From positions 496,001 to 560,000 of the forward strand of contig NZ_CP119106.1 in NCBI RefSeq assembly GCF_029643425.1: DNA of 64,000 nucleotides, written 5' to 3'. Numbering within the stretch: the stretch's first letter is position 1; every line of letters begins with the position of its first letter. The stretch comes from Isoptericola sp. AK164 (lineage in GTDB: Bacteria > Actinomycetota > Actinomycetes > Actinomycetales > Cellulomonadaceae). The notes beneath the pieces were generated by a model, which did no database searches, was not told the origin of the DNA, and saw nothing but the letters and a program-made list of their open reading frames with translations. A program made the translations under genes and the position numbers. Positions 1 to 64,000 of this stretch are shown here, in pieces.

Positions 1-654
1 CTCGGGGTCGCGGGGGCGCAGCCCCATGATCGGCTCGAGCTTCCCGTACAGGCGCGGGGTGAGCCACAGGGCGGGCAGCGCGCCGAAGAGGATGCCGGAG
101 AACACCACGGTGACGACGATGTCCAGCCCCTCGGCGAGGAGGAACGCGCCGACGAGGCCGTCGGCCTCCTCGAGGGTCTCGGGGTCGATGCCGACGAGGA
201 CCTTGGCGATGTCGACGACACCGCCCGAGATCTTGTCGACCAGCACCATGACGACCGGTGCCAGGGCGACCTGGACGCGGTTGAGCGGGTTGCGCACCAG
301 GCAGCCGGCGACGTAGATCGCCAGGGCGGTCTGCAGGAAGCCTTCCAGCTCGCCGAACCCGGAGAAGTCCCCGAGCAGCATGTCGGAGAACACGAGCTCG
401 CCGAGCGGGGCGCCGACGGCGACCCAGAACGGCGACAGCAGCGCCGCGAGCACGACGGCGATGAACGAGAAGTAGGAGACGCCGAGCTCGAGCGGTCCGA
501 CCTGGAGCTCCGGCACGACGCTGGCGACGATGTCGCCCACGCCGTACAGGGTCATGGACAGCGCGAGGATCATGAGCTTCTGGGAACCGGACAGCGTGCG
601 GGGATCGGCGAGCCGGGCGCGGGACGTGCCCGCCGCGGTGACGTCGCTGGACAT
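1..654 (-). CDS. Multi-pass membrane protein, possibly ECF transporter S-component-like (3' end cut off)
   Basis: The gene starts with ATG at 654 on the minus strand, preceded by AGGAAGG, and runs off the left edge, so only about 218 residues are seen. After a short polar N-terminus there are several hydrophobic stretches separated by short loops, such as the segments around LALSMTLYGVGDIV and SFIAVVLAALLSPFWVAVGAP. The spacing and the glycine/acidic loop after the third segment recall the substrate-binding S components of energy-coupling-factor vitamin transporters, but I see no diagnostic motif, so the family is a guess. It lies 39 bp downstream of the tandem HAD gene on the same strand and may be co-transcribed with it. 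Any other integral membrane protein family remains possible. Confidence 0.6.
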   Translation of the reverse strand, partial: MSSDVTAAGTSRARLADPRTLSGSQKLMILALSMTLYGVGDIVASVVPELQVGPLELGVSYFSFIAVVLAALLSPFWVAVGAPLGELVFSDMLLGDFSGFGELEGFLQTALAIYVAGCLVRNPLNRVQVALAPVVMVLVDKISGGVVDIAKVLVGIDPETLEEADGLVGAFLLAEGLDIVVTVVFSGILFGALPALWLTPRLYGKLEPIMGLRPRDPE

Positions 655-693
655 GAGGACCTTCCTGAGGGGTTCGTCTCGGTACTGCTCGGG

Positions 694-2436
694 CTACCGG
701 CGGATGCCGGCGTCGGTGTCCCGGTCGCCTCGGACGGCGCGGCCCAGCAGGGCGTCGACGTCCTCCATCGAGGCGACCAGGTGGTCGGGGGCGCGCGGGT
801 CGCCGGGCGGCAGGGCGTCCAGCGCGGCGTCGTCGGTGGTGCCGCCGCGCACGATCACCGTGGTGCCGACGCCGGCGGCCCGGGCGGCGACGACGTCGCG
901 GTGCGGCTTGTCCCCGACGAAGACGGCGCGGGCCGGGTCGGCGTCCAGCGCCGTCAGGGCCGTCCGCACGGTGGTCGGGTCGGGTTTGCGCACGCCCAGC
1001 TCGTCGGAGTAGACGTGCGCGCCGACGAGGTCGTCCAGCCCCGCCTCGACCAGCTCCTCGCGCACGGCGCGGCCGCAGACGGTGTTGGAGACGACGGCGA
1101 CGGGTACCCCGGCGGCACGGGCGGTGCCGAGCAGCTCGCGCACGCCCGGCCGCAGGGTGGGCACCGACTTGGTGCGGGCGTAGCCGACCATGAGGGCGTG
1201 CGCCTCGGCGCGCAGCCAGTGCCGCACCCCGGGGCCGTGCCGGTCGAGGCCCGGGCCGACGAGGTCGACCCAGAACGTCGGGGCGTCGATCTCGGCCGTG
1301 ACGAGCCCGGCCGGGTCGTCCGCCGTGGGGCGGCCCGCCTCGTGGTCGGCCTTCCACGCCTTGTGCGCGGCGCGGGCCTGCGCGAGGGCGCCTGCCGCCT
1401 CGTCCGTCGTCGTCGGGTACCCGGCGCGGCACAGGCGCTCCGCGAGGTCGGCGGCGAACCCGCGACGGGTCCTCTCGTCACGGTGCGACGTGGAGATGAC
1501 GCCGCCGTGGTCGAGGAGGAGGGCGCTGACCCCGGTTCCGCGCCCCGGCGTCTCGGCCGGGGTGCCGAGGCCTGCGCGGTCCGTGCCGTGCGCCGTTCGC
1601 GAGGCGTCGGAGGGGCCGGTGGGCTCGGCGGCGCGCAGCAGGTCGGCCAGCCCGACCGGGTCGGGCAGCTCGACGTCGGGCCGGTCGGCGACGGCGAACG
1701 GCGGGTGGGCGGTGTGGTGGTCGCGGGTGAGCAGTACGGCCCCGACGCCGGCGCGCCGTCCGGCGACGACGTCGCGGTCGTAGGTGTCCCCGACGTACCA
1801 GCACGCCTCCGCCGAGGTGCCGAGAGCCGCTGCGGCGAGCTCGATCATGCCCGGGTGGGGTTTCCGGATGCCGACCTCGTCGGAGTAGACCTGCACGGCG
1901 AACGCCTCGGCGAGCCCCTGCTCGGCGAGGATCGCCCGGTGCGCCCGGCCGGAGTGCGCGTTGGAGACGATGCCCACCGGGACCCGCAGCTCCTGGGCCG
2001 CGGTGAGCAGCTCGCGCACGCCGGGCCGGACGGTGTGGTCGGTCAGCGTCCGGGTCAGGCGTTCCTGGAGAAGTCCGGCCGACCCGGCCAGCACGTCGCG
2101 CTCCGCGGCGGTCAGCGGGGAGCCGTAGAACTCGCGCCAGATCGTGCGGTGGTCGAGCTCGGGGGGAGCCAGGCGGCGCGAGGAGGCGTTCTTCCAGTCC
2201 TTCAGCGCCGTCCGGCCACCGCGCAGCAGCTCGACCAGCTCGGCGTGGCTGCGGTGGTGACCTGCCCGGGCGAGGACCTCCTTCAGGTGGCGGGCCATCT
2301 CCTCGGTGCCGCCGGGCCGCTTGCGGGTCGTCAGCACCACCCCGCCGAAGTCGAGCAGCAGCGCGGCGGGTCGCGTGCGCAGGGCGGCGGCGCGGGTGTC
2401 GAGGGACGTGGTCTCGGGGCTGGGGGCGATGGTCAC
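694..2436 (-). CDS. Tandem HAD-superfamily hydrolase (two complete HAD domains fused)
   Basis: The 580-residue protein carries two consecutive haloacid-dehalogenase phosphatase domains. The first begins with LLLDFGGVV (Asp nucleophile near residue 29), followed by VSNAHSGRAHR (motif II), RKPHPG (motif III Lys) and YVGDTYDRDV (motif IV). The second repeats this order with LLLDHGGVIST, VSNTVCGRA, RKPDP and FVGDKPHRDV. In both, motif I has Gly in place of the second Asp, as in YihX-type sugar phosphatases. I chose GTG 2436 because TAGCGT lies 8 nt upstream and no Shine-Dalgarno is visible; a TTG six bases earlier is the alternative. The substrate is unknown. Internal duplication is the simplest origin, since both halves share the same motif spacing. 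Confidence 0.82.
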   Translation of the reverse strand: MTIAPSPETTSLDTRAAALRTRPAALLLDFGGVVLTTRKRPGGTEEMARHLKEVLARAGHHRSHAELVELLRGGRTALKDWKNASSRRLAPPELDHRTIWREFYGSPLTAAERDVLAGSAGLLQERLTRTLTDHTVRPGVRELLTAAQELRVPVGIVSNAHSGRAHRAILAEQGLAEAFAVQVYSDEVGIRKPHPGMIELAAAALGTSAEACWYVGDTYDRDVVAGRRAGVGAVLLTRDHHTAHPPFAVADRPDVELPDPVGLADLLRAAEPTGPSDASRTAHGTDRAGLGTPAETPGRGTGVSALLLDHGGVISTSHRDERTRRGFAADLAERLCRAGYPTTTDEAAGALAQARAAHKAWKADHEAGRPTADDPAGLVTAEIDAPTFWVDLVGPGLDRHGPGVRHWLRAEAHALMVGYARTKSVPTLRPGVRELLGTARAAGVPVAVVSNTVCGRAVREELVEAGLDDLVGAHVYSDELGVRKPDPTTVRTALTALDADPARAVFVGDKPHRDVVAARAAGVGTTVIVRGGTTDDAALDALPPGDPRAPDHLVASMEDVDALLGRAVRGDRDTDAGIRR

Positions 2437-2444
2437 GAGCAAGG

Positions 2445-2450
2445 ACGCTA
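2445..2450 (-). promoter_or_regulatory. -10 hexamer TAGCGT of the HAD gene
   Basis: TAGCGT on the minus strand, 8 nt before GTG 2436; consistent with a leaderless mRNA. Confidence 0.5.
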
Positions 2451-2512
2451 GGGACGGGCGGCGACGGGCCCGCGTCGTCCCGGTGGCGGGACGGTGAACG
2501 ACGCCCGAACAT

Positions 2513-2526
2513 CTGGAACGTTCCAG
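2513..2526. promoter_or_regulatory. LacI-type operator CTGGAACGTTCCAG
   Basis: This is a perfect 14-bp palindrome with the central CG typical of LacI/GalR operators. It lies in the divergent region between the HAD gene and the LacI regulator at 2592, so autoregulation, control of the HAD gene, or both are likely. Confidence 0.7.
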
Positions 2527-2579
2527 TCCTCCTCGAGCGCGGGCCGCGCGTCACCGTCGCGCGGCGGCACGCCGGGGTG

Positions 2580-2585
2580 CAGGAT
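2580..2585 (+). promoter_or_regulatory. -10-like CAGGAT of the LacI regulator
   Basis: CAGGAT lies exactly 6 nt before GTG 2592 and supports that start over GTG 2577. Confidence 0.4.
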
Positions 2586-2591
2586 GTCGGG

Positions 2592-3566
2592 GTGCCCACC
2601 GCCTCGCCCCGACCCCGACCGACGCTGCGCGACGTCGCCGCGACCGCCGGGGTGTCGAAGTCGCTGGTGTCACTGGCGCTGCGCGGCGACCCGGGCGTCT
2701 CCGAGAGCACCCGCGACCGCATCCTCGCCGTCGCCGAGCAGGTCGGCTACCGCCCCTCGCTCAGCGCCCGCACCCTCAAGCAGGGCCGGTCGATGCTGCT
2801 CGGCGTGGTCATCTCCAGCCTCGAGAACCCGTACCAGACCGAGATCGTCGCCTCCGTCGAGGACGCCGCCGAGCAGGTGGGGCTGTCCGTCGTCCTCGCC
2901 CACGGCTCGCGCGACCGCGGACGGCTCGCCGACCGGGTGCAGCAGCTCGGCGACCTCGGTGTCGACGGCCTCGTGGTGGTGTCGTCCTGGGTCCCCGACG
3001 AGGTGCTGACCGCGGCCGCGCGCCGGCTGCCGGTGGTCATGGTCGGGCGCACGGCGGACCCCGTGGCCGGCGTCGACTCCGTGACCAACGACGACGAGCA
3101 GGGTGCCGCTTTGGTGGTCGACCACCTCGTCGGCCGGGGGTACGAGCGGATCGCCCACGTGACGTCGTCGACCCGCCCCGCGGGCCTCGCCCGCCGTCGC
3201 GGGTACGAGGACGCGATGCGCCGCGCGGGGCTGGGCGACCACGTGCGTGTCGCGGCGCCGGACGCCGTCGACGGCCTGCTCGACGACGGCTACCGGGCGG
3301 TCTTCGCCCGCAACGACGTCGAGGCGTGCGACGTGCTCGACCGGGCGCTGGACCGGGGGTTGCGCGTCCCGGACGACGTCGCCGTCGTCGGGTACGACGA
3401 CACCCTGCTCGCGCGCCGGGTACGGCCCGCCCTCACCACGGTCCAGCAGCAGCGCGAGGTGATGGGTGAACGGGCCGTCGCGCTGCTCACCGGACGGCTC
3501 GGCGGGCGCACCGACGACGTGCACGAGGTGCTCGAGCCCCGGCTGGTGGTCCGCGCCTCGGGCTAA
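2592..3566 (+). CDS. LacI/GalR-family transcriptional regulator
   Basis: A 324-residue repressor. The N-terminal helix-turn-helix (TLRDVAATAGVSKSLVSLAL, about residues 11-30) is followed by the hinge region and a periplasmic-binding-like effector domain with LLGVVISSLENPYQTEIVASV and a typical C-terminal VAVVGYDDTLLARRVRPALTT segment. The second HTH residue set (SKSLVSLAL) departs from the common STVSRVL, hinting at a distinct operator. A perfect operator-like palindrome lies about 70 bp upstream. It is divergent from the HAD gene and convergent with the DinB-like gene across a 64-bp palindromic repeat. The effector is unknown; no sugar genes are adjacent. Confidence 0.9.
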   Translation: MPTASPRPRPTLRDVAATAGVSKSLVSLALRGDPGVSESTRDRILAVAEQVGYRPSLSARTLKQGRSMLLGVVISSLENPYQTEIVASVEDAAEQVGLSVVLAHGSRDRGRLADRVQQLGDLGVDGLVVVSSWVPDEVLTAAARRLPVVMVGRTADPVAGVDSVTNDDEQGAALVVDHLVGRGYERIAHVTSSTRPAGLARRRGYEDAMRRAGLGDHVRVAAPDAVDGLLDDGYRAVFARNDVEACDVLDRALDRGLRVPDDVAVVGYDDTLLARRVRPALTTVQQQREVMGERAVALLTGRLGGRTDDVHEVLEPRLVVRASG

Positions 3567-3576
3567 CCGCCGCACG

Positions 3577-3640
3577 CGTTGTGGGCATGAAATCTGCAGG
3601 TCCTCCCCGCGGAGGACCTGCAGATTTCATGCCCACAACG
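3577..3640. repeat. 64-bp palindromic repeat, copy 1
   Basis: Perfect inverted repeat of 30-nt arms (3577-3606 and 3611-3640) with loop CCGC. The outer 26 nt of each arm are identical to those of the element at 54750-54813. It sits between the convergent LacI and DinB-like genes. There is no U-tract, so a repeated extragenic palindrome is a better description than a standard terminator, although it could stop transcription from either side. Confidence 0.95.
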
Positions 3641-3677
3641 GCTGGTCGGGTCGGGTCGGGCAGCGTCGCCGGATGCC

Positions 3678-4220
3678 TCAGAGCCCCACGCGACCGTCGA
3701 TGCACTCGCGCAGCAGGTCCGCGTGGCCCATGTGACGGGCGTACTCCTCGACCATGTGGATGACGACGTCGCGCACCTCGACGGTCGCGTCGTCGAACGG
3801 GACCTCCCGGTCGAGGCTCTCGTCGACCATGAGCTCGTCGGCGGCGTCGACCGCCCGGTGCCAGGCCTCCCAGGCCTCGGCCACGGCCTCGGGGGTGCCG
3901 ACGGCCTCGTCGAACTCGACGTCCTCGACCCCGGGGCGCTCGAAGGGCCCGTCGGCGGTGGACCCGCCCAGGACGCGGGAGAACCAGTGGTGCTCGCCGT
4001 TGGCGAGGTGGCGCACGAGGCCGAGCAGGGACAGGGACGACGGGTACACGCTGCGGCGCGCCAGCTGGTCGGCGTCCAGACCCTCGCACTTCATCACGAG
4101 GGTCATCCGGTAGCGGCAGAGGTACTCCCAGAGGGTCTCCTTCTCGCCGACCGGGTCGATCCCGGTGGTGCGCGGATCCTTCTCGGGTGCTACCCACATG
4201 CCCGTCGTCGTCGATGTCAC
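3678..4220 (-). CDS. DinB-like (DUF664) four-helix-bundle protein
   Basis: About 180 residues. The sequence fits the DinB/YfiT-like putative metalloenzyme fold: an opening segment with KETLWEYLCRYRMTLVMKCEGL, then LLGLVRHLANGEHHWF and a late VVIHMVEEYARHMGHADLLRE. His residues in these three helices (in HLANGEHH and near EYARHMGHAD) are the usual metal ligands. Related actinobacterial proteins include mycothiol-dependent enzymes, but the substrate cannot be read from the sequence. I prefer GTG 4220 because CAGATT lies 6 nt upstream; ATG 4199 is the alternative and would remove seven residues. It is transcribed divergently from the anchored protein at 4325. Confidence 0.8.
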   Translation of the reverse strand: MTSTTTGMWVAPEKDPRTTGIDPVGEKETLWEYLCRYRMTLVMKCEGLDADQLARRSVYPSSLSLLGLVRHLANGEHHWFSRVLGGSTADGPFERPGVEDVEFDEAVGTPEAVAEAWEAWHRAVDAADELMVDESLDREVPFDDATVEVRDVVIHMVEEYARHMGHADLLRECIDGRVGL

Positions 4221-4226
4221 TCGCAC

Positions 4227-4232
4227 AATCTG
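4227..4232 (-). promoter_or_regulatory. -10-like CAGATT of the DinB-like gene
   Basis: CAGATT on the minus strand, 6 nt before GTG 4220. Confidence 0.35.
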
Positions 4233-4310
4233 GCGGTCAACCGGGTCCCAGGTCAAGGTCACCAAGGCAACGATCCGGACAACTCGGCCCGGGTGCTCAG
4301 CCGCACCCGG

Positions 4311-4316
4311 TACTGT
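4311..4316 (+). promoter_or_regulatory. -10 hexamer TACTGT
   Basis: TACTGT lies 8 nt before ATG 4325; it fixes the start of that gene. Confidence 0.45.
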
Positions 4317-4324
4317 TCGCGGAC

Positions 4325-5134
4325 ATGAGGCCGAGCGACGTGCACGACGACGTCCCCGCCCCGGACGGTGTCGACGCAGGTCAGCCTGGTGCGGTGGGGC
4401 CGCCCGCCGACCTGCCGTGGGCACCCACGGCGGTGGCCACCGACGTGCCGCCGCTCGACGACGTGCTGACCGGTGCGGCCGCGCCCTCGGCGGCCGCGAG
4501 TCCTGGCGACGGCGCGAGCCGCCGTCGTCGCAGCCGGTCGGCCGGCGTGACGGGCCGCGCCGCCGGTGCCGGTCGTGACGCCGCCGGCCGTGTGGCGCAC
4601 GGCGCCGCGGGGCTGCGGCGACGCGGCGTCGCGTTCGCACGGACCCGTCCCTCCGGCCGGTTCGCCCGCCGCAGCTCCCTGCTCGTCGCGACGGCCCTCG
4701 CGCTCGTCGCGGGCGTGGGTGCCGGTGCCGGGCTCGACGTCGTCGGCGGGGCGGGCGACAGCGCGCCCGCACCCACCGCCGCCCTGCTGACCACGGAGCC
4801 GGAGACCTGCGCGACCGCGCAGGTGGCGTGGTCGCGGGCGGCGGCCGCCCAGGTGCAGATGGACCTGGAGTCGCCGAGGTCGCTGCGCACGGGGTTCGTC
4901 ACCGCGCGCGACGCGCTGACCGGGCTGACGCCGCCGGCCGAGGTGGCGGCGGACTGGTCCACCGTGGCCACCTACGTGACCGTCGTGGCCGACGCCGCCG
5001 AGGAGGCGAAGAACTCCGAGGTCGAGGCCGCGGTGGCCGAGGCGATGTCGGGTCTGGACACCGCAGCCATGACGACGGCCTCCGAGCGGGTCACGACGCA
5101 CCTCGCCGCCGACTGCGCCACGCCGGCGCAGTGA
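4325..5134 (+). CDS. Membrane-anchored hypothetical protein, paralogue of the next gene
   Basis: 269 residues with a long Pro/Ala/Arg-rich cytoplasmic part, one hydrophobic segment (LLVATALALVAGVGAGAGL, about residues 118-136) and an outer domain of roughly 110 residues. That domain begins ETCATAQVAW and ends HLAADCA, so it is bracketed by two Cys that may form a disulfide. It aligns by eye with the outer domain of the lipoprotein at 5280: the shared skeleton is C..., W, PRxLxxGF, A...LT, PP/AP, W, Y, DTA and a final L..xC. No known family is recognised. Start supported by TACTGT 8 nt upstream. The role is probably extracytoplasmic. Confidence 0.7.
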   Translation: MRPSDVHDDVPAPDGVDAGQPGAVGPPADLPWAPTAVATDVPPLDDVLTGAAAPSAAASPGDGASRRRRSRSAGVTGRAAGAGRDAAGRVAHGAAGLRRRGVAFARTRPSGRFARRSSLLVATALALVAGVGAGAGLDVVGGAGDSAPAPTAALLTTEPETCATAQVAWSRAAAAQVQMDLESPRSLRTGFVTARDALTGLTPPAEVAADWSTVATYVTVVADAAEEAKNSEVEAAVAEAMSGLDTAAMTTASERVTTHLAADCATPAQ

Positions 5135-5267
5135 GCGACGAGGGCAAAGCACGGCTCTGCGGCTCCCCCGGACTGCTCCAGCCCGGCTTGCGACGTTCGT
5201 CCGGAAGGTTCCGCCGCCGGCGCCTGCGGGCGGCGTGCCGGATTTCCCCACCGCGCGCGGCGTGGGC

Positions 5268-5273
5268 CACCAT
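5268..5273 (+). promoter_or_regulatory. -10-like CACCAT
   Basis: CACCAT lies 6 nt before GTG 5280. Confidence 0.35.
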
Positions 5274-5279
5274 GGAACG

Positions 5280-5828
5280 GTGCTGACCTCTCGTCGACGC
5301 TCGCGCCGAGCCGCCGTCGCCCTCGCGGCGACGCTGGCGACCGTGCTGACCGTCGGCGCCTGCAGCAGCGGGGACCCGAGCTCCGACGGCGCCGGGGCGG
5401 CGGCGTCCGCCGAACCGATGCCGGCCATCTCGATCGGGTCCGACCTGACGATGAGCGGCGGCGGTGACGGGGGCGGCTCCGCCCCCTCGCCCTCCGTGAG
5501 CGAGGAGTGCCTCGAGCTGCAGCAGGTCTGGGCCGACACCAACCGCGCCCTGGCCGGCATCGACGAGGAGCATCCGCGAGCACTCGTGTCCGGTTTCCGC
5601 GAGGCGCACCGTGCGATCACCTCGATCGACGCCCCCGACGTCGAGGGCTGGTCCGGCATGACCGGGTACCTCGACAGCGCCGTGAGCGCCCTGGCCGACG
5701 TCGACACCGACGACGCCGACGAGGTCGCCTCGGTCATGACCCTGACCTTCTCCGAGGCCGACACCGCCCGTGCCGCGACCGCGCACGGCCAGGTCACCGA
5801 GTACCTCGGCGGCGGGTGCCGCGAGTGA
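5280..5828 (+). CDS. Hypothetical lipoprotein, paralogue of the preceding anchored protein
   Basis: 182 residues. A basic N-terminus (LTSRRRSRRAA), a hydrophobic stretch and the lipobox TVGAC (Cys near residue 29) mark a lipoprotein. After a Gly/Ser-rich linker comes a small domain starting SEECLELQQVW and ending YLGGGC. It shares the Cys...PRALxSGF...Y...Cys skeleton with the protein encoded at 4325-5134, although the anchoring differs (lipid here, a transmembrane helix there). GTG 5280 was chosen over the upstream in-frame ATG at 5235 because the signal peptide then has normal length and CACCAT lies 6 nt upstream. It overlaps the methyltransferase gene by 4 bp. Function unknown. Confidence 0.75.
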   Translation: MLTSRRRSRRAAVALAATLATVLTVGACSSGDPSSDGAGAAASAEPMPAISIGSDLTMSGGGDGGGSAPSPSVSEECLELQQVWADTNRALAGIDEEHPRALVSGFREAHRAITSIDAPDVEGWSGMTGYLDSAVSALADVDTDDADEVASVMTLTFSEADTARAATAHGQVTEYLGGGCRE

Positions 5829-7393
5829 CCCTCCCGGCGCCGTCCGGCGACGTGACCGCGCTGCGGTCAGCGCTGGCCGGGGCGGAGTACACCGTCGACG
5901 GTGTCGAGGACCTGCTGGGTCCGCTGGCCTCCGCCGCACTGCACCGCGAGCAGACCGTCCCCGCCGAGCGGGTGCTGGCCCGTCGGGCCGACGACCCCCG
6001 GGCGACCCTGGCACGACTGTTCCTGCTCGGGCAGGAGACCACCCGCAGCGCGCTGGACGCCGCGCTGCCCGACGTCGGCGCCGACGGTGCGCAGCGGCTC
6101 GGGCTGGTCGAGACCGCCGGGGCGGGTTCCGCGGACGCCGTCCGGGCGACCTGCGACCTGCGTCCGTACGCCGCGACCGACGCGGGCGGCCCCGTGCAGT
6201 GGTGGCTGGCCAGCGACCTGGGCGAGCTCGCGACGGGCCGTCGCCTCGCCGCCGACCACGTCCTCGGCGCGGGCGGTGCCTCGACGACGCTCGCGCAGGT
6301 CACGGTGCGCACCCCGGTCTCGCGGGTGCTCGACCTGGGCACCGGCTGCGGCATCCAGGCGCTCCACGCCGCCCGGCACGCGGAGACGGTCGTCGCCACC
6401 GACGTCTCGACGCGCGCGCTGGACTACGCGCGCTTCAACGCCGCGCTGAACGCGGCCGACGCCGACCTGGACCTGCGTGCCGGCTCGATGCTGGACCCCG
6501 TGCGCGACGACCGGTTCGACCTCGTCGTGTCGAACCCGCCCTTCGTCATCACCCCGCGGTCGGGCGCCGCCGGTGCCGCCGTGGACGCGGCGATCGGCGC
6601 GTTCGAGTACCGCGACGGCGGGCGGTCCGCCGACGACCTCGTGCGCGACCTCGTCACCGGCGTCGGCGCCGTGCTGGCCCCGGGCGGGGTGGCCCAGATG
6701 CTCGTCAACTGGGAGCACCGGCGCGGCGAGCCGTGGACCGAGAGGGTCGGCGCCTGGCTGGACGCCTCGGGTCTGGACGGCTGGGTGATCGAGCGCGAGC
6801 TGCTCGACCCGGCCGAGTACGCCGAGACCTGGATCCGCGACGGCGGCACGACGCCCGACCGCGAACCCGAGGCATGGGCCGCCGCCTACGGCGCCTGGCT
6901 GGACGACTTCGACGCGCGGGACGTCGAGGCCGTCGGCTTCGGCCTCGTCACGCTGCGCCGGCCCGTCGCCGGCGAGCCGACCCTGCGTCGGCTCGAGGAG
7001 CACCATGGCACGCTGCGTCAGCCCCTGGGCGGGCACGTCGCGGCGTCGTTGGCCGCGCACGACTGGCTCGAGCAGCGCACGGACGCCGAGCTGGCCGCCG
7101 AGCGTCTCGTCGTCGCCGGCGACGTCACCGAGGAGCGCTACCTCACCCCGGGGGCGAGCGACCCGAACGTCGTCGTCGTGCGTCAGGGCGACGGGCTCGG
7201 CCGCGGGATCCAGGCCTCCACGGGGCTCGCGGCGTTCGTCGGGGTCTGCGACGGCGAGCTGACCGTCGGCCAGATCGTCGGCGCGCTCGGCGCCCTGCTC
7301 GAGGTGTCCGCGGACGACCTCGCCGCGGAGCTGCTGCCCGCGGTGCGCGGCCTCGTGCGCGACGGGTTCCTCGCGCCGGCCGACGCGTCCTGA
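5825..7393 (+). CDS. Class I SAM-dependent methyltransferase (NPPF type)
   Basis: 522 residues. The central part carries DLGTGCGIQALHAARHA (SAM-binding motif I, about residues 170-186), ATDVSTRALDYARFNA and the catalytic SNPPFV signature of HemK/N6-adenine-type enzymes that modify Gln or exocyclic amino groups. A roughly 150-residue N-terminal domain and a long C-terminal domain (LRRLEEHHGTLRQP and later GLVRDGFLAPADAS) flank it; this three-part architecture is known in actinobacteria, with substrate unassigned. GTG 5825 overlaps the TGA of the lipoprotein gene, so translation is probably coupled. A role in protein or RNA methylation is inferred only from the NPPF motif. Confidence 0.85.
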   Translation: MTLPAPSGDVTALRSALAGAEYTVDGVEDLLGPLASAALHREQTVPAERVLARRADDPRATLARLFLLGQETTRSALDAALPDVGADGAQRLGLVETAGAGSADAVRATCDLRPYAATDAGGPVQWWLASDLGELATGRRLAADHVLGAGGASTTLAQVTVRTPVSRVLDLGTGCGIQALHAARHAETVVATDVSTRALDYARFNAALNAADADLDLRAGSMLDPVRDDRFDLVVSNPPFVITPRSGAAGAAVDAAIGAFEYRDGGRSADDLVRDLVTGVGAVLAPGGVAQMLVNWEHRRGEPWTERVGAWLDASGLDGWVIERELLDPAEYAETWIRDGGTTPDREPEAWAAAYGAWLDDFDARDVEAVGFGLVTLRRPVAGEPTLRRLEEHHGTLRQPLGGHVAASLAAHDWLEQRTDAELAAERLVVAGDVTEERYLTPGASDPNVVVVRQGDGLGRGIQASTGLAAFVGVCDGELTVGQIVGALGALLEVSADDLAAELLPAVRGLVRDGFLAPADAS

Positions 7394-7416
7394 CGAGCCG
7401 CGGGTGACGTGCCCGG

Positions 7417-8178
7417 TCAGTCCTGCTGCAGGTACTGGTTGGCCCAGGCGCTGATGATCCGCGCCGCGCGCTGCGCCTGACCCGGCCGGGTGAGCAGGTG
7501 GTCGGAGCCCTCCAGGGAGACGAAGCTGCGCGGGTGGCGGGCCGCGGCGAAGATCCGGCTGGCGTTCTCGATCCCGACGGTCTGGTCCGTGGGGGAGTGC
7601 ATGATCATCAGCGGGGTGTCCAGCTCGGCGATCCGGTGCTCCAGGTCCGCCTCGCGCACGTCCTCGACCATGCCGCGCTTGAGGTTGAGCCGCTTGCCCC
7701 CCACCTGCCACACGGCGTTGCCCTCCTCGAGCACCTGGTCGACGAGGTCGTCGTAGTGGTTCTCGGCGTGGCTCGGGTCGAACGGCGCGCAGACCGTGGC
7801 CACCGCGCGCACCGCGGGCAGCTCCGGGGCCGCGGCGATGGCGGCCGCGCCGCCCCAGGAGTGGCCGACCAGCAGGTCGGCCGGCGTCCCGCGGGAGGCC
7901 ATGTACTCGGCCGCCCTGACGACGTCGGCCACCTTGATGGTGAACGAGCCGTCACCCCAGTCGCCCTCGGAGTCGCCGAGGCCGAGGTTGTCGAAGCGGA
8001 GCATGCCGATGCCCTCGGCCGCGAGCTGCTTGGAGATGCGGGCCGCCGCGGGGGAGTCCTTGCCGAGCGTGAAGCCGTGGACGAACACGCCCCAGCCGCG
8101 GACCTCCCCCTCGGGCTCGTCGATGATGCCGGCCAGTGCCGGTCCGGTGCTGCTCGCGAACGTCACGCGTTCTGCCAT
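7417..8178 (-). CDS. Alpha/beta hydrolase
   Basis: 253 residues, serine-hydrolase fold. Visible elements are the oxyanion strand [12 protein letters not shown], the nucleophile elbow GHSWGG (Ser near residue 106), the acid strand [11 protein letters not shown] (Asp) and the late GSDHLLTRP with the catalytic His. The sequence resembles the hydrolase domains found alone or fused to OsmC proteins in bacteria; the substrate is unknown. The ATG is preceded by GAAGGAGT, one of the strongest ribosome sites in this part of the window. It is convergent with the methyltransferase and divergent from the LysR regulator, which may control it. Confidence 0.88.
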
Positions 8179-8306
8179 GATGACTCCTTCTGCCGTCGTG
8201 CGGCACCATTGCTCCCAGGTGCAGTATGTCGTCCGTGTGTCCGTCCGTCTGGCGGACGGCGCGTGCCCGTCAGGCGCCCACCATCCCCCCGACGCGATGA
8301 TCCCGA

Positions 8307-8312
8307 TACCAT
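8307..8312 (+). promoter_or_regulatory. -10 hexamer TACCAT of the LysR gene
   Basis: TACCAT lies 6 nt before ATG 8319. Confidence 0.45.
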
Positions 8313-8318
8313 CCCGGT

Positions 8319-9269
8319 ATGGAGATCGACCTCCGCCACCTGCGGCTGGTGACCGTCGTCGCGGAGCACGGCAGCGTGACCCGGGCGGCCGCTGCCCTGG
8401 GCATGGCGCAACCCGCGCTGACGGCGCAGCTCAACCGCATCGACGACGCCCTCGGCGGCTCGGTGTTCGTCCGCGACCGCCGGGGCGCCCGCCCGACCAC
8501 GCTCGGCGACCTCGTGCTGCGGCACGCCCGCGTCCTGCTGCCCGCGATGGACGCCTTCGGCGAGGACGTGCGTCGCCACGTCAGCGGCCGGACCGACGTC
8601 GTGACCTCGCTCCGGGTCGGCACCGTCGCGACGGTGCTGGGCGGCATCTTCCTCAACCGGCTGCGGGCCGACCTGACCGGGATCGCGCTGACGTCCTTCA
8701 CGGCCTGGTCGGCGCAGGAGGCCAACCGGCGGCTGGCCGCCGGCGACCTCGACCTCGCGCTCGTCGGCGCCTGCGAGAACGAGGTGCTCCCCACCGAGGG
8801 CGACGTCGTGTGGACACGCCTGTTCACCGACCCCGTGTTCGTGCTGCTCTCCGACGAGCACCGGCTCGCCGGGAACACCGTCGTCCCGCTCGGCGAGCTG
8901 GCGAGCGAGTACTGGCTCTCCGCGCCGGGCGAGGGCTGCTTCGAGCGCTGCTTCGTCGCGGCCTGCGTGCGGTCCGGCTTCACCCCGCGGGAGGTCAGCG
9001 AGACCGAGCGGGCCTCGGCCATCGAGCAGGTCCGGGGCAACCACGCCGTCGGGCTCGTGCAGCCGCTGCTGCTCGACCAGCCCGGGGTGACGCCGGTGGC
9101 CCTGGAGGGCGAGCCGCTGGCCTGGACGCAGTACGTCGGCTGGCGCCGGGACGCCGCGTCCCGGTTCGACGTCGACGTCGTGCAGGCCGCCGCCCACGAG
9201 GCGCACCGGCAGGCCGTGGAACGCACGCCGGCCTACGCGCGCTACCTCGCCGAGCGCGTCGCGGACTGA
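8319..9269 (+). CDS. LysR-family transcriptional regulator
   Basis: 316 residues. The winged HTH occupies about residues 1-60 ([20 protein letters not shown], then [25 protein letters not shown]), with the usual LysR pattern of a hydrophobic helix and a PTTLGDLVL hinge. The rest is a periplasmic-binding-like effector domain ([12 protein letters not shown] to the C-terminus) that is slightly Cys-rich ([11 protein letters not shown]), which could reflect redox sensing but is not a known motif. It is divergent from the alpha/beta hydrolase with 140 bp between them, the normal arrangement for a LysR regulator and its target. The promoter hexamer and ATG define a leaderless start. Confidence 0.9.
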
Positions 9270-9347
9270 CGACTCCGGCCCGCGACGGCGCGTCCCCGTC
9301 CGACGGCCGGGCCCCGCCCGGCCCTGGGCAGCGGCCGCACGTCTCGA

Positions 9348-9353
9348 TAGCGT
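9348..9353 (+). promoter_or_regulatory. -10 hexamer TAGCGT
   Basis: TAGCGT lies 6 nt before GTG 9360. Confidence 0.45.
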
Positions 9354-9359
9354 GCTGCG

Positions 9360-10187
9360 GTGACCAGTCCCCGGCGAGCCTCGACCTGGTGGCGCCAGCT
9401 CGCGGCGCTCGCGGCGGCCTTCGCCGTCGGCCTCGGGCTCCTGGCGCTGCTGGTGCTCCTCGTGCCCGACGGGCTGCGGGTGGCACCGCACCACGCCGCC
9501 TCCGGTGCCGCGACCGGCGCGCCGGCCGCCGCGCCTGCCGACGTGCCGGCCCTCGGCACGGCGCTGTCCGCGACCTCGCCGGTGGCGTCGACGCCGTCGG
9601 CCGCCACGGAGAGCCCGGAGCAGGGCATCGTCGTCGACGGCGAACGGTCGCGGACCGACGCCGACCGCGCGATCGAGGTGCAACCGGCCGCGCCGTCGTC
9701 GTCGGCGCAGGACGAGGCGCCGCGGGACACCGGGCCGACCCCGGCCGACCGGCCCGACGACGGTTCCGGCGACGGGCCCGACGACGGAGCCGCCGGTGGC
9801 TCCGGTACCAGGTCCGCGGTCGCCGACCGGGTGCTGGAGCTCGTCAACGTCGAGCGGGCGGGGGCCGGCTGCAGCGCCCTCGTCGCCGACCCCGCGCTGG
9901 ACGGCCTCGCTGCCGCGCACTCGGAGGACATGCGGTCGCGCGACTACTTCGACCACACCGATCCCGACGGCCGCACGCCGTGGGACCGCGCGGACGCCGC
10001 GGGGGTGAGCGGTCTGGCGGCCGAGAACATCGCGCGCGGACAGCCGGACGCCGCGGCCGTCGTCGAGGCGTGGATGGACAGCCCCGGGCACCGCGCCAAC
10101 ATCCTCGAGTGCTCGCACACCCGGCACGGGCTCGGCACGGTCGCCGGTGCGGGCGGCCCCTGGTGGACCCAGCTCTTCGGCCGGTAG
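9360..10187 (+). CDS. Secreted or membrane-anchored CAP (SCP/PR1-like) domain protein
   Basis: 275 residues. A Trp-containing basic start and a long hydrophobic helix ([22 protein letters not shown], split here only for description: residues about 15-36) form a signal anchor. A low-complexity Ala/Pro/Asp linker of about 100 residues follows, then a C-terminal CAP domain of about 115 residues. The CAP signatures are [44 protein letters not shown] and [12 protein letters not shown], with the conserved His and Glu of YkwD-like proteins all present. Bacterial CAP proteins act outside the cell; their biochemical role is unsettled. The linker suggests the domain projects through the wall. Confidence 0.88.
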
Positions 10188-10201
10188 CGGGAGACTGGAC
10201 C

Positions 10202-10537
10202 ATGACCATCCTGAGATCTGTCGTCCTGTTCGCGGCCGCGGCGCTGTTCGAGATCGGCGGTGCCTGGTTGGTGTGGCAGGGCGTCCGCGAGCACCGTGGC
10301 TGGCTGTGGATCGGCCTCGGCGTCATCGCGCTGGGGCTGTACGGGTTCTTCGCCACCCTGCAGCCGGACGCGCACTTCGGGCGGATCCTCGCGGCCTACG
10401 GCGGCGTCTTCGTCGCGGGCTCCCTGGTGTGGGGGATGGTGGTCGACGGCTTCCGGCCGGACCGGTGGGACGTGATCGGCGCGGTCGTGTGCCTCGTCGG
10501 CGTCGCCGTCATCATGTACGCGCCGCGGCCGACCTGA
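10202..10537 (+). CDS. ynfA: YnfA/UPF0060 small membrane protein
   Basis: 111 residues with four hydrophobic helices. It matches the YnfA family closely: [23 protein letters not shown] at the start, [24 protein letters not shown] in the middle (the Tyr-Gly pair is a family hallmark) and a last helix [18 protein letters not shown]. YnfA proteins resemble small multidrug-resistance transporters; whether this one exports anything is unknown. The ATG is preceded by GGGAG at suitable distance. It follows the CAP-domain gene by 14 bp and may be read through from it. Confidence 0.9.
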
Positions 10538-10612
10538 GCCCGCGGTCGCGTCCGCCGGGTTTCCCGTCCGGAGATCCCACCGGCCGTCCACCGGACCCTC
10601 ACACGAACTGGT

Positions 10613-10618
10613 TACGCT
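10613..10618 (+). promoter_or_regulatory. -10 hexamer TACGCT
   Basis: TACGCT lies 7 nt before ATG 10626. Confidence 0.45.
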
Positions 10619-10625
10619 GACCTGC

Positions 10626-11633
10626 ATGAACGGCGACTCCCGGCACGCTCCGGTCGCGGTGCCCCCCGGCGGGGGCGGTGCGACCGCGCCGGCACCTGCC
10701 CCGGCCCCCTCGCCGGTCGCGCGGCTCGTCGCGCCGCCGCGCCCCGAGACCCGTCCGGGCGCTCAGGTCGCCGCGGCCGCCGTCGCGCTCGTCGCCGTCC
10801 TCGCGGTCTGGCTGACCTACCGGGTGTTCGTCACGACCCTGCCGGGCCAGCAGCTGGACGACCTGGCCCGCGACGGCGCGCTGTACGGGCAGGACAGCCT
10901 GTGGCGCGTCGCCGAACCCGTGCTCGACGTCGTCTCGGTGGCCTTCGTGGTCGCGGGGATCGGCGCGGCGATGCTCGTCGCCGTCGTCCGCCGCCGCTGG
11001 ATCCTCGCGCTCCAGGTCGCCGTCCTGGTGGGCGGGGCCAACCTGACCACCCAGGTACTCAAGCACTCGGTGCTGACCCGCCCCGACCTGCTGCCGGGCT
11101 GGTACAGCGGCAACACGCTGCCCAGCGGGCACACCACGGTGGCGGCCTCCGTCTCCGTCGCGCTGCTGCTCGCCACGCCGCGCGCCTGGCGGCCGGTCGT
11201 GGCGCTGCTGGGCGCCTCGTACACCGCGGCCACCGGTGTCTCGACGCTCGTGGGGCAGTGGCACCGGCCGTCCGACGTCGTCGCCGCCCTGTTCGTCGTG
11301 CTCGCCTGGGGCGCCCTCGTGTGCGCCCTGACGCCGGCGTCCTCCCTCGACGTCGCACCGCGTCGACGTCGGCTGCCCTCCGGGGAGCCGGAGCCGCACG
11401 CCTTCTCGTCCCCCGGGTCCTCCGCCGTCGCAGGGCTGATGCTGCTCGGCGCCCTGGTGACCGGGATCCTCGCCTTCGCCGGGGGAGTCCGGCTCGTCGA
11501 CGCCGCGAGCGTGCCGATCGGCGAGGACGTCACCGCCTACGCGGTCGGCGTGCTCGGGGTGCTGGCCGCGACCGCGGCGACGTTCGCGCTGCTGCTGCTC
11601 GTGCGGCAGGCCACGGCGCGTCCGCAGGACTGA
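10626..11633 (+). CDS. PAP2-superfamily membrane phosphatase
   Basis: 335 residues. After a Pro/Ala-rich N-terminus there are about six membrane helices. The three PAP2 phosphatase motifs are in order: KHSVLTRPD (KxxxxxxRP), LPSGHTT (PSGH) and GQWHRPSDV, which stands in for SRxxxxxHxxxD with the catalytic His and Asp kept. Such enzymes dephosphorylate lipid phosphates such as undecaprenyl pyrophosphate or phosphatidic acid at the membrane; the specific lipid cannot be told. The start follows a -10 hexamer by 7 nt. A long imperfect hairpin follows the stop. Confidence 0.88.
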   Translation: MNGDSRHAPVAVPPGGGGATAPAPAPAPSPVARLVAPPRPETRPGAQVAAAAVALVAVLAVWLTYRVFVTTLPGQQLDDLARDGALYGQDSLWRVAEPVLDVVSVAFVVAGIGAAMLVAVVRRRWILALQVAVLVGGANLTTQVLKHSVLTRPDLLPGWYSGNTLPSGHTTVAASVSVALLLATPRAWRPVVALLGASYTAATGVSTLVGQWHRPSDVVAALFVVLAWGALVCALTPASSLDVAPRRRRLPSGEPEPHAFSSPGSSAVAGLMLLGALVTGILAFAGGVRLVDAASVPIGEDVTAYAVGVLGVLAATAATFALLLLVRQATARPQD

Positions 11634-11646
11634 GTCGACGAACCGG

Positions 11647-11711
11647 GCATCGAGCGTGCTGGGTTCTCCCTCGTCCCGCGACCTCGGGGAAGAAGCCGGC
11701 ACGCTCGATGC
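11647..11711. repeat. Long imperfect palindrome upstream of topA
   Basis: The outer arms GCATCGAGCGTGC (11647-11659) and GCACGCTCGATGC (11699-11711) are perfect complements. The inner parts also pair imperfectly (GGGTTCT against AAGAAGCC), leaving a short loop near 11673-11681. It lies 14 bp after the PAP2 stop and about 155 bp before topA, so it could end PAP2 transcription. Its size matches the 64-bp palindromes but the sequence is unrelated. Confidence 0.8.
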
Positions 11712-11865
11712 GCAGCAGCGGTGGCGAGCGGCCTGTGGGCGGCCCCGCGCCGACGCCGGAGCATCTCGGTAGAGTTCCGCCGTCGTCGCCCGTGTCGTAC
11801 CGTGACAGGACGCGACGCCCCTTCGGCGTCACCGGACGCCCCTCACCGTCGGAAAGCAGGAACGG

Positions 11866-14640
11866 ATGCCTCAGGCCCGCAAGCTCGTGATCGTCGAGTC
11901 CCCGACCAAGGCTCGCAAGATCCAGGGCTACCTCGGCGACGACTACGTCGTGGAGGCGAGCGTCGGCCACATCCGGGACCTCCCGCAGCCCTCGGAGCTG
12001 CCCGCGGAGATGAAGAAGGGGCCGTACAAGAAGTTCGCGGTCGACGTCGACAACGGCTTCGACCCCTACTACGTGGTGCACGCCGACAAGAAGTCCAAGG
12101 TGCGCGAGCTCAAGGCCGAGCTGAAGAACGCCGACGAGCTCTTTCTCGCCACCGACGAGGACCGCGAGGGCGAGGCCATCGCGTGGCACCTCATCGAGGA
12201 GCTCAAGCCCAAGGTGCCGGTCCGCCGGATGGTCTTCCACGAGATCACCCGCGAGGCCATCACCCGCGCGCTGGAGAACACGCGGGACCTGGACCACGAC
12301 CTGGTCGACGCCCAGGAGACCCGCCGCATCCTGGACCGCCTGTACGGCTACGAGGTCTCGCCGGTGCTGTGGCGCAAGGTCCGCCAGGGGCTGTCCGCCG
12401 GGCGTGTGCAGTCCGTGGCCACCCGGTTGGTGGTCGAGCGCGAGCGTGACCGCATGGCGTTCGTGACCGCGGACTACTGGGACGTGACGGGCTCCTTCGC
12501 CCCGGAGTCCGGGGACGACGCCGGTCAGCTCTTCCGCGCCCGCCTGACCGGCCTGGACGGCGACCGCGTGGCCGCGGGCCGCGACTTCGACGACCTGGGC
12601 CGCCTCAAGGTGCGCACCGGCGTCGCCCACCTCGACGAGGCCGGGGCGAACGCCGTCGTCGCCGGGCTCGACGGCGCCGCGTTCGCCGTCCGGTCCCTGG
12701 AGACCAAGCCGTACTCGCGCAAGCCGGCCGCACCGTTCACGACCTCGACGCTGCAGCAGGAGGCCTCGCGCAAGCTGCGCATGGCCTCCCGGCAGACGAT
12801 GCGCACCGCGCAGGCGCTGTACGAGAACGGCTACATCACCTACATGCGGACCGACTCGCCCGCGCTGTCCGCCGAGGCGACCGACGCCGCCCGGCGGCAG
12901 GCCGCCGAGCTGTACGGGTCCGAGTACGTGCCCGGGGCGCCGCGGCTCTACGCCTCGAAGAACAAGGGCGCCCAGGAGGCGCACGAGGCGATCCGTCCCG
13001 CCGGCGACTCGTTCCGGACCCCGGCCCAGGTGGCCGGCGAGATCTCGGGCGACCAGTTCAAGCTCTACGAGCTCATCTGGAAGCGCACCGTGGCCTCGCA
13101 GATGGCCGACGCCAAGGGGTCGACGGCGTCCGTGCGGCTGGCCGCGACGCTCGGCTCCGGGGCGGGCGACCGCACCGGGTCGGACGCCGTGTTCTCGGCC
13201 TCCGGCACGGTCATCACGTTCCGCGGGTTCCTCGCCGCGTACGAGGAGTCCAAGGACGTCGAGACGCCCGAGGGCGGCGGTGCCGCGCCGTCCGGCCCGC
13301 AGGAGAACCGGCTGCCGCGCATGGCCGAGGGCGACGCGCTCGCGGGCACGGAGATCGCCGCCGACGGGCACTCCACGAGCCCGCCCGCGCGCTACACGGA
13401 GGCCTCGCTGGTCAAGGCGCTCGAGGAGCTCGGCATCGGGCGCCCCTCGACGTACGCCGCGACGATCTCGACGATCCAGGACCGCGGCTACGTGCGCACC
13501 AAGGGCCAGGCCATGGTGCCCACCTGGCTGGCGTTCGCCGTCGTGCGGCTGCTCGAGGAGCACTTCGCCCGGCTCATCGACTACGACTTCACCGCCGAGA
13601 TGGAGGCCGACCTCGACCAGATCGCGGCCGGCGACCGCGAGCGCCTGGCCTGGCTGACCCGGTTCTACTTCGGCGAGGGCTCCGAGGACGGCCGGGGCGG
13701 CCTGCGCGACCTCGTCGAGAACCTCGGCGAGATCGACCCGGTGGCGATCAACTCGGTGCAGATCGGCGAGGGCATCCGGGTGCGCGTGGGCCGGTACGGC
13801 CCGTACCTGGAGGACCTGGAGGCGGAGCCGGGCAAGGACGGCAAGGCGCCGCGGGCCTCGGTGCCCGACGACGTCGCCCCGGACGAGCTGACGGTGGCCA
13901 GGGCGCGCGAGCTGCTCAAGGCGGGGGCCGACGACGGCCGCGTGCTCGGCGTCGACCCGGACTCGGGGAACGAGATCGTGGCGAAGAACGGCCGGTTCGG
14001 CCCCTTCGTCACCGAGAAGCTCGACCTGCCCGAGATCGACCCGAACCTGTCCCAGGCGGCCCAGAAGAAGGCGAAGGCCGCGCAGCCGAAGCCGCGCACG
14101 GGGTCGCTGCTGAAGTCGATGTCCCTGGACACGGTGACGCTCGAGGACGCGCTGAAGATCCTGTCGCTGCCGCGCGTGGTCGGGACGGACCCGGAGTCCG
14201 GCGAGGAGATCACCGCGCAGAACGGTCGGTACGGGCCCTACCTGAAGAAGGACAAGGACTCCCGCTCGATCGAGTCCGAGGAGCAGCTCTTCACGATCAC
14301 CCTCGACGAGGCGCTGAAGATCTTCGCCCAGCCCAAGCGCCGCGGCCGGGCGGCGGCCGCGCCGCCGCTGAAGGAGCTCGGCGACGACCCGAACAGCGGC
14401 AAGCCCATCGTGGTCAAGGACGGCCGGTTCGGTCCGTACGTGACCGACGGCGAGACGAACCGGACGCTGCCGCGGGACGCGACCCCGGAGTCGATCACCG
14501 CCGAGCGGGCGATCGAGCTGCTGGCCGAGAAGCGGGCCCAGGGGCCGAAGAAGCGCAGCGCGTCGGCCAAGAAGTCGACGACCAAGAAGACGCCGGCGAA
14601 GAAGGCTCCCGCGAAGAAGTCGTCGACGGCGAAGAAGTAG
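11866..14640 (+). CDS. topA: DNA topoisomerase I
   Basis: 924 residues, a full-length type IA topoisomerase that relaxes negative supercoils. The N-terminal Toprim domain begins KLVIVESPTKARKIQ and contains DEDREGEAIAWHL with the metal-binding acidic residues. The active-site Tyr is in YMRTDS (about residue 326). HEAIRPA and the later GIGRPSTYAATI belong to the decatenation and hinge domains. The C-terminus has three or four GRYGPYL / GRFGPYV repeats of the actinobacterial type, which lack zinc fingers, and a Lys/Ala-rich tail of about 40 residues as in mycobacterial TopA. The ATG follows AGGAACGG. It is essential housekeeping and stands alone. Confidence 0.98.
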   Translation: MPQARKLVIVESPTKARKIQGYLGDDYVVEASVGHIRDLPQPSELPAEMKKGPYKKFAVDVDNGFDPYYVVHADKKSKVRELKAELKNADELFLATDEDREGEAIAWHLIEELKPKVPVRRMVFHEITREAITRALENTRDLDHDLVDAQETRRILDRLYGYEVSPVLWRKVRQGLSAGRVQSVATRLVVERERDRMAFVTADYWDVTGSFAPESGDDAGQLFRARLTGLDGDRVAAGRDFDDLGRLKVRTGVAHLDEAGANAVVAGLDGAAFAVRSLETKPYSRKPAAPFTTSTLQQEASRKLRMASRQTMRTAQALYENGYITYMRTDSPALSAEATDAARRQAAELYGSEYVPGAPRLYASKNKGAQEAHEAIRPAGDSFRTPAQVAGEISGDQFKLYELIWKRTVASQMADAKGSTASVRLAATLGSGAGDRTGSDAVFSASGTVITFRGFLAAYEESKDVETPEGGGAAPSGPQENRLPRMAEGDALAGTEIAADGHSTSPPARYTEASLVKALEELGIGRPSTYAATISTIQDRGYVRTKGQAMVPTWLAFAVVRLLEEHFARLIDYDFTAEMEADLDQIAAGDRERLAWLTRFYFGEGSEDGRGGLRDLVENLGEIDPVAINSVQIGEGIRVRVGRYGPYLEDLEAEPGKDGKAPRASVPDDVAPDELTVARARELLKAGADDGRVLGVDPDSGNEIVAKNGRFGPFVTEKLDLPEIDPNLSQAAQKKAKAAQPKPRTGSLLKSMSLDTVTLEDALKILSLPRVVGTDPESGEEITAQNGRYGPYLKKDKDSRSIESEEQLFTITLDEALKIFAQPKRRGRAAAAPPLKELGDDPNSGKPIVVKDGRFGPYVTDGETNRTLPRDATPESITAERAIELLAEKRAQGPKKRSASAKKSTTKKTPAKKAPAKKSSTAKK

Positions 14641-14646
14641 CGGCGG

Positions 14647-15717
14647 TCAGCCGCCCGTGGCGCGCCGATAGCCGGCGCCGCCGCCGGAGCCGGTGCGTCG
14701 CCAGGCGGCGGTGACGGGGGCGCGATCGTCGCGGGGGATCGCGGCGTGCCACGCGTACGTCGTGGGCCAGGTGCGGAACACGGGCACCGCCGTGGTGACC
14801 AGGCGCATCAGCCAGGGCAGGCCGCGGGGCCGCCACCGCTGGGTGACCTCCAGGTCGATCTCGACGCGGCTGCCGGTCGCGGTGACGGACCAGGTGCCGC
14901 CGGTGAGGACGGCGTCGTCGACACCGACGCGCCACGCCCCGGTGGCGCGGGCACCATCGGCGAGGGCCTCCGGGTCCGGCAGCGGCGGGCGGAACTCCAC
15001 CCGGGCGGTGTGCCCGTCCACGGTGCGGCGGACCGCCCGCAGATCGTCCGTGCCCGCAGCGTGGACGGCCTCGCCGGGACCTCCGGCGCTCGCGGGGTCG
15101 TCGCCGTCGCGGTTGAGCTCGAGCACCCACAGCCGCCCGGAGGTCTTGACGAGGTGCCGGCGGTGCAGGCGGCGGGCGGGCAGACGTCCGGTCGCGGCGT
15201 CGCGGCCGCCGATGCGGACCACGGGATCGCGGCCCGGGACCGCACGGAGCAGGTCGAACTCCGGCATCCACACGAGCATCAGCGAGGCGGGGCGGCGGAC
15301 GTCGGCCCCGACCGGGGCGAGGAGCCGGGCCGGGTGCCGGGGTCCGGCCGCCCGGTCGTCGACGTCGATCTCGACGAGGCGGCCGTCGACGTCGGTGAAC
15401 CGCACCTGGGCGACCGTGCCGGCCGCGTCGACCTCCAGCCGGGCCCGGTCGAAGTCGGTCTCGGTCCATGACCGGATCCCGCCGCCGATCGCGTACGTGC
15501 CGCGGTCCAGCCGCAGGCCGCGCTGGGGGTAGTAGTCGACCGCGCCGTCCTCGCGGCGCGTGAGGAACGCGAGCAGCCCCGTGCCGCGCTCGGGGTCGTC
15601 GAACCGCTGGAGCTCGAAGCCGTCGTACACGGGATGGTCGGCGAGCTCGGCGTTGAGCATCGCGGGGATCTGCCCGAGGCGCAGGGAGACCGGGAGGGCG
15701 GTGGCAGGTGTCCTCAT
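14647..15717 (-). CDS. Hypothetical protein, about 356 residues
   Basis: No signal peptide is visible. The protein is soluble-looking, with many beta-prone stretches (for example TGLLAFLTRREDGAVDYYPQ, RLEVDAAGTVAQVRFTDVDG and RVEIDLEVTQRW), which suggests a lipocalin-like or all-beta fold. I do not recognise the family. ATG 15717 gives a start directly downstream (22 bp) of the small gene at 15740-15958, so both are probably one operon driven from the promoter opposite the OhrR-like regulator. That regulator's operators lie in the shared upstream region, so the pair may respond to the same signal. Confidence 0.65.
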   Translation of the reverse strand: MRTPATALPVSLRLGQIPAMLNAELADHPVYDGFELQRFDDPERGTGLLAFLTRREDGAVDYYPQRGLRLDRGTYAIGGGIRSWTETDFDRARLEVDAAGTVAQVRFTDVDGRLVEIDVDDRAAGPRHPARLLAPVGADVRRPASLMLVWMPEFDLLRAVPGRDPVVRIGGRDAATGRLPARRLHRRHLVKTSGRLWVLELNRDGDDPASAGGPGEAVHAAGTDDLRAVRRTVDGHTARVEFRPPLPDPEALADGARATGAWRVGVDDAVLTGGTWSVTATGSRVEIDLEVTQRWRPRGLPWLMRLVTTAVPVFRTWPTTYAWHAAIPRDDRAPVTAAWRRTGSGGGAGYRRATGG

Positions 15718-15739
15718 GGCGGTGTCCCGGGGCGGGCGA

Positions 15740-15958
15740 TCAGTCGGGGTGGCGCTCGACGACGTAGGCGTGGCCGTCCGGACCCGTGACCCGTTCGTAG
15801 GTGCTGCGCAGCCGTGCCTCGCGGGCCCGGTCCTCCGCGCTCGGCGGGACGGGCGGGGTGCGCCGGATCGACGCCGGGCCGAAGACCGGCAGGAACGACT
15901 CGGTGAACCGCATGCCCCAGGTGCGGTCGTCGTCGGGGCGGCGGCGGAACAGTCCCAC
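15740..15958 (-). CDS. Small hypothetical protein, 72 residues
   Basis: Starts with GTG 15958 (VGLFRRRPDD...) preceded by AGGGAG and ends in VTGPDGHAYVVERHPD. It is basic at the N-terminus and hydrophilic, with no membrane segment. It lies directly under two MarR-type operators (15976-16001) and first in a two-gene unit, so it is a likely target of the divergently encoded OhrR-like repressor. I do not recognise a family. Confidence 0.6.
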   Translation of the reverse strand: MGLFRRRPDDDRTWGMRFTESFLPVFGPASIRRTPPVPPSAEDRAREARLRSTYERVTGPDGHAYVVERHPD

Positions 15959-15975
15959 GGCATCTCCCTGATCAG

Positions 15976-16001
15976 TGGTGCGCCAATGATTGGTGCACCA
16001 A
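15976..16001. promoter_or_regulatory. Paired MarR/OhrR-type operators
   Basis: TTGGTGCACCAA (15990-16001) is a perfect 12-bp palindrome. A second imperfect copy, TGGTGCGCCAA, begins at 15976. They lie between divergent starts at 15958 and 16040, where one repressor could control both directions. Confidence 0.7.
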
Positions 16002-16027
16002 CCATATGCTGCCGAGCGGTCCCGGCC

Positions 16028-16033
16028 TACCCT
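16028..16033 (+). promoter_or_regulatory. -10 hexamer TACCCT of the OhrR-like gene
   Basis: TACCCT lies 6 nt before ATG 16040. Confidence 0.45.
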
Positions 16034-16039
16034 GAGCGC

Positions 16040-16513
16040 ATGGATCGACCGGACGACCCCCTGGCGCTCGAGGCGCAGGTCTGCTTCGCGCTGTCGGCGG
16101 CCTCGCGCGCGATGGTGGCGCTGTACCGCCCGGTGCTCGAGCCGCTCGGGCTGACCCACCCCCAGTACCTCGTGCTGCTCGGGCTCTGGGAGGACGACGG
16201 CGCCGGACGCACCACCACGGCGACCGGACTCGCCGACCGGCTCTACCTCGACCCGGGCACGCTCTCGCCGCTGCTCAAGCGGCTGGAGACCCAGGGTCTG
16301 CTCGCGCGGCGCCGGTCCGCGGCCGACGGTCGGGTCGTCGAGGTGCACCTGACCGAGGCCGGCCGGGCTCTCCGTGCCGAGGCGGTCGAGGTGCCGGGGC
16401 GGGTCGTCGCCGCCTCGGGGCTCGGACTCGACGAGCTCGAGCGGGTGCGGGCCGCCTCGGACGCGGTCATCGCCGCCGCGCACGGCGAGCGCGCCGATAC
16501 GGTGGGGCCATGA
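16040..16513 (+). CDS. MarR-family regulator of the OhrR type
   Basis: 157 residues. The first helix LEAQVCFALSAASRAMVALYRP carries a single Cys near residue 15, at the place of the peroxide-sensing Cys of OhrR (family pattern CFALYSASRAM). The winged HTH follows (THPQYLVLLGLWED, TATGLADRLYLDPGTLSPLLKRLE, RRRSAADGRVVEVHLTEAG). OhrR proteins repress organic-hydroperoxide resistance genes until the Cys is oxidised. No ohr gene is adjacent here; the nearest targets are the divergent hypothetical pair and the downstream oxidoreductase, whose ATG overlaps this stop by 4 bp. Sensing chemistry is inferred from the Cys only. Confidence 0.88.
   Translation: MDRPDDPLALEAQVCFALSAASRAMVALYRPVLEPLGLTHPQYLVLLGLWEDDGAGRTTTATGLADRLYLDPGTLSPLLKRLETQGLLARRRSAADGRVVEVHLTEAGRALRAEAVEVPGRVVAASGLGLDELERVRAASDAVIAAAHGERADTVGP
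16498..16503 (+). promoter_or_regulatory. -10 hexamer TACGGT inside the OhrR-like gene
   Basis: TACGGT lies 6 nt before ATG 16510; it may give the oxidoreductase its own leaderless transcript. Confidence 0.4.
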
Positions 16514-17583
16514 CCGACCTCAGCGCCGCCGTCGACCCGTCCGCCTACGCCACCCGCCTGACCGCCGACGACCTGCTCGGCACCGTCCCCGACCTGATGG
16601 ACGCTCCGGCGATCCGTTGGGGCGTCCTCGGCGCCGGGAACATCGCCGGGTCCTTCTCCGACGGCGTCCGGGACCGGACGGCGTCCCGGGTGACCGCCGT
16701 CGGCTCCCGCTCCGTGGACAAGGCCCAGGCGTTCGCCGACGCGCACGCCCCCGGCGCGCGGGCGCACGGCTCGTACGAGGAGCTCGTGGCCGACGACGAG
16801 GTCGACGTCGTCTACGTCGCCACCCCGCACTCGCACCACCTGGAGCACGCGCGGCTCGCGATCGCCGCCGGCAAGCACGTGCTCGTGGAGAAGCCGCTGA
16901 CCCGCTCCGTGGCCGAGTCGCGCGCGCTGCTGGACGCGGCCCGCGAGGCCGGGGTGTTCCTGCTGGAGGCGGTGTGGACCCGCTACCTGCCGCACGTCGC
17001 GGCGATCCGTGCGGCGATCGCCCGCGGCGAGATCGGCGAGGTGCGCACGGTGCTCGCCGACTTCGACGTCTACCGCGACTACGACCCCACGCACCGGCTG
17101 TTCGCCCCGGAGCTGGCGGGCGGCGCGCTGCTCGACCTCGGGATCTACCCGATCACCCTCGTCCACGACCTGCTGGGGGTGCCCGCCGAGACCGTGGCCC
17201 GCGGGACGCTCGCCGAGACCGGCGTCGACGACCACGTCAGCATGATCCTGTCCTACGACTCGGGGGCGCAGGCGGTGCTGCACACGTCCTCGACCGCCCG
17301 TGGGGCGGCCGGCGCCCGCATCATCGGCACCCGCGGCCGCATCGAGATCCCCGAGAGGTTCTTCACCCCGGCCGACTTCACCGTCGTGCGCGACGACGGG
17401 ACGAGCTGGTCGTTCACGTCCCCGGTCGGCGAGGGCAAGGCCTACGAGGCGGCCGAGGTGGCTCGCTGCCTCGCGGAGGGGCGGACCGAGAGCGCCCGGA
17501 TGCCGTGGGGCCACACGCTCGAGGTGATGGGCATCCTCGACGACGTGCGGGCGCAGCTCGGGGTCACGTACCCGGGGGAGTGA
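16510..17583 (+). CDS. Gfo/Idh/MocA-family oxidoreductase
   Basis: 357 residues. The N-terminal Rossmann domain shows RWGVLGAGNIAGSFSDGV (dinucleotide-binding GxGxxG-like turn) and DVVYVATPHSHHLEHARLAI, then the hallmark VEKPLTRS (the EKP Lys) near residue 130. The C-terminal domain has ALLDLGIYPITLVHDLLGVP, with the family's conserved acidic and His positions, and ends with a WGHTLEVMGILDDVRAQLG helix. These enzymes oxidise or reduce sugars, polyols or dihydrodiols with NAD(P); the substrate is not clear. The start codon overlaps the regulator stop (ATGA). Confidence 0.9.
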   Translation: MTDLSAAVDPSAYATRLTADDLLGTVPDLMDAPAIRWGVLGAGNIAGSFSDGVRDRTASRVTAVGSRSVDKAQAFADAHAPGARAHGSYEELVADDEVDVVYVATPHSHHLEHARLAIAAGKHVLVEKPLTRSVAESRALLDAAREAGVFLLEAVWTRYLPHVAAIRAAIARGEIGEVRTVLADFDVYRDYDPTHRLFAPELAGGALLDLGIYPITLVHDLLGVPAETVARGTLAETGVDDHVSMILSYDSGAQAVLHTSSTARGAAGARIIGTRGRIEIPERFFTPADFTVVRDDGTSWSFTSPVGEGKAYEAAEVARCLAEGRTESARMPWGHTLEVMGILDDVRAQLGVTYPGE

Positions 17584-17590
17584 CCCGTAC

Positions 17591-17621
17591 CCCTCCGGGG
17601 CGCCGTCGGCGCTCCGGAGGG
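17591..17621. terminator. Hairpin between convergent genes
   Basis: CCCTCCGGGGCGCC, loop GTC, then GGCGCTCCGGAGGG: a 14-bp stem with one mismatch. It lies just after the oxidoreductase stop and before the stop of the convergent flavin-fold gene, so it can act in both directions. Confidence 0.7.
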
Positions 17622-17627
17622 CTGTCG

Positions 17628-18026
17628 TCAGCGGGTCAGCCGGCGGCCGCTGATCTCGGTCGGCGTGATCCGCACCCACACGTTCTTGCCGTCGTCCAGG
17701 TAGGGCACCAGCTCGGTCGCCTCGGCGGCGGCGATGTCCTCGTCCGTCTCCAGCACCTCCGCGGTGCCCTTGAGCACGACGCTGGAGGCCGTGTCGAACC
17801 GCCACTCGTCGGCCTCGAAGGCCACGCGGTTGTTGACCGTCACCTCGACGAGCTTGCTGCCCGGTCGGGTGAGGAAGTAGATGCGCCCGTCCGCGACGGC
17901 GTGGGAGACCGGGAAGATCTCCGGCTCACCGGCGACGGCCGTCGCCAGGCGGCCGATCGGCTGGTCGGCGAGCACGGCCCAGCACTCGTCGTCCGTGAGC
18001 GTCGTGGTCGTTCCGTCGTCGGTCAT
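17628..18026 (-). CDS. Pyridoxamine 5'-phosphate oxidase-like split-barrel protein
   Basis: 132 residues with the split-barrel flavin/F420-binding fold: LTDDECWAVLADQPIGRLATAVAGEPEIFPVSHAV, IYFLTRPGSKL and VAFEADEW followed by SSVVLKGTAEVL. The opening LxxxECWxLLxxxxxGRLA pattern is common in actinobacterial members, some of which use F420 or haem. ATG 18026 follows AAGGGGA. It is a stand-alone gene convergent with the oxidoreductase and divergent from tmk. Substrate and cofactor are not determined. Confidence 0.88.
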   Translation of the reverse strand: MTDDGTTTTLTDDECWAVLADQPIGRLATAVAGEPEIFPVSHAVADGRIYFLTRPGSKLVEVTVNNRVAFEADEWRFDTASSVVLKGTAEVLETDEDIAAAEATELVPYLDDGKNVWVRITPTEISGRRLTR

Positions 18027-18140
18027 CGTCGTCCCCTTCAGTCGTCGTGTCCCTATCGTCCCGCTCCCCGAGGGGTCCTGCGTCACGAGACCCCCGGATG
18101 CGACAAATACCACAGCACGAGGGCTGTGGGAGGGCCCGGT

Positions 18141-18146
18141 TAGGGT
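18141..18146 (+). promoter_or_regulatory. -10 hexamer TAGGGT of tmk
   Basis: TAGGGT lies 6 nt before GTG 18153 and favours it over GTG 18147, which would abut the hexamer. Confidence 0.5.
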
Positions 18147-18152
18147 GTGGGC

Positions 18153-18875
18153 GTGAGCAGCGCACCCGGGTACTTCGTGTCGTTCGAGGGCGGCGACGGC
18201 GCCGGCAAGTCGACGCAGGCCCGCCTGCTCGCCGAGTGGCTCGGCGCGGTCACGGGCCGCGAGGTCGTCCTGACGCGCGAACCCGGCGGCACCCCCCTGG
18301 GGGCGGAGCTGCGACGGGCCGTCCTGCACGGCGACGACGTCGACCCGCGCACCGAGGCGCTGCTCTACGCCACCGACCGGGCGCACCACGTGGCCACCGT
18401 GGTCCGGCCCGCCCTGGAGCGCGGCGCCGTCGTGGTGACCGACCGGTACCTCGACTCCTCGGTCGCCTACCAGTCCGGCGGCCGCGAGCTCTCCCAGGAC
18501 GAGGTCGAGAACCTCTCGCTGTGGGCCACCGACGGGCTGCTGCCCGCCGTGACCGTGCTGCTCGACGTCGACCCCGCCACGGCCGCGGCCCGTCGCGCGG
18601 GACGCCCGGACCGCCTCGAGCGCGCCGGCCTCGACTTCCACCGGCGCACCCGGGACGCGTTCCTGCGCCGCGCCGTCGCCGACCCGGACCGCTGGCTCGT
18701 CATCGACGCCACCGGCACCGTCGACGACATCCAGGCGCAGATCCGGGTCGACGTCGCCTCCCGCCTCGACCTGACGCCCGTGGTCGAGGAGGCCGTGCGC
18801 CTGGCGGACCCCGAGGTGTCCGCGGTGCGGGCCCCCGCCGACCCGTCCGGCGCGGACCCGGAGGACGTCTCGTGA
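18153..18875 (+). CDS. tmk: Thymidylate kinase
   Basis: 240 residues; phosphorylates dTMP to dTDP for DNA synthesis. The P-loop is FEGGDGAGKSTQARLLAEWL near the N-terminus. REPGGTPLGAELRRAVL and the DRYLDSSVAYQSGGR motif (base and sugar binding) follow, then DRLERAGLDFHRRTRDAFL in the lid region. The C-terminal 30 residues (VRAPADPSGADPEDVS) are a variable tail. The gene overlaps holB by 4 bp (GTGA), the common actinobacterial tmk-holB operon. Start set by the upstream hexamer. Confidence 0.97.
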   Translation: MSSAPGYFVSFEGGDGAGKSTQARLLAEWLGAVTGREVVLTREPGGTPLGAELRRAVLHGDDVDPRTEALLYATDRAHHVATVVRPALERGAVVVTDRYLDSSVAYQSGGRELSQDEVENLSLWATDGLLPAVTVLLDVDPATAAARRAGRPDRLERAGLDFHRRTRDAFLRRAVADPDRWLVIDATGTVDDIQAQIRVDVASRLDLTPVVEEAVRLADPEVSAVRAPADPSGADPEDVS

Positions 18876-20008
18876 CCGTGTGGGACGACGTCGTCGGCCA
18901 GCCGGAGGCCGTGGGCGTGCTGCGGCGCGCCGCGACCGACCCGGCCGCGATGACCCACGCCTGGTTGCTGACGGGCCCGCCCGGCTCGGGGCGGTCCGTC
19001 GCCGCGCGGGCGTTCGCCGCGGCGCTGCAGTGCCCCGAGGGCGGCTGCGGGCACTGCCGCGAGTGCACCACCACGCTCGCCGGGACGCACCCGGACCTGA
19101 CGGTCGTGGCCACGGACAAGGTCGTGATCGCCATCGACGAGGTGCGCGACCTCATCACCACCGCCGCGCGCACGCCCTCGGTGGGGCGGTACCGCGTCAT
19201 CGTCGTCGAGGACGCCGACCGGATGGTGGAGCGCACCACCAACGTGCTGCTGAAGTCGATCGAGGAGCCGCCGGCGCACACCGTGTGGGTGCTGTGCGCG
19301 CCGAGCAGCCAGGACGTCCTGCCGACGATCCGCTCGCGGTGCCGCGGCGTCGTGCTGCGGGTCCCGCCGGCCCGCGACGTCGCCGAGCTGCTGGTGCGGC
19401 GCGACGGCACCGACCCCGCCGTCGCGCTGCAGGCGGCCCAGGCCGCGCAGTCCCACGTCGGGATGGCCCGCCGCCTGGCCCGCGACCCCGAGGCACGGCG
19501 CCGTCGGGCGGACGTGCTCGAGATCGCCCGCCGGATCCGCGGGGTCCCCGACGCGGTGCTGGCCGCCGCCGACCTCGTCGAGGTCGCCAAGGCCGAGGCG
19601 ACCGCCGCGACGACCGAGCGGGACGCCGCCGAGCGGGCCGAGCTGCTGCGGGCCCTCGGCGTCGCCGAGGGTGAGACCGTCCCGCCGAAGCTGCGGTCCC
19701 AGGTCAAGCAGCTCGAGGACGACCAGAAGCGCCGGGCGACCCGCAGCCAGCGTGACGTCCTGGACCGGGCGATGGTCGACCTGCTGTCGCTGTACCGGGA
19801 CGTGCTGGTCGTGCAGCTCGGCGCGGACGTCGACCTCGTCAACGCCGAGCAGGCCGCCACCGTGCGCGGGCTGGCCCGCGACTCGACACCGGAGCAGACG
19901 GTGCGCCGCATGGACGCGATCGGCCAGGCGCGCGAGCGGCTGGCGGGCAACGTGGCGCCCCTGCTCGCCGTCGAGGCGATGACGGTCGCGCTGCGTCCGC
20001 AGGGCTGA
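18872..20008 (+). CDS. holB: DNA polymerase III subunit delta'
   Basis: 378 residues; clamp-loader subunit of the replicase. The N-terminus WDDVVGQPEAVGVLRRAA is typical. The P-loop reads GPPGSGRS, with Arg where active ATPases have Lys, as expected for the non-hydrolysing delta' subunit. Four Cys in CPEGGCGHCREC form the zinc module. The sensor region SRCRGVVLRVPP (SRC motif) follows IEEPPAHTVWVL. The C-terminal half contains a charged helical stretch (AKAEATAATTERDAAERAELL). GTG 18872 overlaps the tmk stop, so the two are translationally coupled. Confidence 0.96.
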   Translation: MTVWDDVVGQPEAVGVLRRAATDPAAMTHAWLLTGPPGSGRSVAARAFAAALQCPEGGCGHCRECTTTLAGTHPDLTVVATDKVVIAIDEVRDLITTAARTPSVGRYRVIVVEDADRMVERTTNVLLKSIEEPPAHTVWVLCAPSSQDVLPTIRSRCRGVVLRVPPARDVAELLVRRDGTDPAVALQAAQAAQSHVGMARRLARDPEARRRRADVLEIARRIRGVPDAVLAAADLVEVAKAEATAATTERDAAERAELLRALGVAEGETVPPKLRSQVKQLEDDQKRRATRSQRDVLDRAMVDLLSLYRDVLVVQLGADVDLVNAEQAATVRGLARDSTPEQTVRRMDAIGQARERLAGNVAPLLAVEAMTVALRPQG

Positions 20009-20018
20009 CGGCCGTCTT

Positions 20019-20043
20019 CCGCGCGTCGGACTCCGACGCGCGG
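20019..20043. terminator. Hairpin after holB
   Basis: CCGCGCGTCGGA and TCCGACGCGCGG form a perfect 12-bp inverted repeat 10 bp after the holB stop. There is no clear U-run, so termination efficiency is uncertain. Confidence 0.6.
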
Positions 20044-20117
20044 GTCTCGGACGCGCGGGGAGAATCACGGCAGGAGAAGGTTCGGTGAAGGTGCCCGTCA
20101 CGGCCGGTTCCGGCCGG

Positions 20118-20123
20118 TAGGTT
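20118..20123 (+). promoter_or_regulatory. -10 hexamer TAGGTT
   Basis: TAGGTT lies 6 nt before GTG 20130. Confidence 0.45.
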
Positions 20124-20129
20124 GGGCGG

Positions 20130-21710
20130 GTGAAATTCCCCGCACGCCGCACGCCCCCGCAGACCGACCTCCCGGCCTCCCGACGGATCGCCGCGCTGGC
20201 CGGGACCGTGGTCGCCGCGCTGGCTCTCGCCGGGTGCACGGCGGAGACGCCCGGCAAGACCGCGACGCCCGTGGACGAGGCGACGACGGCGGCGCCGATG
20301 ACGCCGTCGGCGGCCGGTGCCCCCGAGGGGTTCGAGGACTTCTACGCCCAGGACCTGGAGTGGACGGACTGCCGCGGCGGCTACGAGTGCGCGACCGCGA
20401 CGGCCCCGCTGTCCTGGGACGACGCGGAGGCGGGCAGCATCGAGCTCGCGCTGGTGCGGACGCGCGCCACCGGGGAGAAGGTCGGCTCGCTGCTGGTCAA
20501 CCCCGGCGGACCCGGCGGTTCGGGGGCGGACTTCGTCGAGAACGGGTCCTTCGGCGAGCCGCTGCGCGAGTCTTTCGACATCGTCGGCTTCGACCCGCGC
20601 GGGGTGCAGGACTCGACCGCCGTCGAGTGCTACGACGACGAGGCCAAGGACGAGTACCTCAGCGAAGACTTCGACCTGTCCACCGACGACGGTCTCGAGG
20701 CCGCGCGCGCGTCGACCGCGGCCTGGGCGGAGGCGTGCGCGGCGAACACCGGTGAGCTGCTCGGCGAGGTCGACACCCAGAGCGCGGCGAGGGACATGGA
20801 CCTGCTGCGCGCCGTGCTCGGCGACGAGCAGCTGCACTACCTCGGTTTCTCCTACGGCACGAGCCTGGGGGCGACATACGCGAGCCTCTTCCCCGAGCGT
20901 GCGGGCCGGCTGGTGCTCGACGGCGCGATCGACCCGACGCTGGACGCGGACGAGATCTCGGCCGGCCAGGCCGTCGGGTTCGAGAACGCGCTGCGCGCCT
21001 ACGTCACCGACTGCCAGGCCGGGGCCGACTGCCCGTTGACCGGGTCCGTCGACGCCGGCATGCAGCAGGTCCGCGACGTCCTGGACCGCGCCTACGACCG
21101 TCCCTACCCGACCAGCGGCGACCGGGACGTCACCCAGACGCTGGCCTTCTACGGGGTCGCGGTGACGCTGTACGCCGAGCAGAGCTGGCCGGTGCTCACC
21201 CAGGCGCTCGACGAGGCCATCAACGTCGGCACCGGGGACACGCTGCTGTACCTGGCGGACTTCTACAACGACCGCAACGCCGACGGCTCGTTCGCGACCA
21301 ACTCCACCGAGGCGTTCACGGCGATCAACTGCCTGGACAGCGCCGGCGCCACGGACCTCGAGACGATGCGGGCCGAGGCCGCCGAGATCGAGGAGGCGGC
21401 GCCCACGATGGGGTCGTTCTTCGGCTACGGCGGGCTGTCCTGCGCCGACTGGCCCTACCCGCCGGCCGAGCAGGAGTACGACGTCGCGGCGTCCGGGGCC
21501 GACCCGATCGTCGTCATCGGCACCACCAACGACCCGGCCACGCCGTACGTCTGGTCCGAGGGCATGGCCGACGCGCTCGACTCCGGGGTCCTGGTGACCT
21601 ACGAGGGGGAGGGACACACCGCCTACGGCCGGTCGAACGACTGCATCGCCGACGCCGTGGAGAACTACCTCGTCGAGGGCACGGTGCCCGAGGACGGCCT
21701 CACCTGCTGA
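20130..21710 (+). CDS. Lipoprotein alpha/beta hydrolase, tripeptidyl aminopeptidase (SlpD/E) type
   Basis: 526 residues. The lipobox LALAGC places the lipidated Cys near residue 35, so the enzyme faces outside. The proline-iminopeptidase-like catalytic core shows the oxyanion motif NPGGPGGSG, the nucleophile elbow GFSYGTSLGATYA (Ser near residue 248), and the TAP-like C-terminal domain with VVIGTTNDPATPY (acid) and GEGHTAYGRSNDC (His). Such proteins cleave N-terminal tripeptides or related peptides at the cell surface. It commonly follows tmk-holB in this group of actinobacteria. The stop is only 11 bp from the first 20-bp repeat unit. Confidence 0.92.
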   Translation: MKFPARRTPPQTDLPASRRIAALAGTVVAALALAGCTAETPGKTATPVDEATTAAPMTPSAAGAPEGFEDFYAQDLEWTDCRGGYECATATAPLSWDDAEAGSIELALVRTRATGEKVGSLLVNPGGPGGSGADFVENGSFGEPLRESFDIVGFDPRGVQDSTAVECYDDEAKDEYLSEDFDLSTDDGLEAARASTAAWAEACAANTGELLGEVDTQSAARDMDLLRAVLGDEQLHYLGFSYGTSLGATYASLFPERAGRLVLDGAIDPTLDADEISAGQAVGFENALRAYVTDCQAGADCPLTGSVDAGMQQVRDVLDRAYDRPYPTSGDRDVTQTLAFYGVAVTLYAEQSWPVLTQALDEAINVGTGDTLLYLADFYNDRNADGSFATNSTEAFTAINCLDSAGATDLETMRAEAAEIEEAAPTMGSFFGYGGLSCADWPYPPAEQEYDVAASGADPIVVIGTTNDPATPYVWSEGMADALDSGVLVTYEGEGHTAYGRSNDCIADAVENYLVEGTVPEDGLTC

Positions 21711-21720
21711 CCCCTCCGCC

Positions 21721-21860
21721 GAGGTAGGCAGCTCGTTGCCGCGGTAGGCCGGGTCGGGCCGAAGTAGGCGTTTCTCCGGCGAGGTAGGCAACCTTTCGCC
21801 CAGGTAGGCAACCTTCGGCCCAGGTAGGCAACCTTCGGCCGAGGTAGGCGATCGGCGCGC
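21721..21860. repeat. Tandem 20-bp repeats, cluster 1 (7 units)
   Basis: Seven units in exact 20-bp phase start at 21721, 21741, 21761, 21781, 21801, 21821 and 21841. The core GGTAGGC is kept in all; units 4-6 read almost identically (aggtaggcaaccttcggcc) and the outer units have decayed. The same unit occurs at 36986 and 42516. It fills the space between the peptidase gene and the tRNA promoter. Confidence 0.95.
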
Positions 21861-21915
21861 TCGGCGACGTGGCCCGGGCTGTGACGGATCCGACGACGGC
21901 GGCGCTCGGATCGCT

Positions 21916-21945
21916 TTGGAGTCCGGCCTCGGCGTCGGGTAGTGT
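21916..21945 (+). promoter_or_regulatory. Promoter of tRNA-Thr
   Basis: TTGGAG (21916-21921) and TAGTGT (21940-21945) with an 18-bp spacer, about 45 bp before the mature tRNA. Confidence 0.6.
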
Positions 21946-21990
21946 TGCCTCGCCCGCTGATCGGGATCCGTTCCCTGTCGCGCGTGGCAC

Positions 21991-22063
21991 GCCGCCTTAG
22001 CTCAGTCGGTAGAGCGATTCACTCGTAATGAATAGGTCGTCGGTTCGATTCCGACAGGCGGCT
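21991..22063 (+). tRNA. tRNA-Thr (anticodon CGU)
   Basis: The 73-nt cloverleaf has a 7-bp acceptor stem (GCCGCCT with AGGCGGC), the D-arm TAGCTCAGTCGGTAGAGCG, the anticodon loop with CGT at 22024-22026 and the T-arm GTCGGTTCGATTCCGAC. The 3' CCA is not encoded. The sequence downstream (22.1-23.6 kb) looks like accessory content. Confidence 0.97.
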
Positions 22064-22069
22064 CCGACA

Positions 22070-22103
22070 GGCCCCTCACCAGTGGAAACGCTGGTGAGGG
22101 GCC
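22070..22103 (+). terminator. Rho-independent terminator of tRNA-Thr
   Basis: Perfect 13-bp stem GGCCCCTCACCAG / CTGGTGAGGGGCC with an 8-nt loop, followed by TTCTTCGTT. Confidence 0.88.
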
Positions 22104-22162
22104 TTCTTCGTTCGGGCCGAGGACTGTCTCGGCCCTGCCCGGAGCGGAGCCCATCTGCCACG

Positions 22163-22735
22163 ATGCGCATCATGATCCGGTGCGCCACCTGCGGTCGACC
22201 CGCCGAGACGCACGATCGACACGTCCGCTTCCGGCTGCCGGAGCCCGTGCTGCGCACCGAGCGTCAGCACCAGGCCGAGGGTGTCTGGACGACGGATCCG
22301 GACCCGACGCAGGCGGTCATGATGCAGGTCCCCGATGTCGGGCCGTTCGTCCGCGCGCTGCCGCCGATCCGCCTCGACGGTGGCCACACCTTCACCTACG
22401 GCGTCTGGGTGGGAGTGCACCCCGACGACCTCCAGACCGCGTTCCGGACCTGGTGGGCCCCCGAGTACGTCGACCTCCGGCTCAGCGGTTACCTGGCCAA
22501 CATCATCGAACCGTGGGACGTGCTCGCCGCGCCCGTCGACCTCGTGATGCGCCACCCGGACCACACCCCCTACTGCGTCGCCAGCGACAGCGAAGAACTG
22601 CACGACATCCTGACCCGCGAGTGGGACCACGGCCTGGTCCTGTCGGCAGTTTGCCAGTCATCACGGTGTGGCGGACCTGGTTCAGAGAATCGGTCGCGGC
22701 CCGTCAGGAGGGTTCGAGGGTCGGATCCTCCTTGA
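22163..22735 (+). CDS. DUF2199-like protein with an atypical C-terminus
   Basis: About 190 residues. The N-terminus MIRCATCGRPAETHD has a CxxC pair, and TFTYGVWVGVHPDDLQTAFRTWW plus the later PWDVLAAPVDLVMRHPDHTPYCVAS fit the DUF2199 family, whose function is unknown. The family-like part ends near REWDHGLVLS (about 22650). The last 30 residues (SRCGGPGSENRSRPVRRVRG...) are Arg/Gly-rich and unlike it, and they overlap the 3' end of the convergent gene by 32 bp. A small deletion or frameshift near the natural end is likely. ATG 22163 and ATG 22172 are both possible starts, and neither has a clear ribosome site. Confidence 0.6.
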   Translation: MRIMIRCATCGRPAETHDRHVRFRLPEPVLRTERQHQAEGVWTTDPDPTQAVMMQVPDVGPFVRALPPIRLDGGHTFTYGVWVGVHPDDLQTAFRTWWAPEYVDLRLSGYLANIIEPWDVLAAPVDLVMRHPDHTPYCVASDSEELHDILTREWDHGLVLSAVCQSSRCGGPGSENRSRPVRRVRGSDPP

Positions 22736-23546
22736 ACGCGGCCACCATCGCGGAGAACTTCTCCACGTGTCTGCGTATCCGTGCGGCGTCGAGCTCGGAG
22801 TTGAGGCCGGGCTTGCGCCTGCCGGTGAGCAGAACGTCGATGGTCTTGCCGTCCCGGCCCATGGGTTCGTCAAGGTGCCGGAGCGGGGCCAGCGCGCGCG
22901 ATTCCAGGGCGGCAGGGAGCCGCGATCGCAGCCAAGCGAACTGCTCGGTTGTGAAGAGGTTGGCGGGAACACAGAGCTTATCCAGGCCGATGAGAGATCC
23001 GAGAGGCTGGACTCGGTCGTCGTCGACGCGCTTCGGTTGCAGGGTCAGGCTCCGCAGACTCGTGAGGTCGGCCAGAGGCTCCAGTGTCGCGAAGGTCGAC
23101 TCGGGAAAGATGGCGTCACCGAGGTGAAGTTCCCTGAGAGCTCGTCCGCCGCGAAGATCGTCCAGGTGGTGGAGTCTCCTGAAGTCCTCGAGACGTAGCG
23201 CTCGCAGGTGCGGTGTGCGTGCCAGATTCCAGAGGCGGGTCGTGCGTTGGTTCCAGAAGAACGAGACGACGCGAAGGTCGGGTAGGTCCTCCAGCGGTGT
23301 CAGGTCCTCCAGCCCCGGGCACTTCCAGAACTCGATCGCGGTGAACCGGTGACCATGGTCCGTGACGAGGCGCTCGAGATCGCGTTGTCCGAGACCACTG
23401 ACGCGAAGTGTGTCGGCCTCTGGGTTCTGATCGATCACCGAGAACTGCTTCGCGTCGCACTTCCCGCCGTTGATCTCCGGCTGGACGAGATCGACGAGCT
23501 GTGCTGGACGGATCTCGCTGGCATACCGGAGCTTCTGGAGGTCCAT
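22704..23546 (-). CDS. Leucine-rich-repeat-like protein
   Basis: 280 residues. From about residue 85 there are repeated segments with regularly spaced Leu and other hydrophobics, such as LEDLTPLEDLPDLRVVSFFW, LARTPHLRALRLEDFRRLHH, LDDLRGGRALRELHLGDAIF and LEPLADLTSLRSLTLQPKRV. These are the solenoid turns of a bacterial LRR protein. No signal peptide is seen, so it is probably cytoplasmic. Base composition is noticeably less GC-rich than its neighbours and it lies next to tRNA-Thr, both hinting at transfer. I chose ATG 23546 because CATGCT lies 6 nt upstream; ATG 23564 is the alternative. Function unknown. Confidence 0.7.
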   Translation of the reverse strand: MDLQKLRYASEIRPAQLVDLVQPEINGGKCDAKQFSVIDQNPEADTLRVSGLGQRDLERLVTDHGHRFTAIEFWKCPGLEDLTPLEDLPDLRVVSFFWNQRTTRLWNLARTPHLRALRLEDFRRLHHLDDLRGGRALRELHLGDAIFPESTFATLEPLADLTSLRSLTLQPKRVDDDRVQPLGSLIGLDKLCVPANLFTTEQFAWLRSRLPAALESRALAPLRHLDEPMGRDGKTIDVLLTGRRKPGLNSELDAARIRRHVEKFSAMVAAFKEDPTLEPS

Positions 23547-23552
23547 CGGGCC

Positions 23553-23558
23553 AGCATG
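23553..23558 (-). promoter_or_regulatory. -10-like CATGCT of the LRR gene
   Basis: CATGCT on the minus strand, 6 nt before ATG 23546. Confidence 0.3.
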
Positions 23559-23643
23559 CCCCATTCCTGAGAGCGAGTTCGTCCGACGACGGCACGCTAC
23601 GGTGGCGTCTTCGCTGGTCGTCGAGTCGCCGACGGAGGCACCC

Positions 23644-24348
23644 ATGCAGGCTGACCACTACGACCGGTTCGCGCGGGAGTACCAGGAGGCGAACGCCTCG
23701 GGCCTGTTCAACACCTACTACGAGCGTCCCGCGATGCTCCGGCTGGCCGGCGACGTCCGCGGCCGGCGGATCCTCGACGCCGGCTGCGGGACCGGCCCGC
23801 TGACGGCCGAGCTCTGTGATCGGGGTGCCGACGTGACCGGGCTCGACGGCAGCCCGGCGATGATCGAGCTCGCGCGCGAGCACCTGGGCGAGGGCGTGCC
23901 GCTGCACGTCGCCGACCTCGCCGAGCCGCTGCCGTTCGCGGACGGCACCTTCGACGACGTCGTCGCCTCGCTCGTGCTGCACTACCTCGAGGACTGGTCC
24001 GGCCCGCTGGCCGAGATCCGGCGGGTGCTGAGGCCCGGGGGCCGTCTCCTCCTCTCGGTCAACCACCCCGTCCACCAGGTGGTCGACCGCCCGGAGGCGG
24101 ACCACTTCGCGGTCTGGCCGTACACGGAGGCCTTCGACTTCGACGGCGAGACGGCGTGGCTGACGTTCTGGCACCGGTCCCTGCGGGCGATGTCCGAGGA
24201 GTTCGCCACCGCCGGGTTCAGCATCTCCACCATCGACGAGCCCGAACCGTCGCCCGACACCCCGCGGGAGCTCCTGCCCCCGCGCGTCCGCACCGGGGAG
24301 CGGTCGACGTTCTTCGGCTTCCTGTTCTTCGTCCTCGAGGCCCGGTGA
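23644..24348 (+). CDS. Class I SAM-dependent methyltransferase (UbiE/small-molecule type)
   Basis: 234 residues. The SAM-binding core is ILDAGCGTGPLTAELCDRGADVTGLDGS (motif I and the acidic end of strand 2, about residues 43-70), followed by FDDVVASLVLHYLEDW and the post-motif RVLRPGGRLLLSVNHP. The C-terminal half, with WLTFWHRSLRAMSEEFATAGFSI, would shape the acceptor site. Substrate unknown; small molecules are typical of this subtype. ATG 23644 is preceded by GGAGGC. It is divergent from the LRR gene. Confidence 0.9.
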   Translation: MQADHYDRFAREYQEANASGLFNTYYERPAMLRLAGDVRGRRILDAGCGTGPLTAELCDRGADVTGLDGSPAMIELAREHLGEGVPLHVADLAEPLPFADGTFDDVVASLVLHYLEDWSGPLAEIRRVLRPGGRLLLSVNHPVHQVVDRPEADHFAVWPYTEAFDFDGETAWLTFWHRSLRAMSEEFATAGFSISTIDEPEPSPDTPRELLPPRVRTGERSTFFGFLFFVLEAR

Positions 24349-24372
24349 ACCCGGCCGTCCGCGGCCCGGCCC

Positions 24373-24674
24373 TCAGCCCTGAAGCTGGGCGGTCATCGCC
24401 GGACGGTCGAGCATCTCCCACACGTCGGTGATGCGCTCCTCGGTGAACCGGAAGAAGAACATGTGCTCCACCGCGATCGTGCGACCGGTCGGGGCGAGGC
24501 CCTGCCAGGGAGCCCGATGGGTGCCGTGGAGCGTCGCGTGGACCGCCGCGACGTCGTCCGGCTCCGACCCTCGACGTGCAGGTCGAACGTCCCGAGCGCC
24601 GGGACGAGCACGTCGAACCGCTGCTCGTTCCAGCCCCGGTCGAAGACGGCCCGCACGACCTCTGCCCGGTCCAC
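24373..24674 (-). pseudogene. SnoaL-like / ester cyclase gene broken by a frameshift
   Basis: The first part, from GTG 24674, reads VDRAEVVRAVFDRGWNEQRF and FDVLVPALGTFDLHVEG, then drifts into Arg/Ser-rich nonsense. One base out of frame the family sequence resumes: SEPDDVAAVHATLHGTHRA, PWQGLAPTGRTIAVEHMFFF, RFTEERITDVWEMLDRPAMT and a stop at 24373. The break is at about 24568-24572, within a G-rich run, and a single missing base explains it. It is either a recent pseudogene or a base-call error. The intact protein would be a roughly 100-residue NTF2-fold polyketide-cyclase-like protein. Confidence 0.75.
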
Positions 24675-24681
24675 CCGAGCC

Positions 24682-24687
24682 ACGCTA
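24682..24687 (-). promoter_or_regulatory. -10 hexamer TAGCGT of the SnoaL-like gene
   Basis: TAGCGT on the minus strand, 7 nt before GTG 24674; the promoter looks intact although the gene is broken. Confidence 0.4.
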
Positions 24688-24758
24688 GCAACGCCCTCGG
24701 GCCGGTGGCGTGCGAACGACGGCGGAGCGTGTCTAGCGTGAATCGGGAGGTGGGCGGC

Positions 24759-25427
24759 ATGGGTGAGGCGGTCGGCGTCACGCTCGGCTACGCGGTCGGC
24801 ATCGCGATCAGCCCGATCCCGATCGCCGCGGTGATCCTGATGCTCTTCAGCGGACGCGCCCGCGTCAACAGCATCGTGTTCCTGCTCGCCTGGATCACCG
24901 GGGTCGCGGGCGTGGTCACGATCGTGGTGCTCCTGCCCGGACTCGGGACCGGCGGTACCGGCCCGGGCACTGCGGTGGGATGGACCAAGCTCGTGCTGGG
25001 CGGCCTCCTGCTGGTGCTGGCCGGTCGGCAGTGGTCCAGGCGCCCAGGTCCCGACGACGAGCCGCCCGTCCCCGGGTGGATGTCCCGGATCGACGAGCTC
25101 CGTCCCGTCGCCGCGCTCGGCCTGGGACTCGCGCTGTCGGCGGTGAACCCCAAGAACCTGCTCCTCGCCGCGGCCGCGGGTGCCTCGCTGGCCGCGCTGC
25201 CGCTGTCGACCGGCGAGACGGTCGTCGCCGTCGTCGTCGTCACGGCCCTCGCCACGCTCACCGTGACGCTCCCGGTGCTCGGCTACCTGGTCGCCGGACG
25301 CCGGCTCGCCCCCGTGCTGGACCGCACCAAGACCTGGTTGATCGCGAACAACGCCACGGTGATGGCGGTGGTCCTGCTCGTCCTCGGGGTCAGCCTGCTC
25401 GGGGACGCGCTGCAGATCCTGACCTGA
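24759..25427 (+). CDS. GAP-family (SAP/LysE-like) six-helix membrane protein
   Basis: 222 residues with six hydrophobic helices. GYAVGIAISPIPIAAVILMLFS at the N-terminus and LALSAVNPKNLLLAAAAGASL in the middle are the paired Pro-containing segments of the GAP/Sap family, related to LysE exporters. The mycobacterial relative Sap helps export glycolipids; the substrate here is unknown. ATG 24759 follows GGGAGG at good distance, so I did not use the longer upstream frame. The next gene, also a membrane protein, follows by 35 bp. Confidence 0.85.
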   Translation: MGEAVGVTLGYAVGIAISPIPIAAVILMLFSGRARVNSIVFLLAWITGVAGVVTIVVLLPGLGTGGTGPGTAVGWTKLVLGGLLLVLAGRQWSRRPGPDDEPPVPGWMSRIDELRPVAALGLGLALSAVNPKNLLLAAAAGASLAALPLSTGETVVAVVVVTALATLTVTLPVLGYLVAGRRLAPVLDRTKTWLIANNATVMAVVLLVLGVSLLGDALQILT

Positions 25428-25462
25428 TCGGCGAGACGACCGGACGGCACGGGGAGGCCCGG

Positions 25463-25852
25463 ATGGACGACGTGGAGGCGGTACCGGCGATCGGCGACTG
25501 GAGCATCGCCGAGAGCATCTCCGTGTGGATCGAGGTCGTGGCGATCGTCGTCATCACGGTCGCCGTCGTGGCGGCGTTCGTCACCGGCGCCAGGGTGCTG
25601 CGCACCGCCGGGGTGCGTGACGCCGTCGAGCAGGTCAAGCAGTCGGTGGGACGGGGCCTGCTGCTCGGCCTGGACCTGCTGATCGCCGCCGACGTGATCC
25701 GGACCGTCACGCTCGAGCCGACGCTGCAGAACGTCGCGGCCCTGGGGCTGCTCGTCGTCGTGCGGACGTTCCTGTCCTGGTCGCTGATGGTCGAGCTGCA
25801 CGGCCGGTGGCCGTGGCAGGGGGCCGCTGGGCGACGGCCCGTGGAGGACTGA
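25463..25852 (+). CDS. DUF1622 membrane protein
   Basis: 129 residues with three hydrophobic segments. SISVWIEVVAIVVITVAVVAAF, then a charged loop (AVEQVKQSVGRGLLLGLDLLIAADVIRTV) and a last segment ending RTFLSWSLMVELHGRWPW match the DUF1622 family of small membrane proteins of unknown role. ATG 25463 follows GGGGAGG. It is likely co-transcribed with the GAP-family gene upstream. Confidence 0.85.
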   Translation: MDDVEAVPAIGDWSIAESISVWIEVVAIVVITVAVVAAFVTGARVLRTAGVRDAVEQVKQSVGRGLLLGLDLLIAADVIRTVTLEPTLQNVAALGLLVVVRTFLSWSLMVELHGRWPWQGAAGRRPVED

Positions 25853-25885
25853 GGCCGATCCGACCCGGTTCGCACGACGCCCTGC

Positions 25886-26701
25886 TCAGGAGCCGCCCCC
25901 GGCCGGGCACGGCAGGTCGGCGAGCTCCGGCGCCGACTGCGTCATCGAGACCACGGTCTCGTCGATCAGCGTCGGTGAGACCCGGCCCGGTCCGGAGGCG
26001 AAGGGGTTGTTCAGCGCCATCACCAGGAGGACCAGCACGGCCGTGAACGTCGTCGAGAGTCCGACGAGCACGGCCTGCGTGCGCGGAGCGCTCGGCAGCG
26101 TCACCACGAAGAGCAGCACGACGACGAGCAGCCCACCGCCCAGGACCAGGCCCCACAGCAGGACCGGGAGGCTGGTCGCCGCCGTGACGATGCGGGTCTC
26201 CCGCGCCGTCGAGATCGACCCGATCTGCACGACGGTGTTCGTCGCGGCGGCCGAGTAGAAGGTTCCCTCCAGTGCCGGCGCGTCCTGCCCCAGCGACGCC
26301 ACGAGATCCGCGTAGGCGGCGTCGACCTCCGGGGCCGCCGTCCCCTCGCGCATCGCCGGCCAGTCGTCGGCCGAGGCGGCCTCCGCGTAGCAGATGAGGG
26401 CGTGCCGCACGTCCGTGCCGGCGTCGTCGAACAGCCCGGCCTCCTCGAACGCCGTCCCGATCGAGGTGGCTTCGTCGCCGACCGCTCCGCGGGCGTCGGC
26501 GAAAGCACCGAACAGGTAGAGGATGGAGAAGCCGATGACGATCCCGTAGGCCGTGGCCACGTAGGAGAGCGTGGCGCTCCACGGAGCCGGGTCGACCGTC
26601 CCGAGGCGCTGTGCCGAGCGACGGACCAGCAGCGTGACCCCGGCCGCGACGAGTCCGACGGCGACCACGATCAGGGCGGTGACGCCCGGGCTCCACGACA
26701 T
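25886..26701 (-). CDS. DUF4239-like (bestrophin-like) membrane protein
   Basis: 271 residues. Two N-terminal helices (ALIVVAVGLVAAGVTLLV and YVATAYGIVIGFSILYLF) are followed by an approximately 120-residue Ala-rich helical outer region beginning AVGDEATSIGTAFEEAGL, then two C-terminal helices (LLWGLVLGGGLLVVVLLFVV and TAVLVLLVMALNNPF). This 2+2 topology and the xYGxxxGF and DEA patterns fit DUF4239, a family of unknown function related in topology to bestrophins. ATG 26701 follows GAGGAG. It sits between the DUF1622 gene (convergent) and the CPBP protease (same strand). Confidence 0.8.
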   Translation of the reverse strand: MSWSPGVTALIVVAVGLVAAGVTLLVRRSAQRLGTVDPAPWSATLSYVATAYGIVIGFSILYLFGAFADARGAVGDEATSIGTAFEEAGLFDDAGTDVRHALICYAEAASADDWPAMREGTAAPEVDAAYADLVASLGQDAPALEGTFYSAAATNTVVQIGSISTARETRIVTAATSLPVLLWGLVLGGGLLVVVLLFVVTLPSAPRTQAVLVGLSTTFTAVLVLLVMALNNPFASGPGRVSPTLIDETVVSMTQSAPELADLPCPAGGGS

Positions 26702-26782
26702 CTCCTCGCCCCCGCTCCGTGCGCCCGGGCCTTGCGAGCCGGGGCCGCCACGGCCATGCCGGTCGGCACGGCCCTCCAGTCG

Positions 26783-27715
26783 TCAGAGTTCCATGCGTCC
26801 GAGCGGCTCGCGATCGCTCGCGGCGGCGGAGGGCCGCGGCCGGAACTGTCCCGTCGCCGCCAGGACGGCGACGAGCACCAGGGGGACGATCCAGCCGCTC
26901 CACCCCAGGATGGTGGCCTGCGTGGTGTCCACCGACGTCCCGGCCGCGCCGAACAGCACGTGCATCCCGGCGGCCGCGTTGAGGGAACCGTGCGCCAGCG
27001 CGGGCGCCCAGACGTTGCCGCTGCGGATCCGCAGCCAGGAGAAGACCGCGCCGGTCACGGTGCAGAAGCCGACCATGGTCGCGAGCGCCACCAGCGGTGA
27101 CGCGTCGGGGTAGTTGTAGCCGAGCAGGACCAGCGGCGCGTGCCAGACACCCCAGATCACGCCCGAGAGCAGGACGGCGACGAGGACGCCGTACCGGTCG
27201 GTCAGACGGGGCAGCAGCCAGCCGCGCCAGCCGATCTCCTCGCCCAGGGCCGGCACGAGGTTGATCACCGAGCCGACGACGATGTTGGCGAGCTGGGCGA
27301 CCACGAGGACCTCGATCGGGAACTCGAGCTCCTCGGTCACCCCGAGGGCGGCGAACTGCGCGTCGATGGTCTCCTGCAGGCCGGAGAAACCGGTGAGGTC
27401 GGTGGTGTAGAGGCCGGACGCGGCCGCGACGACCAGCGCCGCCGCCACGAGGAGCAGCGGGACGAGGAAGGCCAGACCCATCCAGGCGAAGAACCGGCCC
27501 CAGGGACGGACCGGGACGAGGCCGAGCGACCGGGCCAGGGGCCGTCGCTCGACGAACCGGACGACGACGAACGCCGCCAGCGCCGGGGTGCACATCATCG
27601 CCAGGGCCACCAGGGTGAACCGCGGCGTCTCGAGGCCGTCGCCGAGCCACAGCGGCAGGGCGACGAGCCAGGACAGCCCGAGGCTGATCGCGAGGTACAC
27701 CCAGAGCGCACGCAT
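26783..27715 (-). CDS. CPBP-family intramembrane metalloprotease
   Basis: 310 residues, about eight membrane helices. The catalytic signatures are GEEIGWRGWLLP (motif 1, EExxxR) near residue 160, GVIWGVWHAPL (motif 2 with His) and ALAHGSLNAAAG (HxxxN). This Abi/CAAX-like family includes prenyl-protein endopeptidases and bacteriocin self-protection proteins; the bacterial substrate is unknown. The start is leaderless: TACCCT ends 6 nt before ATG 27715. The gene is divergent from peptide deformylase with only 35 bp between the start codons. Confidence 0.9.
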   Translation of the reverse strand: MRALWVYLAISLGLSWLVALPLWLGDGLETPRFTLVALAMMCTPALAAFVVVRFVERRPLARSLGLVPVRPWGRFFAWMGLAFLVPLLLVAAALVVAAASGLYTTDLTGFSGLQETIDAQFAALGVTEELEFPIEVLVVAQLANIVVGSVINLVPALGEEIGWRGWLLPRLTDRYGVLVAVLLSGVIWGVWHAPLVLLGYNYPDASPLVALATMVGFCTVTGAVFSWLRIRSGNVWAPALAHGSLNAAAGMHVLFGAAGTSVDTTQATILGWSGWIVPLVLVAVLAATGQFRPRPSAAASDREPLGRMEL

Positions 27716-27721
27716 GGAGCC

Positions 27722-27727
27722 AGGGTA
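27722..27727 (-). promoter_or_regulatory. -10 hexamer TACCCT of the CPBP protease gene
   Basis: TACCCT on the minus strand, 6 nt before ATG 27715; only 11 bp separate it from the opposing hexamer. Confidence 0.5.
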
Positions 27728-27738
27728 GTGGGCGCGGG

Positions 27739-27744
27739 TACTCT
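27739..27744 (+). promoter_or_regulatory. -10 hexamer TACTCT of the peptide deformylase gene
   Basis: TACTCT lies 6 nt before ATG 27751. Confidence 0.5.
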
Positions 27745-27750
27745 CGGGGC

Positions 27751-28437
27751 ATGGTGTGGACCTTCGGGCGTCGGCGGCCGACGACCTATCTGCTCGGCGA
27801 GCCCGCCGACCCGTACCCGGCGCAGGTACCGGAGGCCCGTCGCGGTCGCGTGCTGCGGATCACCGAGATCGGCGAGCCGGTGCTGCACAGCCCGGCGCGG
27901 ACGGTCGAGACGTTCTCGACCCCGGAGCTGGCCCGGCTGGTCGACGACCTGTTCGCCACGATGGAGGTGGCCCAGGGCGTCGGTCTCGCGGCACCTCAGG
28001 TGGGTGTCGACCTGCGCGTCTTCGTCTACGACCTGACCGACGACCGGGGCGATCGGCACGTGGGCCACGTGGTCAACCCCGAGCTGACGGTCGACGGCTC
28101 GGCCGAGCTGGTGACCGAGGACGAGGGCTGCCTGTCGGTCCCCGGCGCCTACGAGCCGCTCGCGCGCCGCGCCGCCGCGACCGTGCGCGGCGTCGACCAG
28201 CACGGGGGACCGGTGCAGCTCGAGGCCACGGGCTACCTGGCCCGGTGCTTCATCCACGAGAGCCAGCACCTCGACGGCGTCCTGTACTGGGACCACCTCT
28301 CGGGCGACCTCCAGCGCGACGCGTTGCGACAGCGGGACGAGGAGCGTCCGGGCATCCTGGACGAGCGGCGCGAGATCGCCGTCGAGCTGGGCAAGCGCCC
28401 GGCGGAGTACCCCGCCGAGCCCGCCGGGGGGCGCTGA
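27751..28437 (+). CDS. def: Peptide deformylase
   Basis: 228 residues; removes the formyl group from nascent proteins. Motif 1 is GVGLAAPQVG (about residues 77-86), motif 2 is EGCLSVPG with the metal-binding Cys, and motif 3 is FIHESQHLDGVLYWD, which keeps HExxH but has Gln where most enzymes have Asp. An N-terminal extension of about 40 residues and a charged C-terminal tail (RPGILDERREIAVELGKRP) are additions to the usual 170-190 residue core. No fmt gene is adjacent, so this may be a second deformylase. It has its own leaderless promoter. Confidence 0.93.
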   Translation: MVWTFGRRRPTTYLLGEPADPYPAQVPEARRGRVLRITEIGEPVLHSPARTVETFSTPELARLVDDLFATMEVAQGVGLAAPQVGVDLRVFVYDLTDDRGDRHVGHVVNPELTVDGSAELVTEDEGCLSVPGAYEPLARRAAATVRGVDQHGGPVQLEATGYLARCFIHESQHLDGVLYWDHLSGDLQRDALRQRDEERPGILDERREIAVELGKRPAEYPAEPAGGR

Positions 28438-28440
28438 CCC

Positions 28441-29229
28441 TCAGTCGGTCAGGTGCCGGGCCCGCCAGGCCACGGCGCCGCCCACGGCTACGCCAACGGC
28501 GGCCAGGCCGAGCCCGATGGCGGCCCAGGCGTCCCCGTCCAGCAGGCGTTCCTGGGCGCTCCACAGGTCGCTGTCGCCGGGCTCACCGTCCTGGTCGGCC
28601 GCGCCCGCGGTCGGGTCGCCCAGGCCGGCGGCGGACGGCGAGGCGGTGGACGCCGTCGGGCTCGGTGACGCCGACGCTGACGGCGACGCCGAGCGGGACG
28701 GGCTCGGCGACGGCGTCGGTGAGGCGCTCGGAGACGGCGTCGGCGACGGGGTCGGGTCTTCCTCGGCCGGAGTCGGCTCCGCGGACGTCGGCGTGGGCTC
28801 GGGGGCCTCGGTCGGGGTCGGCGCACTCGGGGTGGAGGGTGCGGGGGCCGACGGCTGCGAGGTGCGGCGCTCACCTGTACACCGGGCGCCGCCGGAGTGC
28901 TCGTGCCACTCGCCCACCCCGGGCACCCGCACGTAGACGACGCAGTACCCGTCGGGCATGGTCGCGGACGCCTGGCTGAACGCGACGTCCCCGGCCCGGC
29001 CCATCGTCATCGGCTCGGTCAGCCACTCGTAGCGCCAGCCCTCCAGGCTCCGGATCGAGTAGCCGACGCGGTCCTCGTGGTCGCGCTGGTCGCGGTCGCG
29101 ATAGCTGACCCCGTCGACGGTGACGGTGAGGTCGTCGTCGGCGGCCGCGGCGGTGACGGCGAGGCCGCCCGCGACACCGGCCAGCACGATGCTCGCGACG
29201 GCGCGAGAGACGAGGTGGACGGGACGCAC
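28441..29229 (-). CDS. Secreted, membrane-tethered Ser/Pro/Thr-rich surface protein
   Basis: 262 residues. A signal peptide (SRAVASIVLAGVAGGLAVTAAAAD) leads into a globular part of about 100 residues with VTVDGVSYRDRDQRDHEDRV, YCVVYVRVPGVGEWHEHSGG and a likely Cys pair. A long Pro/Ser/Thr-rich spacer (repeats such as PTPSPTPSPSASP) and a C-terminal helix (AAIGLGLAAVGVAVGGAVAW followed by RARHLTD) act as stalk and membrane anchor. I chose GTG 29229, which follows GGAAGG, over the longer ATG frame because it gives a normal signal peptide. There is no LPxTG motif. Function unknown. It is convergent with the deformylase gene, with stops only 3 bp apart. Confidence 0.72.
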   Translation of the reverse strand: MRPVHLVSRAVASIVLAGVAGGLAVTAAAADDDLTVTVDGVSYRDRDQRDHEDRVGYSIRSLEGWRYEWLTEPMTMGRAGDVAFSQASATMPDGYCVVYVRVPGVGEWHEHSGGARCTGERRTSQPSAPAPSTPSAPTPTEAPEPTPTSAEPTPAEEDPTPSPTPSPSASPTPSPSPSRSASPSASASPSPTASTASPSAAGLGDPTAGAADQDGEPGDSDLWSAQERLLDGDAWAAIGLGLAAVGVAVGGAVAWRARHLTD

Positions 29230-29311
29230 GGGGACCTTCCGACGCTGGGGACCGGCTCGTGCCGGACGGCGAGCCACATCGTAGGCGAACCAGGGGGCCT
29301 CGGGGCAGTGG

Positions 29312-29890
29312 TCAGAGCGTGGCGACCCAGTCGGCGACGGTCCGGGCGACGTCGTCGACGGCCTTGACGTCGTGGGCGCCGGCCAGGGTCACCTGCGTGA
29401 CGGGTCCCGGGATCGCCGCTGCCTGCTCGGCGAGCTCCTCGGGACGGCCGAACGGGTCCTTGTCCCCGGAGACGAACAGCACCGGGACGTCGAGGTGTCC
29501 GAAGTGGTCGACGCGCAGCGTCGAGGGCTTGCCGGGCGGGTGCAGCGGGTAGCTCAGCAGGACGAGCCCGGCGGCGGGCATTCCCTCGGCGACGGCCATC
29601 GAGCACATCCGTCCGCCGTAGGACCGCCCGCCGAGCAGCAGGCGGTCCGTCGTGACCCCGAGCCGGTCGGCGAAGGCCTCGGCCTCGGTGCGGACGTGCG
29701 GGACGGCGACGGACGGCCGGTCGGGGGCGCGCCGGCCCGCGATCCGGTACGGGAAGTCGACCCGGGTCACGGGCAGCGGCGGATCCAGGGCAGCCAGGTG
29801 GTCCTCGACGGCGCGCAGCGTCTGGTGCTCACGGTCGGCGCCGGCCCCGGGTGTCAGGAGCAGGCCGGCGGGGGTGGTCGTGGAGGACAT
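29312..29890 (-). CDS. KANL3/Tex30-type alpha/beta hydrolase
   Basis: 192 residues, a compact alpha/beta hydrolase. LLLTPGAGADREHQTL is the opening loop, LLLGGRSYGGRMCSMAVAEG the nucleophile elbow (Ser in GRSYGG), VPVLFVSGDKDPFG the acid strand and LAGAHDVKAV holds the His. This dienelactone-hydrolase-like subfamily has no settled substrate. ATG 29890 is preceded at 6 nt by CACACT, so it is probably leaderless; longer upstream reading is not supported. It is divergent from the GH43 gene. Confidence 0.87.
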   Translation of the reverse strand: MSSTTTPAGLLLTPGAGADREHQTLRAVEDHLAALDPPLPVTRVDFPYRIAGRRAPDRPSVAVPHVRTEAEAFADRLGVTTDRLLLGGRSYGGRMCSMAVAEGMPAAGLVLLSYPLHPPGKPSTLRVDHFGHLDVPVLFVSGDKDPFGRPEELAEQAAAIPGPVTQVTLAGAHDVKAVDDVARTVADWVATL

Positions 29891-29896
29891 GGTGAC

Positions 29897-29902
29897 AGTG
29901 TG
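29897..29902 (-). promoter_or_regulatory. -10-like CACACT
   Basis: CACACT on the minus strand, 6 nt before ATG 29890. Confidence 0.35.
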
Positions 29903-30004
29903 GCCCGGACCCTCGACGCCGCGCACGAGGGCGCCTCGGGCCGGTGACGTCCATCACCCGTCATGTCGCCGCTGGTCAGCGGTGCGCGTCTTGGCGGCAC
30001 GGAG

Positions 30005-30034
30005 TTTCCAACGATGTATTACATCGTTTACCCT
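30005..30034 (+). promoter_or_regulatory. Promoter and operator of the GH43-symporter operon
   Basis: AACGATGTATTACATCGTT (30010-30028) is a perfect 19-bp palindrome. It fills the space between a possible -35 (TTTCCA, 30005) and a -10 (TACCCT, 30029), so a bound repressor would block the promoter. It resembles GntR- or AraR-type operators more than the CG-centred LacI sites elsewhere in the window; its regulator is not in the adjacent genes. Confidence 0.65.
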
Positions 30035-30097
30035 GATGTGGACGGGAGTCGACCAACGGACGGTCCGCCCCCGTGTCGCCACCCCCGAGGAGCACCG

Positions 30098-31144
30098 ATG
30101 ACGGACCACGCTCAGGTCGCGCCCAACCCGATCGTGTTGCAGCGCGCGGACCCCCACGTACTGCGCCACGACGGCCAGTACTACTTCACCGGCTCGTACC
30201 CGGCCTACGACCGGATCGTGCTGCGCCGCGCCGCGCGGCTGGAGGACCTGCAGGCGGCGGAGGAGGTGACGATCTGGACCAAGCACGCCACCGGTCCGCA
30301 GTCGCACCTCATCTGGGCGCCGGAGATCCACCGCGTCGACGACGCCTGGTACATCTACTACGCCGCCGCACCGGTCGGCCACGGCACGGTCGACGCCCCC
30401 AGCGAGAACGAGACCTTCAACCACCGGGTCTTCGTCCTCGAGTGCACGGCCGACGACCCGCTGACGGGGGAGTGGGTCGAGCGCGGCCAGGTCGACACCG
30501 GCTGGGAGTCGTTCGCGCTGGACGCCACGACGTTCGTCCTGCACGGGGAGCAGTACCTCGTGTGGGCCCAGGAGGACCTCGAGGTCTACGGGCACTCGAA
30601 CCTCTACATCGCGCGGATGGCGAACCCCTGGACGCTCGCCACGCCGGCCGTCGAGCTCACCCGGCCCGAGCTCGACTGGGAGATCAAGGGCTTCTGGGTC
30701 AACGAGGGCCCGTCCGTCCTGATCCACGGCGGTCGCCTGTTCCTCACCTACTCCGGCTCCGCGACCGGCATCGACTACGCGATGGGTGTGCTCACCGCCG
30801 ACGTCGACGCCGACCTGCTCGACCCGGCCTCGTGGACCAAGTCCACCGAGCCGGTCTTCGTCTCCGACCCGTCGGTCGGCCAGTACGGCCCGGGGCACAA
30901 CTCGTTCACCGAGACGCCCGACGGCGAGACCGTGCTGGTCTACCACGCCCGTGACTACACCGAGATCGTCGGCGACCCGCTGTGGGACCCCAACCGGCAC
31001 GCCCGGGCCCAGGTCCTGCCCTTCGACGCCGACGGCGACCCGATCTGGGGCACCCCGGTGCCCGACACCCGACCGACCCCCACGACGACCGAGGTGCTGC
31101 CGCCCTCCGGTCTGGCGCACGACCTGGAGGAGGCAGCGCTGTGA
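30098..31144 (+). CDS. GH43 glycosidase, probably exo-alpha-1,5-L-arabinofuranosidase
   Basis: 348 residues, single five-bladed beta-propeller with no signal peptide, so cytoplasmic. The catalytic triad of GH43 is visible: base Asp in RADPHVL (about residue 18), pKa-modulating Asp in FALDATTF and acid Glu in WVNEGPSV. IWAPEIHRVDDAWYIYYAA is a strongly conserved core segment, and the overall sequence is closest to the arabinofuranosidase subgroup that trims linear arabinan. The start follows CGAGGAG. The next gene is a sugar symporter whose GTG overlaps this stop, so imported arabino-oligosaccharides are a reasonable substrate. Confidence 0.88.
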   Translation: MTDHAQVAPNPIVLQRADPHVLRHDGQYYFTGSYPAYDRIVLRRAARLEDLQAAEEVTIWTKHATGPQSHLIWAPEIHRVDDAWYIYYAAAPVGHGTVDAPSENETFNHRVFVLECTADDPLTGEWVERGQVDTGWESFALDATTFVLHGEQYLVWAQEDLEVYGHSNLYIARMANPWTLATPAVELTRPELDWEIKGFWVNEGPSVLIHGGRLFLTYSGSATGIDYAMGVLTADVDADLLDPASWTKSTEPVFVSDPSVGQYGPGHNSFTETPDGETVLVYHARDYTEIVGDPLWDPNRHARAQVLPFDADGDPIWGTPVPDTRPTPTTTEVLPPSGLAHDLEEAAL

Positions 31145-32478
31145 GCACCACGTCCACGACCGATCACGAGGGAGCCCGTGCCGCTTCCCCGAGCGCCGTC
31201 GCGTCGTTGAAGAAGCCCGCGTTCTGGAACATCGGCGGGCTGTTCTTCTTCTACTTCGCCATCTGGCAGCTCACGATGACGTTCCTCAGCCCGTGGCTGG
31301 AGGAGCACGCGGGCATGACCAGCGGGAACATCGGTCTGATCTACTCGGTGATGGCGGGTGTGTCCTTCTGCCTGCAGCCGTTCTACGGCTACATCCAGGA
31401 CCGCCTCGGGTTCCGCAAGCACCTCTTCGCGTGGGTCGTGCTCTGCGCGGCGTTCATCGGACCGTTCTTCACGTTCGTCTTCCTGCCGATCGTCACCTTC
31501 AACCAGGTGCTCGCGGCCGTCGTCGCCGGTGTGTACCTCTCCCTGGTGCTGCAGGGCGGCGTCGGCGTCATCGAGGCGTTCAACGAGCGCACGGCCCGAG
31601 CGAACCGGTTCGAATACGGGCACGTGCGGCTGTTCGGCTCGCTGGCCGGCGCGACGGCCTCCCTCGTCGGCGGATTCATCTGGGCCGCCGACCCGGACAA
31701 CGTCTGGTGGGCGGGCACCTTCTCGGCGATCGTGCTCGGTGTCCTGCTGTTCGTCGTGCGGACCCCGCGGCCGGGCGAGGCGGGCTATGCCGCCATCGCC
31801 GCCGACCAGGAGCCCTCCTCGGGCATGCCGCAGGTCGACTCCGGCACCGTCAAGCAGCTGCTGCGGAACCGGTCGTTCGTCGGCTTCATGGTCCTGATGT
31901 TCGGCACGGCCGCCCTGTACGACGTCTTCGACCAGCAGTTCGCCATCTACTTCAACCAGCACGTCACGGGGATCGCCGACCCGCAGGTGCTGTTCTCCCG
32001 CGTGGTGTTCGTGCAGATCCTGCTCGAGGCCGCCGTGATGGTTGTGATGCCGTTCGTCATCAACAAGATCGGGGCCCGCTGGGGGCTGATCCTGTTCGCC
32101 GCGGTGCTGGTGGTGCGGGTCGTCGGCTCGGCCTTCATCGTCTCGACCGAGATGCTCATCGTGTGGCGGCTGCTCGCCGCGATCGAGATGCCGCTGATGC
32201 TCGTCTCGGTGTGGAAGTACATCACCCGGATGTTCGACGTCAGCATCTCGGCCACCGCCTACATGGTGGGCTTCAACATGGCCAAGGCCGCCGGCGTGTT
32301 CATCTTCTCCTGGGTCTTCGGCCTGTCCTACGACGCCATCGGCTTCAGCGCGTCCTACATCGTCATGGGCGTCGTGGTCGTCACCGTCACGGTGATCGCG
32401 ATGGTCCTCATGCGCGACGACCGGGGTCGCCCCGACCCCGGCAAGGACGACGTCGAGGCCGCCGAGGTCACCCGTTGA
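31141..32478 (+). CDS. LacY-type oligosaccharide:H+ symporter (MFS)
   Basis: 445 residues, twelve membrane helices. Similarity to LacY/RafB is visible from the start: FWNIGGLFFFYFAIWQLTMT, FLSPWLEEHAG, then FCLQPFYGYIQDRLGFRKHL (loop 2-3 motif), and EAFNERTARANRFEYGHVRLFGS, which matches the LacY helix 4-5 region including the substrate-binding Glu/Arg pair. Proton-coupled uptake of a disaccharide or short oligosaccharide is expected. GTG 31141 overlaps the GH43 stop (GTGA), so the two are coupled. The end overlaps the convergent stress-protein gene by 11 bp. The sugar is inferred as arabinose-containing only from the neighbour. Confidence 0.88.
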   Translation: MSTTSTTDHEGARAASPSAVASLKKPAFWNIGGLFFFYFAIWQLTMTFLSPWLEEHAGMTSGNIGLIYSVMAGVSFCLQPFYGYIQDRLGFRKHLFAWVVLCAAFIGPFFTFVFLPIVTFNQVLAAVVAGVYLSLVLQGGVGVIEAFNERTARANRFEYGHVRLFGSLAGATASLVGGFIWAADPDNVWWAGTFSAIVLGVLLFVVRTPRPGEAGYAAIAADQEPSSGMPQVDSGTVKQLLRNRSFVGFMVLMFGTAALYDVFDQQFAIYFNQHVTGIADPQVLFSRVVFVQILLEAAVMVVMPFVINKIGARWGLILFAAVLVVRVVGSAFIVSTEMLIVWRLLAAIEMPLMLVSVWKYITRMFDVSISATAYMVGFNMAKAAGVFIFSWVFGLSYDAIGFSASYIVMGVVVVTVTVIAMVLMRDDRGRPDPGKDDVEAAEVTR

Positions 32479-33331
32479 GGACCGTCACGGGGCTGCTCGA
32501 GTAGTCGAGCACCTGCCGGGCGGTCGAGCCCAGCATCAGGCGGTCGAAACCGCCGAGCCCGCGGGTGCCGACCACGATCCGGTCGGCACCCGCGGAGGCC
32601 TCGATGAGGACCTTCGCGGCCTGGCCGTGCACGACCCGCGGCCTGATCCGGTCGGGCGGCAGCGGAAGCTCGACCGACCGGATCACGTCCTCCAGGCGCT
32701 CCCGGGCGAAGTCCTCGTAGTCGTCGATCGGTGGCGCCCAGCCCCAGGAGCCCGGCAGCGGCGCGAGCGTCGTGATCTGCCAGGCGAACACCGGCTCCAG
32801 CACCGCGTCCAGACGGGCGGCGACCGTGCCGGCGTGACGCAGCGCCGCCACCGAGTGGCCGGACGTGTCGACCCCCGCCACCACCCGGGTCTCGTCGGAC
32901 GGCTGCTCGGGACCGCTCTGGTCGCCGTCCTCCGGGCGGCGCACCACCGTCACCGGGATGCGCGCGTGCTCGACCACCGTGGTGGAGACCGAGCCGAGGA
33001 GCCGGCGCCCCAGCCGGTTCCGCCGTCGTCGGCCCAGGACGAGCATGTCCGCGTCGTCGGCCGCGGCCATCACACCCTCCGGTGCGGGGCCGTGCACCAC
33101 GGTGATCTCCGCGTCCAGGTCGCCGCCGTGGCGCTCCCGTGCGCGGTCCACGATCTCCTCGGCCTCCGCGCGGCGTGCAGCGAGCACCTCGCCGAGCGCG
33201 GAGTCGTCCCGCTCGTGGGCGGCCATCACGACGACGAGCGGCAGGCCGGCCGTCCGTGCCTCTGCGACCGCCCAGTCCAGCGCCTCGTCCGCCTCGACCG
33301 AACCGTTGACCCCGACCACGATGCCGTCCAT
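32468..33331 (-). CDS. Universal stress protein with two Usp domains
   Basis: 287 residues, two tandem Usp folds. The first (IVVGVNGSVEADEALDWAV to LVLGRRRRNRLGRRLLGSVSTTVVEHARIPVTVV) and the second (VVAGVDTSGHSVAALRHA to IVVGTRGLGGFDRLMLGSTARQVLDYSSSPVTVL) each keep an ATP-binding G2xG9xGS-like motif, so nucleotide binding is plausible. Actinobacterial members respond to hypoxia and stationary phase. Start ATG 33331 lies 6 nt after TACGGT (minus strand). It is convergent with the symporter. Confidence 0.93.
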   Translation of the reverse strand: MDGIVVGVNGSVEADEALDWAVAEARTAGLPLVVVMAAHERDDSALGEVLAARRAEAEEIVDRARERHGGDLDAEITVVHGPAPEGVMAAADDADMLVLGRRRRNRLGRRLLGSVSTTVVEHARIPVTVVRRPEDGDQSGPEQPSDETRVVAGVDTSGHSVAALRHAGTVAARLDAVLEPVFAWQITTLAPLPGSWGWAPPIDDYEDFARERLEDVIRSVELPLPPDRIRPRVVHGQAAKVLIEASAGADRIVVGTRGLGGFDRLMLGSTARQVLDYSSSPVTVLNG

Positions 33332-33337
33332 GGATCC

Positions 33338-33343
33338 ACCGTA
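33338..33343 (-). promoter_or_regulatory. -10 hexamer TACGGT of the usp gene
   Basis: TACGGT on the minus strand, 6 nt before ATG 33331. Confidence 0.5.
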
Positions 33344-33410
33344 GAACGGTCACCGTGACCAGGCACGACGACGCGTCCCGGCGCCACGTCGTGCGGGCGG
33401 CGGCGGAGGG

Positions 33411-34073
33411 TCAGCGGCGCTCGGGCGGCTGCAGCAGCGACCGGATCGGGCGCGTGAGCACCGTGATCCGGTCCACGAGGTCGGCCGGACCCGTCACGAC
33501 GAGGCCGCGTCCGGGCGTCGCCACGTGCACGGCCACCACGTCGCGCACCTGCACCCAGGTCGCGGCCGTCGACCGGCCGTCGACGGCGTAGGGCGCGCGA
33601 CGCAGGTCGACCTCGTCGACCTCGGTGACGATCGCCCGCATCGCGCTGCGGTAGTCCGCGAAGTCGTCGGCGAAGTCCCGGCCCGGCCGGGGGGCCGGTT
33701 CCGCGTCCGGCTCGACCGGTGCCGCGATGTCGGCGTGCAGCGGCGCGGCGAGAGCCCCGCTGGCCGCGGCCCGGACGACGTCCTCCACCGCGTCCTCGGA
33801 CACCGGCGTGCGGAGCGTCTCCACCTCCAGCGACTCCCCGGCGACGGTGCGGTAGGAGCGGACGAACCGGTCCGACGTCGGGTCGGCGTCGTCCTCGCAC
33901 CCGGTCAGGGCCTCGTCCTCGAGGTCGAGGCCCCAGGTCAGCGGGTCGTCGACCTCCCCGACGCGGCCGGAGAACCGCGCCATCCGCGGATCGACCTCCC
34001 CGGCCTGCTCCTCCGCCGGCGCAGCATCCCGGCCGGTGTCCTCGTGCCCTGCGTCCCGTCCGACGTCGTCCAT
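33411..34073 (-). CDS. Acidic hypothetical protein, 220 residues
   Basis: The first 80 residues are strongly acidic and disordered-looking (DAGHEDTGRDAAPAEEQAGE). The middle has Ala/Pro-rich stretches, and the last 70 residues are more ordered (RSAMRAIVTEVDEVDLRRAP, VRDVVAVHVATPGRGLVVTG, DLVDRITVLTRPI). No signal peptide, membrane helix or recognised domain is seen. ATG 34073 follows GGGAGGTCCAC, a good ribosome site, so I did not take the longer frame. It is divergent from clpC with about 200 bp between. Confidence 0.65.
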   Translation of the reverse strand: MDDVGRDAGHEDTGRDAAPAEEQAGEVDPRMARFSGRVGEVDDPLTWGLDLEDEALTGCEDDADPTSDRFVRSYRTVAGESLEVETLRTPVSEDAVEDVVRAAASGALAAPLHADIAAPVEPDAEPAPRPGRDFADDFADYRSAMRAIVTEVDEVDLRRAPYAVDGRSTAATWVQVRDVVAVHVATPGRGLVVTGPADLVDRITVLTRPIRSLLQPPERR

Positions 34074-34147
34074 GTGGACCTCCCGGTGCGTGTGGCCGCT
34101 TGCCCTTACCTTTCCCCCGCCGGCCGGAGTCGGCAACGGGCCACGCC

Positions 34148-34165
34148 GTCACGCCCCTGGCGAAC
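34148..34165. promoter_or_regulatory. Possible ClgR-like site upstream of clpC
   Basis: CGCCCCTGGCGAAC resembles the actinobacterial ClgR site (CGCYNANRGCG) with one mismatch. ClgR activates clp genes in relatives. A -10-like TAGAGT lies near 34205. The match is weak. Confidence 0.3.
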
Positions 34166-34277
34166 ACGGGCATTCGGAGGCCCTCGGTCGAGTTGGGAGC
34201 GAATAGAGTCGTAGCGGTCAGGCTGTCGCCGTCACACCGACGGGGTGCAGGAATGCCGCCCGCATGAGGAGCAGCAC

Positions 34278-36845
34278 ATGTTCGAGAGATTCACGGACCG
34301 AGCCCGTCGGGTCGTCGTCCTCGCTCAAGAAGAAGCGCGGATGCTCAACCACAACTACATCGGGACCGAGCACATCCTCCTCGGCCTCATCCACGAGGGT
34401 GAGGGCGTGGCGGCCAAGGCGCTCGAGTCCCTGGGCATCTCCCTGGACGGTGTCCGCGCGCAGGTCACCGAGATCATCGGCGAGGGCCAGCAGGCCCCGA
34501 GCGGGCACATCCCGTTCACGCCGCGCGCCAAGAAGGTGCTGGAGCTGTCGCTGCGCGAGGCGCTGCAGCTCGGCCACAACTACATCGGCACCGAGCACAT
34601 CCTCCTCGGCCTCATCCGCGAGGGCGAGGGCGTGGCTGCCCAGGTGCTGACCAAGATGGGCGCCGACCTGAACAAGGTGCGCCAGCAGGTCATCCAGCTC
34701 CTGTCCGGCTACCAGGGCAAGGAGCCGGTCGCCGCGGGCAGCCCCCAGGAGGGCCAGCCGTCGGGTTCCGCCGTGCTGGACCAGTTCGGCCGCAACCTGA
34801 CCCAGGCGGCCCGCGAGGGCAAGCTCGACCCGGTCATCGGCCGGACGCAGGAGATCGAGCGCGTCATGCAGGTGCTGAGCCGCCGCACCAAGAACAACCC
34901 GGTCCTCATCGGCGAGCCCGGCGTCGGCAAGACGGCCGTCGTCGAGGGCCTCGCGGCGGACATCGTGCGCGGCGACGTGCCCGAGACGCTGAAGGACAAG
35001 CAGCTCTACACGCTCGACCTCGGCGCGCTCGTCGCCGGGTCGCGCTACCGCGGTGACTTCGAGGAGCGCCTCAAGAAGGTGCTCAAGGAGATCCGCACCC
35101 GCGGCGACATCATCCTGTTCATCGACGAGATCCACACCCTCGTCGGGGCGGGTGCCGCCGAGGGCGCGATCGACGCGGCCAGCATCCTCAAGCCGATGCT
35201 GGCCCGCGGCGAGCTGCAGACCATCGGTGCCACCACGCTCGACGAGTACCGCAAGCACGTCGAGAAGGACCCGGCCCTGGAGCGTCGCTTCCAGCCGATC
35301 CAGGTCAACGAGCCCTCGATGGAGCACGCCATCGAGATCCTCAAGGGCCTGCGCGACCGGTACGAGGCGCACCACCGCGTGTCCATCACGGACTCCGCGC
35401 TGGTCTCCGCGGCCCAGCTCGCCGACCGGTACATCAACGACCGCTACCTGCCGGACAAGGCGATCGACCTCATCGACGAGGCGGGCGCGCGCCTGCGCAT
35501 CCGCCGCATGACGGCCCCGCCGGAGCTCAAGGAGCTCGACGAGGAGATCGCCGAGGCGCGCCGCGAGAAGGAGTCGGCGATCGACGAGCAGGACTTCGAG
35601 AAGGCCGCGGGCCTGCGTGACACCGAGAAGCAGCTCACGCAGAAGCGCGCCGAGAAGGAGAAGGCCTGGAAGTCGGGCGACCTCGACACGGTCGCGGAGG
35701 TCGACGACGAGCTGATCGCCGAGGTGCTGGCGATGTCCACCGGTATCCCGGTGGTCAAGCTGACAGAGGAGGAGTCCTCCAAGCTCCTGCACATGGAGGA
35801 CGAGCTGCACAAGCGCGTCGTCGGTCAGGACGCGGCGATCAAGGCGCTGTCGCAGGCCATCCGTCGCACCCGCGCCGGCCTGAAGGACCCGAAGCGTCCC
35901 GGTGGCTCGTTCATCTTCGCCGGCCCCACCGGCGTCGGGAAGACCGAGCTGGCCAAGGCGCTCGCCGAGTTCCTCTTCGGCGACGAGGACGCGCTCATCC
36001 AGCTCGACATGTCCGAGTTCTCGGAGAAGCACACGGTCTCGCGGCTGTTCGGCTCGCCCCCCGGCTACGTCGGCTACGACGAGGGCGGCCAGCTCACCGA
36101 GAAGGTGCGCCGTCGTCCGTTCTCCGTCGTGCTGTTCGACGAGGTGGAGAAGGCGCACGCCGACATCTTCAACTCGCTGCTGCAGGTGCTCGAGGACGGT
36201 CGTCTCACCGACTCCCAGGGTCGCGTGGTCGACTTCAAGAACACCGTCATCATCATGACGACAAACCTCGGTACCCGGGACATCGCCAAGGGCGTCCAGA
36301 CCGGCTTCAACGCCGGCGGCGACCTGGTGACGTCGTACGAGCGGATGAAGGCCAAGGTCAACGAGGAGCTCAAGCAGCACTTCCGGCCCGAGTTCCTCAA
36401 CCGTGTCGACGACATGATCGTCTTCCCGCAGCTGTCCGAGCAGGAGATCATCGAGATCGTCGACCTCGAGATCGCCAAGCTGGACCGCCGGCTGCGCGAC
36501 AAGGACATGGCGATCGAGCTCACGCAGGCCGCCAAGAAGCTGCTCGCCGAGAAGGGCTACGACCCGGTCCTCGGTGCGCGGCCGCTCAAGCGGGCCATCC
36601 AGCGGGAGATCGAGGACGCGCTGTCCGAGAAGATCCTGTTCGGCGACCTCAAGCAGGGCGAGATGGTCGTCGTCGACGGCGAGGGCGAGGGCATCCTCGG
36701 GGAGTTCACCTTCCGCGGGGTCCCCAAGTCCGAGCACGACCGTGGCCCGGTTGCCGTCGGTGCCGCGGCGGCGCTGGAGTCGCCGTCCGGCGTCTCGGTC
36801 AAGGACCTGCCGCCCACCGGCCAGATGCAGGCCGGCGCGGAGTGA
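34278..36845 (+). CDS. clpC: ATP-dependent Clp protease ATPase subunit ClpC
   Basis: 855 residues. Two Clp_N repeats (both with [14 protein letters not shown]) lead into AAA+ domain 1 with Walker [14 protein letters not shown] and Walker [15 protein letters not shown], a middle domain with a UVR-like helix ([20 protein letters not shown]), and AAA+ domain 2 with [14 protein letters not shown] and [11 protein letters not shown]. It unfolds substrates, including McsB- or adaptor-marked proteins, for ClpP. The C-terminal tail GQMQAGAE is short, and the VGF loop that docks ClpP is expected near [12 protein letters not shown] downstream. ATG 34278 follows AGGAG. A strong terminator follows the stop. 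Confidence 0.98.
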
Positions 36846-36890
36846 TTCCCCGCGTGACGCGCTGACCGCGTGAGCGGCACCGCCTGACAC

Positions 36891-36929
36891 CGAAGGCCCC
36901 GGAACCCCGCGAGGGTTCCGGGGCCTTCG
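36891..36929 (+). terminator. Strong hairpin after clpC
   Basis: Perfect 17-bp stem (36891-36907 with 36913-36929), loop CGCGA, no clear U-run. The arms begin CGAAGGCCCCGG. Confidence 0.8.
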
Positions 36930-36985
36930 TCGTGCCCGCGTCCGTACCCGGGCGCCCGGACCCCAGGACGCCAGGACCGGTCGCC

Positions 36986-37085
36986 GAGGTAGGCAACCTT
37001 CCGCCGAGGTAGGCAACCTTCCGCCGAGGTAGGCAACCTTCCGCCGAGGTAGGCAACCTTCCGGCCAGGTAGGCCGGGCCCTCGG
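36986..37085. repeat. Tandem 20-bp repeats, cluster 2 (5 units)
   Basis: Units start at 36986, 37006, 37026, 37046 and 37066. The first four read GAGGTAGGCAACCTTCCGCC almost identically and the fifth has decayed. The array ends 2 bp before the stop codon of the minus-strand oxygenase gene and follows the clpC terminator by about 55 bp. Confidence 0.96.
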
Positions 37086-37087
37086 GC

Positions 37088-38152
37088 TCACGTGCCCCGA
37101 TCGATCTGCGCGGCGACCTTCGCCGCATCGCGCCCGACGCCGTACAGGAACCCGGAGCCGTAGGCCGACTGGAAGGGCAGGCCGACGAAGAACAGACCCG
37201 GACTCCCGGTGGCGGCGCCGTCGACCTGCTCCGGCCACCCCGCCGCATCGATGCGGAGTGGCTCGACCCAGGTGTAGTCGTGCCGGTACCCGGTGCACCA
37301 GATGACGTTGGCCACGTCCAGGGCCCGGCCCGACGCCGTCATCGGCAGCCCGTCCTGCACCCCCACGACACGGTCATCGGTCCACTCGAGACGGTCGTCG
37401 GGTACCTCCCGGATCGATCGGAGCAGCTCGACCGGCAGCGGCTGGCCGTGGTCGCGCTCCGCCGCCCGGTACCGCCGCCCCAGCGGACTCCGCATGCTGA
37501 GCAGACGATTGCCGATGAACGGGATGAGCGGTGTCAGGGGACCGTTGCTGCGGAAGGGCATGTGGCCGGTGACCCTCCCGCACAGCGTGGTCGGGTGGGT
37601 CCGGGAGGCCTCGACGGCGATGTCCCCGCCGGACACCGCCGCGCCCACCACCAGGACCGGTCCGGCGGACAGCTGGCTCGGGCGCTGATACTCCGCGGAG
37701 TGCAGCTGGACGATGTCGTCGCCGAGCTCGGACGCGAACGACGGCACCCGGGGGTGCCGGGCCTTGCCCGTCGCGACGACGACGTGATCCGCGTGGATCG
37801 GCCCGTCCGGCGTGTCGGCGCGGAACCCGCCGTCGTGGCGGACGACGCGCTCGACGGTCACGCCGGTGCGCACCGCCAGCCCGTGCCGCGCGGCATAGGT
37901 GGCCAGGTAGTCGGCCACCTCGTCCTTGGTGGGTACGGACTTCCGGTCGCCGGGGAACGGCGAGCCCGGCAGCCCGATGATGCCCCGCGGGGTGAAGAGC
38001 CGCAGCGAGTCGTAGTGACGACGCCAGGTGTCGCCGACGCGGTCGGACCCGTCGACGACGAGAGCCTCGCGCCCCCGAGCCTGGAGATGGTACGCCGTGG
38101 ACAGTCCGGCCTGACCTGCACCGATGATCAGCGTCTCCGGGCGTTCGGTCAT
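37088..38152 (-). CDS. Flavin-dependent monooxygenase / NAD(P)-binding oxidoreductase (YUCCA/CzcO-like)
   Basis: 354 residues. Two dinucleotide-binding motifs are visible: FAD at LIIGAGQAGLSTAYHL (N-terminus) and NADPH at VLVVGAAVSGGDIAVEASR near residue 170. WRRHYDSLRLFTPRG and the late VIWCTGYRHDYTW (ATG/CTGY motif) match the class B flavoprotein monooxygenase group. HVVVATGKARHPRVP separates the two sites. Substrate unknown. ATG 38152 is preceded by GGGAG. The stop lies directly against the cluster 2 repeats. Confidence 0.88.
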   Translation of the reverse strand: MTERPETLIIGAGQAGLSTAYHLQARGREALVVDGSDRVGDTWRRHYDSLRLFTPRGIIGLPGSPFPGDRKSVPTKDEVADYLATYAARHGLAVRTGVTVERVVRHDGGFRADTPDGPIHADHVVVATGKARHPRVPSFASELGDDIVQLHSAEYQRPSQLSAGPVLVVGAAVSGGDIAVEASRTHPTTLCGRVTGHMPFRSNGPLTPLIPFIGNRLLSMRSPLGRRYRAAERDHGQPLPVELLRSIREVPDDRLEWTDDRVVGVQDGLPMTASGRALDVANVIWCTGYRHDYTWVEPLRIDAAGWPEQVDGAATGSPGLFFVGLPFQSAYGSGFLYGVGRDAAKVAAQIDRGT

Positions 38153-38201
38153 GGATGCACTCCCGTCGTCCTGCGACGAGTCTCCGACGGAAGCGGTGGG
38201 C

Positions 38202-38882
38202 TCACAAGGCGGGGCTGAGGAGGTCACGGACCGCGGGAGCCAGTGCGGGGACCTCGTCGACGACGGCGACCGCGCCGGCGGCCTCGAGCTCGCCGGGCGC
38301 GGCGTAGCCCCACGACACCCCGAGGCAGTCGATGCCGTGGACGGTCGCGCCGTGCACGTCGTGCTCGCGGTCGCCGACCATGAGGACCGGGCCCTCGGCC
38401 GGGTCGACGGGGGAGCGGCGCCCCTGCGCGGCCAGTGCCGCCGCGATCACGTCCGCCTTGGTGGAGGTGCCCTCGTCCAGCGGGGCGCCGTGGACGCCGT
38501 CGACCAGGTCGCTGATCCCGAACCGGTCGCAGATCGGCTTCGCGTAGACCTCCGGCTTGCTGGTCGCCACGAGCAGCGTGCACCCGGCGTCCCGCAGCGC
38601 GCGCAGCACGTCCGGGACGCCGTCGAACACCGCGTTGTCGAACATGCCGCCGGCGGTGAACGCCTCCCGGTAGGCCGCCACGGCCTCGGCGGTGCGCTCG
38701 GGCGGGACCCCGTGGTCGGGGAAGGAGTCCGTGATCGGCGGGCCGACGAACGTGCGCAGCGTGGCGTCGTCGGGCACGGGGATCCCGAGCGCGCGGTAGG
38801 CGTGGGCGACCGAGGACGTGATGCCGGGGGCGGAGTCCATGAGGGTGCCGTCGAGGTCGAGCAGGACGAGGGGCTGGGTCAC
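38202..38882 (-). CDS. HAD-family phosphatase (phosphoglycolate phosphatase / PpaX-like)
   Basis: 226 residues. The full HAD set is present: nucleophile LLDLDGTLMDSAPG (motif I with both Asp), LLVATSKPE (motif II), STKADVIAAAL region with Lys (motif III) and VLMVGDREHDVHGA (motif IV). A helical cap (residues 15-85) includes LRTFVGPPITDSF, typical of Gph-like enzymes. It dephosphorylates a small phosphate ester; the exact one is not clear. GTG 38882 lies 6 nt after TAGGCT on the minus strand, so it is leaderless. Confidence 0.9.
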   Translation of the reverse strand: MTQPLVLLDLDGTLMDSAPGITSSVAHAYRALGIPVPDDATLRTFVGPPITDSFPDHGVPPERTAEAVAAYREAFTAGGMFDNAVFDGVPDVLRALRDAGCTLLVATSKPEVYAKPICDRFGISDLVDGVHGAPLDEGTSTKADVIAAALAAQGRRSPVDPAEGPVLMVGDREHDVHGATVHGIDCLGVSWGYAAPGELEAAGAVAVVDEVPALAPAVRDLLSPAL

Positions 38883-38888
38883 CCCGTG

Positions 38889-38894
38889 AGCCTA
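38889..38894 (-). promoter_or_regulatory. -10 hexamer TAGGCT of the HAD phosphatase gene
   Basis: TAGGCT on the minus strand, 6 nt before GTG 38882. Confidence 0.5.
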
Positions 38895-38909
38895 CGGGTC
38901 GGTCCGACG

Positions 38910-39911
38910 TCAGATCGCCCCGGCGTGCGCCACCAGCCGGTCGAACCCCGCGTCCAGCACGGGGTCGGTCTCCCGCGCGGCGGCGTGCGCGTCGCACCAG
39001 GCGATCTGCTCGTGCGCGGCGTCGTCGTAGGTGATCGTCGTGGCGAACTCGGGCACGAGCGCCTGCAGCTTGGCGCAGTCGAAGACCATCGAGTGGGCCT
39101 TGTCGCCGAGCAGGCCGGGCCCGAGGTCGGGCAGCACGTGGGCGATCGTCTCGGAGGCGACGTGCACGATCTCGGGGTCGGGCACCCCGGCCGCGGCGGC
39201 GAGCCACGTGTAGATCTGGTTCCAGGTGGGTGCGTGCGTCCCCATGATCTGGAAGGTGTCGCCGATCGCGTGCGGGTGGCCGAGCAGGCCGACGAACCCG
39301 ACGGCGAAGTCCTCGGTGTGGGTGAGCGTCCACAGGCTGGTGCCGTCCCCGGGGACGACGACGGGACGTCCGTCGCGCATCCGTGCCACGTCGGTCCAGG
39401 CGCCGAGGGTCGGCAGCAGCGTGCGGTCGTAGGTGTGGCTGGGCCGCACGATCGTGGCGGGGAAGGCGTTCTCGCGGTACGCGCGCACGAGCAGGTCCTC
39501 GCCGGCGATCTTGTCGCGCGAGTAGGCCCAGTACGGGTTCCGCAGCGGGGTCGACTCGGTGACGGGCAGCCGGGAGGGGGGCGTCTGGTAGGCGGAGGCG
39601 CTCGAGACGAACACGTACTGGCCGGTGCGGCCGGTGAAGCGGGCGATGTCGCGGGCGACGTGGTCCGGGGAGAACGCCCGGAACTGGGCGACGACGTCGA
39701 AGTCGCGGCCGTCCAGCACGGCGTCCACGGCGGCGTCGTCGGTGACGTCCGCGGCGAGCTGCTCGACGTCGGCCGGCAGTTCACGATGCGTGGAGCGGCC
39801 CCGGTTGAGCACGGTCACGCGGTGCCCCCGGGCGACCGCCCGGCGCACGGAGGCGGCACTGATGATGCCGGAGCCGCCGAGGAAGAGGATGTCGAGCGGG
39901 TTGCGGGTCAT
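38910..39911 (-). CDS. NAD(P)-dependent epimerase/dehydratase (extended SDR)
   Basis: 333 residues. The Rossmann motif ILFLGGSGIISAASVRRAV is at the N-terminus, followed by VTVLNRGRSTHRELP, so the cofactor side looks NADP-tolerant. YVFVSSASAY and YAYSRDK-like YWAYSRDKIAGEDLL give the SDR Tyr-x-x-x-Lys pair, and IVRPSHTYD follows the usual order. Similar proteins are reductases or epimerases acting on nucleotide sugars or related substrates, and some resemble chloroplast mRNA-binding CSP41 proteins. I chose ATG 39911 because CAGCAT lies 7 nt upstream; ATG 39920 is the alternative. Confidence 0.87.
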   Translation of the reverse strand: MTRNPLDILFLGGSGIISAASVRRAVARGHRVTVLNRGRSTHRELPADVEQLAADVTDDAAVDAVLDGRDFDVVAQFRAFSPDHVARDIARFTGRTGQYVFVSSASAYQTPPSRLPVTESTPLRNPYWAYSRDKIAGEDLLVRAYRENAFPATIVRPSHTYDRTLLPTLGAWTDVARMRDGRPVVVPGDGTSLWTLTHTEDFAVGFVGLLGHPHAIGDTFQIMGTHAPTWNQIYTWLAAAAGVPDPEIVHVASETIAHVLPDLGPGLLGDKAHSMVFDCAKLQALVPEFATTITYDDAAHEQIAWCDAHAAARETDPVLDAGFDRLVAHAGAI

Positions 39912-39918
39912 ACGGCTC

Positions 39919-39924
39919 ATGCTG
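39919..39924 (-). promoter_or_regulatory. -10-like CAGCAT of the SDR gene
   Basis: CAGCAT on the minus strand, 7 nt before ATG 39911. Confidence 0.3.
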
Positions 39925-39994
39925 CCCGACGGCGGTGGGCCCCGCCGGGCGGCCGACGATGCGGACGGTCAGGGACCGGCTGCGGACGGCCGAC

Positions 39995-40660
39995 TCAGCG
40001 TGACGCCGGTCCGGAGACGGTCAGGCCGGGCGGCAGGTGCTGCGGCAGGACCTCGGTGAGCGCACGGATCCGGCGGTCGCGGGACGGGCCGGTCATCCGC
40101 TCGACCGGGGCGGTGATCGACACCGCGGCGACGGGCCGGTCGCCGCGCAGCACCGCGACGGCGGCGCACGCGATCCCCGGCTCGGTCTCCTCGGTCTCGG
40201 TGGCGACACCCGCGGAGGGGGCGGCGAGGGCCCGGCCCAGCGCCGTGGTCTCCGCGGGCCGGCGCCGTCCGACGGCGGACCACACCCGGACGGCACGCTG
40301 CGGCTCGACCTTGTCGAGGTAGACCACCTCCTGGCCGGCGAGCACGCCGAGGTGCACGAGCTCGTCGACCTCGTCGCGCAGCGCCTCGAGCGCGGGACGC
40401 AGCAGCGCGGGCAGGTTCTCCTCGGCGAGGTAGCTGCTGCTCAGGGCGAGCACGGCCGGCCCGAGGCGGTAGCCGCCGTCGTCGGACTGCTCAGCGTACC
40501 CCCGGTGCCGCAGCGCGGACAGCGTGCGGTGCAGGGTCGACTTGTTCACGCCGACGTCGGTGGCGAGCCGGGCGAGCGTGGTGCCGGCCGCGCCGGCGCG
40601 GCCGAGGGCGTCGAGGGTGAGCAGCGCCTTGTCGACGCTGCCGAGGGGGCTGGGTTCCAT
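39995..40660 (-). CDS. IclR-family regulator, compact effector domain
   Basis: 221 residues, shorter than the usual 250-260. The N-terminal winged HTH is clear (SVDKALLTLDALGRAGAAGT, LARLATDVGVNKSTLHRTLS, ALRHRGYAEQSDDGGYRLG). The effector domain has ELVHLGVLAGQEVVYLDKVE but then runs from TTALGRALAAPSAGV straight to EETEPGIACAAVAVLRGDRP. About 30-40 residues normally found between these segments are missing. The final part VAAVSITAPVERMTG is intact. It is divergent from the KDPG aldolase gene across an operator-like inverted repeat, so it probably controls eda-kdgK in response to a uronate intermediate. Confidence 0.88.
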   Translation of the reverse strand: MEPSPLGSVDKALLTLDALGRAGAAGTTLARLATDVGVNKSTLHRTLSALRHRGYAEQSDDGGYRLGPAVLALSSSYLAEENLPALLRPALEALRDEVDELVHLGVLAGQEVVYLDKVEPQRAVRVWSAVGRRRPAETTALGRALAAPSAGVATETEETEPGIACAAVAVLRGDRPVAAVSITAPVERMTGPSRDRRIRALTEVLPQHLPPGLTVSGPASR

Positions 40661-40680
40661 CGAGACCGTCCGGTAGAGTG

Positions 40681-40720
40681 CGTTTCGTAGTGAACAACTG
40701 ACGTTCACCATAGCGAAACG
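40681..40720. promoter_or_regulatory. Nested inverted repeat, likely IclR operator
   Basis: CGTTTCG (40681) pairs with CGAAACG (40714), and TGAAC (40691) with GTTCA (40703). The right part, TTCACCATAGCGAA, is itself a partial palindrome of IclR-operator shape. It lies between divergent eda and the IclR gene. Confidence 0.7.
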
Positions 40721-40728
40721 GAGTGAGA

Positions 40729-41382
40729 ATGTCAGTCGATGACGACACCGTGCTGAAGACCCTCGCCGCGCACCGGCTCGTCCCCGTGGTCGTGGTCGAC
40801 GGCGCCCACCAGGGCCTCGCCCTCGCCGACGCGCTCGTCGCCGGCGGCCTCCCGGTCGCCGAGATCACCCTGCGTACCGCCGGCGGCCTCGACGCCGTCC
40901 GTGCCGTCGCCCAGCAGCGCCCCGACGTCGTCGTCGGCGCCGGGACCGTGACCACCGCCGACCAGGTCGACGCCGTCGTCGACGCCGGGGCCCGCTACAT
41001 CGTCTCGCCGGGCCTGTCCGAGGCCGTCGTGCGCCGCGCGCAGCACCACGGCGTGCCCGTGCTGCCCGGCGTGGCCACCGCGACGGAGATCATGACCGCC
41101 CTCGACCTCGGGGTCTCGACGGTCAAGCTGTTCCCCGCCTCCGTCGTCGGCGGCCCGGCCGCGCTCAAGGCGCTCGCCGCCCCGTTCGGCGACCTGCGGT
41201 TCGTGCCCACCGGCGGCGTGAGCGCCGAGAACCTGCCCGACTACCTGGCCCTGCCGCCCGTGCTCGCCGTCGGCGGCTCCTGGATGGTCGCCAAGTCCCT
41301 CGTGGACGCCGGCGCGTGGGACGAGATCACCCGCCGCACCGCCGACGCCGTGGCGCTGGCCGCACCGACGAAGGAGAGCTGA
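40729..41382 (+). CDS. eda: 2-dehydro-3-deoxyphosphogluconate (KDPG) aldolase
   Basis: 217 residues. Cleaves KDPG to pyruvate and glyceraldehyde 3-phosphate, the last shared step of hexuronate breakdown. The catalytic Glu is in AEITLRTA and the Schiff-base Lys in TVKLFPAS (about residue 133); GAGTVTT and VPTGGVSAENL bind phosphate. It has the usual length for the class I KDPG/KHG aldolase family. ATG 40729 follows GGAG; a GTG six bases earlier is less likely. The next gene starts 1 bp after the stop, forming an eda-kdgK operon controlled from the IclR-type repeat upstream. Confidence 0.95.
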   Translation: MSVDDDTVLKTLAAHRLVPVVVVDGAHQGLALADALVAGGLPVAEITLRTAGGLDAVRAVAQQRPDVVVGAGTVTTADQVDAVVDAGARYIVSPGLSEAVVRRAQHHGVPVLPGVATATEIMTALDLGVSTVKLFPASVVGGPAALKALAAPFGDLRFVPTGGVSAENLPDYLALPPVLAVGGSWMVAKSLVDAGAWDEITRRTADAVALAAPTKES

Positions 41383-41383
41383 G

Positions 41384-42490
41384 ATGACCAACCCGTCCAT
41401 CACCACCCGCCCCGCCGCCGAGTGCCGCTACGACGTCGTCGCGCTGGGCGAGGTCATGCTGCGCCTCGACCCGGGCGAGCGGCGCGTGCGCACCACCCGG
41501 AGCTTCGACGTCTGGGAGGGCGGCGGCGAGTACAACGTCGCGCGCGGTCTGCGCCGGTGCTTCGGCCTGCGCGGCGCGATCGTCACGGCGCTCGCGGACA
41601 ACGAGGTCGGTCGACTCGTCGAGGACTGCATGCTCACCGGCGGCCTGGACACCTCCTGGGTGCAGTGGCGCGACTTCGACGGCATCGGCCGCGAGGTCCG
41701 CAACGGGCTGAACTTCACCGAGCGCGGGTTCGGCGTGCGCGGGGCGATCGGCACCAGCGACCGCGGGCACACCGCCACCTCGCAGATGCGGCCCGACGAC
41801 GTCGACTGGGACGCGCTGTTCGGCTCCGGCGTGCGCTGGCTGCACACGGGCGGCATCTTTGCGGCGCTGTCGGAGTCCACCGCTGAGGTCGCCGAGGCCG
41901 CGATGGCCGCCGCCCGCCGGCACGGCACGATCGTGTCCTACGACCTGAACTACCGGCCCTCCCTGTGGAAGGGCATCGGCGGGGTCGAGCGGGCCCGCGA
42001 GGTGAACCGGCGCCTGGCCGAGCACGTCGACGTGATGATCGGCAACGAGGAGGACTTCACCGCGTCGCTCGGCTTCGAGGTCGAGGGCGTCGACGAGGAC
42101 CTCACCGACCTGGACACGGGCGCCTTCCGGGCCATGATCAAGACCGCCGCGGCCGAGTACCCGAACTTCCAGGCGATCGCCACGACCCTGCGCGGCGTGA
42201 AGTCCGCGTCCGTCAACGACTGGGGCGCGATCGCGTGGTCGCGTGCCGAGGGCTTCGCGGAGGCGACCCACCGGTCCGACCTGGAGATCCTGGACCGCGT
42301 CGGCGGAGGGGACTCGTTCGCCTCGGGCCTGGCCTACGGCCTGATGGAGCTGGGTTCCCTGGCCGAGGCCGTCGAGTACGGGGCCGCGCACGGGGCGCTG
42401 GCCATGACGACCCCGGGCGACACGACGACGGCGACCCTCGCCGAGGTCGCCAAGCTCGCCTCGGGCGGCAGCGCGCGCGTCCAGCGCTGA
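41384..42490 (+). CDS. kdgK: 2-dehydro-3-deoxygluconate kinase (PfkB family)
   Basis: 368 residues. Phosphorylates KDG to KDPG ahead of Eda. The PfkB fold shows VVALGEVMLRLDPGERRVRT at the start, WEGGGEYNVARGLRRCFG (the Gly-Gly hinge) and the C-terminal signature LDRVGGGDSFASGLAYGLM with the catalytic Asp. An insert between residues 200 and 240 (EEDFTASLGFEVEGVDEDLTD) makes it longer than the 310-residue norm, as in some actinobacterial sugar kinases. ATG 41384 overlaps the end of eda by spacing of 1 bp. Repeat cluster 3 starts 26 bp after the stop. Confidence 0.9.
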   Translation: MTNPSITTRPAAECRYDVVALGEVMLRLDPGERRVRTTRSFDVWEGGGEYNVARGLRRCFGLRGAIVTALADNEVGRLVEDCMLTGGLDTSWVQWRDFDGIGREVRNGLNFTERGFGVRGAIGTSDRGHTATSQMRPDDVDWDALFGSGVRWLHTGGIFAALSESTAEVAEAAMAAARRHGTIVSYDLNYRPSLWKGIGGVERAREVNRRLAEHVDVMIGNEEDFTASLGFEVEGVDEDLTDLDTGAFRAMIKTAAAEYPNFQAIATTLRGVKSASVNDWGAIAWSRAEGFAEATHRSDLEILDRVGGGDSFASGLAYGLMELGSLAEAVEYGAAHGALAMTTPGDTTTATLAEVAKLASGGSARVQR

Positions 42491-42515
42491 GCACCGGTCC
42501 GCCCGCCCCGCCCGC

Positions 42516-42625
42516 GAGGTAGGCAACCCTCCGCCGAGGTAGGCAACTTTCCCGCGAGGTAGGCACGGGTTCCTCGCCTACCTCGGCCCAGAGTTGCCTA
42601 CCTCGGCGGAGAGATTGCCTACCTC
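42516..42625. repeat. 20-bp repeats, cluster 3, units in both orientations
   Basis: Three forward units (GAGGTAGGC at 42516, 42536, 42556) are followed by three inverted units (GCCTACCTC at 42576, 42596, 42617). The two inner units form a hairpin with a 9-bp stem and an 11-nt loop (42556-42584). The array lies between kdgK and the leaderless promoter of the next gene. Confidence 0.95.
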
Positions 42626-42693
42626 GGCGGAAGGTCGCCGCCCGGACGCACCGACGCACGGACGCACCGGCGCACGGACGGACGTCGCCTCGG

Positions 42694-42699
42694 TAGCGT
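42694..42699 (+). promoter_or_regulatory. -10 hexamer TAGCGT
   Basis: TAGCGT lies 6 nt before GTG 42706. Confidence 0.5.
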
Positions 42700-42705
42700 G
42701 GGCCC

Positions 42706-43380
42706 GTGACCTCATCGGACCGCCCCGTGACCCCGGACGCGACACCGACCGCCCTGCGGCTCCTGGTCGTCGGGATCCTGTTCGCGCTCGCCGTGTCGCC
42801 CAGCGTGCTGCTGGTCGGCTTCCTGGGGTCCGGGGCCGCGGCGGCGGCCCTGGCCGCGCTCGGGCTGCTCTTCGTCGGCCCGGCGTTCTCGGCGGCGCTT
42901 TTCGCCCTCGGCGACAAGGCGCAGGACGACGGGCTCGGGCCGGCGGCGGCCTTCGGGCGGGGCTACCGGCTCAACGTGGTCGACGCGCTCACCCTCTGGG
43001 TGCCGACCGTCCTGGCGCTCGCGGTGCTGGCCTTCACGGTCGTCGACGCGGCCGGCACGGCGCCCGCCTGGGCGGTCGGTGTCGCGATCGGCATCGGCGT
43101 GCTCGTCCTGCTGTGGCTCGTGCAGAGCACGGTGATCGCGTCCTTCTTCGCCTTCCGGGCCCGGGACACCGCCCGGCTCGGCCTGTACTTCCTCGGGCGG
43201 CTGCCGCGCTCGACCCTCGTCGTCCTCGTCCTGATCGTGCTCGCGGCCGCCGTCGGGTGGCTGATGTCCCCGGCGCTGCTCGCGCTGCTCGGCGTGCTGT
43301 GGGTCGCCGGCGTGCTGCGCGCGGACCGTCCCGTGCTCGCCGAGACCCGGCAGCGCTTCGTGCGGGGCGACCCGGCCTGA
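42706..43380 (+). CDS. DUF624/YesL-like membrane protein
   Basis: 224 residues with about five or six hydrophobic helices. LGLLFVGPAFSAALFALGDK and GLGPAAAFGRGYRLNVVDAL match the GPAxxAALxAL and FxRGYRxN patterns of DUF624 (YesL) proteins, which are common in carbohydrate loci although their role is unclear. The hydrophobic segments VPTVLALAVLAFTVVDAAG and LVLIVLAAAVGWLMSPALLAL follow. It lies between the KDG kinase and the uronate isomerase. A second DUF624-like gene is at 51158, next to ABC sugar permeases. Confidence 0.72.
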   Translation: MTSSDRPVTPDATPTALRLLVVGILFALAVSPSVLLVGFLGSGAAAAALAALGLLFVGPAFSAALFALGDKAQDDGLGPAAAFGRGYRLNVVDALTLWVPTVLALAVLAFTVVDAAGTAPAWAVGVAIGIGVLVLLWLVQSTVIASFFAFRARDTARLGLYFLGRLPRSTLVVLVLIVLAAAVGWLMSPALLALLGVLWVAGVLRADRPVLAETRQRFVRGDPA

Positions 43381-43420
43381 GGCCCGGCGGCACGTCGACG
43401 ACGCACCGCCGGGCGACCGC

Positions 43421-44839
43421 TCACGGCTGCGGGTACGAGGCCAGGGCCGAGCGGTAGGCCAGGTCCCCGGCGACCTCGACGGCCTCGTCCTGCTCGAGAC
43501 GGTGCTCGGCCACCAGCCGGGCGAGGTAGCCCGCGTCGACGCGGCGGGCCAGGTCGTGCCGGGCGGGGATGGAGCAGAACGCCCGGGTGTCGTCGACGAA
43601 CCCGCTGAGGTTGCTGAAGCCGGCGGTCTCGGTCGCGGCCTCGCGGAACCGTCGCATCGCGTCGGGGGCGTCGAGGAACCACCACGGGGCACCGAGCTTC
43701 ATCGCTGGGTACACCCCGGCCAGCGGGGCCAGCTCGCGGGAGTAGACGTCCTCGTCCACGGTGAACACGATGAACCGGAAGCCGGGGTGGTGGCCGAACG
43801 CGTCCAGCAGCGGCTGCAGCGAACGGGTGAACTCGGTGACCGCCGGGATGTCGTAGCCCTTGTCCGGTCCGAACGCCGCGAACGGCGCGCTGGCATGGTT
43901 GCGCAGCACGCCCGGGTGGAGCTGCATGACCAGGCCGTCCTCGCAGGACATGCGGGCCATCTCGAACAGCATGTGCCCGCTGAACGCCCGGGCCTCGTCC
44001 GCCGTGACCTCGCCGGCCAGCGCGGCCGCGAAGATCCGGCGCGCCTCGCCGTCGTCCAGCGGGGTGGTGTCGGCCCACAGGTGGCCGTGGTCGGTGGCGC
44101 GGGCCCCGGCCTCGACGAACCGGCGACGCTGGACGCGCAGCGCCTCGAGGTAGGCGTCGTACCCGTCGACCTCGACGTCGGCGGCCCGGGCGAGCAGGTC
44201 GATCTCGTCGCGCCAGGCCTCCCGGTCGACGTGCAGCAGCGGGTCGGGACGGAAGGTGGGCAGCACGCGGTCGCCGAAGCCGTCCTTGGCGAGCCGGGCG
44301 TGGTCCTCCAGCGAGGCCCAGGCCGGGTCGGTAGTCGCGATGACCTCGATGTCGAAGGTGTCGAGCAGTGCGCGGGGCCGGAACTCCGGGGACTCGAGGC
44401 GGGCGGCGACCTGGTCGTAGATCGCGTCGGCGGTCTCGGCCGACGGGCGCTGCGTGACGCCGAAGATCTCGACGAACGCGTGCTCGAGCCAGTAGCGCGT
44501 CGGCGTGCCGCGGAAGTGCTTCCATCCGGCGCAGAACCGCCGCCAGATCTCTCGTGGGTCCTGCTCGACCTCCTCGGTACCCGTGGAGCCCACGCCGAGG
44601 CGGGGCAGGGTCTCGCCCTGGGAGACGAGCATGCGGGTCAGGTAGTGGTCGGGGACCACGAACAGCTGGGCCGGGTCGCCGAACGGCGTGTCGTCCGCGA
44701 ACCACTCCACCGGCACGTGGCCGTGCATCGACACGATCGGCAGCGACCGGGTCGAGGCGTAGATCTCCCGGGCGATCTCCCGCGTCGTCGGGTCCGCGGG
44801 CAGGGCCCGGTCGGGGTGCAGGGTCCACGGCTCACTCAT
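43421..44839 (-). CDS. uxaC: Uronate isomerase
   Basis: 472 residues. Isomerises glucuronate to fructuronate or galacturonate to tagaturonate, the first step of uronate breakdown. The metal-binding region has SMHGHVPVEWFADDTPFGDP near the N-terminus; the family core shows HFRGTPTRYWLEHAFVEIFG, then VIATTDPAWASL, and MQLHPGVLRNH. ATG 44839 follows AGGAGG. It is divergent from a LacI regulator with two CG-centred operator-like sites between them, so the regulator probably senses a uronate or a derivative. UxaC accepts both uronates, so the true substrate is open. Confidence 0.94.
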   Translation of the reverse strand: MSEPWTLHPDRALPADPTTREIAREIYASTRSLPIVSMHGHVPVEWFADDTPFGDPAQLFVVPDHYLTRMLVSQGETLPRLGVGSTGTEEVEQDPREIWRRFCAGWKHFRGTPTRYWLEHAFVEIFGVTQRPSAETADAIYDQVAARLESPEFRPRALLDTFDIEVIATTDPAWASLEDHARLAKDGFGDRVLPTFRPDPLLHVDREAWRDEIDLLARAADVEVDGYDAYLEALRVQRRRFVEAGARATDHGHLWADTTPLDDGEARRIFAAALAGEVTADEARAFSGHMLFEMARMSCEDGLVMQLHPGVLRNHASAPFAAFGPDKGYDIPAVTEFTRSLQPLLDAFGHHPGFRFIVFTVDEDVYSRELAPLAGVYPAMKLGAPWWFLDAPDAMRRFREAATETAGFSNLSGFVDDTRAFCSIPARHDLARRVDAGYLARLVAEHRLEQDEAVEVAGDLAYRSALASYPQP

Positions 44840-44861
44840 GTCCGCCTCCTCGTCGAGATGA

Positions 44862-44875
44862 TGACAACGTTTGCA
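44862..44875. promoter_or_regulatory. LacI-type operator before uxaC
   Basis: TGACAACGTTTGCA, a near-palindrome with central CG, 23 bp upstream of the uxaC start. It matches the site at 44940 in half-site sequence (TGCAAACGTT). Confidence 0.65.
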
Positions 44876-44939
44876 TCCTACGCGCTGCCGAGATCGTCCT
44901 GCCAGTGAGCAAGCGTTACGATGATGCTGAAGATCCGGA

Positions 44940-44953
44940 TGCAAACGTTCGCA
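44940..44953. promoter_or_regulatory. LacI-type operator before the LacI gene
   Basis: TGCAAACGTTCGCA, a near-palindrome with central CG, 13 bp before the start of the LacI regulator. The 44862 and 44940 sites, centred 78 bp apart, could support autoregulation and control of uxaC. Confidence 0.7.
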
Positions 44954-44966
44954 GAGAGGCGGAGAG

Positions 44967-45968
44967 ATGGTCACGGTGCACGACGTCGCCCGGGCGGCCG
45001 GCGTGTCCATCTCCACGGTCTCGCGGGCGCTCGCCTCGCCGCAGAAGGTCGCCGCCCCCACGCGCGAACGCGTCGAGGTCGCGGCCCGGGAGCTCGGGTA
45101 CCGCCCGAACCGGGCCGCCTCCTTCCTCCGCGCCGGCCGGACCGGAGCCCTCGGGCTCGTCGTCCCGGACCTGTCCAACCCCTACTTCGCGGCGGTCGCC
45201 AAGGGTGCCCAGGCGCGTGCCCGGGACCACGGCGCCGGGCTCTTCGTCGTCGACACCGAGGAGAACCCGGACCTCGAGGCAGAGGTGCTGAGCTCCCTGG
45301 CCCCGCAGACCGACGGCGTCGTGCTCTGCTCGCCCCGCGCCGTCGAGGCCGCGCTCGCCGCGCTCGAGGGGCGGCGGGTCGTGCTCGTCAACCAGGCGGC
45401 CGCGGGCGTGCCCGCCGTCGCGGCGGACCACGCCGCCGGGATGCGCCGCGCGCTCGAGCACCTGCGTGCGCTCGGCCACCGCCGCGTCGCGTATGTCGGC
45501 GGGCCCGCCGGCTCCTGGAGCGACCGGCGCCGTCGTGCCGGCCTGGCCGCGGCGGCCGAACGGTACGACGACGTCGAGGTCGTCCCGCTCGGCGCGTTCC
45601 GGCCGCAGGTCGAGGGCGGGCAGGCCGCCGCCGACCTCGTCGTGGCCTGCGGCGCCACCGCGGTGCTGACCTTCAACGACCTCGTGGCCGTCGGACTCGT
45701 CGACCGGCTGCGGGCCCGTGGGCTGGACGTCCCGCGCGACCTCTCCGTCGTCGGCTCGGACGACTCCTACGTCGCCTCCCTCGTCTCCCCACCGCTGACC
45801 ACGCTGCGGGCCGACCTGCGCGCCCTGGGGCGCGCCGCCGTGGACCTGCTCCTGGCCGACGACGGCGGCGCCCCCGCACCGCTCGACGTCGACCTGGTGG
45901 TCCGCTCGTCCACCGCACCACCCGCCACCGTCCCGGAGGACTCCCGTGACCGACCGACTGCACCGTGA
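44967..45968 (+). CDS. LacI-family regulator of uronate genes
   Basis: 333 residues. HTH at TVHDVARAAGVSISTVSRAL (residues 3-22) with the standard STVSRAL recognition helix and a hinge with LGYRPNRAASFLRAG. The effector domain has LGLVVPDLSNPYFAAVAKGA and, near the end, LSVVGSDDSYVASLVSPPLT. ATG 44967 follows GGAGAG. The divergent uxaC and the downstream reductase are the evident targets; the reductase start (45946) lies inside this gene's 3' end, so both are co-transcribed. The recognition sequence TGCAAACGTT is consistent with its HTH class. Confidence 0.92.
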   Translation: MVTVHDVARAAGVSISTVSRALASPQKVAAPTRERVEVAARELGYRPNRAASFLRAGRTGALGLVVPDLSNPYFAAVAKGAQARARDHGAGLFVVDTEENPDLEAEVLSSLAPQTDGVVLCSPRAVEAALAALEGRRVVLVNQAAAGVPAVAADHAAGMRRALEHLRALGHRRVAYVGGPAGSWSDRRRRAGLAAAAERYDDVEVVPLGAFRPQVEGGQAAADLVVACGATAVLTFNDLVAVGLVDRLRARGLDVPRDLSVVGSDDSYVASLVSPPLTTLRADLRALGRAAVDLLLADDGGAPAPLDVDLVVRSSTAPPATVPEDSRDRPTAP

Positions 45969-47475
45969 CCACCTGCCCGCCGGGACCCAGCCGCCGGTGA
46001 CGCCCGAGACCGTCGGCTTCGTGCACCTCGGCATCGGGGCCTTCCACCGCGCGCACCAGGCGGTCTGCACCGAGCAGGCCGCGCGCGCCACGGGGGACCG
46101 GCGCTGGGGGATCCTCGGCGTCACGCAGCGGTCGGCACGGGTGCGCGACCAGCTCCGACCCCAGGGCGGGGTGTACACCGTCCTGACCGCCGGGGCGCAC
46201 GAGAGCTCGATCGACCTGGTGGGCTCGGTGCTCGACGTCGCCTGGCCGGCCGAGGAGACCGGGCGGGTGCTGTCGACGATCGCCGCGCCCACCACCCACC
46301 TGGTCACACTGACGGTCACCGAGAAGGGGTACTGCCGCGACGGCGCGGGTGCGCTCGACCGGTCGCAGGTGGACGGCGACCTGGCGGCGCTCGCCGCCGA
46401 GACCTCTGCCGGGGCCGACGACGGGACCGCGGCCGCCGACGTCGTCCCGGGTGCGAGCGCGATCGGGCTGCTCGTCCGCGGGCTGGCGGCACGGCAGCGG
46501 TCCGCCGCAGCCGCGGGGGAGCGGCGGCCGCTGACCGTGCTCACCTGCGACAACATGGTGGACAACGGTCGGGTGCTGGCCCGGCTCGTGGGCGAGGCCG
46601 TCGACGCCGCGCTGCCCGGCGCCGAGGGCGACGACCTGCGGGACTGGCTCGCGCGCGACGTGACCTTCCCCTGCTCGATGGTCGACCGGATCGTGCCGGC
46701 CACGACGCCGGGGCAGCGGGACGCGGTCGAGGCCGAGCTGGGGGTGCGCGACGAAGGCCTCGTCGTGGGGGAGCCGTTCTCCCAGTGGGTGATCGAGGAC
46801 CGGTTCGCCGGACCGCGCCCGGCCTGGGAGGAGGCCGGGGCCACGCTGACCGACGACGTCTCCGTCTGGGAGCGGGCCAAGCTGCGGCTGCTCAACGGCA
46901 CCCACTCGCTGCTCGCGTACGCGGGTCGCCTCGCCGGGCACACGACGATGGCCGAGGCGGTCCAGGACCCGGCGATCGCGGCCCGGGCACGCCAGCTGCT
47001 GTTCGACGACGCCCTGCCGACGCTCACCCCGCCGGCCGGTGCGGACCTGTCCGCCTACGGGGAGTCGCTGCTCGAGCGGTTCGCGAACCCGGCGACCGGG
47101 CACACGACGCGGCAGGTGTCGATGGACGGCACCCAGAAGATCCCCTACCGCTGGGGCGACACGATCGCGGCACGGCTGGCCGCCGACCACGTCCCGCACG
47201 GTGCCGCCTACGCGCTGGCCTGCTGGGCGGAGGTCGTCCGGCGCGAGGCCGTCGAGGGCCGGGCGGTGGACGACCCCCGCGGCGAGGAGCTGCAGCGATT
47301 GGTCGCCGCCGTGGGCGACGGGTCGGCGGAGCACGCCGACCCGGTCGAGGTGACGCGCGCCCTGACGGCGCTGCCCGGGCTGCTCCCCGGCGACGCCGCG
47401 CAGGACCCGCGGCTGCTCGACGCCGTGGCCGTCGAGGTCGAGGCGCTCGCGGAGCACACGGCCACGATGCGGTGA
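45946..47475 (+). CDS. uxuB: Mannitol-dehydrogenase-family uronate reductase (UxuB/UxaB-like)
   Basis: 509 residues. NAD-dependent long-chain dehydrogenase that reduces fructuronate or tagaturonate. VHLGIGAFHRAHQAVCTEQAAR holds the nucleotide-binding turn; TVTEKGYCRD, VLTCDNMVDNG and FPCSMVDRIVPATT are family blocks; KLRLLNGTHSLLAYAG gives the catalytic Lys-x5-Asn-x2-His set. The gene follows the LacI regulator with a 23-bp overlap. It completes isomerase-reductase in one locus, but the dehydratase that should follow (UxuA or UxaA) is not in the window. UxuB and UxaB cannot be told apart here, so the symbol is provisional. Confidence 0.87.
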   Translation: MTDRLHRDHLPAGTQPPVTPETVGFVHLGIGAFHRAHQAVCTEQAARATGDRRWGILGVTQRSARVRDQLRPQGGVYTVLTAGAHESSIDLVGSVLDVAWPAEETGRVLSTIAAPTTHLVTLTVTEKGYCRDGAGALDRSQVDGDLAALAAETSAGADDGTAAADVVPGASAIGLLVRGLAARQRSAAAAGERRPLTVLTCDNMVDNGRVLARLVGEAVDAALPGAEGDDLRDWLARDVTFPCSMVDRIVPATTPGQRDAVEAELGVRDEGLVVGEPFSQWVIEDRFAGPRPAWEEAGATLTDDVSVWERAKLRLLNGTHSLLAYAGRLAGHTTMAEAVQDPAIAARARQLLFDDALPTLTPPAGADLSAYGESLLERFANPATGHTTRQVSMDGTQKIPYRWGDTIAARLAADHVPHGAAYALACWAEVVRREAVEGRAVDDPRGEELQRLVAAVGDGSAEHADPVEVTRALTALPGLLPGDAAQDPRLLDAVAVEVEALAEHTATMR

Positions 47476-47671
47476 GACCGCGGCGCCTCCTGGGGGACCG
47501 GCGCCTCCTCCGCCTCCGGCGCCTCCTCCGGGACCGGCGCCGCCCCGCACGGGTCGCGACCGGGTCCGCACCAGCAGGTCACGATCCGGACACGGTCGTG
47601 CGGTGGTCCTGTGCGGAAAACCGGCGCCCCGGTGCGGCCTCGACACGCCCGGCACGTAGGCTCTGCGGCGG
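47476..47671. other. Intergenic region after the reductase gene
   Basis: GGCGCCTCCTCC-type short repeats occupy 47485-47545. The rest shows no credible small gene. Together with the following regulatory block it makes a gap of nearly 390 bp before the ABC transporter operon. Confidence 0.6.
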
Positions 47672-47685
47672 TGTGATCGCTCACA
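47672..47685. promoter_or_regulatory. Palindrome TGTGATCGCTCACA
   Basis: It differs by one base from the symmetric lac-operator core (TGTGAGCGCTCACA) and is near the cellobiose-repressor type (TGGGAGCGCTCCCA) used in actinobacteria. A CRP-like reading is less likely because the spacer is 4 bp rather than 6. Confidence 0.5.
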
Positions 47686-47758
47686 TGCACCCCCTCCGGG
47701 GTGTGGCCCAGGTCACCTTCTTGTTGCCGGATCGTGATGAAGCGCTTTCCAGCGGGGC

Positions 47759-47796
47759 TTTACATCTGGCTGGAGATCTGTATTGTATCGTTTCAA
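47759..47796 (+). promoter_or_regulatory. Promoter with overlapping LacI-type operator for the ABC operon
   Basis: TTTACA (47759-47764), 16-bp spacer and TATTGT (47781-47786) form a good sigma-70-type promoter. ATTGTATCGTTTCAA (47782-47796) overlaps the -10 and start site; its reverse, TTGAAACGATACAAT, matches sites before the GH42 gene and the rhamnose genes. Confidence 0.75.
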
Positions 47797-47862
47797 GTCG
47801 ACGGCGACTGAGGCTGCCACAGGGGGCACCTCACGTCGACAGAACAGAGCAAGGAGGCTCCG

Positions 47863-49176
47863 ATGAGGATCACGCGTAAGGCCGCCGGTGCGGCCGCCGC
47901 GACCGCTGCGGTCACTCTCGTCCTGACCGCGTGCAGCGGTGGCGACACCGAGTCCGGTGACGGTGGTGGCGACGCCGAGGGCGGCGACGTCACGCTGACC
48001 GTCGCCTGGTGGGGCAACGACGACCGTGCCGCGCGGTACGAGGAGTCGATCGACCTCTTCGAGGAGGCGAACCCCAACATCACCGTCCAGACCCAGTTCC
48101 AGGACTGGGAGAACTACTGGACCGCCCGCAACACGGAGGCCGCCGGTCAGTCGCTGCCCGACGTGTTCCAGATGGACCTGTCCTACCTGCGCCAGTACGG
48201 CGGCACCGGTCAGCTCGCCGACCTGTCCGAGTACGTCGGCAGCGAGATCGACACCTCCGGTTTCGAGGACGCGCTGCTGTCCTCCGGCACCATCGAGGGC
48301 GCCCAGTACGGCATCCCGACCTCGCAGAACACCCTCGCGCTGTTCTACAACCAGGACGTGCTCGACACGATCGGCGTCGACCCGCTCGAGCCGGGCTACA
48401 CCTGGGACGACTTCAACGCCTTCATCGCCGAGGCCTCCGAGGCCGGCGCGGGCGAGGACCCGGCCATCTACGGCTCCGGTGACTACACCGGGACCTTCTG
48501 GTTCTTCCTGCAGTGGTTCCTGCAGCAGGGCGAGCAGCCGTTCACCGAGGACGGGCAGCTCAACTTCGACGAGGCCGCCGTCACCGAGTTCCTCAACCTC
48601 GCCTCCGAGCTGCGCGAGGCCGGTCAGCTCTTCCCGACCGAGCGCGCCGTGCAGCTCGCCCCGCTGGGCGGGTTCACCTCGAACGAGGCCGCTGCCGAGG
48701 CCAGCTGGGACAACTTCCTGGCCGGCTACATCTCCGACGCGGGCACCGAGAACATCCACATGCTGCCGATGCCGGCGGGTGACAACGGGCCCCAGCAGTT
48801 CTGGAAGCCGTCGATGCTGCTGTCCTCGGGCGCCAACTCCGAGCACCCGGCCGAGGCCGCCGAGCTCATCAGCTTCCTGGTCAACGACCCGGAGGTCGGC
48901 GAGATCTTCGGCACCTCGAAGGGCGTGCCGGCCGTGGCCGCCCAGCGTGACGCCATGAACGTCGAGGAGGGCTCGGTCGACGCCACCGTCCTCGAGTACG
49001 AGGAGATGGTGGCTCCCGACGTCACCGAGTCGGCCCCGCTGCCGGTCGAGGGCTTCGGCTCCATCGAGGCCGAGTGGATGCGCCTGGCCGAGGAGCTCGG
49101 CTACGGCAACATCACGGTCGACGAGTTCGTCGAGCAGTGGTTCGCCTTCGCCAACGACACCGTCGGCCAGTCCTGA
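47863..49176 (+). CDS. Sugar ABC transporter substrate-binding lipoprotein
   Basis: 437 residues, CUT1 family. The lipobox VLTAC places the lipidated Cys near residue 25, after a Lys/Arg start. The binding fold then shows LTVAWWGNDDRAARYEESID, LPDVFQMDLSYLRQYGG, and FYNQDVLDTIGVDPLEPGYTWDD (the hinge region), and late SFLVNDPEVGEIFGTSKGVPA. It delivers an oligosaccharide to the permeases encoded next. ATG 47863 follows AAGGAGG, the strongest ribosome site in the operon, fitting the need for excess binding protein. Substrate inferred from context: a pectin fragment. Confidence 0.94.
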   Translation: MRITRKAAGAAAATAAVTLVLTACSGGDTESGDGGGDAEGGDVTLTVAWWGNDDRAARYEESIDLFEEANPNITVQTQFQDWENYWTARNTEAAGQSLPDVFQMDLSYLRQYGGTGQLADLSEYVGSEIDTSGFEDALLSSGTIEGAQYGIPTSQNTLALFYNQDVLDTIGVDPLEPGYTWDDFNAFIAEASEAGAGEDPAIYGSGDYTGTFWFFLQWFLQQGEQPFTEDGQLNFDEAAVTEFLNLASELREAGQLFPTERAVQLAPLGGFTSNEAAAEASWDNFLAGYISDAGTENIHMLPMPAGDNGPQQFWKPSMLLSSGANSEHPAEAAELISFLVNDPEVGEIFGTSKGVPAVAAQRDAMNVEEGSVDATVLEYEEMVAPDVTESAPLPVEGFGSIEAEWMRLAEELGYGNITVDEFVEQWFAFANDTVGQS

Positions 49177-49189
49177 CGCTCCCCACGTA

Positions 49190-49225
49190 GCGTGCGGCCC
49201 CGCGTGGCATCGCGGGGCCGCACGC
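49190..49225 (+). terminator. Attenuating hairpin between binding protein and permeases
   Basis: Perfect 15-bp stem GCGTGCGGCCCCGCG / CGCGGGGCCGCACGC with loop TGGCAT, 13 bp after the binding-protein stop. It probably stabilises or partly ends the upstream message so permeases are made in smaller amounts. Confidence 0.75.
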
Positions 49226-49240
49226 ACCGGAGGTTCCCCC

Positions 49241-50242
49241 ATGGCTTCAATCGATCCTGGCGCACCCGTCGCCGCACCGGGTCAGCCGGTACCCGCGCAG
49301 CACCTGCAGCGGACCGACGCCGAGACCCCGCTGCCCCCGCAGAAGGGCAAGCGCAAGTACAAGCCGGAAGACATCCGGTCCGGCTACCTCTTCCTGTCTC
49401 CGTGGATCATCGGATTCCTCGGTCTGACGGCCTTTCCGATGCTCGCCTCGTTGTACCTGGCGTTCACGGACTACGACCTCTTCACGGCGCCCGAGTGGGT
49501 CGGTTTCGAGAACTTCGTCGACCTGTTCAACGACCCGCGGTTCATCCAGTCCGCGCAGGTGACGGCCGGGTACGTGCTGCTGGGCACGCCGATCAAGCTC
49601 GCCGCGGCGCTGGCGGTGGCGATGCTGCTGAACATGAAGCATCGCGGCCAGGGTGCCTACCGGTCGATCTTCTACGCGCCGTCGCTGATCGGCGCCTCGG
49701 TGTCCATCGCCATCGTGTGGAAGGTGATGTTCATCGACGACGGGATCGTCGACCGTATCCAGCAGGCGGTCGGGATCGACGTCGGCGGCTGGGTGGGTAA
49801 CCCCGCGTTCTCGCTGCCGATGCTGATCCTGCTGGGGGTGTGGGGCTTCGGTGCCCCGATGGTCATCTTCCTGGCGGGTCTGAAGCAGATCCCCACCGAG
49901 CTGTACGAGGCGGCCGAGTGCGACGGCGCCGGCCCGATCCGCAAGTTCCGCAACATCACGCTGCCGATGCTGAGCCCGGTGCTGTTCTTCAACCTGCTGC
50001 TGGAGACGATCGCCGCGTTCCAGGTCTTCAGCTCGGCCTACATCATCTCCGGCGGGACCGGTGGGCCGGCGGGCTCGACCATGTTCTACACGCTGTACCT
50101 GTACCTGCGCGGGTTCCAGGACTTCCAGATGGGCTACGCCTCGGCGATGGCCTGGATCCTGGTCTCGGTGATCGCGGTCATCACCGTGATCCTGTTCCGC
50201 TCGTCCAAGGGTTGGGTCCACTACACGGGAGACGAACGATGA
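49241..50242 (+). CDS. Sugar ABC transporter permease (LacF/UgpA-like)
   Basis: 333 residues with six helices. After a soluble N-terminal extension of about 40 residues come SGYLFLSPWIIGFLGLTAFP, the first helix, and the EAA loop EAAECDGAGPIRKFRNITLPML in the right place for the ATPase contact. The last helix is AMAWILVSVIAVITVILF. Start ATG 49241 follows GGAGG. It forms a heterodimer with the next permease. No ATPase gene is in this operon, so a shared MsiK-type ATPase elsewhere in the genome is expected, as is usual in actinobacteria. Confidence 0.95.
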   Translation: MASIDPGAPVAAPGQPVPAQHLQRTDAETPLPPQKGKRKYKPEDIRSGYLFLSPWIIGFLGLTAFPMLASLYLAFTDYDLFTAPEWVGFENFVDLFNDPRFIQSAQVTAGYVLLGTPIKLAAALAVAMLLNMKHRGQGAYRSIFYAPSLIGASVSIAIVWKVMFIDDGIVDRIQQAVGIDVGGWVGNPAFSLPMLILLGVWGFGAPMVIFLAGLKQIPTELYEAAECDGAGPIRKFRNITLPMLSPVLFFNLLLETIAAFQVFSSAYIISGGTGGPAGSTMFYTLYLYLRGFQDFQMGYASAMAWILVSVIAVITVILFRSSKGWVHYTGDER

Positions 50243-51156
50243 CGACTCTCACCGAAACCCCTGCCCCGCAGACCCCTCCGGTCGACCACGAGGCGCTGGC
50301 CCGCCGGGCCGCGGCCCGCAACAAGCGTCGCGTCAAGTCGGTGATCTTCCACCTCGTCGCGGTCGGGGCCACGATCGTGGTCCTGTACCCGGCGGCGTGG
50401 ATGGTCTTCGCCTCGATGAAGCCGAACTCGGACATCATCGGCAACACCCAGCTGCTGCCGGACGTGTGGACGATGGAGCACTACACCACCGCCCTGGCGG
50501 GCATCGGTGGGGTGTCGTTCTGGACGTTCTTCAACAACTCGCTGCTGCTGGCGGTGCTGTCCGTCGTCGGTACGGTGCTGTCCTCGACGATCGCGGCCTA
50601 CGCGTTCGCCCGGATCAGCTTCCCCGGACGCGGGCCGATGTTCGCGGTCATGATCGGCACGCTGTTGCTGCCGTTCCACGTCACGATCATCCCGCAGTAC
50701 ATCCTGTTCAACAATCTGGGTCTGGTGAACACCTACCTGCCCCTGCTGCTGCCGAAGTTCCTGGCGGCCGAGGCGTTCTTCGTGTTCCTCATGATCCAGT
50801 TCATCCGCGGCATCCCGCGGTCGCTGGACGAGGCCGCCCGCATCGACGGTTGCGGTCACGGGCGCATCTTCTTCCGCATCATCCTGCCGCTGATGCGCCC
50901 GGCGATCGTGACCAGCTCGATCTTCACCTTCATCTGGTCCTGGAACGACTTCCTCGGGCCGCTGCTGTACCTGAAGGACCCGAGCCTGTACACGATGCCG
51001 ATCGCGCTGCGCCAGTACGTCGACCAGACGACCGTCTCGGACTACGGTGCACAGATGGCCATGGCCGTCCTCGCACTGCTGCCGGTGATGATCTTCTTCG
51101 TCGTCTTCCAGCGCTTCCTCATCAACGGCGTCGCCACGCAGGGCATCAAGGGCTGA
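50239..51156 (+). CDS. Sugar ABC transporter permease (LacG/UgpE-like)
   Basis: 305 residues with six helices. The first helix is in VIFHLVAVGATIVVLYPAAWM, SMKPNSDI follows, and the EAA loop is DEAARIDGCGHGRIFFRIILPLMRPA. The end, RFLINGVATQGIKG, is the typical GxxxGAVKG-like tail. ATG 50239 overlaps the stop of the first permease (ATGA). With the binding protein it makes a complete CUT1 uptake system lacking its ATPase. Confidence 0.95.
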   Translation: MTTLTETPAPQTPPVDHEALARRAAARNKRRVKSVIFHLVAVGATIVVLYPAAWMVFASMKPNSDIIGNTQLLPDVWTMEHYTTALAGIGGVSFWTFFNNSLLLAVLSVVGTVLSSTIAAYAFARISFPGRGPMFAVMIGTLLLPFHVTIIPQYILFNNLGLVNTYLPLLLPKFLAAEAFFVFLMIQFIRGIPRSLDEAARIDGCGHGRIFFRIILPLMRPAIVTSSIFTFIWSWNDFLGPLLYLKDPSLYTMPIALRQYVDQTTVSDYGAQMAMAVLALLPVMIFFVVFQRFLINGVATQGIKG

Positions 51157-51157
51157 C

Positions 51158-51802
51158 ATGGCACGCCGTCCTGACGCTCGGGCCTCCCGGTCTTCCGGCC
51201 GCGGGGGCCCGAGCGGCTTCTACCGCAGCATCCAGCTCTTCGGCGAGGTGGCCCTCGTGGGCGTCCTCGTCGCGGTCGGCAGCCTCCTGCTCGTCACGCT
51301 GGTGCCCTCGCTCGCCGCCGGCGTCGCCTACCTGCGCCGGGACGTGGTGGGCGCCGACACCCGGCTCGCGCGCTACTGGCGCGAGTGGGCCGCCGCCACG
51401 CGCGCGCTGTGGCCCCTCGGCCTGGCGGTCGGGGCCCTCGCGGTCCTCCTGGTCGGCGACTGGCAGCTCGCGACGTCGGGCCTGCTGCCCGGCGGGGAGA
51501 TCGTCGCGCTCGTGGTGGCGCTCTTCGCGGCGGGTGCGATCGTCGTCGTGCTGCGGGCCACGGGCGCGTGGTCCGACGACGAGGGCGAGCCCGACCCGGC
51601 GGCGACCACCCGCCGAGCCCTGTCGGTCGGCAGCGACCGCGCCGTCGAGGACCTGTCCGGCTCGGCGCTGCTGCTGGGAGCGGTCGTCATGGCCGCCGTC
51701 CTGGTCTGGATGCTGCTGCCGCTGGTGCTCGTCGTCGGCGGTCTGCTGGTGCTGGCCGTCGTCGGGGTCGAGAGGCGCCGCCGCATGCCGTCCGTCCGCT
51801 GA
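51158..51802 (+). CDS. DUF624/YesL-like membrane protein of the ABC operon
   Basis: 214 residues with four or five hydrophobic helices. GFYRSIQLFGEVALVGVLVA, then LVTLVPSLAAGVAYLRRDVV and ARYWREWAAATRALWPLGLA follow the order of DUF624 proteins; the middle loop is acidic. In Bacillus subtilis the rhamnogalacturonan operon likewise places yesL next to the yesOPQ ABC transporter genes, which supports a pectin-fragment substrate here. ATG 51158 starts 1 bp after the permease stop. Its molecular role is unknown. Confidence 0.7.
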   Translation: MARRPDARASRSSGRGGPSGFYRSIQLFGEVALVGVLVAVGSLLLVTLVPSLAAGVAYLRRDVVGADTRLARYWREWAAATRALWPLGLAVGALAVLLVGDWQLATSGLLPGGEIVALVVALFAAGAIVVVLRATGAWSDDEGEPDPAATTRRALSVGSDRAVEDLSGSALLLGAVVMAAVLVWMLLPLVLVVGGLLVLAVVGVERRRRMPSVR

Positions 51803-51838
51803 AACACACCCGGTCCGACCATCGAGAGAGTGACACCC

Positions 51839-52981
51839 ATGAAGGTCGCCATCCTGGGCACCGGCGCGATCGCCCACGCGCACGCCGAGGCCGTGAACGC
51901 CCTGCCCCAGCACGCCGGCCTCGAGGCCGTCGAGCTCGCCGCCGCTGTCGACATCGACGCCGTGCGCGCCGAGGAGTTCGCCACGAAGCACGGCATCCCC
52001 CGGCACGGCACGGATCTCGACGCCCTCCTCGCCGCGGGCGACGTCGACGTGCTGCACGTCTGCACCCCGCCGTCGCTGCACCTCGAGCAGGCCCGCGCCG
52101 CGCTGGCCGCCGGCGTGCACGTGGTCGTGGAGAAGCCGGCCGTGCTCTCGCTCGCCGAGATCGACGCCCTGGCCGCGGCCGAGGAGCAGGCCGACGGCGC
52201 CACCGTGACCCAGATCGTCCAGCACCGGTTCGGCCCCGGCGCCGTGCGGCTGCGCCGTCTGCTCGCCGAGGGCACGCTCGGCCGGGCGCTGGTGGCGCAG
52301 TGCGACACGCTGTGGTTCCGTCCGCCCGAGTACTTCGACGTGCCCTGGCGCGGCCGCTTCGACACCGAGGGCGGCGGCCCCACGATGGGTCACGGCATCC
52401 ACCAGTTCGACGTGATGCTGTCCGTGCTGGGGGAGTGGGACGAGGTCCGGGCGATGGCCGGCCGGCTGGCCCGCCACGTCGACACCGAGGACGTCTCCAT
52501 GGCGATGGTCCGCTTCGCCGACGGCGCCATGGCGAGCATCACCAACTCGCTGCTCTCCCCGCGCCAGACCTCGCAGCTGCGCTTCGACACCGAGGCCGCC
52601 ACGATCGAGCTCAGCCACCTGTACGGGTACGACGACAGCCACTGGACGGTCACCCCCGCCCCGGGTCGCGAGGACGTCGCCACGCGCTGGGCCGACGACG
52701 TCGCGGCATCGGCCGACGGGGCGATCGACGAGGGCCGCTCCGGCCATCTCGGCCAGCTCGTGCCGACCTACCGCGCGCTCGTGGCGGGCCAGGCCCCGCC
52801 CGTGGGCGTCGCGGACGTGCGCGGCACGCTCGAGCTGGCCGCCGCGATCTACAAGTCGGCCTTCACCGGCGCCCCCGTGGTCCGCGGCGAGGTCTCCCCC
52901 GGGGACCCGTTCTACGAGACCATGGCAGGGACCGGGGCCCCGTGGCCCCCGCTGAAGGACACCACCGAGGAGACCTCCTGA
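51839..52981 (+). CDS. Gfo/Idh/MocA-family oxidoreductase
   Basis: 380 residues. Rossmann start MKVAILGTGAIAHAHAEAVN, then VDVLHVCTPPSLHLEQARAA and VVEKPAVLS (EKP motif, Lys near residue 97). The C-terminal substrate domain has TEGGGPTMGHGIHQFDVMLS, with the conserved Asp/His pair of the family. The start follows a purine-rich GAGAGAG. The stop overlaps the ATG of the PmoA-like gene by 1 bp. With the PmoA-like and cupin genes it forms a small operon seen in carbohydrate loci; substrate unknown. Confidence 0.9.
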   Translation: MKVAILGTGAIAHAHAEAVNALPQHAGLEAVELAAAVDIDAVRAEEFATKHGIPRHGTDLDALLAAGDVDVLHVCTPPSLHLEQARAALAAGVHVVVEKPAVLSLAEIDALAAAEEQADGATVTQIVQHRFGPGAVRLRRLLAEGTLGRALVAQCDTLWFRPPEYFDVPWRGRFDTEGGGPTMGHGIHQFDVMLSVLGEWDEVRAMAGRLARHVDTEDVSMAMVRFADGAMASITNSLLSPRQTSQLRFDTEAATIELSHLYGYDDSHWTVTPAPGREDVATRWADDVAASADGAIDEGRSGHLGQLVPTYRALVAGQAPPVGVADVRGTLELAAAIYKSAFTGAPVVRGEVSPGDPFYETMAGTGAPWPPLKDTTEETS

Positions 52982-53988
52982 TGGCAGTCACGCTGAACTC
53001 CGACGGCGCCGCGATGACCGGCTCGCGCGACGGCGTCGACCTGTTCACCTACGTCTACCGTCCGCACGACGTCCCCTACGAGAGCCCCCGGCCCTACCTG
53101 CACCCGCTGCGCACCCGCGGCGGCGACGTCGTGTCCGCCTACCGCCCGTGGGACCACGTCTGGCACAAGGGCATCGCCTGGTCGTTGCCGCACGTGGGGC
53201 CCTGGAACTTCTGGGGCGGGCCGAACTACGTCCGCGAGCAGGGCACCTACGTCGACCTCGACAACGACGGCTCGATGGAGCACGAGCAGTTCACCGCCCT
53301 GGGGCCGTGCGGCTTCACCGAGGAGCTCTCCTGGCGCACGCCCCCGGCCGCGGACGGGACGCCGGGCGAGGTCGTCGTGCGCGAGGAGCGCACGGTGCAG
53401 GTCGTGGTGCCCGACGACGCACCGGACGCCTGGGTGCTGACCTTCCGGTCGGTCATGACGAACGTCTCCGCCGGACCGCTCGACATCGGCAGCCCCACCA
53501 CGAACGGTCGCGAGAACGCCGGCTACGGGGGCCTGTTCTGGCGCGGGCCGCGCTCCTTCACCGAGGGGCAGGTCCTGGTGCCCACCGACGACGGTGGAGC
53601 GGCCGCGGCCGACGCCGAGGACGTCCGCGGGCTGCGGGCCGAGTGGCTGGGCTTCGTGGGCCGGCACGACGGCGAGGCGCCGAGCGCTGCGGGCGGCTCG
53701 CGGTCGTCCACCGTGGTCATGGTCGACCCCGGCTCCAACCCGGGGGGCACGCCGCAGTGGTTCGTGCGCTCGGTGCCCTTCGCGTGCGTGTGCCCGGCAC
53801 CGTTCTTCAGCCAGGAGGTGCCGTTCGCCGCGGGGCAGACCCTCACCTTCGACTACGCCGTGGTCGTCGCCGACGGCGCGGCGGACGGCGCGCGGGGTTC
53901 CGCGCTGGCCGCGCTCGGCCGGCACGTGCTGGCCGGCGAGGGCGCGGGGCTCGAGACCGGTCACGTGACGCCGGCGGGAGCCCGGTGA
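52981..53988 (+). CDS. DUF6807 / PmoA-family protein
   Basis: 335 residues with no signal peptide. Conserved blocks typical of PmoA-like proteins are PHDVPYESPRPYLHPLRT, WDHVWHKGIAWSLPHVG and NFWGGPNYV near the N-terminus, and ENAGYGGLFWRGPRSF in the middle. The His-rich beginning suggests metal or sugar binding. The family is common next to Gfo/Idh/MocA enzymes in polysaccharide loci, and its reaction is unknown. Start ATG shares a base with the upstream stop (TGATG); the following cupin gene overlaps by 4 bp. Confidence 0.85.
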   Translation: MAVTLNSDGAAMTGSRDGVDLFTYVYRPHDVPYESPRPYLHPLRTRGGDVVSAYRPWDHVWHKGIAWSLPHVGPWNFWGGPNYVREQGTYVDLDNDGSMEHEQFTALGPCGFTEELSWRTPPAADGTPGEVVVREERTVQVVVPDDAPDAWVLTFRSVMTNVSAGPLDIGSPTTNGRENAGYGGLFWRGPRSFTEGQVLVPTDDGGAAAADAEDVRGLRAEWLGFVGRHDGEAPSAAGGSRSSTVVMVDPGSNPGGTPQWFVRSVPFACVCPAPFFSQEVPFAAGQTLTFDYAVVVADGAADGARGSALAALGRHVLAGEGAGLETGHVTPAGAR

Positions 53989-54725
53989 CGGCTCCGCTCT
54001 TCCCGGGCGGGGTCGCCGTCAGCCACCTGCAGGTCTACGACTGGCCCGCCGACGACGCTCCGCAGGGCAGCGGCTCGCCGCACCTGCACACCACCTCCAC
54101 CGAGGCCTACGTGACGCTGGGCGGCCGCGGCCGGGTCGAGACGCTCGGCCCCGAGGGGTACGCGGTGCACGACCTGGCACCGGGCCGGATCGTCTGGTTC
54201 GGCCCCGGGGTGATCCACCGGGCGGTGAACCTCGGCGGGCTGGAGGTGCTGGTCGTGATGTCCAACGCCGGCCTGCCGGAGGCCGGGGACGCCGTCATCA
54301 CCTTCCCGGCCGACGTCGTCGCCGACCCGGAGCGGTACGCCGCGGCGGCCGCCCTGCCGCGGGTGGACGACGGCGCCACGGACGCGCAGGTCGCCGCGGC
54401 GGCCCGCGCGCGCCGGGACCTGGCGCTCGAGGGCTACGCCGCGCTGCGCGCCGCCGTCGAACGGGACGGACCGTCGGCCCTGGAGCCTCTGCACGCGGCG
54501 GCCGCGGACCTCGTCGCGCCCCGGACGAGCCGGTGGCGCGAGATCTGGGAGTCGTCGGTCGGGTCGGCCGCCGGGCAGACGGACTCCGCGCTGGAGGCGC
54601 TGGCCACGGCGTCGGCGGCCACGCTCGCCGACGGTCGGGTCGCGGCGCGCGACGCCCGGCCGGGGCCCCGCCGCTACGGCATGTGCGGACGCCTGCAGAC
54701 CTGGCCGCTCACCCCGTCGGACTGA
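53985..54725 (+). CDS. Cupin-domain protein
   Basis: 246 residues. An N-terminal cupin barrel shows SGSPHLHTTSTEAYVTLGGRG (metal-binding His-x-His and Glu) and GRIVWFGPGVIHRAVN (the second motif with His). The C-terminal 120 residues are Ala-rich and helical, ending with CGRLQTWPLTPSD. No enzyme class can be assigned. GTG 53985 overlaps the PmoA-like stop (GTGA), so the three genes are translated as a unit. The gene ends 25 bp before the second 64-bp palindrome. Confidence 0.8.
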   Translation: MTAPLFPGGVAVSHLQVYDWPADDAPQGSGSPHLHTTSTEAYVTLGGRGRVETLGPEGYAVHDLAPGRIVWFGPGVIHRAVNLGGLEVLVVMSNAGLPEAGDAVITFPADVVADPERYAAAAALPRVDDGATDAQVAAAARARRDLALEGYAALRAAVERDGPSALEPLHAAAADLVAPRTSRWREIWESSVGSAAGQTDSALEALATASAATLADGRVAARDARPGPRRYGMCGRLQTWPLTPSD

Positions 54726-54749
54726 CCCCCGTGCCGTCCCCTCCCCGCA

Positions 54750-54813
54750 CGTTGTGGGCATGAAATCTGCAGGTCAGGACCGGTCCTGACCTGCAGATTT
54801 CATGCCCACAACG
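54750..54813. repeat. 64-bp palindromic repeat, copy 2
   Basis: Fully self-complementary (centre between 54781 and 54782). The outer 26 nt equal those of the 3577-3640 element; the inner 6 nt (AGGACC) differ from copy 1 (CTCC plus loop) but stay complementary. It lies between the convergent cupin and GH42 genes. Confidence 0.96.
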
Positions 54814-54863
54814 GGGGGGGCGAGGGGGTCGACGGGGGTGGGGGAGCGGAACCGTGCGCGGCG

Positions 54864-56936
54864 TCAGGCGCCGGACGTCTGCCGGACCACCCGCACCGCG
54901 CCGCCCGGCACGGTCAGCGCACCGTCCACCGTCGTCCCGCTCAGCAGCTCCGCACCCGAGACGCCGTCGAGCACGGCCTCGTCGTCGCCGTGGTTGATCG
55001 CGAAGAGCCAGGAGGTCCGCCCGTCGTCGGCGTACCGGTGGACGACCTCGACGCCGGCGGGCGCCGCGACGTCGGGCAGCACCCCGGCCTCCTCGGCGAG
55101 CCGTCCGGCCAGCGCCGCCGTCCCGGCCTCGTCCAGGCGGGTCCCGACGTACCAGGCGGTGCCGGTCCCCACGGCTCGACGGGTGACCGCGGGCCGTCCG
55201 GCGAGCGCGCCGTCGTCGTAGGCGGCGACCGCCTCCGTGCCCGGGGCGAGGTGGGTCTTCTCGCTCCACAGGTCGGCGCGGGCCTCGCCGTCGACGGCCT
55301 TGCCGGAGACCTGGAGTCGCTCGTCGACCTGGAGGGGGTAGAACTCCTCGGTGCGGACGCCGAGCAGGTCGCGGAACGCCCCGGGGTAGCCGCCGAGCCG
55401 CACCTGGTCGTGCGGGTCGACGATGCCGGAGAAGAACGTGACGACCACGGTGGCACCCTGCTCGGCGGCCGTGGCGAGGGCGTCGGCCCCGGCGTCGTCG
55501 ACCAGGTAGAGCGTCGGGACGACGACCAGCTCGTAGCCGTCGAGGTCGCTGCGGGGGCTCACCAGGTCGACCGTGACGCCGTGCTGCCACAGCGCGGCGT
55601 ACCAGGACCGCACCTCGGCCATGTAGTCGAGGTCCTGCGTCGGGTGGGAGTCGAGCTCGGCCGCCCACCAGGCGGGATAGTCGACGACGATCGCGGCGCG
55701 GGAGCGCACGCGGGAGCCACGGACCTCGCCGAGTCGGCGCAGCACCCGGCCGAGCTCGACCGTGTTGCGCCAGACGTCGGTGTCCTCGCCCGCGTGCGGG
55801 ACCATCGCCGAGTGGAACTTCTCGGCCCCGGCCCGGGAGGCGCGCCACTGGAAGAACATCACGGAGTCGGCTCCGCGGGCGACGTGCTGCAGCGAGTTCC
55901 GCAGCATCTCGCCGGGGAGCTTGCTGCGGTTGCGGTGCTGCCAGTTGACCGCCGAGGTCGAGTGCTCCATGAGGATCCACGGGTCGCCGCCGGCCACGCC
56001 CCGGGCCAGGTCGGCCGACAGGGCCAGCTCGACGTGCCGGTCCCGGTCGGCGGCGATCGTGTAGTGGTCGTTCGCCACGACGTCGAGGTCGTCCGCCCAC
56101 GAGTAGTAGTCCATGCCCTTGGTGGTGGACGTCGTCATGAGGTTCGTCGTCGTGGGCACGTGCGGGGTGATCTCGCGCAGGGTGTCGCGCAGGTCCCGGT
56201 AGTAGCCCAGCAGCGCGTCCGAGCTGAACCGGTCGAAGTCGAGCTGCTGGGTGGGGTTGCTCGACATCGGGGCGACCAGCGGGGGCAGGACGTCGTCGAA
56301 CGTCGCGTAGCGCTGCGACCAGAAGGCCGTGCCCCAGGCCTCGTTGAGGGCGTCGACGGTCCCGTAGCGCTCGGCGAGCCAGACGCGGAACGCCGCCGCC
56401 GCGCTGTCCGAGTAGTCGCGCGGGACGTGGCACCCGATCTCGTTGTCGACGTGCCACAGCGCCAGCGCCGGGTGCTCGCCGTACCGTTCGGCCATGCGGG
56501 TCGCCATGCGCAGGGCGTACTCGCGGTGCAGCGGGTGCGTGACGGCGTAGGCCTGACGGGCGCCCTGGTGCAGCACGGTCCCGTCGGCGCGGCGCGGCAG
56601 GATCTCCGGGTGCTTGCGGGTGAGCCACGGCGGCGGCGAGGCCGTGGCGGTCGCCAGCGCCACCTGGACACCGTTCGCGTGCAGGCGGTCCATGGTCTCG
56701 TCGAGCCAGGTCCAGTCCAGCTCGCCCTCGCGCGGCTCGATCGTGGCCCACGAGAAGATCGCGACGCTGAGGATGTTGACCCCGGCCTCGCGCATCAGGC
56801 GCAGGTCGTCCTGCCGGACGTCGTCGGGCCACTGCTCCGGGTTGTAGTCCCCGCCGTAGCCCAGGCCGTCGACCCGCGCGTTCCACGGGCGGACGGCGGC
56901 GGGGTCGAAGGGGGGAGGAGTCACGCGTCGTTGCAT
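54864..56936 (-). CDS. GH42 beta-galactosidase
   Basis: 690 residues, the usual GH42 length, without signal peptide, so intracellular. The acid/base Glu is in WHVDNEIGCH (E166 by my count) and the nucleophile in WILMEHSTSAVNW (E324). GYGGDYNPEQWP opens the barrel domain. The C-terminal trimerisation and beta domains (FFSGIVDPHDQVRLGGYPG onward) are present. In this locus, galactan side chains of rhamnogalacturonan-I are the likely substrate. ATG 56936 lies 7 nt after CACACT, and a LacI-type operator lies just upstream. An in-frame start 105 bp earlier is not needed. Confidence 0.95.
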   Translation of the reverse strand: MQRRVTPPPFDPAAVRPWNARVDGLGYGGDYNPEQWPDDVRQDDLRLMREAGVNILSVAIFSWATIEPREGELDWTWLDETMDRLHANGVQVALATATASPPPWLTRKHPEILPRRADGTVLHQGARQAYAVTHPLHREYALRMATRMAERYGEHPALALWHVDNEIGCHVPRDYSDSAAAAFRVWLAERYGTVDALNEAWGTAFWSQRYATFDDVLPPLVAPMSSNPTQQLDFDRFSSDALLGYYRDLRDTLREITPHVPTTTNLMTTSTTKGMDYYSWADDLDVVANDHYTIAADRDRHVELALSADLARGVAGGDPWILMEHSTSAVNWQHRNRSKLPGEMLRNSLQHVARGADSVMFFQWRASRAGAEKFHSAMVPHAGEDTDVWRNTVELGRVLRRLGEVRGSRVRSRAAIVVDYPAWWAAELDSHPTQDLDYMAEVRSWYAALWQHGVTVDLVSPRSDLDGYELVVVPTLYLVDDAGADALATAAEQGATVVVTFFSGIVDPHDQVRLGGYPGAFRDLLGVRTEEFYPLQVDERLQVSGKAVDGEARADLWSEKTHLAPGTEAVAAYDDGALAGRPAVTRRAVGTGTAWYVGTRLDEAGTAALAGRLAEEAGVLPDVAAPAGVEVVHRYADDGRTSWLFAINHGDDEAVLDGVSGAELLSGTTVDGALTVPGGAVRVVRQTSGA

Positions 56937-56943
56937 GCCGACC

Positions 56944-56949
56944 AGTGTG
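56944..56949 (-). promoter_or_regulatory. -10-like CACACT of the GH42 gene
   Basis: CACACT on the minus strand, 7 nt before ATG 56936. Confidence 0.35.
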
Positions 56950-56951
56950 CC

Positions 56952-56965
56952 ATAAATCGATTCAA
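56952..56965. promoter_or_regulatory. LacI-type operator before GH42
   Basis: TTGAATCGATTTAT on the minus strand, next to the -10. It matches sites at 47782 and 62283. A further half-like TGGAACGATCC starts at 56969. Confidence 0.65.
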
Positions 56966-57278
56966 AAATGGAACGATCCGAGGGCGGGTCCTCGTGCCCG
57001 ACCCGTTTCGGCTGACGCGGCGGGGGGTCCGTGCTGGTCATCGGGAGACCGATCCGCGATGGTCAGCGGGTGAAATATCGCTCCTGGTCACGGGTTCGGG
57101 GTCGCCGACGTTCCGGCGAAAAGCCTGCGATGCCGGGCAGAAGAGACACAGAGTGCCTGTCATGCCTTATCACTGCACGGTAACGGTCGTCGCAGCGGGC
57201 TACCGCCGACGGGTCCCGCTCCCATAGGCTGCCCGCGCCGTCTCTCCACGACAAGCCCCTGAGAGTGAGTTCCCAGCG
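56966..57278. other. Divergent intergenic region between GH42 and the surface protein
   Basis: About 310 bp without a credible gene. It holds a short inverted repeat (ATCGG...CCGAT near 57040), a -10-like TAGGCT near 57226 suited to the downstream gene, and a run less GC-rich than the coding sequence. Confidence 0.6.
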
Positions 57279-59969
57279 ATGACCGCTGCTCGTCTACGTC
57301 TACCTATCGCGATGGTCGCCGCCGTCGCGATCTTCCTGCTCGGCGCCGTCGTCGCGCTGCCCCAGGCGGTCGCCACCAACGACGGCGTCTGCACGACCGG
57401 TGAGGGGTGGGTGAAGTACGAGTACGAGGGCGGCGCCTTCGTGCAGGAGACCGGCGACGAAGAGCTCCTCGTCGAGGTGACCGAGACCAAGGACGGCGAC
57501 GAGCCGATGGCCGTGTCCGTCACGGCCCCCGACGGCTACCTCGTCTCCGAGGTCTGCGTGAAGGCCGGCACGGACAAGGTGTCGGAGCAGCTCTCGCCGG
57601 CCGTCCCGACCGTCACGATCGACGCACCTGAGAAGGCGGCGATCAGCCACTTCGCGGTGAAGCTCGTCGTGGACACGTGGGACTGGAACTGGGAGTACCC
57701 CGCACCGACGTGCGAGGGCACGCTCACGGTGACCTACCCCGACGACATCCCCGAGGGGCAGGCGAACGACGTCAACGTCAAGGTGAAGAACCTGGACACC
57801 GACGAAGTCGTCACGATCAACATCCACAACGACGAGGGCACCTGGACGGGCGAGCAGGTCTTCGACCCGACGTCCGAGCCCGAGTGGCCGGGCTGGGAGT
57901 CCTGGGCCTTCGTGTGGACCCAGGTCGCCGGCACGAACTACCACTGGAAGGGCCACGTCGAGGTCGGTTGCGACGAGCCCGTCGAGCCGTCCTTCGAGGC
58001 GGAGGCCACGCCCGCCGTCTGCGTCGACGGCGAGACCGAGGGCGGTTCCTTCACCTACACCGTCACCGTCGGCAGCGAGCACGGTACCCGGAACTTCCAG
58101 GTGAAGGATCTCGGTGACGGGACCGGTGGCACCGCCGAGACCTACTACCGCGCCGACGGCACGATCGGCGCCCCGGGCGAGATCGTGACCTTCGCGACCA
58201 TCGAGGCCGGCGCGACGGCCACGCTGAGCCTCGACGACCTGCCCCCGGGGGACTACCGCGTCGTCTCCGACGGGTCGCGGAAGGTCAAGAAGCAGTACAA
58301 GTGGGACTTCACGATCGAGGCGCCCGAGGACTGCGGACCGACCGAGGAGATCTCCCCGACGGTGCAGGTGACCCAGGCGCAGTGCCTGCCGCAGCCGCAG
58401 GTGGTCAAGGGGCAGACGCTCGCGCCGGCGTCGATCGCGGTGACCGGCGTCTCGTCGGCCTCCGTGACGGTCACCGGCCCGACCGGCACGGTCGAGGACC
58501 TGGACGACCTGGTGCCCGGCAGCTACACGATCACGGTGACGCCGGCGGAGGGGCAGGTCTTCGGATCGCTGGGTGACGGCTGGATCGTCGAGGACGGCGT
58601 CGCCAGCCTCGAGGTCGAGATCGTCGAGGTCGCCGACTGCTGGGAGCACGTCGTCGTGACGCCTCCGGCCCCGGAGTACGTCGACCAGTGCGGTACGGAG
58701 TCCGACGACGTCCTGCTGCCCGAGGACTCCCTCGAGGGGTCGTGGAAGCTCGGCTCGAAGGTCGACATGGGCGACGGCACGACCCGCTGGCGCGTCGTCT
58801 TCACCCCGGCCGAGGGATACGTCCTGGCCGACGAGGGAACGTGGGACAAGGTCGTCGACGGCAAGGCCGTGTGGCTGTTCTTCACCGACAATCGTGACTG
58901 CGTCACGGCCGAGCCGCCCGCCGTCCAGCTCGTCTGCGGCATCGGCGCCGAGCAGGCCGTGACGTTCCCCGAGATCGACGGGGTCACCTACTCCATGTGG
59001 CAGGCCCCGTCCGGCCTGTACACGATCAAGGCCGAGGTCGACCCGTCGACCCACATCCTGCTCAACGGATCGGCGCAGAACCCGCACGTCAAGTGGTTCA
59101 AGCTGGACCTGGGTGCCGCCGAGGAGGAGTGCCCGCCGGAGCCGAAGGAGATCACACCGCCGGCGCCGACGCCCGCCGATCAGTGCGGGACCGAGGTGAA
59201 CCTCACTGTGGACCTCCCCGAGTCCGACAAGGTGACCTTCACGACCGAGAGCACCGAGACCGGTGTCGTCGTGGCCGCGACGCCGAACCCGGGCTACGTC
59301 TTCGCCGAGCCCGAGGGGCAGAGCGCCGAGGAGTGGAGCTGGACGTTCACCGACTCGCTCGAGGCATGCGCGGAGCCGACGCTGGCCGGGTCCCTCGCTG
59401 CGGGTGAGTGCGTCGCGGACGCCCCGTGGATCAACTACGACGTCCGGCTCACGGACCCGGACGGCCAGAGCGCGGCCACGAGTGCATTCCTCGTCCTGAG
59501 CGACGGCACGCACGAGGAGACGCTGCCGCTGGGCGAGCTCGACGCCGACGGCATGCTGTCGGGCCGCACCCTGTGGCCCGGTGCCTCGGTCGCCGACGAC
59601 GGCGTGACGCCCACCGGCTGGCCGGGCTGGGCCCAGCGCGCCGACGGCACCTGGGTGGAGACCGACGGCAACTACGCCTGGACCCGCGGTGACATCACAG
59701 CGACCCTCGTGGTCAACCCGGAGGTGGCCGTCGACCTGGCCTACCCGCCGGCCACGCCGAACTGCGCGGCCGAGCCGCCGCAGACGGACCCGACGCCGGC
59801 GCCCTCCGATCCGGTCGACGCGAGCGACGAGCCGACACCGGACGCAGAGATCGCCTCTGACGGCGACCCGCTCCCGCAGACCGGTTCGGACATCGCACTG
59901 GTCGCGATCGGCGCCCTGGTGCTGATCGCTACCGGTGGCGCGTTCCTCTGGCTCCGCCGGCGCGCCTGA
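57279..59969 (+). CDS. Sortase-anchored (LPQTG) surface protein with repeated Ig-like domains
   Basis: 896 residues. A signal peptide (LPIAMVAAVAIFLLGAVVAL, cleavage near residue 33) precedes a large beta-rich exterior. Several modules each end with a Cys, and two similar ones begin PPAPEYVDQCGTESDDVLLP and PPAPTPADQCGTEVNLTVDL. The C-terminus is a Pro/Asp-rich spacer, LPQTG, then the membrane helix DIALVAIGALVLIATGGAFLW and RRRA, the classic class A sorting signal. No sortase gene is in the window. It may be a cell-wall adhesin or a scaffold; Thr/Glu richness and repeats suggest elongation by duplication. No enzyme motif is seen. Confidence 0.9.
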   Translation: MTAARLRLPIAMVAAVAIFLLGAVVALPQAVATNDGVCTTGEGWVKYEYEGGAFVQETGDEELLVEVTETKDGDEPMAVSVTAPDGYLVSEVCVKAGTDKVSEQLSPAVPTVTIDAPEKAAISHFAVKLVVDTWDWNWEYPAPTCEGTLTVTYPDDIPEGQANDVNVKVKNLDTDEVVTINIHNDEGTWTGEQVFDPTSEPEWPGWESWAFVWTQVAGTNYHWKGHVEVGCDEPVEPSFEAEATPAVCVDGETEGGSFTYTVTVGSEHGTRNFQVKDLGDGTGGTAETYYRADGTIGAPGEIVTFATIEAGATATLSLDDLPPGDYRVVSDGSRKVKKQYKWDFTIEAPEDCGPTEEISPTVQVTQAQCLPQPQVVKGQTLAPASIAVTGVSSASVTVTGPTGTVEDLDDLVPGSYTITVTPAEGQVFGSLGDGWIVEDGVASLEVEIVEVADCWEHVVVTPPAPEYVDQCGTESDDVLLPEDSLEGSWKLGSKVDMGDGTTRWRVVFTPAEGYVLADEGTWDKVVDGKAVWLFFTDNRDCVTAEPPAVQLVCGIGAEQAVTFPEIDGVTYSMWQAPSGLYTIKAEVDPSTHILLNGSAQNPHVKWFKLDLGAAEEECPPEPKEITPPAPTPADQCGTEVNLTVDLPESDKVTFTTESTETGVVVAATPNPGYVFAEPEGQSAEEWSWTFTDSLEACAEPTLAGSLAAGECVADAPWINYDVRLTDPDGQSAATSAFLVLSDGTHEETLPLGELDADGMLSGRTLWPGASVADDGVTPTGWPGWAQRADGTWVETDGNYAWTRGDITATLVVNPEVAVDLAYPPATPNCAAEPPQTDPTPAPSDPVDASDEPTPDAEIASDGDPLPQTGSDIALVAIGALVLIATGGAFLWLRRRA

Positions 59970-59989
59970 CCTGAGGGTCACCCGCTGAA

Positions 59990-60020
59990 GGGCCCGACCG
60001 GGATCGTCCCGGTCGGGCCC
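59990..60020. terminator. Hairpin after the surface-protein gene
   Basis: Perfect 14-bp stem GGGCCCGACCGGGA / TCCCGGTCGGGCCC with loop TCG, between convergent genes. Confidence 0.8.
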
Positions 60021-60073
60021 TCGGCGTTCGGGCGGACGAGGGCCCCCGGACGGCCGGTCGTCGGCGCGGGTCG

Positions 60074-61078
60074 TCAGCGCGACAGGCGGGAGCGGACGTC
60101 GCCGCGGTGGCACACGAGTCGACCGGCGTCGACCCGCAGCTCGGCGACGAGGACGCTCGAGCGGCGGCCTTCGACGGAGTCCGGGTCGGCGGCGGTGCGC
60201 CCGGGGTGCGTGAAGTAGACGATCCACGCGACGGCGTCCGGGGCGTCCGGGTCGTCGGTGAGCACCTCGACGTGGGCGTGGTGCCCGGGAGCCACGTCGT
60301 CGGGCCGGTCCGCCGACTCGTCGAGGATCAGGCCCTGCGGCTCCCAGTGCTCGAGATCGTCCGACCGGTAGACCATCTGTCCCCGCCACTCGTCGACGAC
60401 CATCCAGTACCGGCCCGACAGCCGGAACGTCTTCGCGCCCTCGTGGGGGCGTCCGCCGATCACCTGCCCGTGCACCGTCCAGGTCCACAGGTCGGGCGAG
60501 TCCGCGGCCCAGGTGGTCGAGTCGTCGGCCTCGTCCTTGTACCAGATCCGCCACCCGCCGTCGGGCAGGCGGTGGACGCAGGCGTCGATGACGCGGTCGG
60601 AGCTCAGCGGCAGCGGGCCGTGATCGGTCCACCGCTCCAGGTCGAGGCTGGTCAGGTGGTGGATCCTGCGGTCGTTCCCCTCCCACCGGTCCGGGACGCC
60701 GGGCACGACGGTGAGGTACATGTGGAACGTCCCGTCGACCGCCACGACCTCGGGCGCCCAGTAGGTGTCGCGGGGCGCCGTGCCGGTCACCGGCAGCCCG
60801 TCGGCGGCGCCGAGGGTGCCGATGTAGCGCCAGGTCGCGCCGCCGTCGTCGGACGTCGCGACCCCGAGGTCGGTGCCGTGCACCCAGGTGACGCCCGGTC
60901 CGTCGGCCGCCGGCCTGCGCTGCGTCCACAGCATCCGCCAGTCGCCGTCGGGGTGCCGGACGACGAGCGGGTCGGTGGCGCCGTCGTGCACCGGGTCGCG
61001 CCATACGGGGGCGGGCAGCGGTGCGTGCGGTGCGGTGGGGCGCTGGGCGGGTCGGTTCGTCGTGCGGCGTTCCGTCAT
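60074..61078 (-). CDS. Five-bladed beta-propeller glycosidase (GH43-like), cytoplasmic
   Basis: 334 residues, no signal peptide. Propeller features are the base-like Asp in WRDPVHDGATDPLVV, TYWAPEVVAVDGTFHMYLTVV (the WAPE block of the GH43/GH117-type clan), IDACVHRLPDGGWRIWYKDE and an acidic SGRYWMVVDEWRGQM. The exact family and catalytic acid are not certain. ATG 61078 lies just past the stop of the LacI gene on the same strand (1-bp gap), so the two form an operon and this enzyme is probably under that regulator. A pectin-fragment substrate is inferred only from context. Confidence 0.75.
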   Translation of the reverse strand: MTERRTTNRPAQRPTAPHAPLPAPVWRDPVHDGATDPLVVRHPDGDWRMLWTQRRPAADGPGVTWVHGTDLGVATSDDGGATWRYIGTLGAADGLPVTGTAPRDTYWAPEVVAVDGTFHMYLTVVPGVPDRWEGNDRRIHHLTSLDLERWTDHGPLPLSSDRVIDACVHRLPDGGWRIWYKDEADDSTTWAADSPDLWTWTVHGQVIGGRPHEGAKTFRLSGRYWMVVDEWRGQMVYRSDDLEHWEPQGLILDESADRPDDVAPGHHAHVEVLTDDPDAPDAVAWIVYFTHPGRTAADPDSVEGRRSSVLVAELRVDAGRLVCHRGDVRSRLSR

Positions 61079-61079
61079 G

Positions 61080-62096
61080 TCATCCCGTTCCGGTGGTGGA
61101 CTCCCGCACGACCAGCTCGGGCTGGAAGACGACCTGCTCGGCGCTCTCGTCGTCGGCCAGGAGCAGGTCGGCGGCGCGGTAGCCCAGGGCGTGCATGGGC
61201 TGGCGGACCGACGTCAGCGGCGTGGCGAGCTCGCCGGCGAAGGTGACGTCGTCGTAGCCGACGACGGCCATGCCGGACGGGACGGGCACCTCGGCCGCGC
61301 GCAGCGTGCGCAGGGCGCCGAGCGCCGTGAGGTCGTTGACGCACAGGGTCGCGGTGGGCCGGCGCTCCATGGCGAGGACCCGCTCGGTCCCGGCCTGGCC
61401 GCCGTCCGCGTTGAGCGCGGTGATCGTGATCTCCTCCAGGCACGTCGCGGGGTCGAGACCGGCCTCGACGAGGGCGTCGTGGATACCGGCCGAGCGGTCG
61501 GCGCACTGCCGGATCGTGTGCGGGCCGTTGAGGAAGGCCAGGTGCTCGTGGCCGAGGTCGATCAGGTGGCGGGCCGCGGCCGCGGCTCCGGCGCGGTCGT
61601 CCACCGCCACCGACGACAGTGCGGGGTCGGTGGAGGGTCGGTCCAGCAGGACGACGCGCAGGCCGCGGTCGTGCAGGGTGCGCAGGTGGTCGATGTCCGG
61701 GCCGGAGGGGACCACCATGACGCCCTGGACCCCGTGCTCCTCGAACAGCTTGAGGTAGCGGGCCTCCCGGTCGGGGTCCTCGTCCGAGCTGGCGAGCATG
61801 AGGGTGTACCCGGCCTCCTCGAGCCGGTCCTCGATGCCGCGCGCGACGTCGGTGAAGAACGGGTTCGCCACGTCGAGGACGATCGCGCCGGCGGTGGTGA
61901 TGGTGCCCGCCCGCAGCTGACGGGCCGAACCGTTGCGCACGAAGGAGAGCTCGGTGATCGCTGCCTCGACGCGCTCCCGGGTGGTGGGGGAGACGCGGTC
62001 GGGACGGTTGAGCACGTTGGAGACGGTGCCGACCGAGACCTCGGCGAGCCGGGCGACGTCGGCGATGGACGTCCGGCGCTTGGTGCGCGGTGGCAT
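61080..62096 (-). CDS. LacI-family regulator, probable controller of the rhamnose/galactan regulon
   Basis: 338 residues. HTH at SIADVARLAEVSVGTVSNVL with the VGTVSNVLN recognition helix. The effector domain shows AIVLDVANPFFTDVARGIED and, near the end, MAVVGYDDVTFAGELATPLT. ATG 62096 follows GGGGAGAGGAAGC; a -10-like TACTGT lies at 62114. It is encoded opposite the rhamnose mutarotase-isomerase operon and in operon with a propeller glycosidase, so it most likely senses a rhamnose-containing ligand. Near-identical operators occur here and before the ABC transporter and GH42 genes. Confidence 0.92.
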   Translation of the reverse strand: MPPRTKRRTSIADVARLAEVSVGTVSNVLNRPDRVSPTTRERVEAAITELSFVRNGSARQLRAGTITTAGAIVLDVANPFFTDVARGIEDRLEEAGYTLMLASSDEDPDREARYLKLFEEHGVQGVMVVPSGPDIDHLRTLHDRGLRVVLLDRPSTDPALSSVAVDDRAGAAAAARHLIDLGHEHLAFLNGPHTIRQCADRSAGIHDALVEAGLDPATCLEEITITALNADGGQAGTERVLAMERRPTATLCVNDLTALGALRTLRAAEVPVPSGMAVVGYDDVTFAGELATPLTSVRQPMHALGYRAADLLLADDESAEQVVFQPELVVRESTTGTG

Positions 62097-62113
62097 GCTT
62101 CCTCTCCCCGTCG

Positions 62114-62119
62114 ACAGTA
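62114..62119 (-). promoter_or_regulatory. -10-like TACTGT of the LacI-glycosidase operon
   Basis: TACTGT on the minus strand, about 18 nt before the LacI start codon; this operon has a short leader with a ribosome site. Confidence 0.4.
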
Positions 62120-62205
62120 GCGTGCGCTGCCGCCGGAGGTGAGCGGTGGCAGTGGTGCCACGGATCGTATCGGTTCGGGCGGTCCGTCGCCGCCTGCCGC
62201 GCCGG

Positions 62206-62224
62206 TAGGCTGGAAACCGCTTCC
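62206..62224 (+). promoter_or_regulatory. -10 hexamer and overlapping palindrome of the rhamnose operon
   Basis: TAGGCT (62206-62211) is the likely -10. TGGAAACCGCTTCC (62211-62224), an imperfect CG-centred palindrome of LacI/cre type, overlaps the start site, so a second regulator or a catabolite signal may act here. Confidence 0.5.
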
Positions 62225-62282
62225 CTGCGTCCGTGAGGACGGCTCTTGCGCCGCACGGGAGGACACGGGTACCTTGGAGGCG

Positions 62283-62296
62283 TTGAAACGATTCAT
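62283..62296. promoter_or_regulatory. LacI-type operator before the rhamnose genes
   Basis: TTGAAACGATTCAT, in the 5' leader of the mutarotase gene. Matches the sites at 47782 (reverse) and 56952. Confidence 0.7.
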
Positions 62297-62326
62297 CGCG
62301 CGTCGACGATGATGCGAGGAGGAACA

Positions 62327-62692
62327 GTGGGAGACGACGGTAAGCGCCGGGTCATGTTCCAGTTCCGGGTCCACCCGGACCGGCTGGAGGAGTACGGTCG
62401 CCGCCACGGCGAGGTCTGGCCCGAGATGCTGCGGGCCCTGCACGAGGCCGGCTGGGAGAACTACTCGATCTTCACCGCACCCGACGGTCAGGTCGTGGGC
62501 TACTTCGAGAGCGCCGACCCGGACGCCGCGCGGGCCCGGATGGGGCTGACCGAGGTCAACGCCCGCTGGCAGGCCGAGATGGCCGAGTTCTTCGACGGCG
62601 ACGGACCGGACGCGACCATGACCGAGCTGACGCCGGTCTTCCACCTCGAGACGCAGCTCGCCGCCGCGGACGCCGCGGACGACCAGGACTGA
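62327..62692 (+). CDS. rhaM: L-rhamnose mutarotase
   Basis: 121 residues. Interconverts the alpha and beta anomers of L-rhamnose. The RhaM fold starts KRRVMFQFRVHPDRLEEYGRRH, with the catalytic-site His after Arg, and continues WPEMLRALHEAGWENYSIFT and VVGYFESADP, then MTELTPVFHLE near the end, all family blocks. GTG 62327 is preceded by GAGGAGGAAC, a strong site, and gives the normal length; the upstream in-frame extension is unlikely. It lies 12 bp ahead of rhamnose isomerase. Confidence 0.93.
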   Translation: MGDDGKRRVMFQFRVHPDRLEEYGRRHGEVWPEMLRALHEAGWENYSIFTAPDGQVVGYFESADPDAARARMGLTEVNARWQAEMAEFFDGDGPDATMTELTPVFHLETQLAAADAADDQD

Positions 62693-62704
62693 GAGAAGGA
62701 CACC

Positions 62705-63871
62705 ATGCCCAGCTTCGACGACATCACCCCGGTCCTGGACCGCCTCGCCATCGAGGTGCCGTCCTGGGCCTACGGCAACTCCGGCACCCGCTTCAAGGTG
62801 TTCTCCACCCCGGGCACGCCGCGCACCCCCGAGGAGAAGATCGCCGACGCCGCCCAGGTCCACCGGCTCACCGGACTGGCCCCCACCGTCGCGCTGCACA
62901 TCCCGTGGGACAAGGTCGACGACTACGCGGCGCTGCGCCGGTACGCCAACGACCAGGGCGTCGACCTCGGGACGATCAACTCCAACACGTTCCAGGACGA
63001 CGTCTACAAGCTCGGCTCGCTGACGCACACCGACCCCGCGGTCCGCCGGAAGGCGATCGACCATCACCTCGACTGCATCGAGATCATGCACGCCACCGGG
63101 TCGAAGGACCTGAAGATCTGGCTGGCCGACGGCTCGAACTACCCCGGGCAGGCGGACATCCGCACCCGCCAGGACCTGCTGCACGAGGCGTTGACCGAGA
63201 TCTACGGCCGGCTCGGCGACGACCACCGCATGGTGCTCGAGTACAAGTTCTTCGAGCCGGCCTTCTACCACACCGACGTGCCGGACTGGGGCACCTCCTA
63301 CGCCCAGGTCGCCGCGCTCGGCGAGAAGGCGTTCGTCTGCCTCGACACGGGCCACCACGCCCCGGGCACCAACATCGAGTTCATCGTCGCCCAGCTCCTG
63401 CGGCTCGGGAAGCTCGGCTCCTTCGACTTCAACTCGCGGTTCTACGCCGACGACGACCTCATCGTCGGTGCCGCCGACCCGTTCCAGCTCTTCCGCATCA
63501 TGGCCGAGGTCATCCGCGGCGGCGGCCTCGACGAGGGCTCCCAGGTCGCGCTGATGCTCGACCAGTGCCACAACATCGAGGACAAGGTCCCCGGCCAGAT
63601 CCGGTCGGTGCTCAACGTCCAGGAGATGACCGCCCGCGCGCTGCTGCTCGACCGGGAGGCCCTGACCGCGGCGCAGGAGAACGGCGACGTCCTGGGGGCC
63701 AACGCGATCTACATGGACGCCTTCTACACCGACGTGCGCCCGCTGCTCGCCGAGTACCGCGAGAAGCGCGGCCTGCCCGCCGACCCCATGGCCGCGTTCG
63801 CCGAGTCGGGCTACCTGCCGAAGATCGCCGCCGAGCGCGTGGGCGGTCAGCAGGCCGGCTGGGGCGCCTGA
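62705..63871 (+). CDS. rhaI: L-rhamnose isomerase
   Basis: 388 residues, of the RhaI type found in actinobacteria and Pseudomonas rather than the E. coli RhaA length class. Converts L-rhamnose to L-rhamnulose in the cytoplasm. Recognisable segments are PSWAYGNSGTRFKVF at the start, VALHIPWDKVDDY, VDLGTINSNTFQDDVYKLGS (the metal-site region), LEYKFFEPAFYHTDVPDWGT (the Glu and His ligands) and CLDTGHHAPGTNIEFIV. The start follows GAGAAGGA. The usual next enzyme (rhamnulose aldolase/kinase) would lie beyond the window edge or elsewhere. Confidence 0.96.
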   Translation: MPSFDDITPVLDRLAIEVPSWAYGNSGTRFKVFSTPGTPRTPEEKIADAAQVHRLTGLAPTVALHIPWDKVDDYAALRRYANDQGVDLGTINSNTFQDDVYKLGSLTHTDPAVRRKAIDHHLDCIEIMHATGSKDLKIWLADGSNYPGQADIRTRQDLLHEALTEIYGRLGDDHRMVLEYKFFEPAFYHTDVPDWGTSYAQVAALGEKAFVCLDTGHHAPGTNIEFIVAQLLRLGKLGSFDFNSRFYADDDLIVGAADPFQLFRIMAEVIRGGGLDEGSQVALMLDQCHNIEDKVPGQIRSVLNVQEMTARALLLDREALTAAQENGDVLGANAIYMDAFYTDVRPLLAEYREKRGLPADPMAAFAESGYLPKIAAERVGGQQAGWGA

Positions 63872-63874
63872 GGC

Positions 63875-64000
63875 ATGAGCACGACGACGGCGTCGACGGC
63901 GACGGCGAGCATCCGTGAGGAGGTGCTCGCCGGCCCGCACGGCGACCTGCGCGTCCGGGTGTACCGGCCCGGCTCCGGTGCTCCCGTGGCCGGGCTGGTC
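63875..64000 (+). CDS. Alpha/beta hydrolase N-terminus (3' end cut off)
   Basis: The first 42 residues are visible: MSTTTASTATASIREEV, then LAGPHGDLRVRVYRPG and APVAGLV. The GPHGDLRVRVYRP opening followed by a hydrophobic GLV strand is typical of alpha/beta hydrolases of the HSL/esterase type just before their HGGxW oxyanion loop. ATG 63875 starts 3 bp after the isomerase stop, so it is co-transcribed with the rhamnose genes. It could be a carbohydrate esterase acting on acetylated pectin fragments, but nothing in the visible part proves that. Confidence 0.5.
   Translation, partial: MSTTTASTATASIREEVLAGPHGDLRVRVYRPGSGAPVAGLV

Follow-up and report, generated by a model that had tools for sequence, protein, structure and literature searches.

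A family of constant-length palindromes with conserved arms and covarying cores at gene 3′ ends in Isoptericola

The genome of Isoptericola sp. AK164 (G000) harbors a family of about 63 extragenic palindromes of nearly constant length that lie mostly behind genes, have cores that covary from copy to copy, are in many cases inherited in place between species, and rarely share a convergent junction with a second hairpin. The family may well be a set of dispersed hairpins, conserved as a family, at which transcription arriving from either side stops behind genes, chiefly where two genes converge; this reading has about an even chance of being correct. No published description of this palindrome family was found in the literature searched, in which subscription journals are sparsely covered. 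The window, the whole stretch of 64,000 nucleotides that was analysed, comprises bases 496001-560000 of a genome assembled as a single contig of 3,576,703 bp.

The palindrome and its copies in the AK164 genome

The window contains two 64-bp elements, at 3577-3640 and 54750-54813, with the identical 26-nt outer arm CGTTGTGGGCATGAAATCTGCAGGTC, as the preliminary description had reported (Table 1). Both were also said to be perfectly self-complementary, which is true of copy 2 (32/32 pairs), whereas copy 1 has one mismatch near its centre (31/32). The folding energies of the two copies are -61.2 and -59.0 kcal/mol (z ~ -14, 0 of 200 shuffles each). The flanking genes are convergent at both places, with ends at 3566/3678 and 54725/54864, and no transposase family was found near either copy among the seven genes checked around both, two of which have no Pfam match; both statements agree with the earlier account. 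An Rfam search of the window returned tRNA only.

Table 1. Coordinates of the two palindromic elements in the window and of their neighbouring genes
Feature	Position	Strand	Basis or remark
LacI-family regulator gene; stop codon 10 nt before copy 1	2577..3566	+	
Palindromic element copy 1, 64 bp, 31/32 pairs	3577..3640	.	Sequence, pairing, folding
Copy 1 left arm, 26 nt	3577..3602	+	Outer TGTGGGC end common to sister types in two further genera
Copy 1 segment unlike copy 2 (centre of variable core)	3603..3614	.	Copy 1 vs copy 2 sequence
Copy 1 right arm, 26 nt	3615..3640	-	Sequence
DinB/mycothiol-S-transferase-like gene, convergent, ends 37 nt after copy 1	3678..4199	-	
Cupin-domain gene, ends 24 nt before copy 2	53985..54725	+	
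Palindromic element copy 2, 64 bp, 32/32 pairs	54750..54813	.	Sequence, pairing, folding
GH42 beta-galactosidase gene, convergent, ends 50 nt after copy 2	54864..57041	-	

A search of the whole genome for the arm, allowing up to three mismatches, gave 61 matches per strand and none for a reversed-pattern control, which excludes the possibility that only the two window copies exist. The strict full-palindrome pattern has 48 matches, and a covariance model has 126 over the two strands, or ~63 copies. The proposed family of repeated extragenic palindromes is thus borne out, with 59 of the ~63 copies read; the model matches at 799522 and 3034128 are among those left out. The unit is 63 or 64 bp long, runs from CGY to RCG and consists of CGYTGTGGGCRTGAAAT.TGCAG, 17-18 nt and the mirror of the first part; the length from TGT to ACA is 57 in 13 copies and 58 in 46. 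Throughout the 59 copies the outer arms are near-invariant, the middle 17-18 nt vary and the boundaries of the unit are constant, with inverted ends of the kind that characterises miniature inverted-repeat elements (MITEs). Extra outward pairs extend a few copies, for example L086 and the copy at a pyrE-like junction in another genome of the genus (G001).

Two neighbouring copies ~1.1 kb apart (L069:11641-11704 and L069:12801-12864) have the left core half AGTCGACAC in common and differ in the right half, which suggests local exchange. A separate intergenic repeat family of the same genome consists of 20-nt tandem repeats (GCCGAGGTAGGCAACCTTCC) past gene ends, at positions 21698-21869, 36943-37094 and 42493-42625 of the window; those at 42493-42625 form a large inverted pair.

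Position at gene ends and pairing of the core

The family is concentrated at gene 3′ ends. In G000, the 59 copies divide into 36 at convergent junctions, 19 at tandem ones, two at divergent ones (one of these two is also present in G013) and two inside called genes. The 393 baseline junctions, taken from 464 kb of G000 (the window and 20 spread 20-kb stretches), comprise 69 convergent, 254 tandem and 70 divergent cases (Fisher p 1.6e-11 vs the elements). Genes for all junction classes were called with a simple in-house caller, and a false element at position 2066 of L044 was excluded from the counts. Convergent, tandem, divergent and in-gene copies number 19, 13, 1 and 1 of 34 in I. sediminis JC619 (G013), 8, 7, 0 and 2 of 17 in G001, and 7, 3, 1 and 1 of 12 in G017, the 12 being a sample for position and length from 25 copies with exact ends. 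The median distance to the stop codon is 24 nt in G000 (n=91), 12 in G013 (n=51), 21 in G001 (n=23) and 9 in G017 (n=17). By the gene calls, the TGA of the arm is itself the stop codon in four copies (one in G000, two in G013, one in G017). The TGA of TGTGGGCRTGA is apparently the stop codon of the adjacent gene in L080, L134, L138 and L183.

The cores vary in sequence and largely retain their complementarity. Among 1770 cells (30 pairs in 59 copies), 92.3% are paired, compared with 83.2% in shuffles; 183 cells carry a double change, compared with 74 in shuffles, and both sides have changed in 17 of the 30 pairs. Left halves from G000 fold to a mean of -52.4 kcal/mol with their own right half and to -42.0 kcal/mol with the right halves of other copies (0 of 5000 permutations). 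The same advantage of the own half is present in G013, G001 and Isoptericola sp. BMS4 (G014; 0 of 5000 permutations each) and in I. halotolerans (G006) and G007 taken together (2 of 5000). It is less pronounced in G017 (71 of 5000), and nine copies from an uncultured Isoptericola (G012) do not show it (907 of 5000). Because the cores covary, the fold matters in addition to the sequence, as had been proposed from compensatory change between the two window copies. The expectation that cores elsewhere would be complementary holds for most copies; some are poorly paired, such as L048 and L049, the latter at -36.1 kcal/mol.

Mispairs offer a test for selection at the level of RNA. In Bacillus cereus terminators, G-U intermediates are favoured over A-C (PMC5381666). 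In the 42 tandem copies of the family, the test for an excess of G-U is negative, with 69 G-U and 63 A-C mispairs (p 0.66; 45 and 34 in the core alone, 24 and 29 in the arms). With the two classes nearly equal, nothing indicates that selection acts on RNA pairing alone.

Inheritance in place and sister types across species

Many copies occupy the same place in different species. In G013, 28 of the 34 elements correspond to a G000 element whose 600-bp flanks are collinear on both sides (mean identity of the flanks 87.3%), and a collinear G000 element exists for 7 of 17 G001 copies (84.2% flank identity) and 4 of 12 G017 copies (79.9%). Seen from G000, 34 of its 59 copies are matched by an element among those read in G013, G001 and G017; these sharing counts are lower bounds, as the finder missed the G013 element (in L153) at the pyrE-like junction. 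Orthologous cores are alike at 7.75 of 16 bases and non-orthologous cores at 6.24 (3 of 10000 permutations), which demonstrates common descent. The alternative raised earlier, that the palindrome is copied as a unit, needs refinement: with many copies inherited in place, the family is not simply the result of a recent spread of identical units.

The excess identity of orthologous cores is nevertheless low, at 0.08 over the whole core and 0.20 in the left half, and comparable to that of adjoining intergenic bases, which ranges from 0.04 to 0.20. Unconstrained sequence at the element junctions is thus near saturation, whereas the arms and a large part of the pairing have been retained. This retention is the main argument for function, and the unit seems to be kept by selection.

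Within the genus, matches by the model occur in 11 of 18 genomes and exact ends in 10 of 18 (G000, G013, G001, G006, G007, G010, G011, G012, G014 and G017), with G010 represented by a single odd match; neither search gave a match in G002, G004 or G009, and copies are numerous in G000, G013, G017, G012 and G014. Several draft contigs of G013 (C14, C22, C23, C28 and C30) start or stop within partial model matches of the palindrome. Assemblies thus seem to break there, and drafts may undercount copies. In an order-wide sample of 396 genomes, which contained no genome of the genera g7 or g8, nine had a match, seven of them from this genus and the other two with one odd match each. Single matches in G010 (47 nt), G438 (47 nt) and G558 (64 nt) and a match in a Clostridia MAG contig (L105) were set aside as chance.

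Other species of the genus, as well as two more genera of the same taxonomic family (g7 and g8), have palindromes with the same TGTGGGC..GCCCACA ends and other interiors. The interiors resemble ATTTCTGGCCCG in G006, G007, G012 and G017, GAGTTTGGCGCTATTCC in G014, GATCGTTGCGCCTAAAACGG in G063 and G130 (among the matches listed) and ATGGGCCCGGTT in G064, G109, G121 and G126. As these searches required TGTGGGC ends, the extent of end variation is not shown by them; the G013 copy at the pyrE-like junction has the end CGTGGGT. Among the family members read, with 42-72 allowed, the length from TGT to ACA is 55-58 or 67-70 and never 59-66; lengths in G006, G007, G012 and G014 were read by eye, those in G063 and G130 are from among the matches listed, and G125 was left out. 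The cores in G063 and G130, both of genus g7, are asymmetric and largely conserved between copies (CCTAAAACGGGC..GTAGT), in contrast with the variable, mostly palindromic cores of G000.

Different length types can occupy one junction. Between a pyrE-like and a HAD-hydrolase-like gene, both named from sequence resemblance, elements of two length classes are present in six species. In G000 and G013 the element is 64 bp long and has AAATCTGC arms, and in G006, G007 and G012 it is of a 74-75 bp type; the G001 element falls in the latter length class and has different arms (TGTGGGCGCACTCCGTGG; TGT..ACA 69). The same junction has almost no spacer and no element in G003 and other sequence in G017. 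In a sample of 36 elements taken from other species, nine are at a junction that is also occupied in G000, G013, G001 or G017. Three loci (L091, L102 and L090) were left out of this sample since they have no element under the end pattern, and the model matches in G005, G007 and G008 may therefore include other hairpins. All four G000-G017 orthologous pairs found differ in length, and window copy 2 has a 75-bp counterpart in G017. The two genes flanking window copy 1 were not found adjacent in G013, G001, G003 or G017. The switch of length type at shared junctions may reflect either exchange of the interior in place or independent refilling.

A possible role in 3′-end formation and competing explanations

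Ordinary hairpins are frequent where the element is absent. Among the 34 element-free convergent junctions of G000 whose gap measures 40 nt or more, 15 have an ordinary near-perfect hairpin (13-27 bp stem), none of which is followed within 10 nt by more than three T in a row. In contrast, convergent junctions that carry the element seldom have a second hairpin (3 of 36, p 0.0008). The difference is weaker when junctions are matched at 60 nt or more of remaining spacer (3 of 18 vs 14 of 30, p 0.06), and there is no clear difference at tandem junctions (2 of 19 with the element vs 18 of 112 without). The scarcity of second hairpins suggests that the element does the job of the ordinary ones. In GC-rich actinobacteria such hairpins are interpreted as U-less terminators or the 3′ ends of Rho-dependent transcripts (PMC8269248). 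The sequences of the 15 ordinary hairpins are mostly unrelated. Two of the ordinary convergent junctions (L278 near 1670 and L291 near 2750) have near-perfect hairpins of 26-27 bp and unrelated sequence, possibly other palindrome families. A near-identical stem (GAAGGCCCCGGAACCC..GGGTTCCGGGGCCTTC) recurs in the ordinary convergent hairpins at window 36891-36929 and L286 near 745, so some ordinary hairpins may also be repeated.

A canonical intrinsic (Rho-independent, U-tract) terminator was ruled out: TTT occurs in none of the 91 sense-strand flanks of 15 nt, which are G-rich. With no T-tract, and no terminator-like site found by a search of window 3300-3900, classical intrinsic termination is not expected. 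The elements instead show the arrangement of I-shaped or bidirectional terminators, a strong hairpin without a U-tract within tens of nucleotides of a stop codon and, in 36 of 59 copies, between opposed genes. A well-paired copy, transcribed from either strand, folds into a stem of ~30 bp and seems to stand in for the ordinary GC-rich hairpin, likewise free of a T-tract, of other G000 convergent junctions. There it may terminate transcription, or block read-through and 3′ decay. The near-invariant arms could be read by a sequence-specific DNA- or RNA-binding factor or could be the footprint of a past spreading mechanism, and the core would be constrained solely in length and pairing. The terminator or RNA-processing role suggested at the outset thus fits the position at 3′ ends and the scarcity of neighbouring hairpins, the role itself being inferred from position and structure, and receives no support from the mispair test. 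A fixed arm sequence of 23-26 nt goes beyond the needs of a terminator alone and counts against the plain terminator reading, as do the nine G012 copies with no folding advantage of the own half and the two G000 copies between divergent genes; the constant arms call for a factor that reads them or for descent from a spreading unit.

The strongest rival, though an unlikely one, is a protein-binding site on double-stranded DNA, whether for a nucleoid protein, gyrase, a roadblock or an insulator. A dimer would grip the TGTGGGC ends on the same helical face, and the RNA hairpin would be secondary. Such a site would account for an outer TGTGGGC end that is common to three genera (in searches that required it) while the interiors differ, for two length modes about one helical turn apart, and for a G-U bias that is not significant. 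Positive supercoiling, moreover, meets at convergent positions. Binding at the ends has no need of a self-complementary core, however, and the core covaries strongly; the phasing evidence is also thin, with two modes from few lineages and a spread of 3-4 nt within a mode.

Similarly doubtful is a MITE- or REP-like miniature element, either fossil or still mobile, which would spread in palindromic form and come to rest behind genes without doing harm. Its constant length and ends, and flanks with little or no locus-specific complementarity, are what such an element would leave. The occupation of one junction in different species by related types that agree in their ends and not in their interiors also points this way, as do differences in presence or absence (e.g. 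L040, which has no counterpart element in G001). Similar cores are in excess within G000, with 17 pairs at 13 or more of 16 matches against 4.4 expected and at most 10 in 200 shuffles, and the ends presumably resemble the 8-bp terminal repeat of Tn7. Against mobility stand the copies inherited in place in G013 and the consideration that the arms of a neutral fossil would not be retained in surroundings that have become saturated. Moreover, exact direct repeats of 4-10 nt outside CGY..RCG flank none of 110 elements, although old copies could have lost such target-site duplications; 2-nt direct repeats flank 15 elements, with 6.9 expected. The Y1/RAYT transposase (PF01797) is absent from all 18 genus genomes, while control rings were positive in 5 of 14, which rules out a REP/RAYT element. 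Nor is a phage or plasmid origin supported, as copy 1 has no blastn match at E up to 0.01 in phage and plasmid collections. A loose pattern does match in 15 viral contigs, with lengths scattered over 43-71 nt and mostly unpaired interiors (L258 pairs 18/21).

Least probable of the three, and very much so, is a self-maintaining palindrome in which template-switch repair copies mutations from arm to arm and complementarity persists without selection. The roughly equal G-U and A-C mispairs and a core that is free to change and often still paired would agree with this process, but in the G000-G013 comparison many core pairs (101 of 245) lack pairing in one of the two orthologues. Template switching also leaves the conservation of the arms, the position after genes and the fixed length unexplained, and should propagate insertions and deletions too, although each type has a nearly uniform length. 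Insertion of the element into a hairpin already in place was ruled out, since the two flanks of a copy complement each other scarcely better than flanks exchanged between copies (lowest permutation counts: G000 convergent copies, 30 nt, 78 of 2000; G001 tandem copies, 12 nt, 145 of 2000; the rest higher).

Known systems share some of these properties. REP and BIME sequences, which depend on RAYT transposases, are repeated extragenic palindromes at gene 3′ ends and resemble the family in this respect; they differ in that the present genomes lack the Y1 transposase and that the unit here is 63-75 bp long, often almost perfect and usually single at a junction. MITEs, including the SPRITE element of Streptococcus pneumoniae (PMC10969869), are likewise short intergenic units with inverted ends. 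In contrast to them, the present elements have no direct repeats that were found, are palindromic almost throughout, are inherited in place and have arms that outlast their flanks. In the terminators built from uptake sequences in Neisseria and Pasteurellaceae, a conserved sequence likewise acts as an inverted pair (PMC1852404). Uptake sequences, however, exist as about a thousand single copies, whereas the much longer arms here are paired; a DNA uptake sequence was rejected, as there is no excess of single arms and 59 pairs among the 61 forward and 61 reverse arms were read as palindromes. A further parallel is with the I-shaped, bidirectional U-less 3′ ends of Streptomyces clavuligerus, which are strong GC-rich hairpins at gene 3′ ends that sometimes serve opposed genes (PMC8269248). 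Unlike the U-less actinobacterial terminators described there, dozens of the present elements have near-identical outer 23-26 nt, a stem of ~30 bp and a fixed length.

A more speculative possibility, which we regard as improbable, is a clade-specific 3′-end system. Fixed junctions would serve as docking sites for a sequence-specific factor, which would detect the constant TGTGGGC ends at a spacing of whole helical turns. Interiors would be exchanged or re-evolve in concert across many loci when species diverge, as from the 64-bp to the 75-bp type at the same junction, and the ends with the self-complementary middle would form a bidirectional, factor-dependent stop.

Constant ends combined with species-specific interiors at the same junctions raise the question of concerted evolution for short non-coding units, a question that mobility of the RAYT type cannot answer in the Isoptericola family. 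Terminators of GC-rich bacteria are hard to define because many have no T-tract. With its near-invariant arm, its fixed length and the natural variation of its core across dozens of orthologous junctions, the family provides a ready comparative experiment on what such a 3′ end needs.
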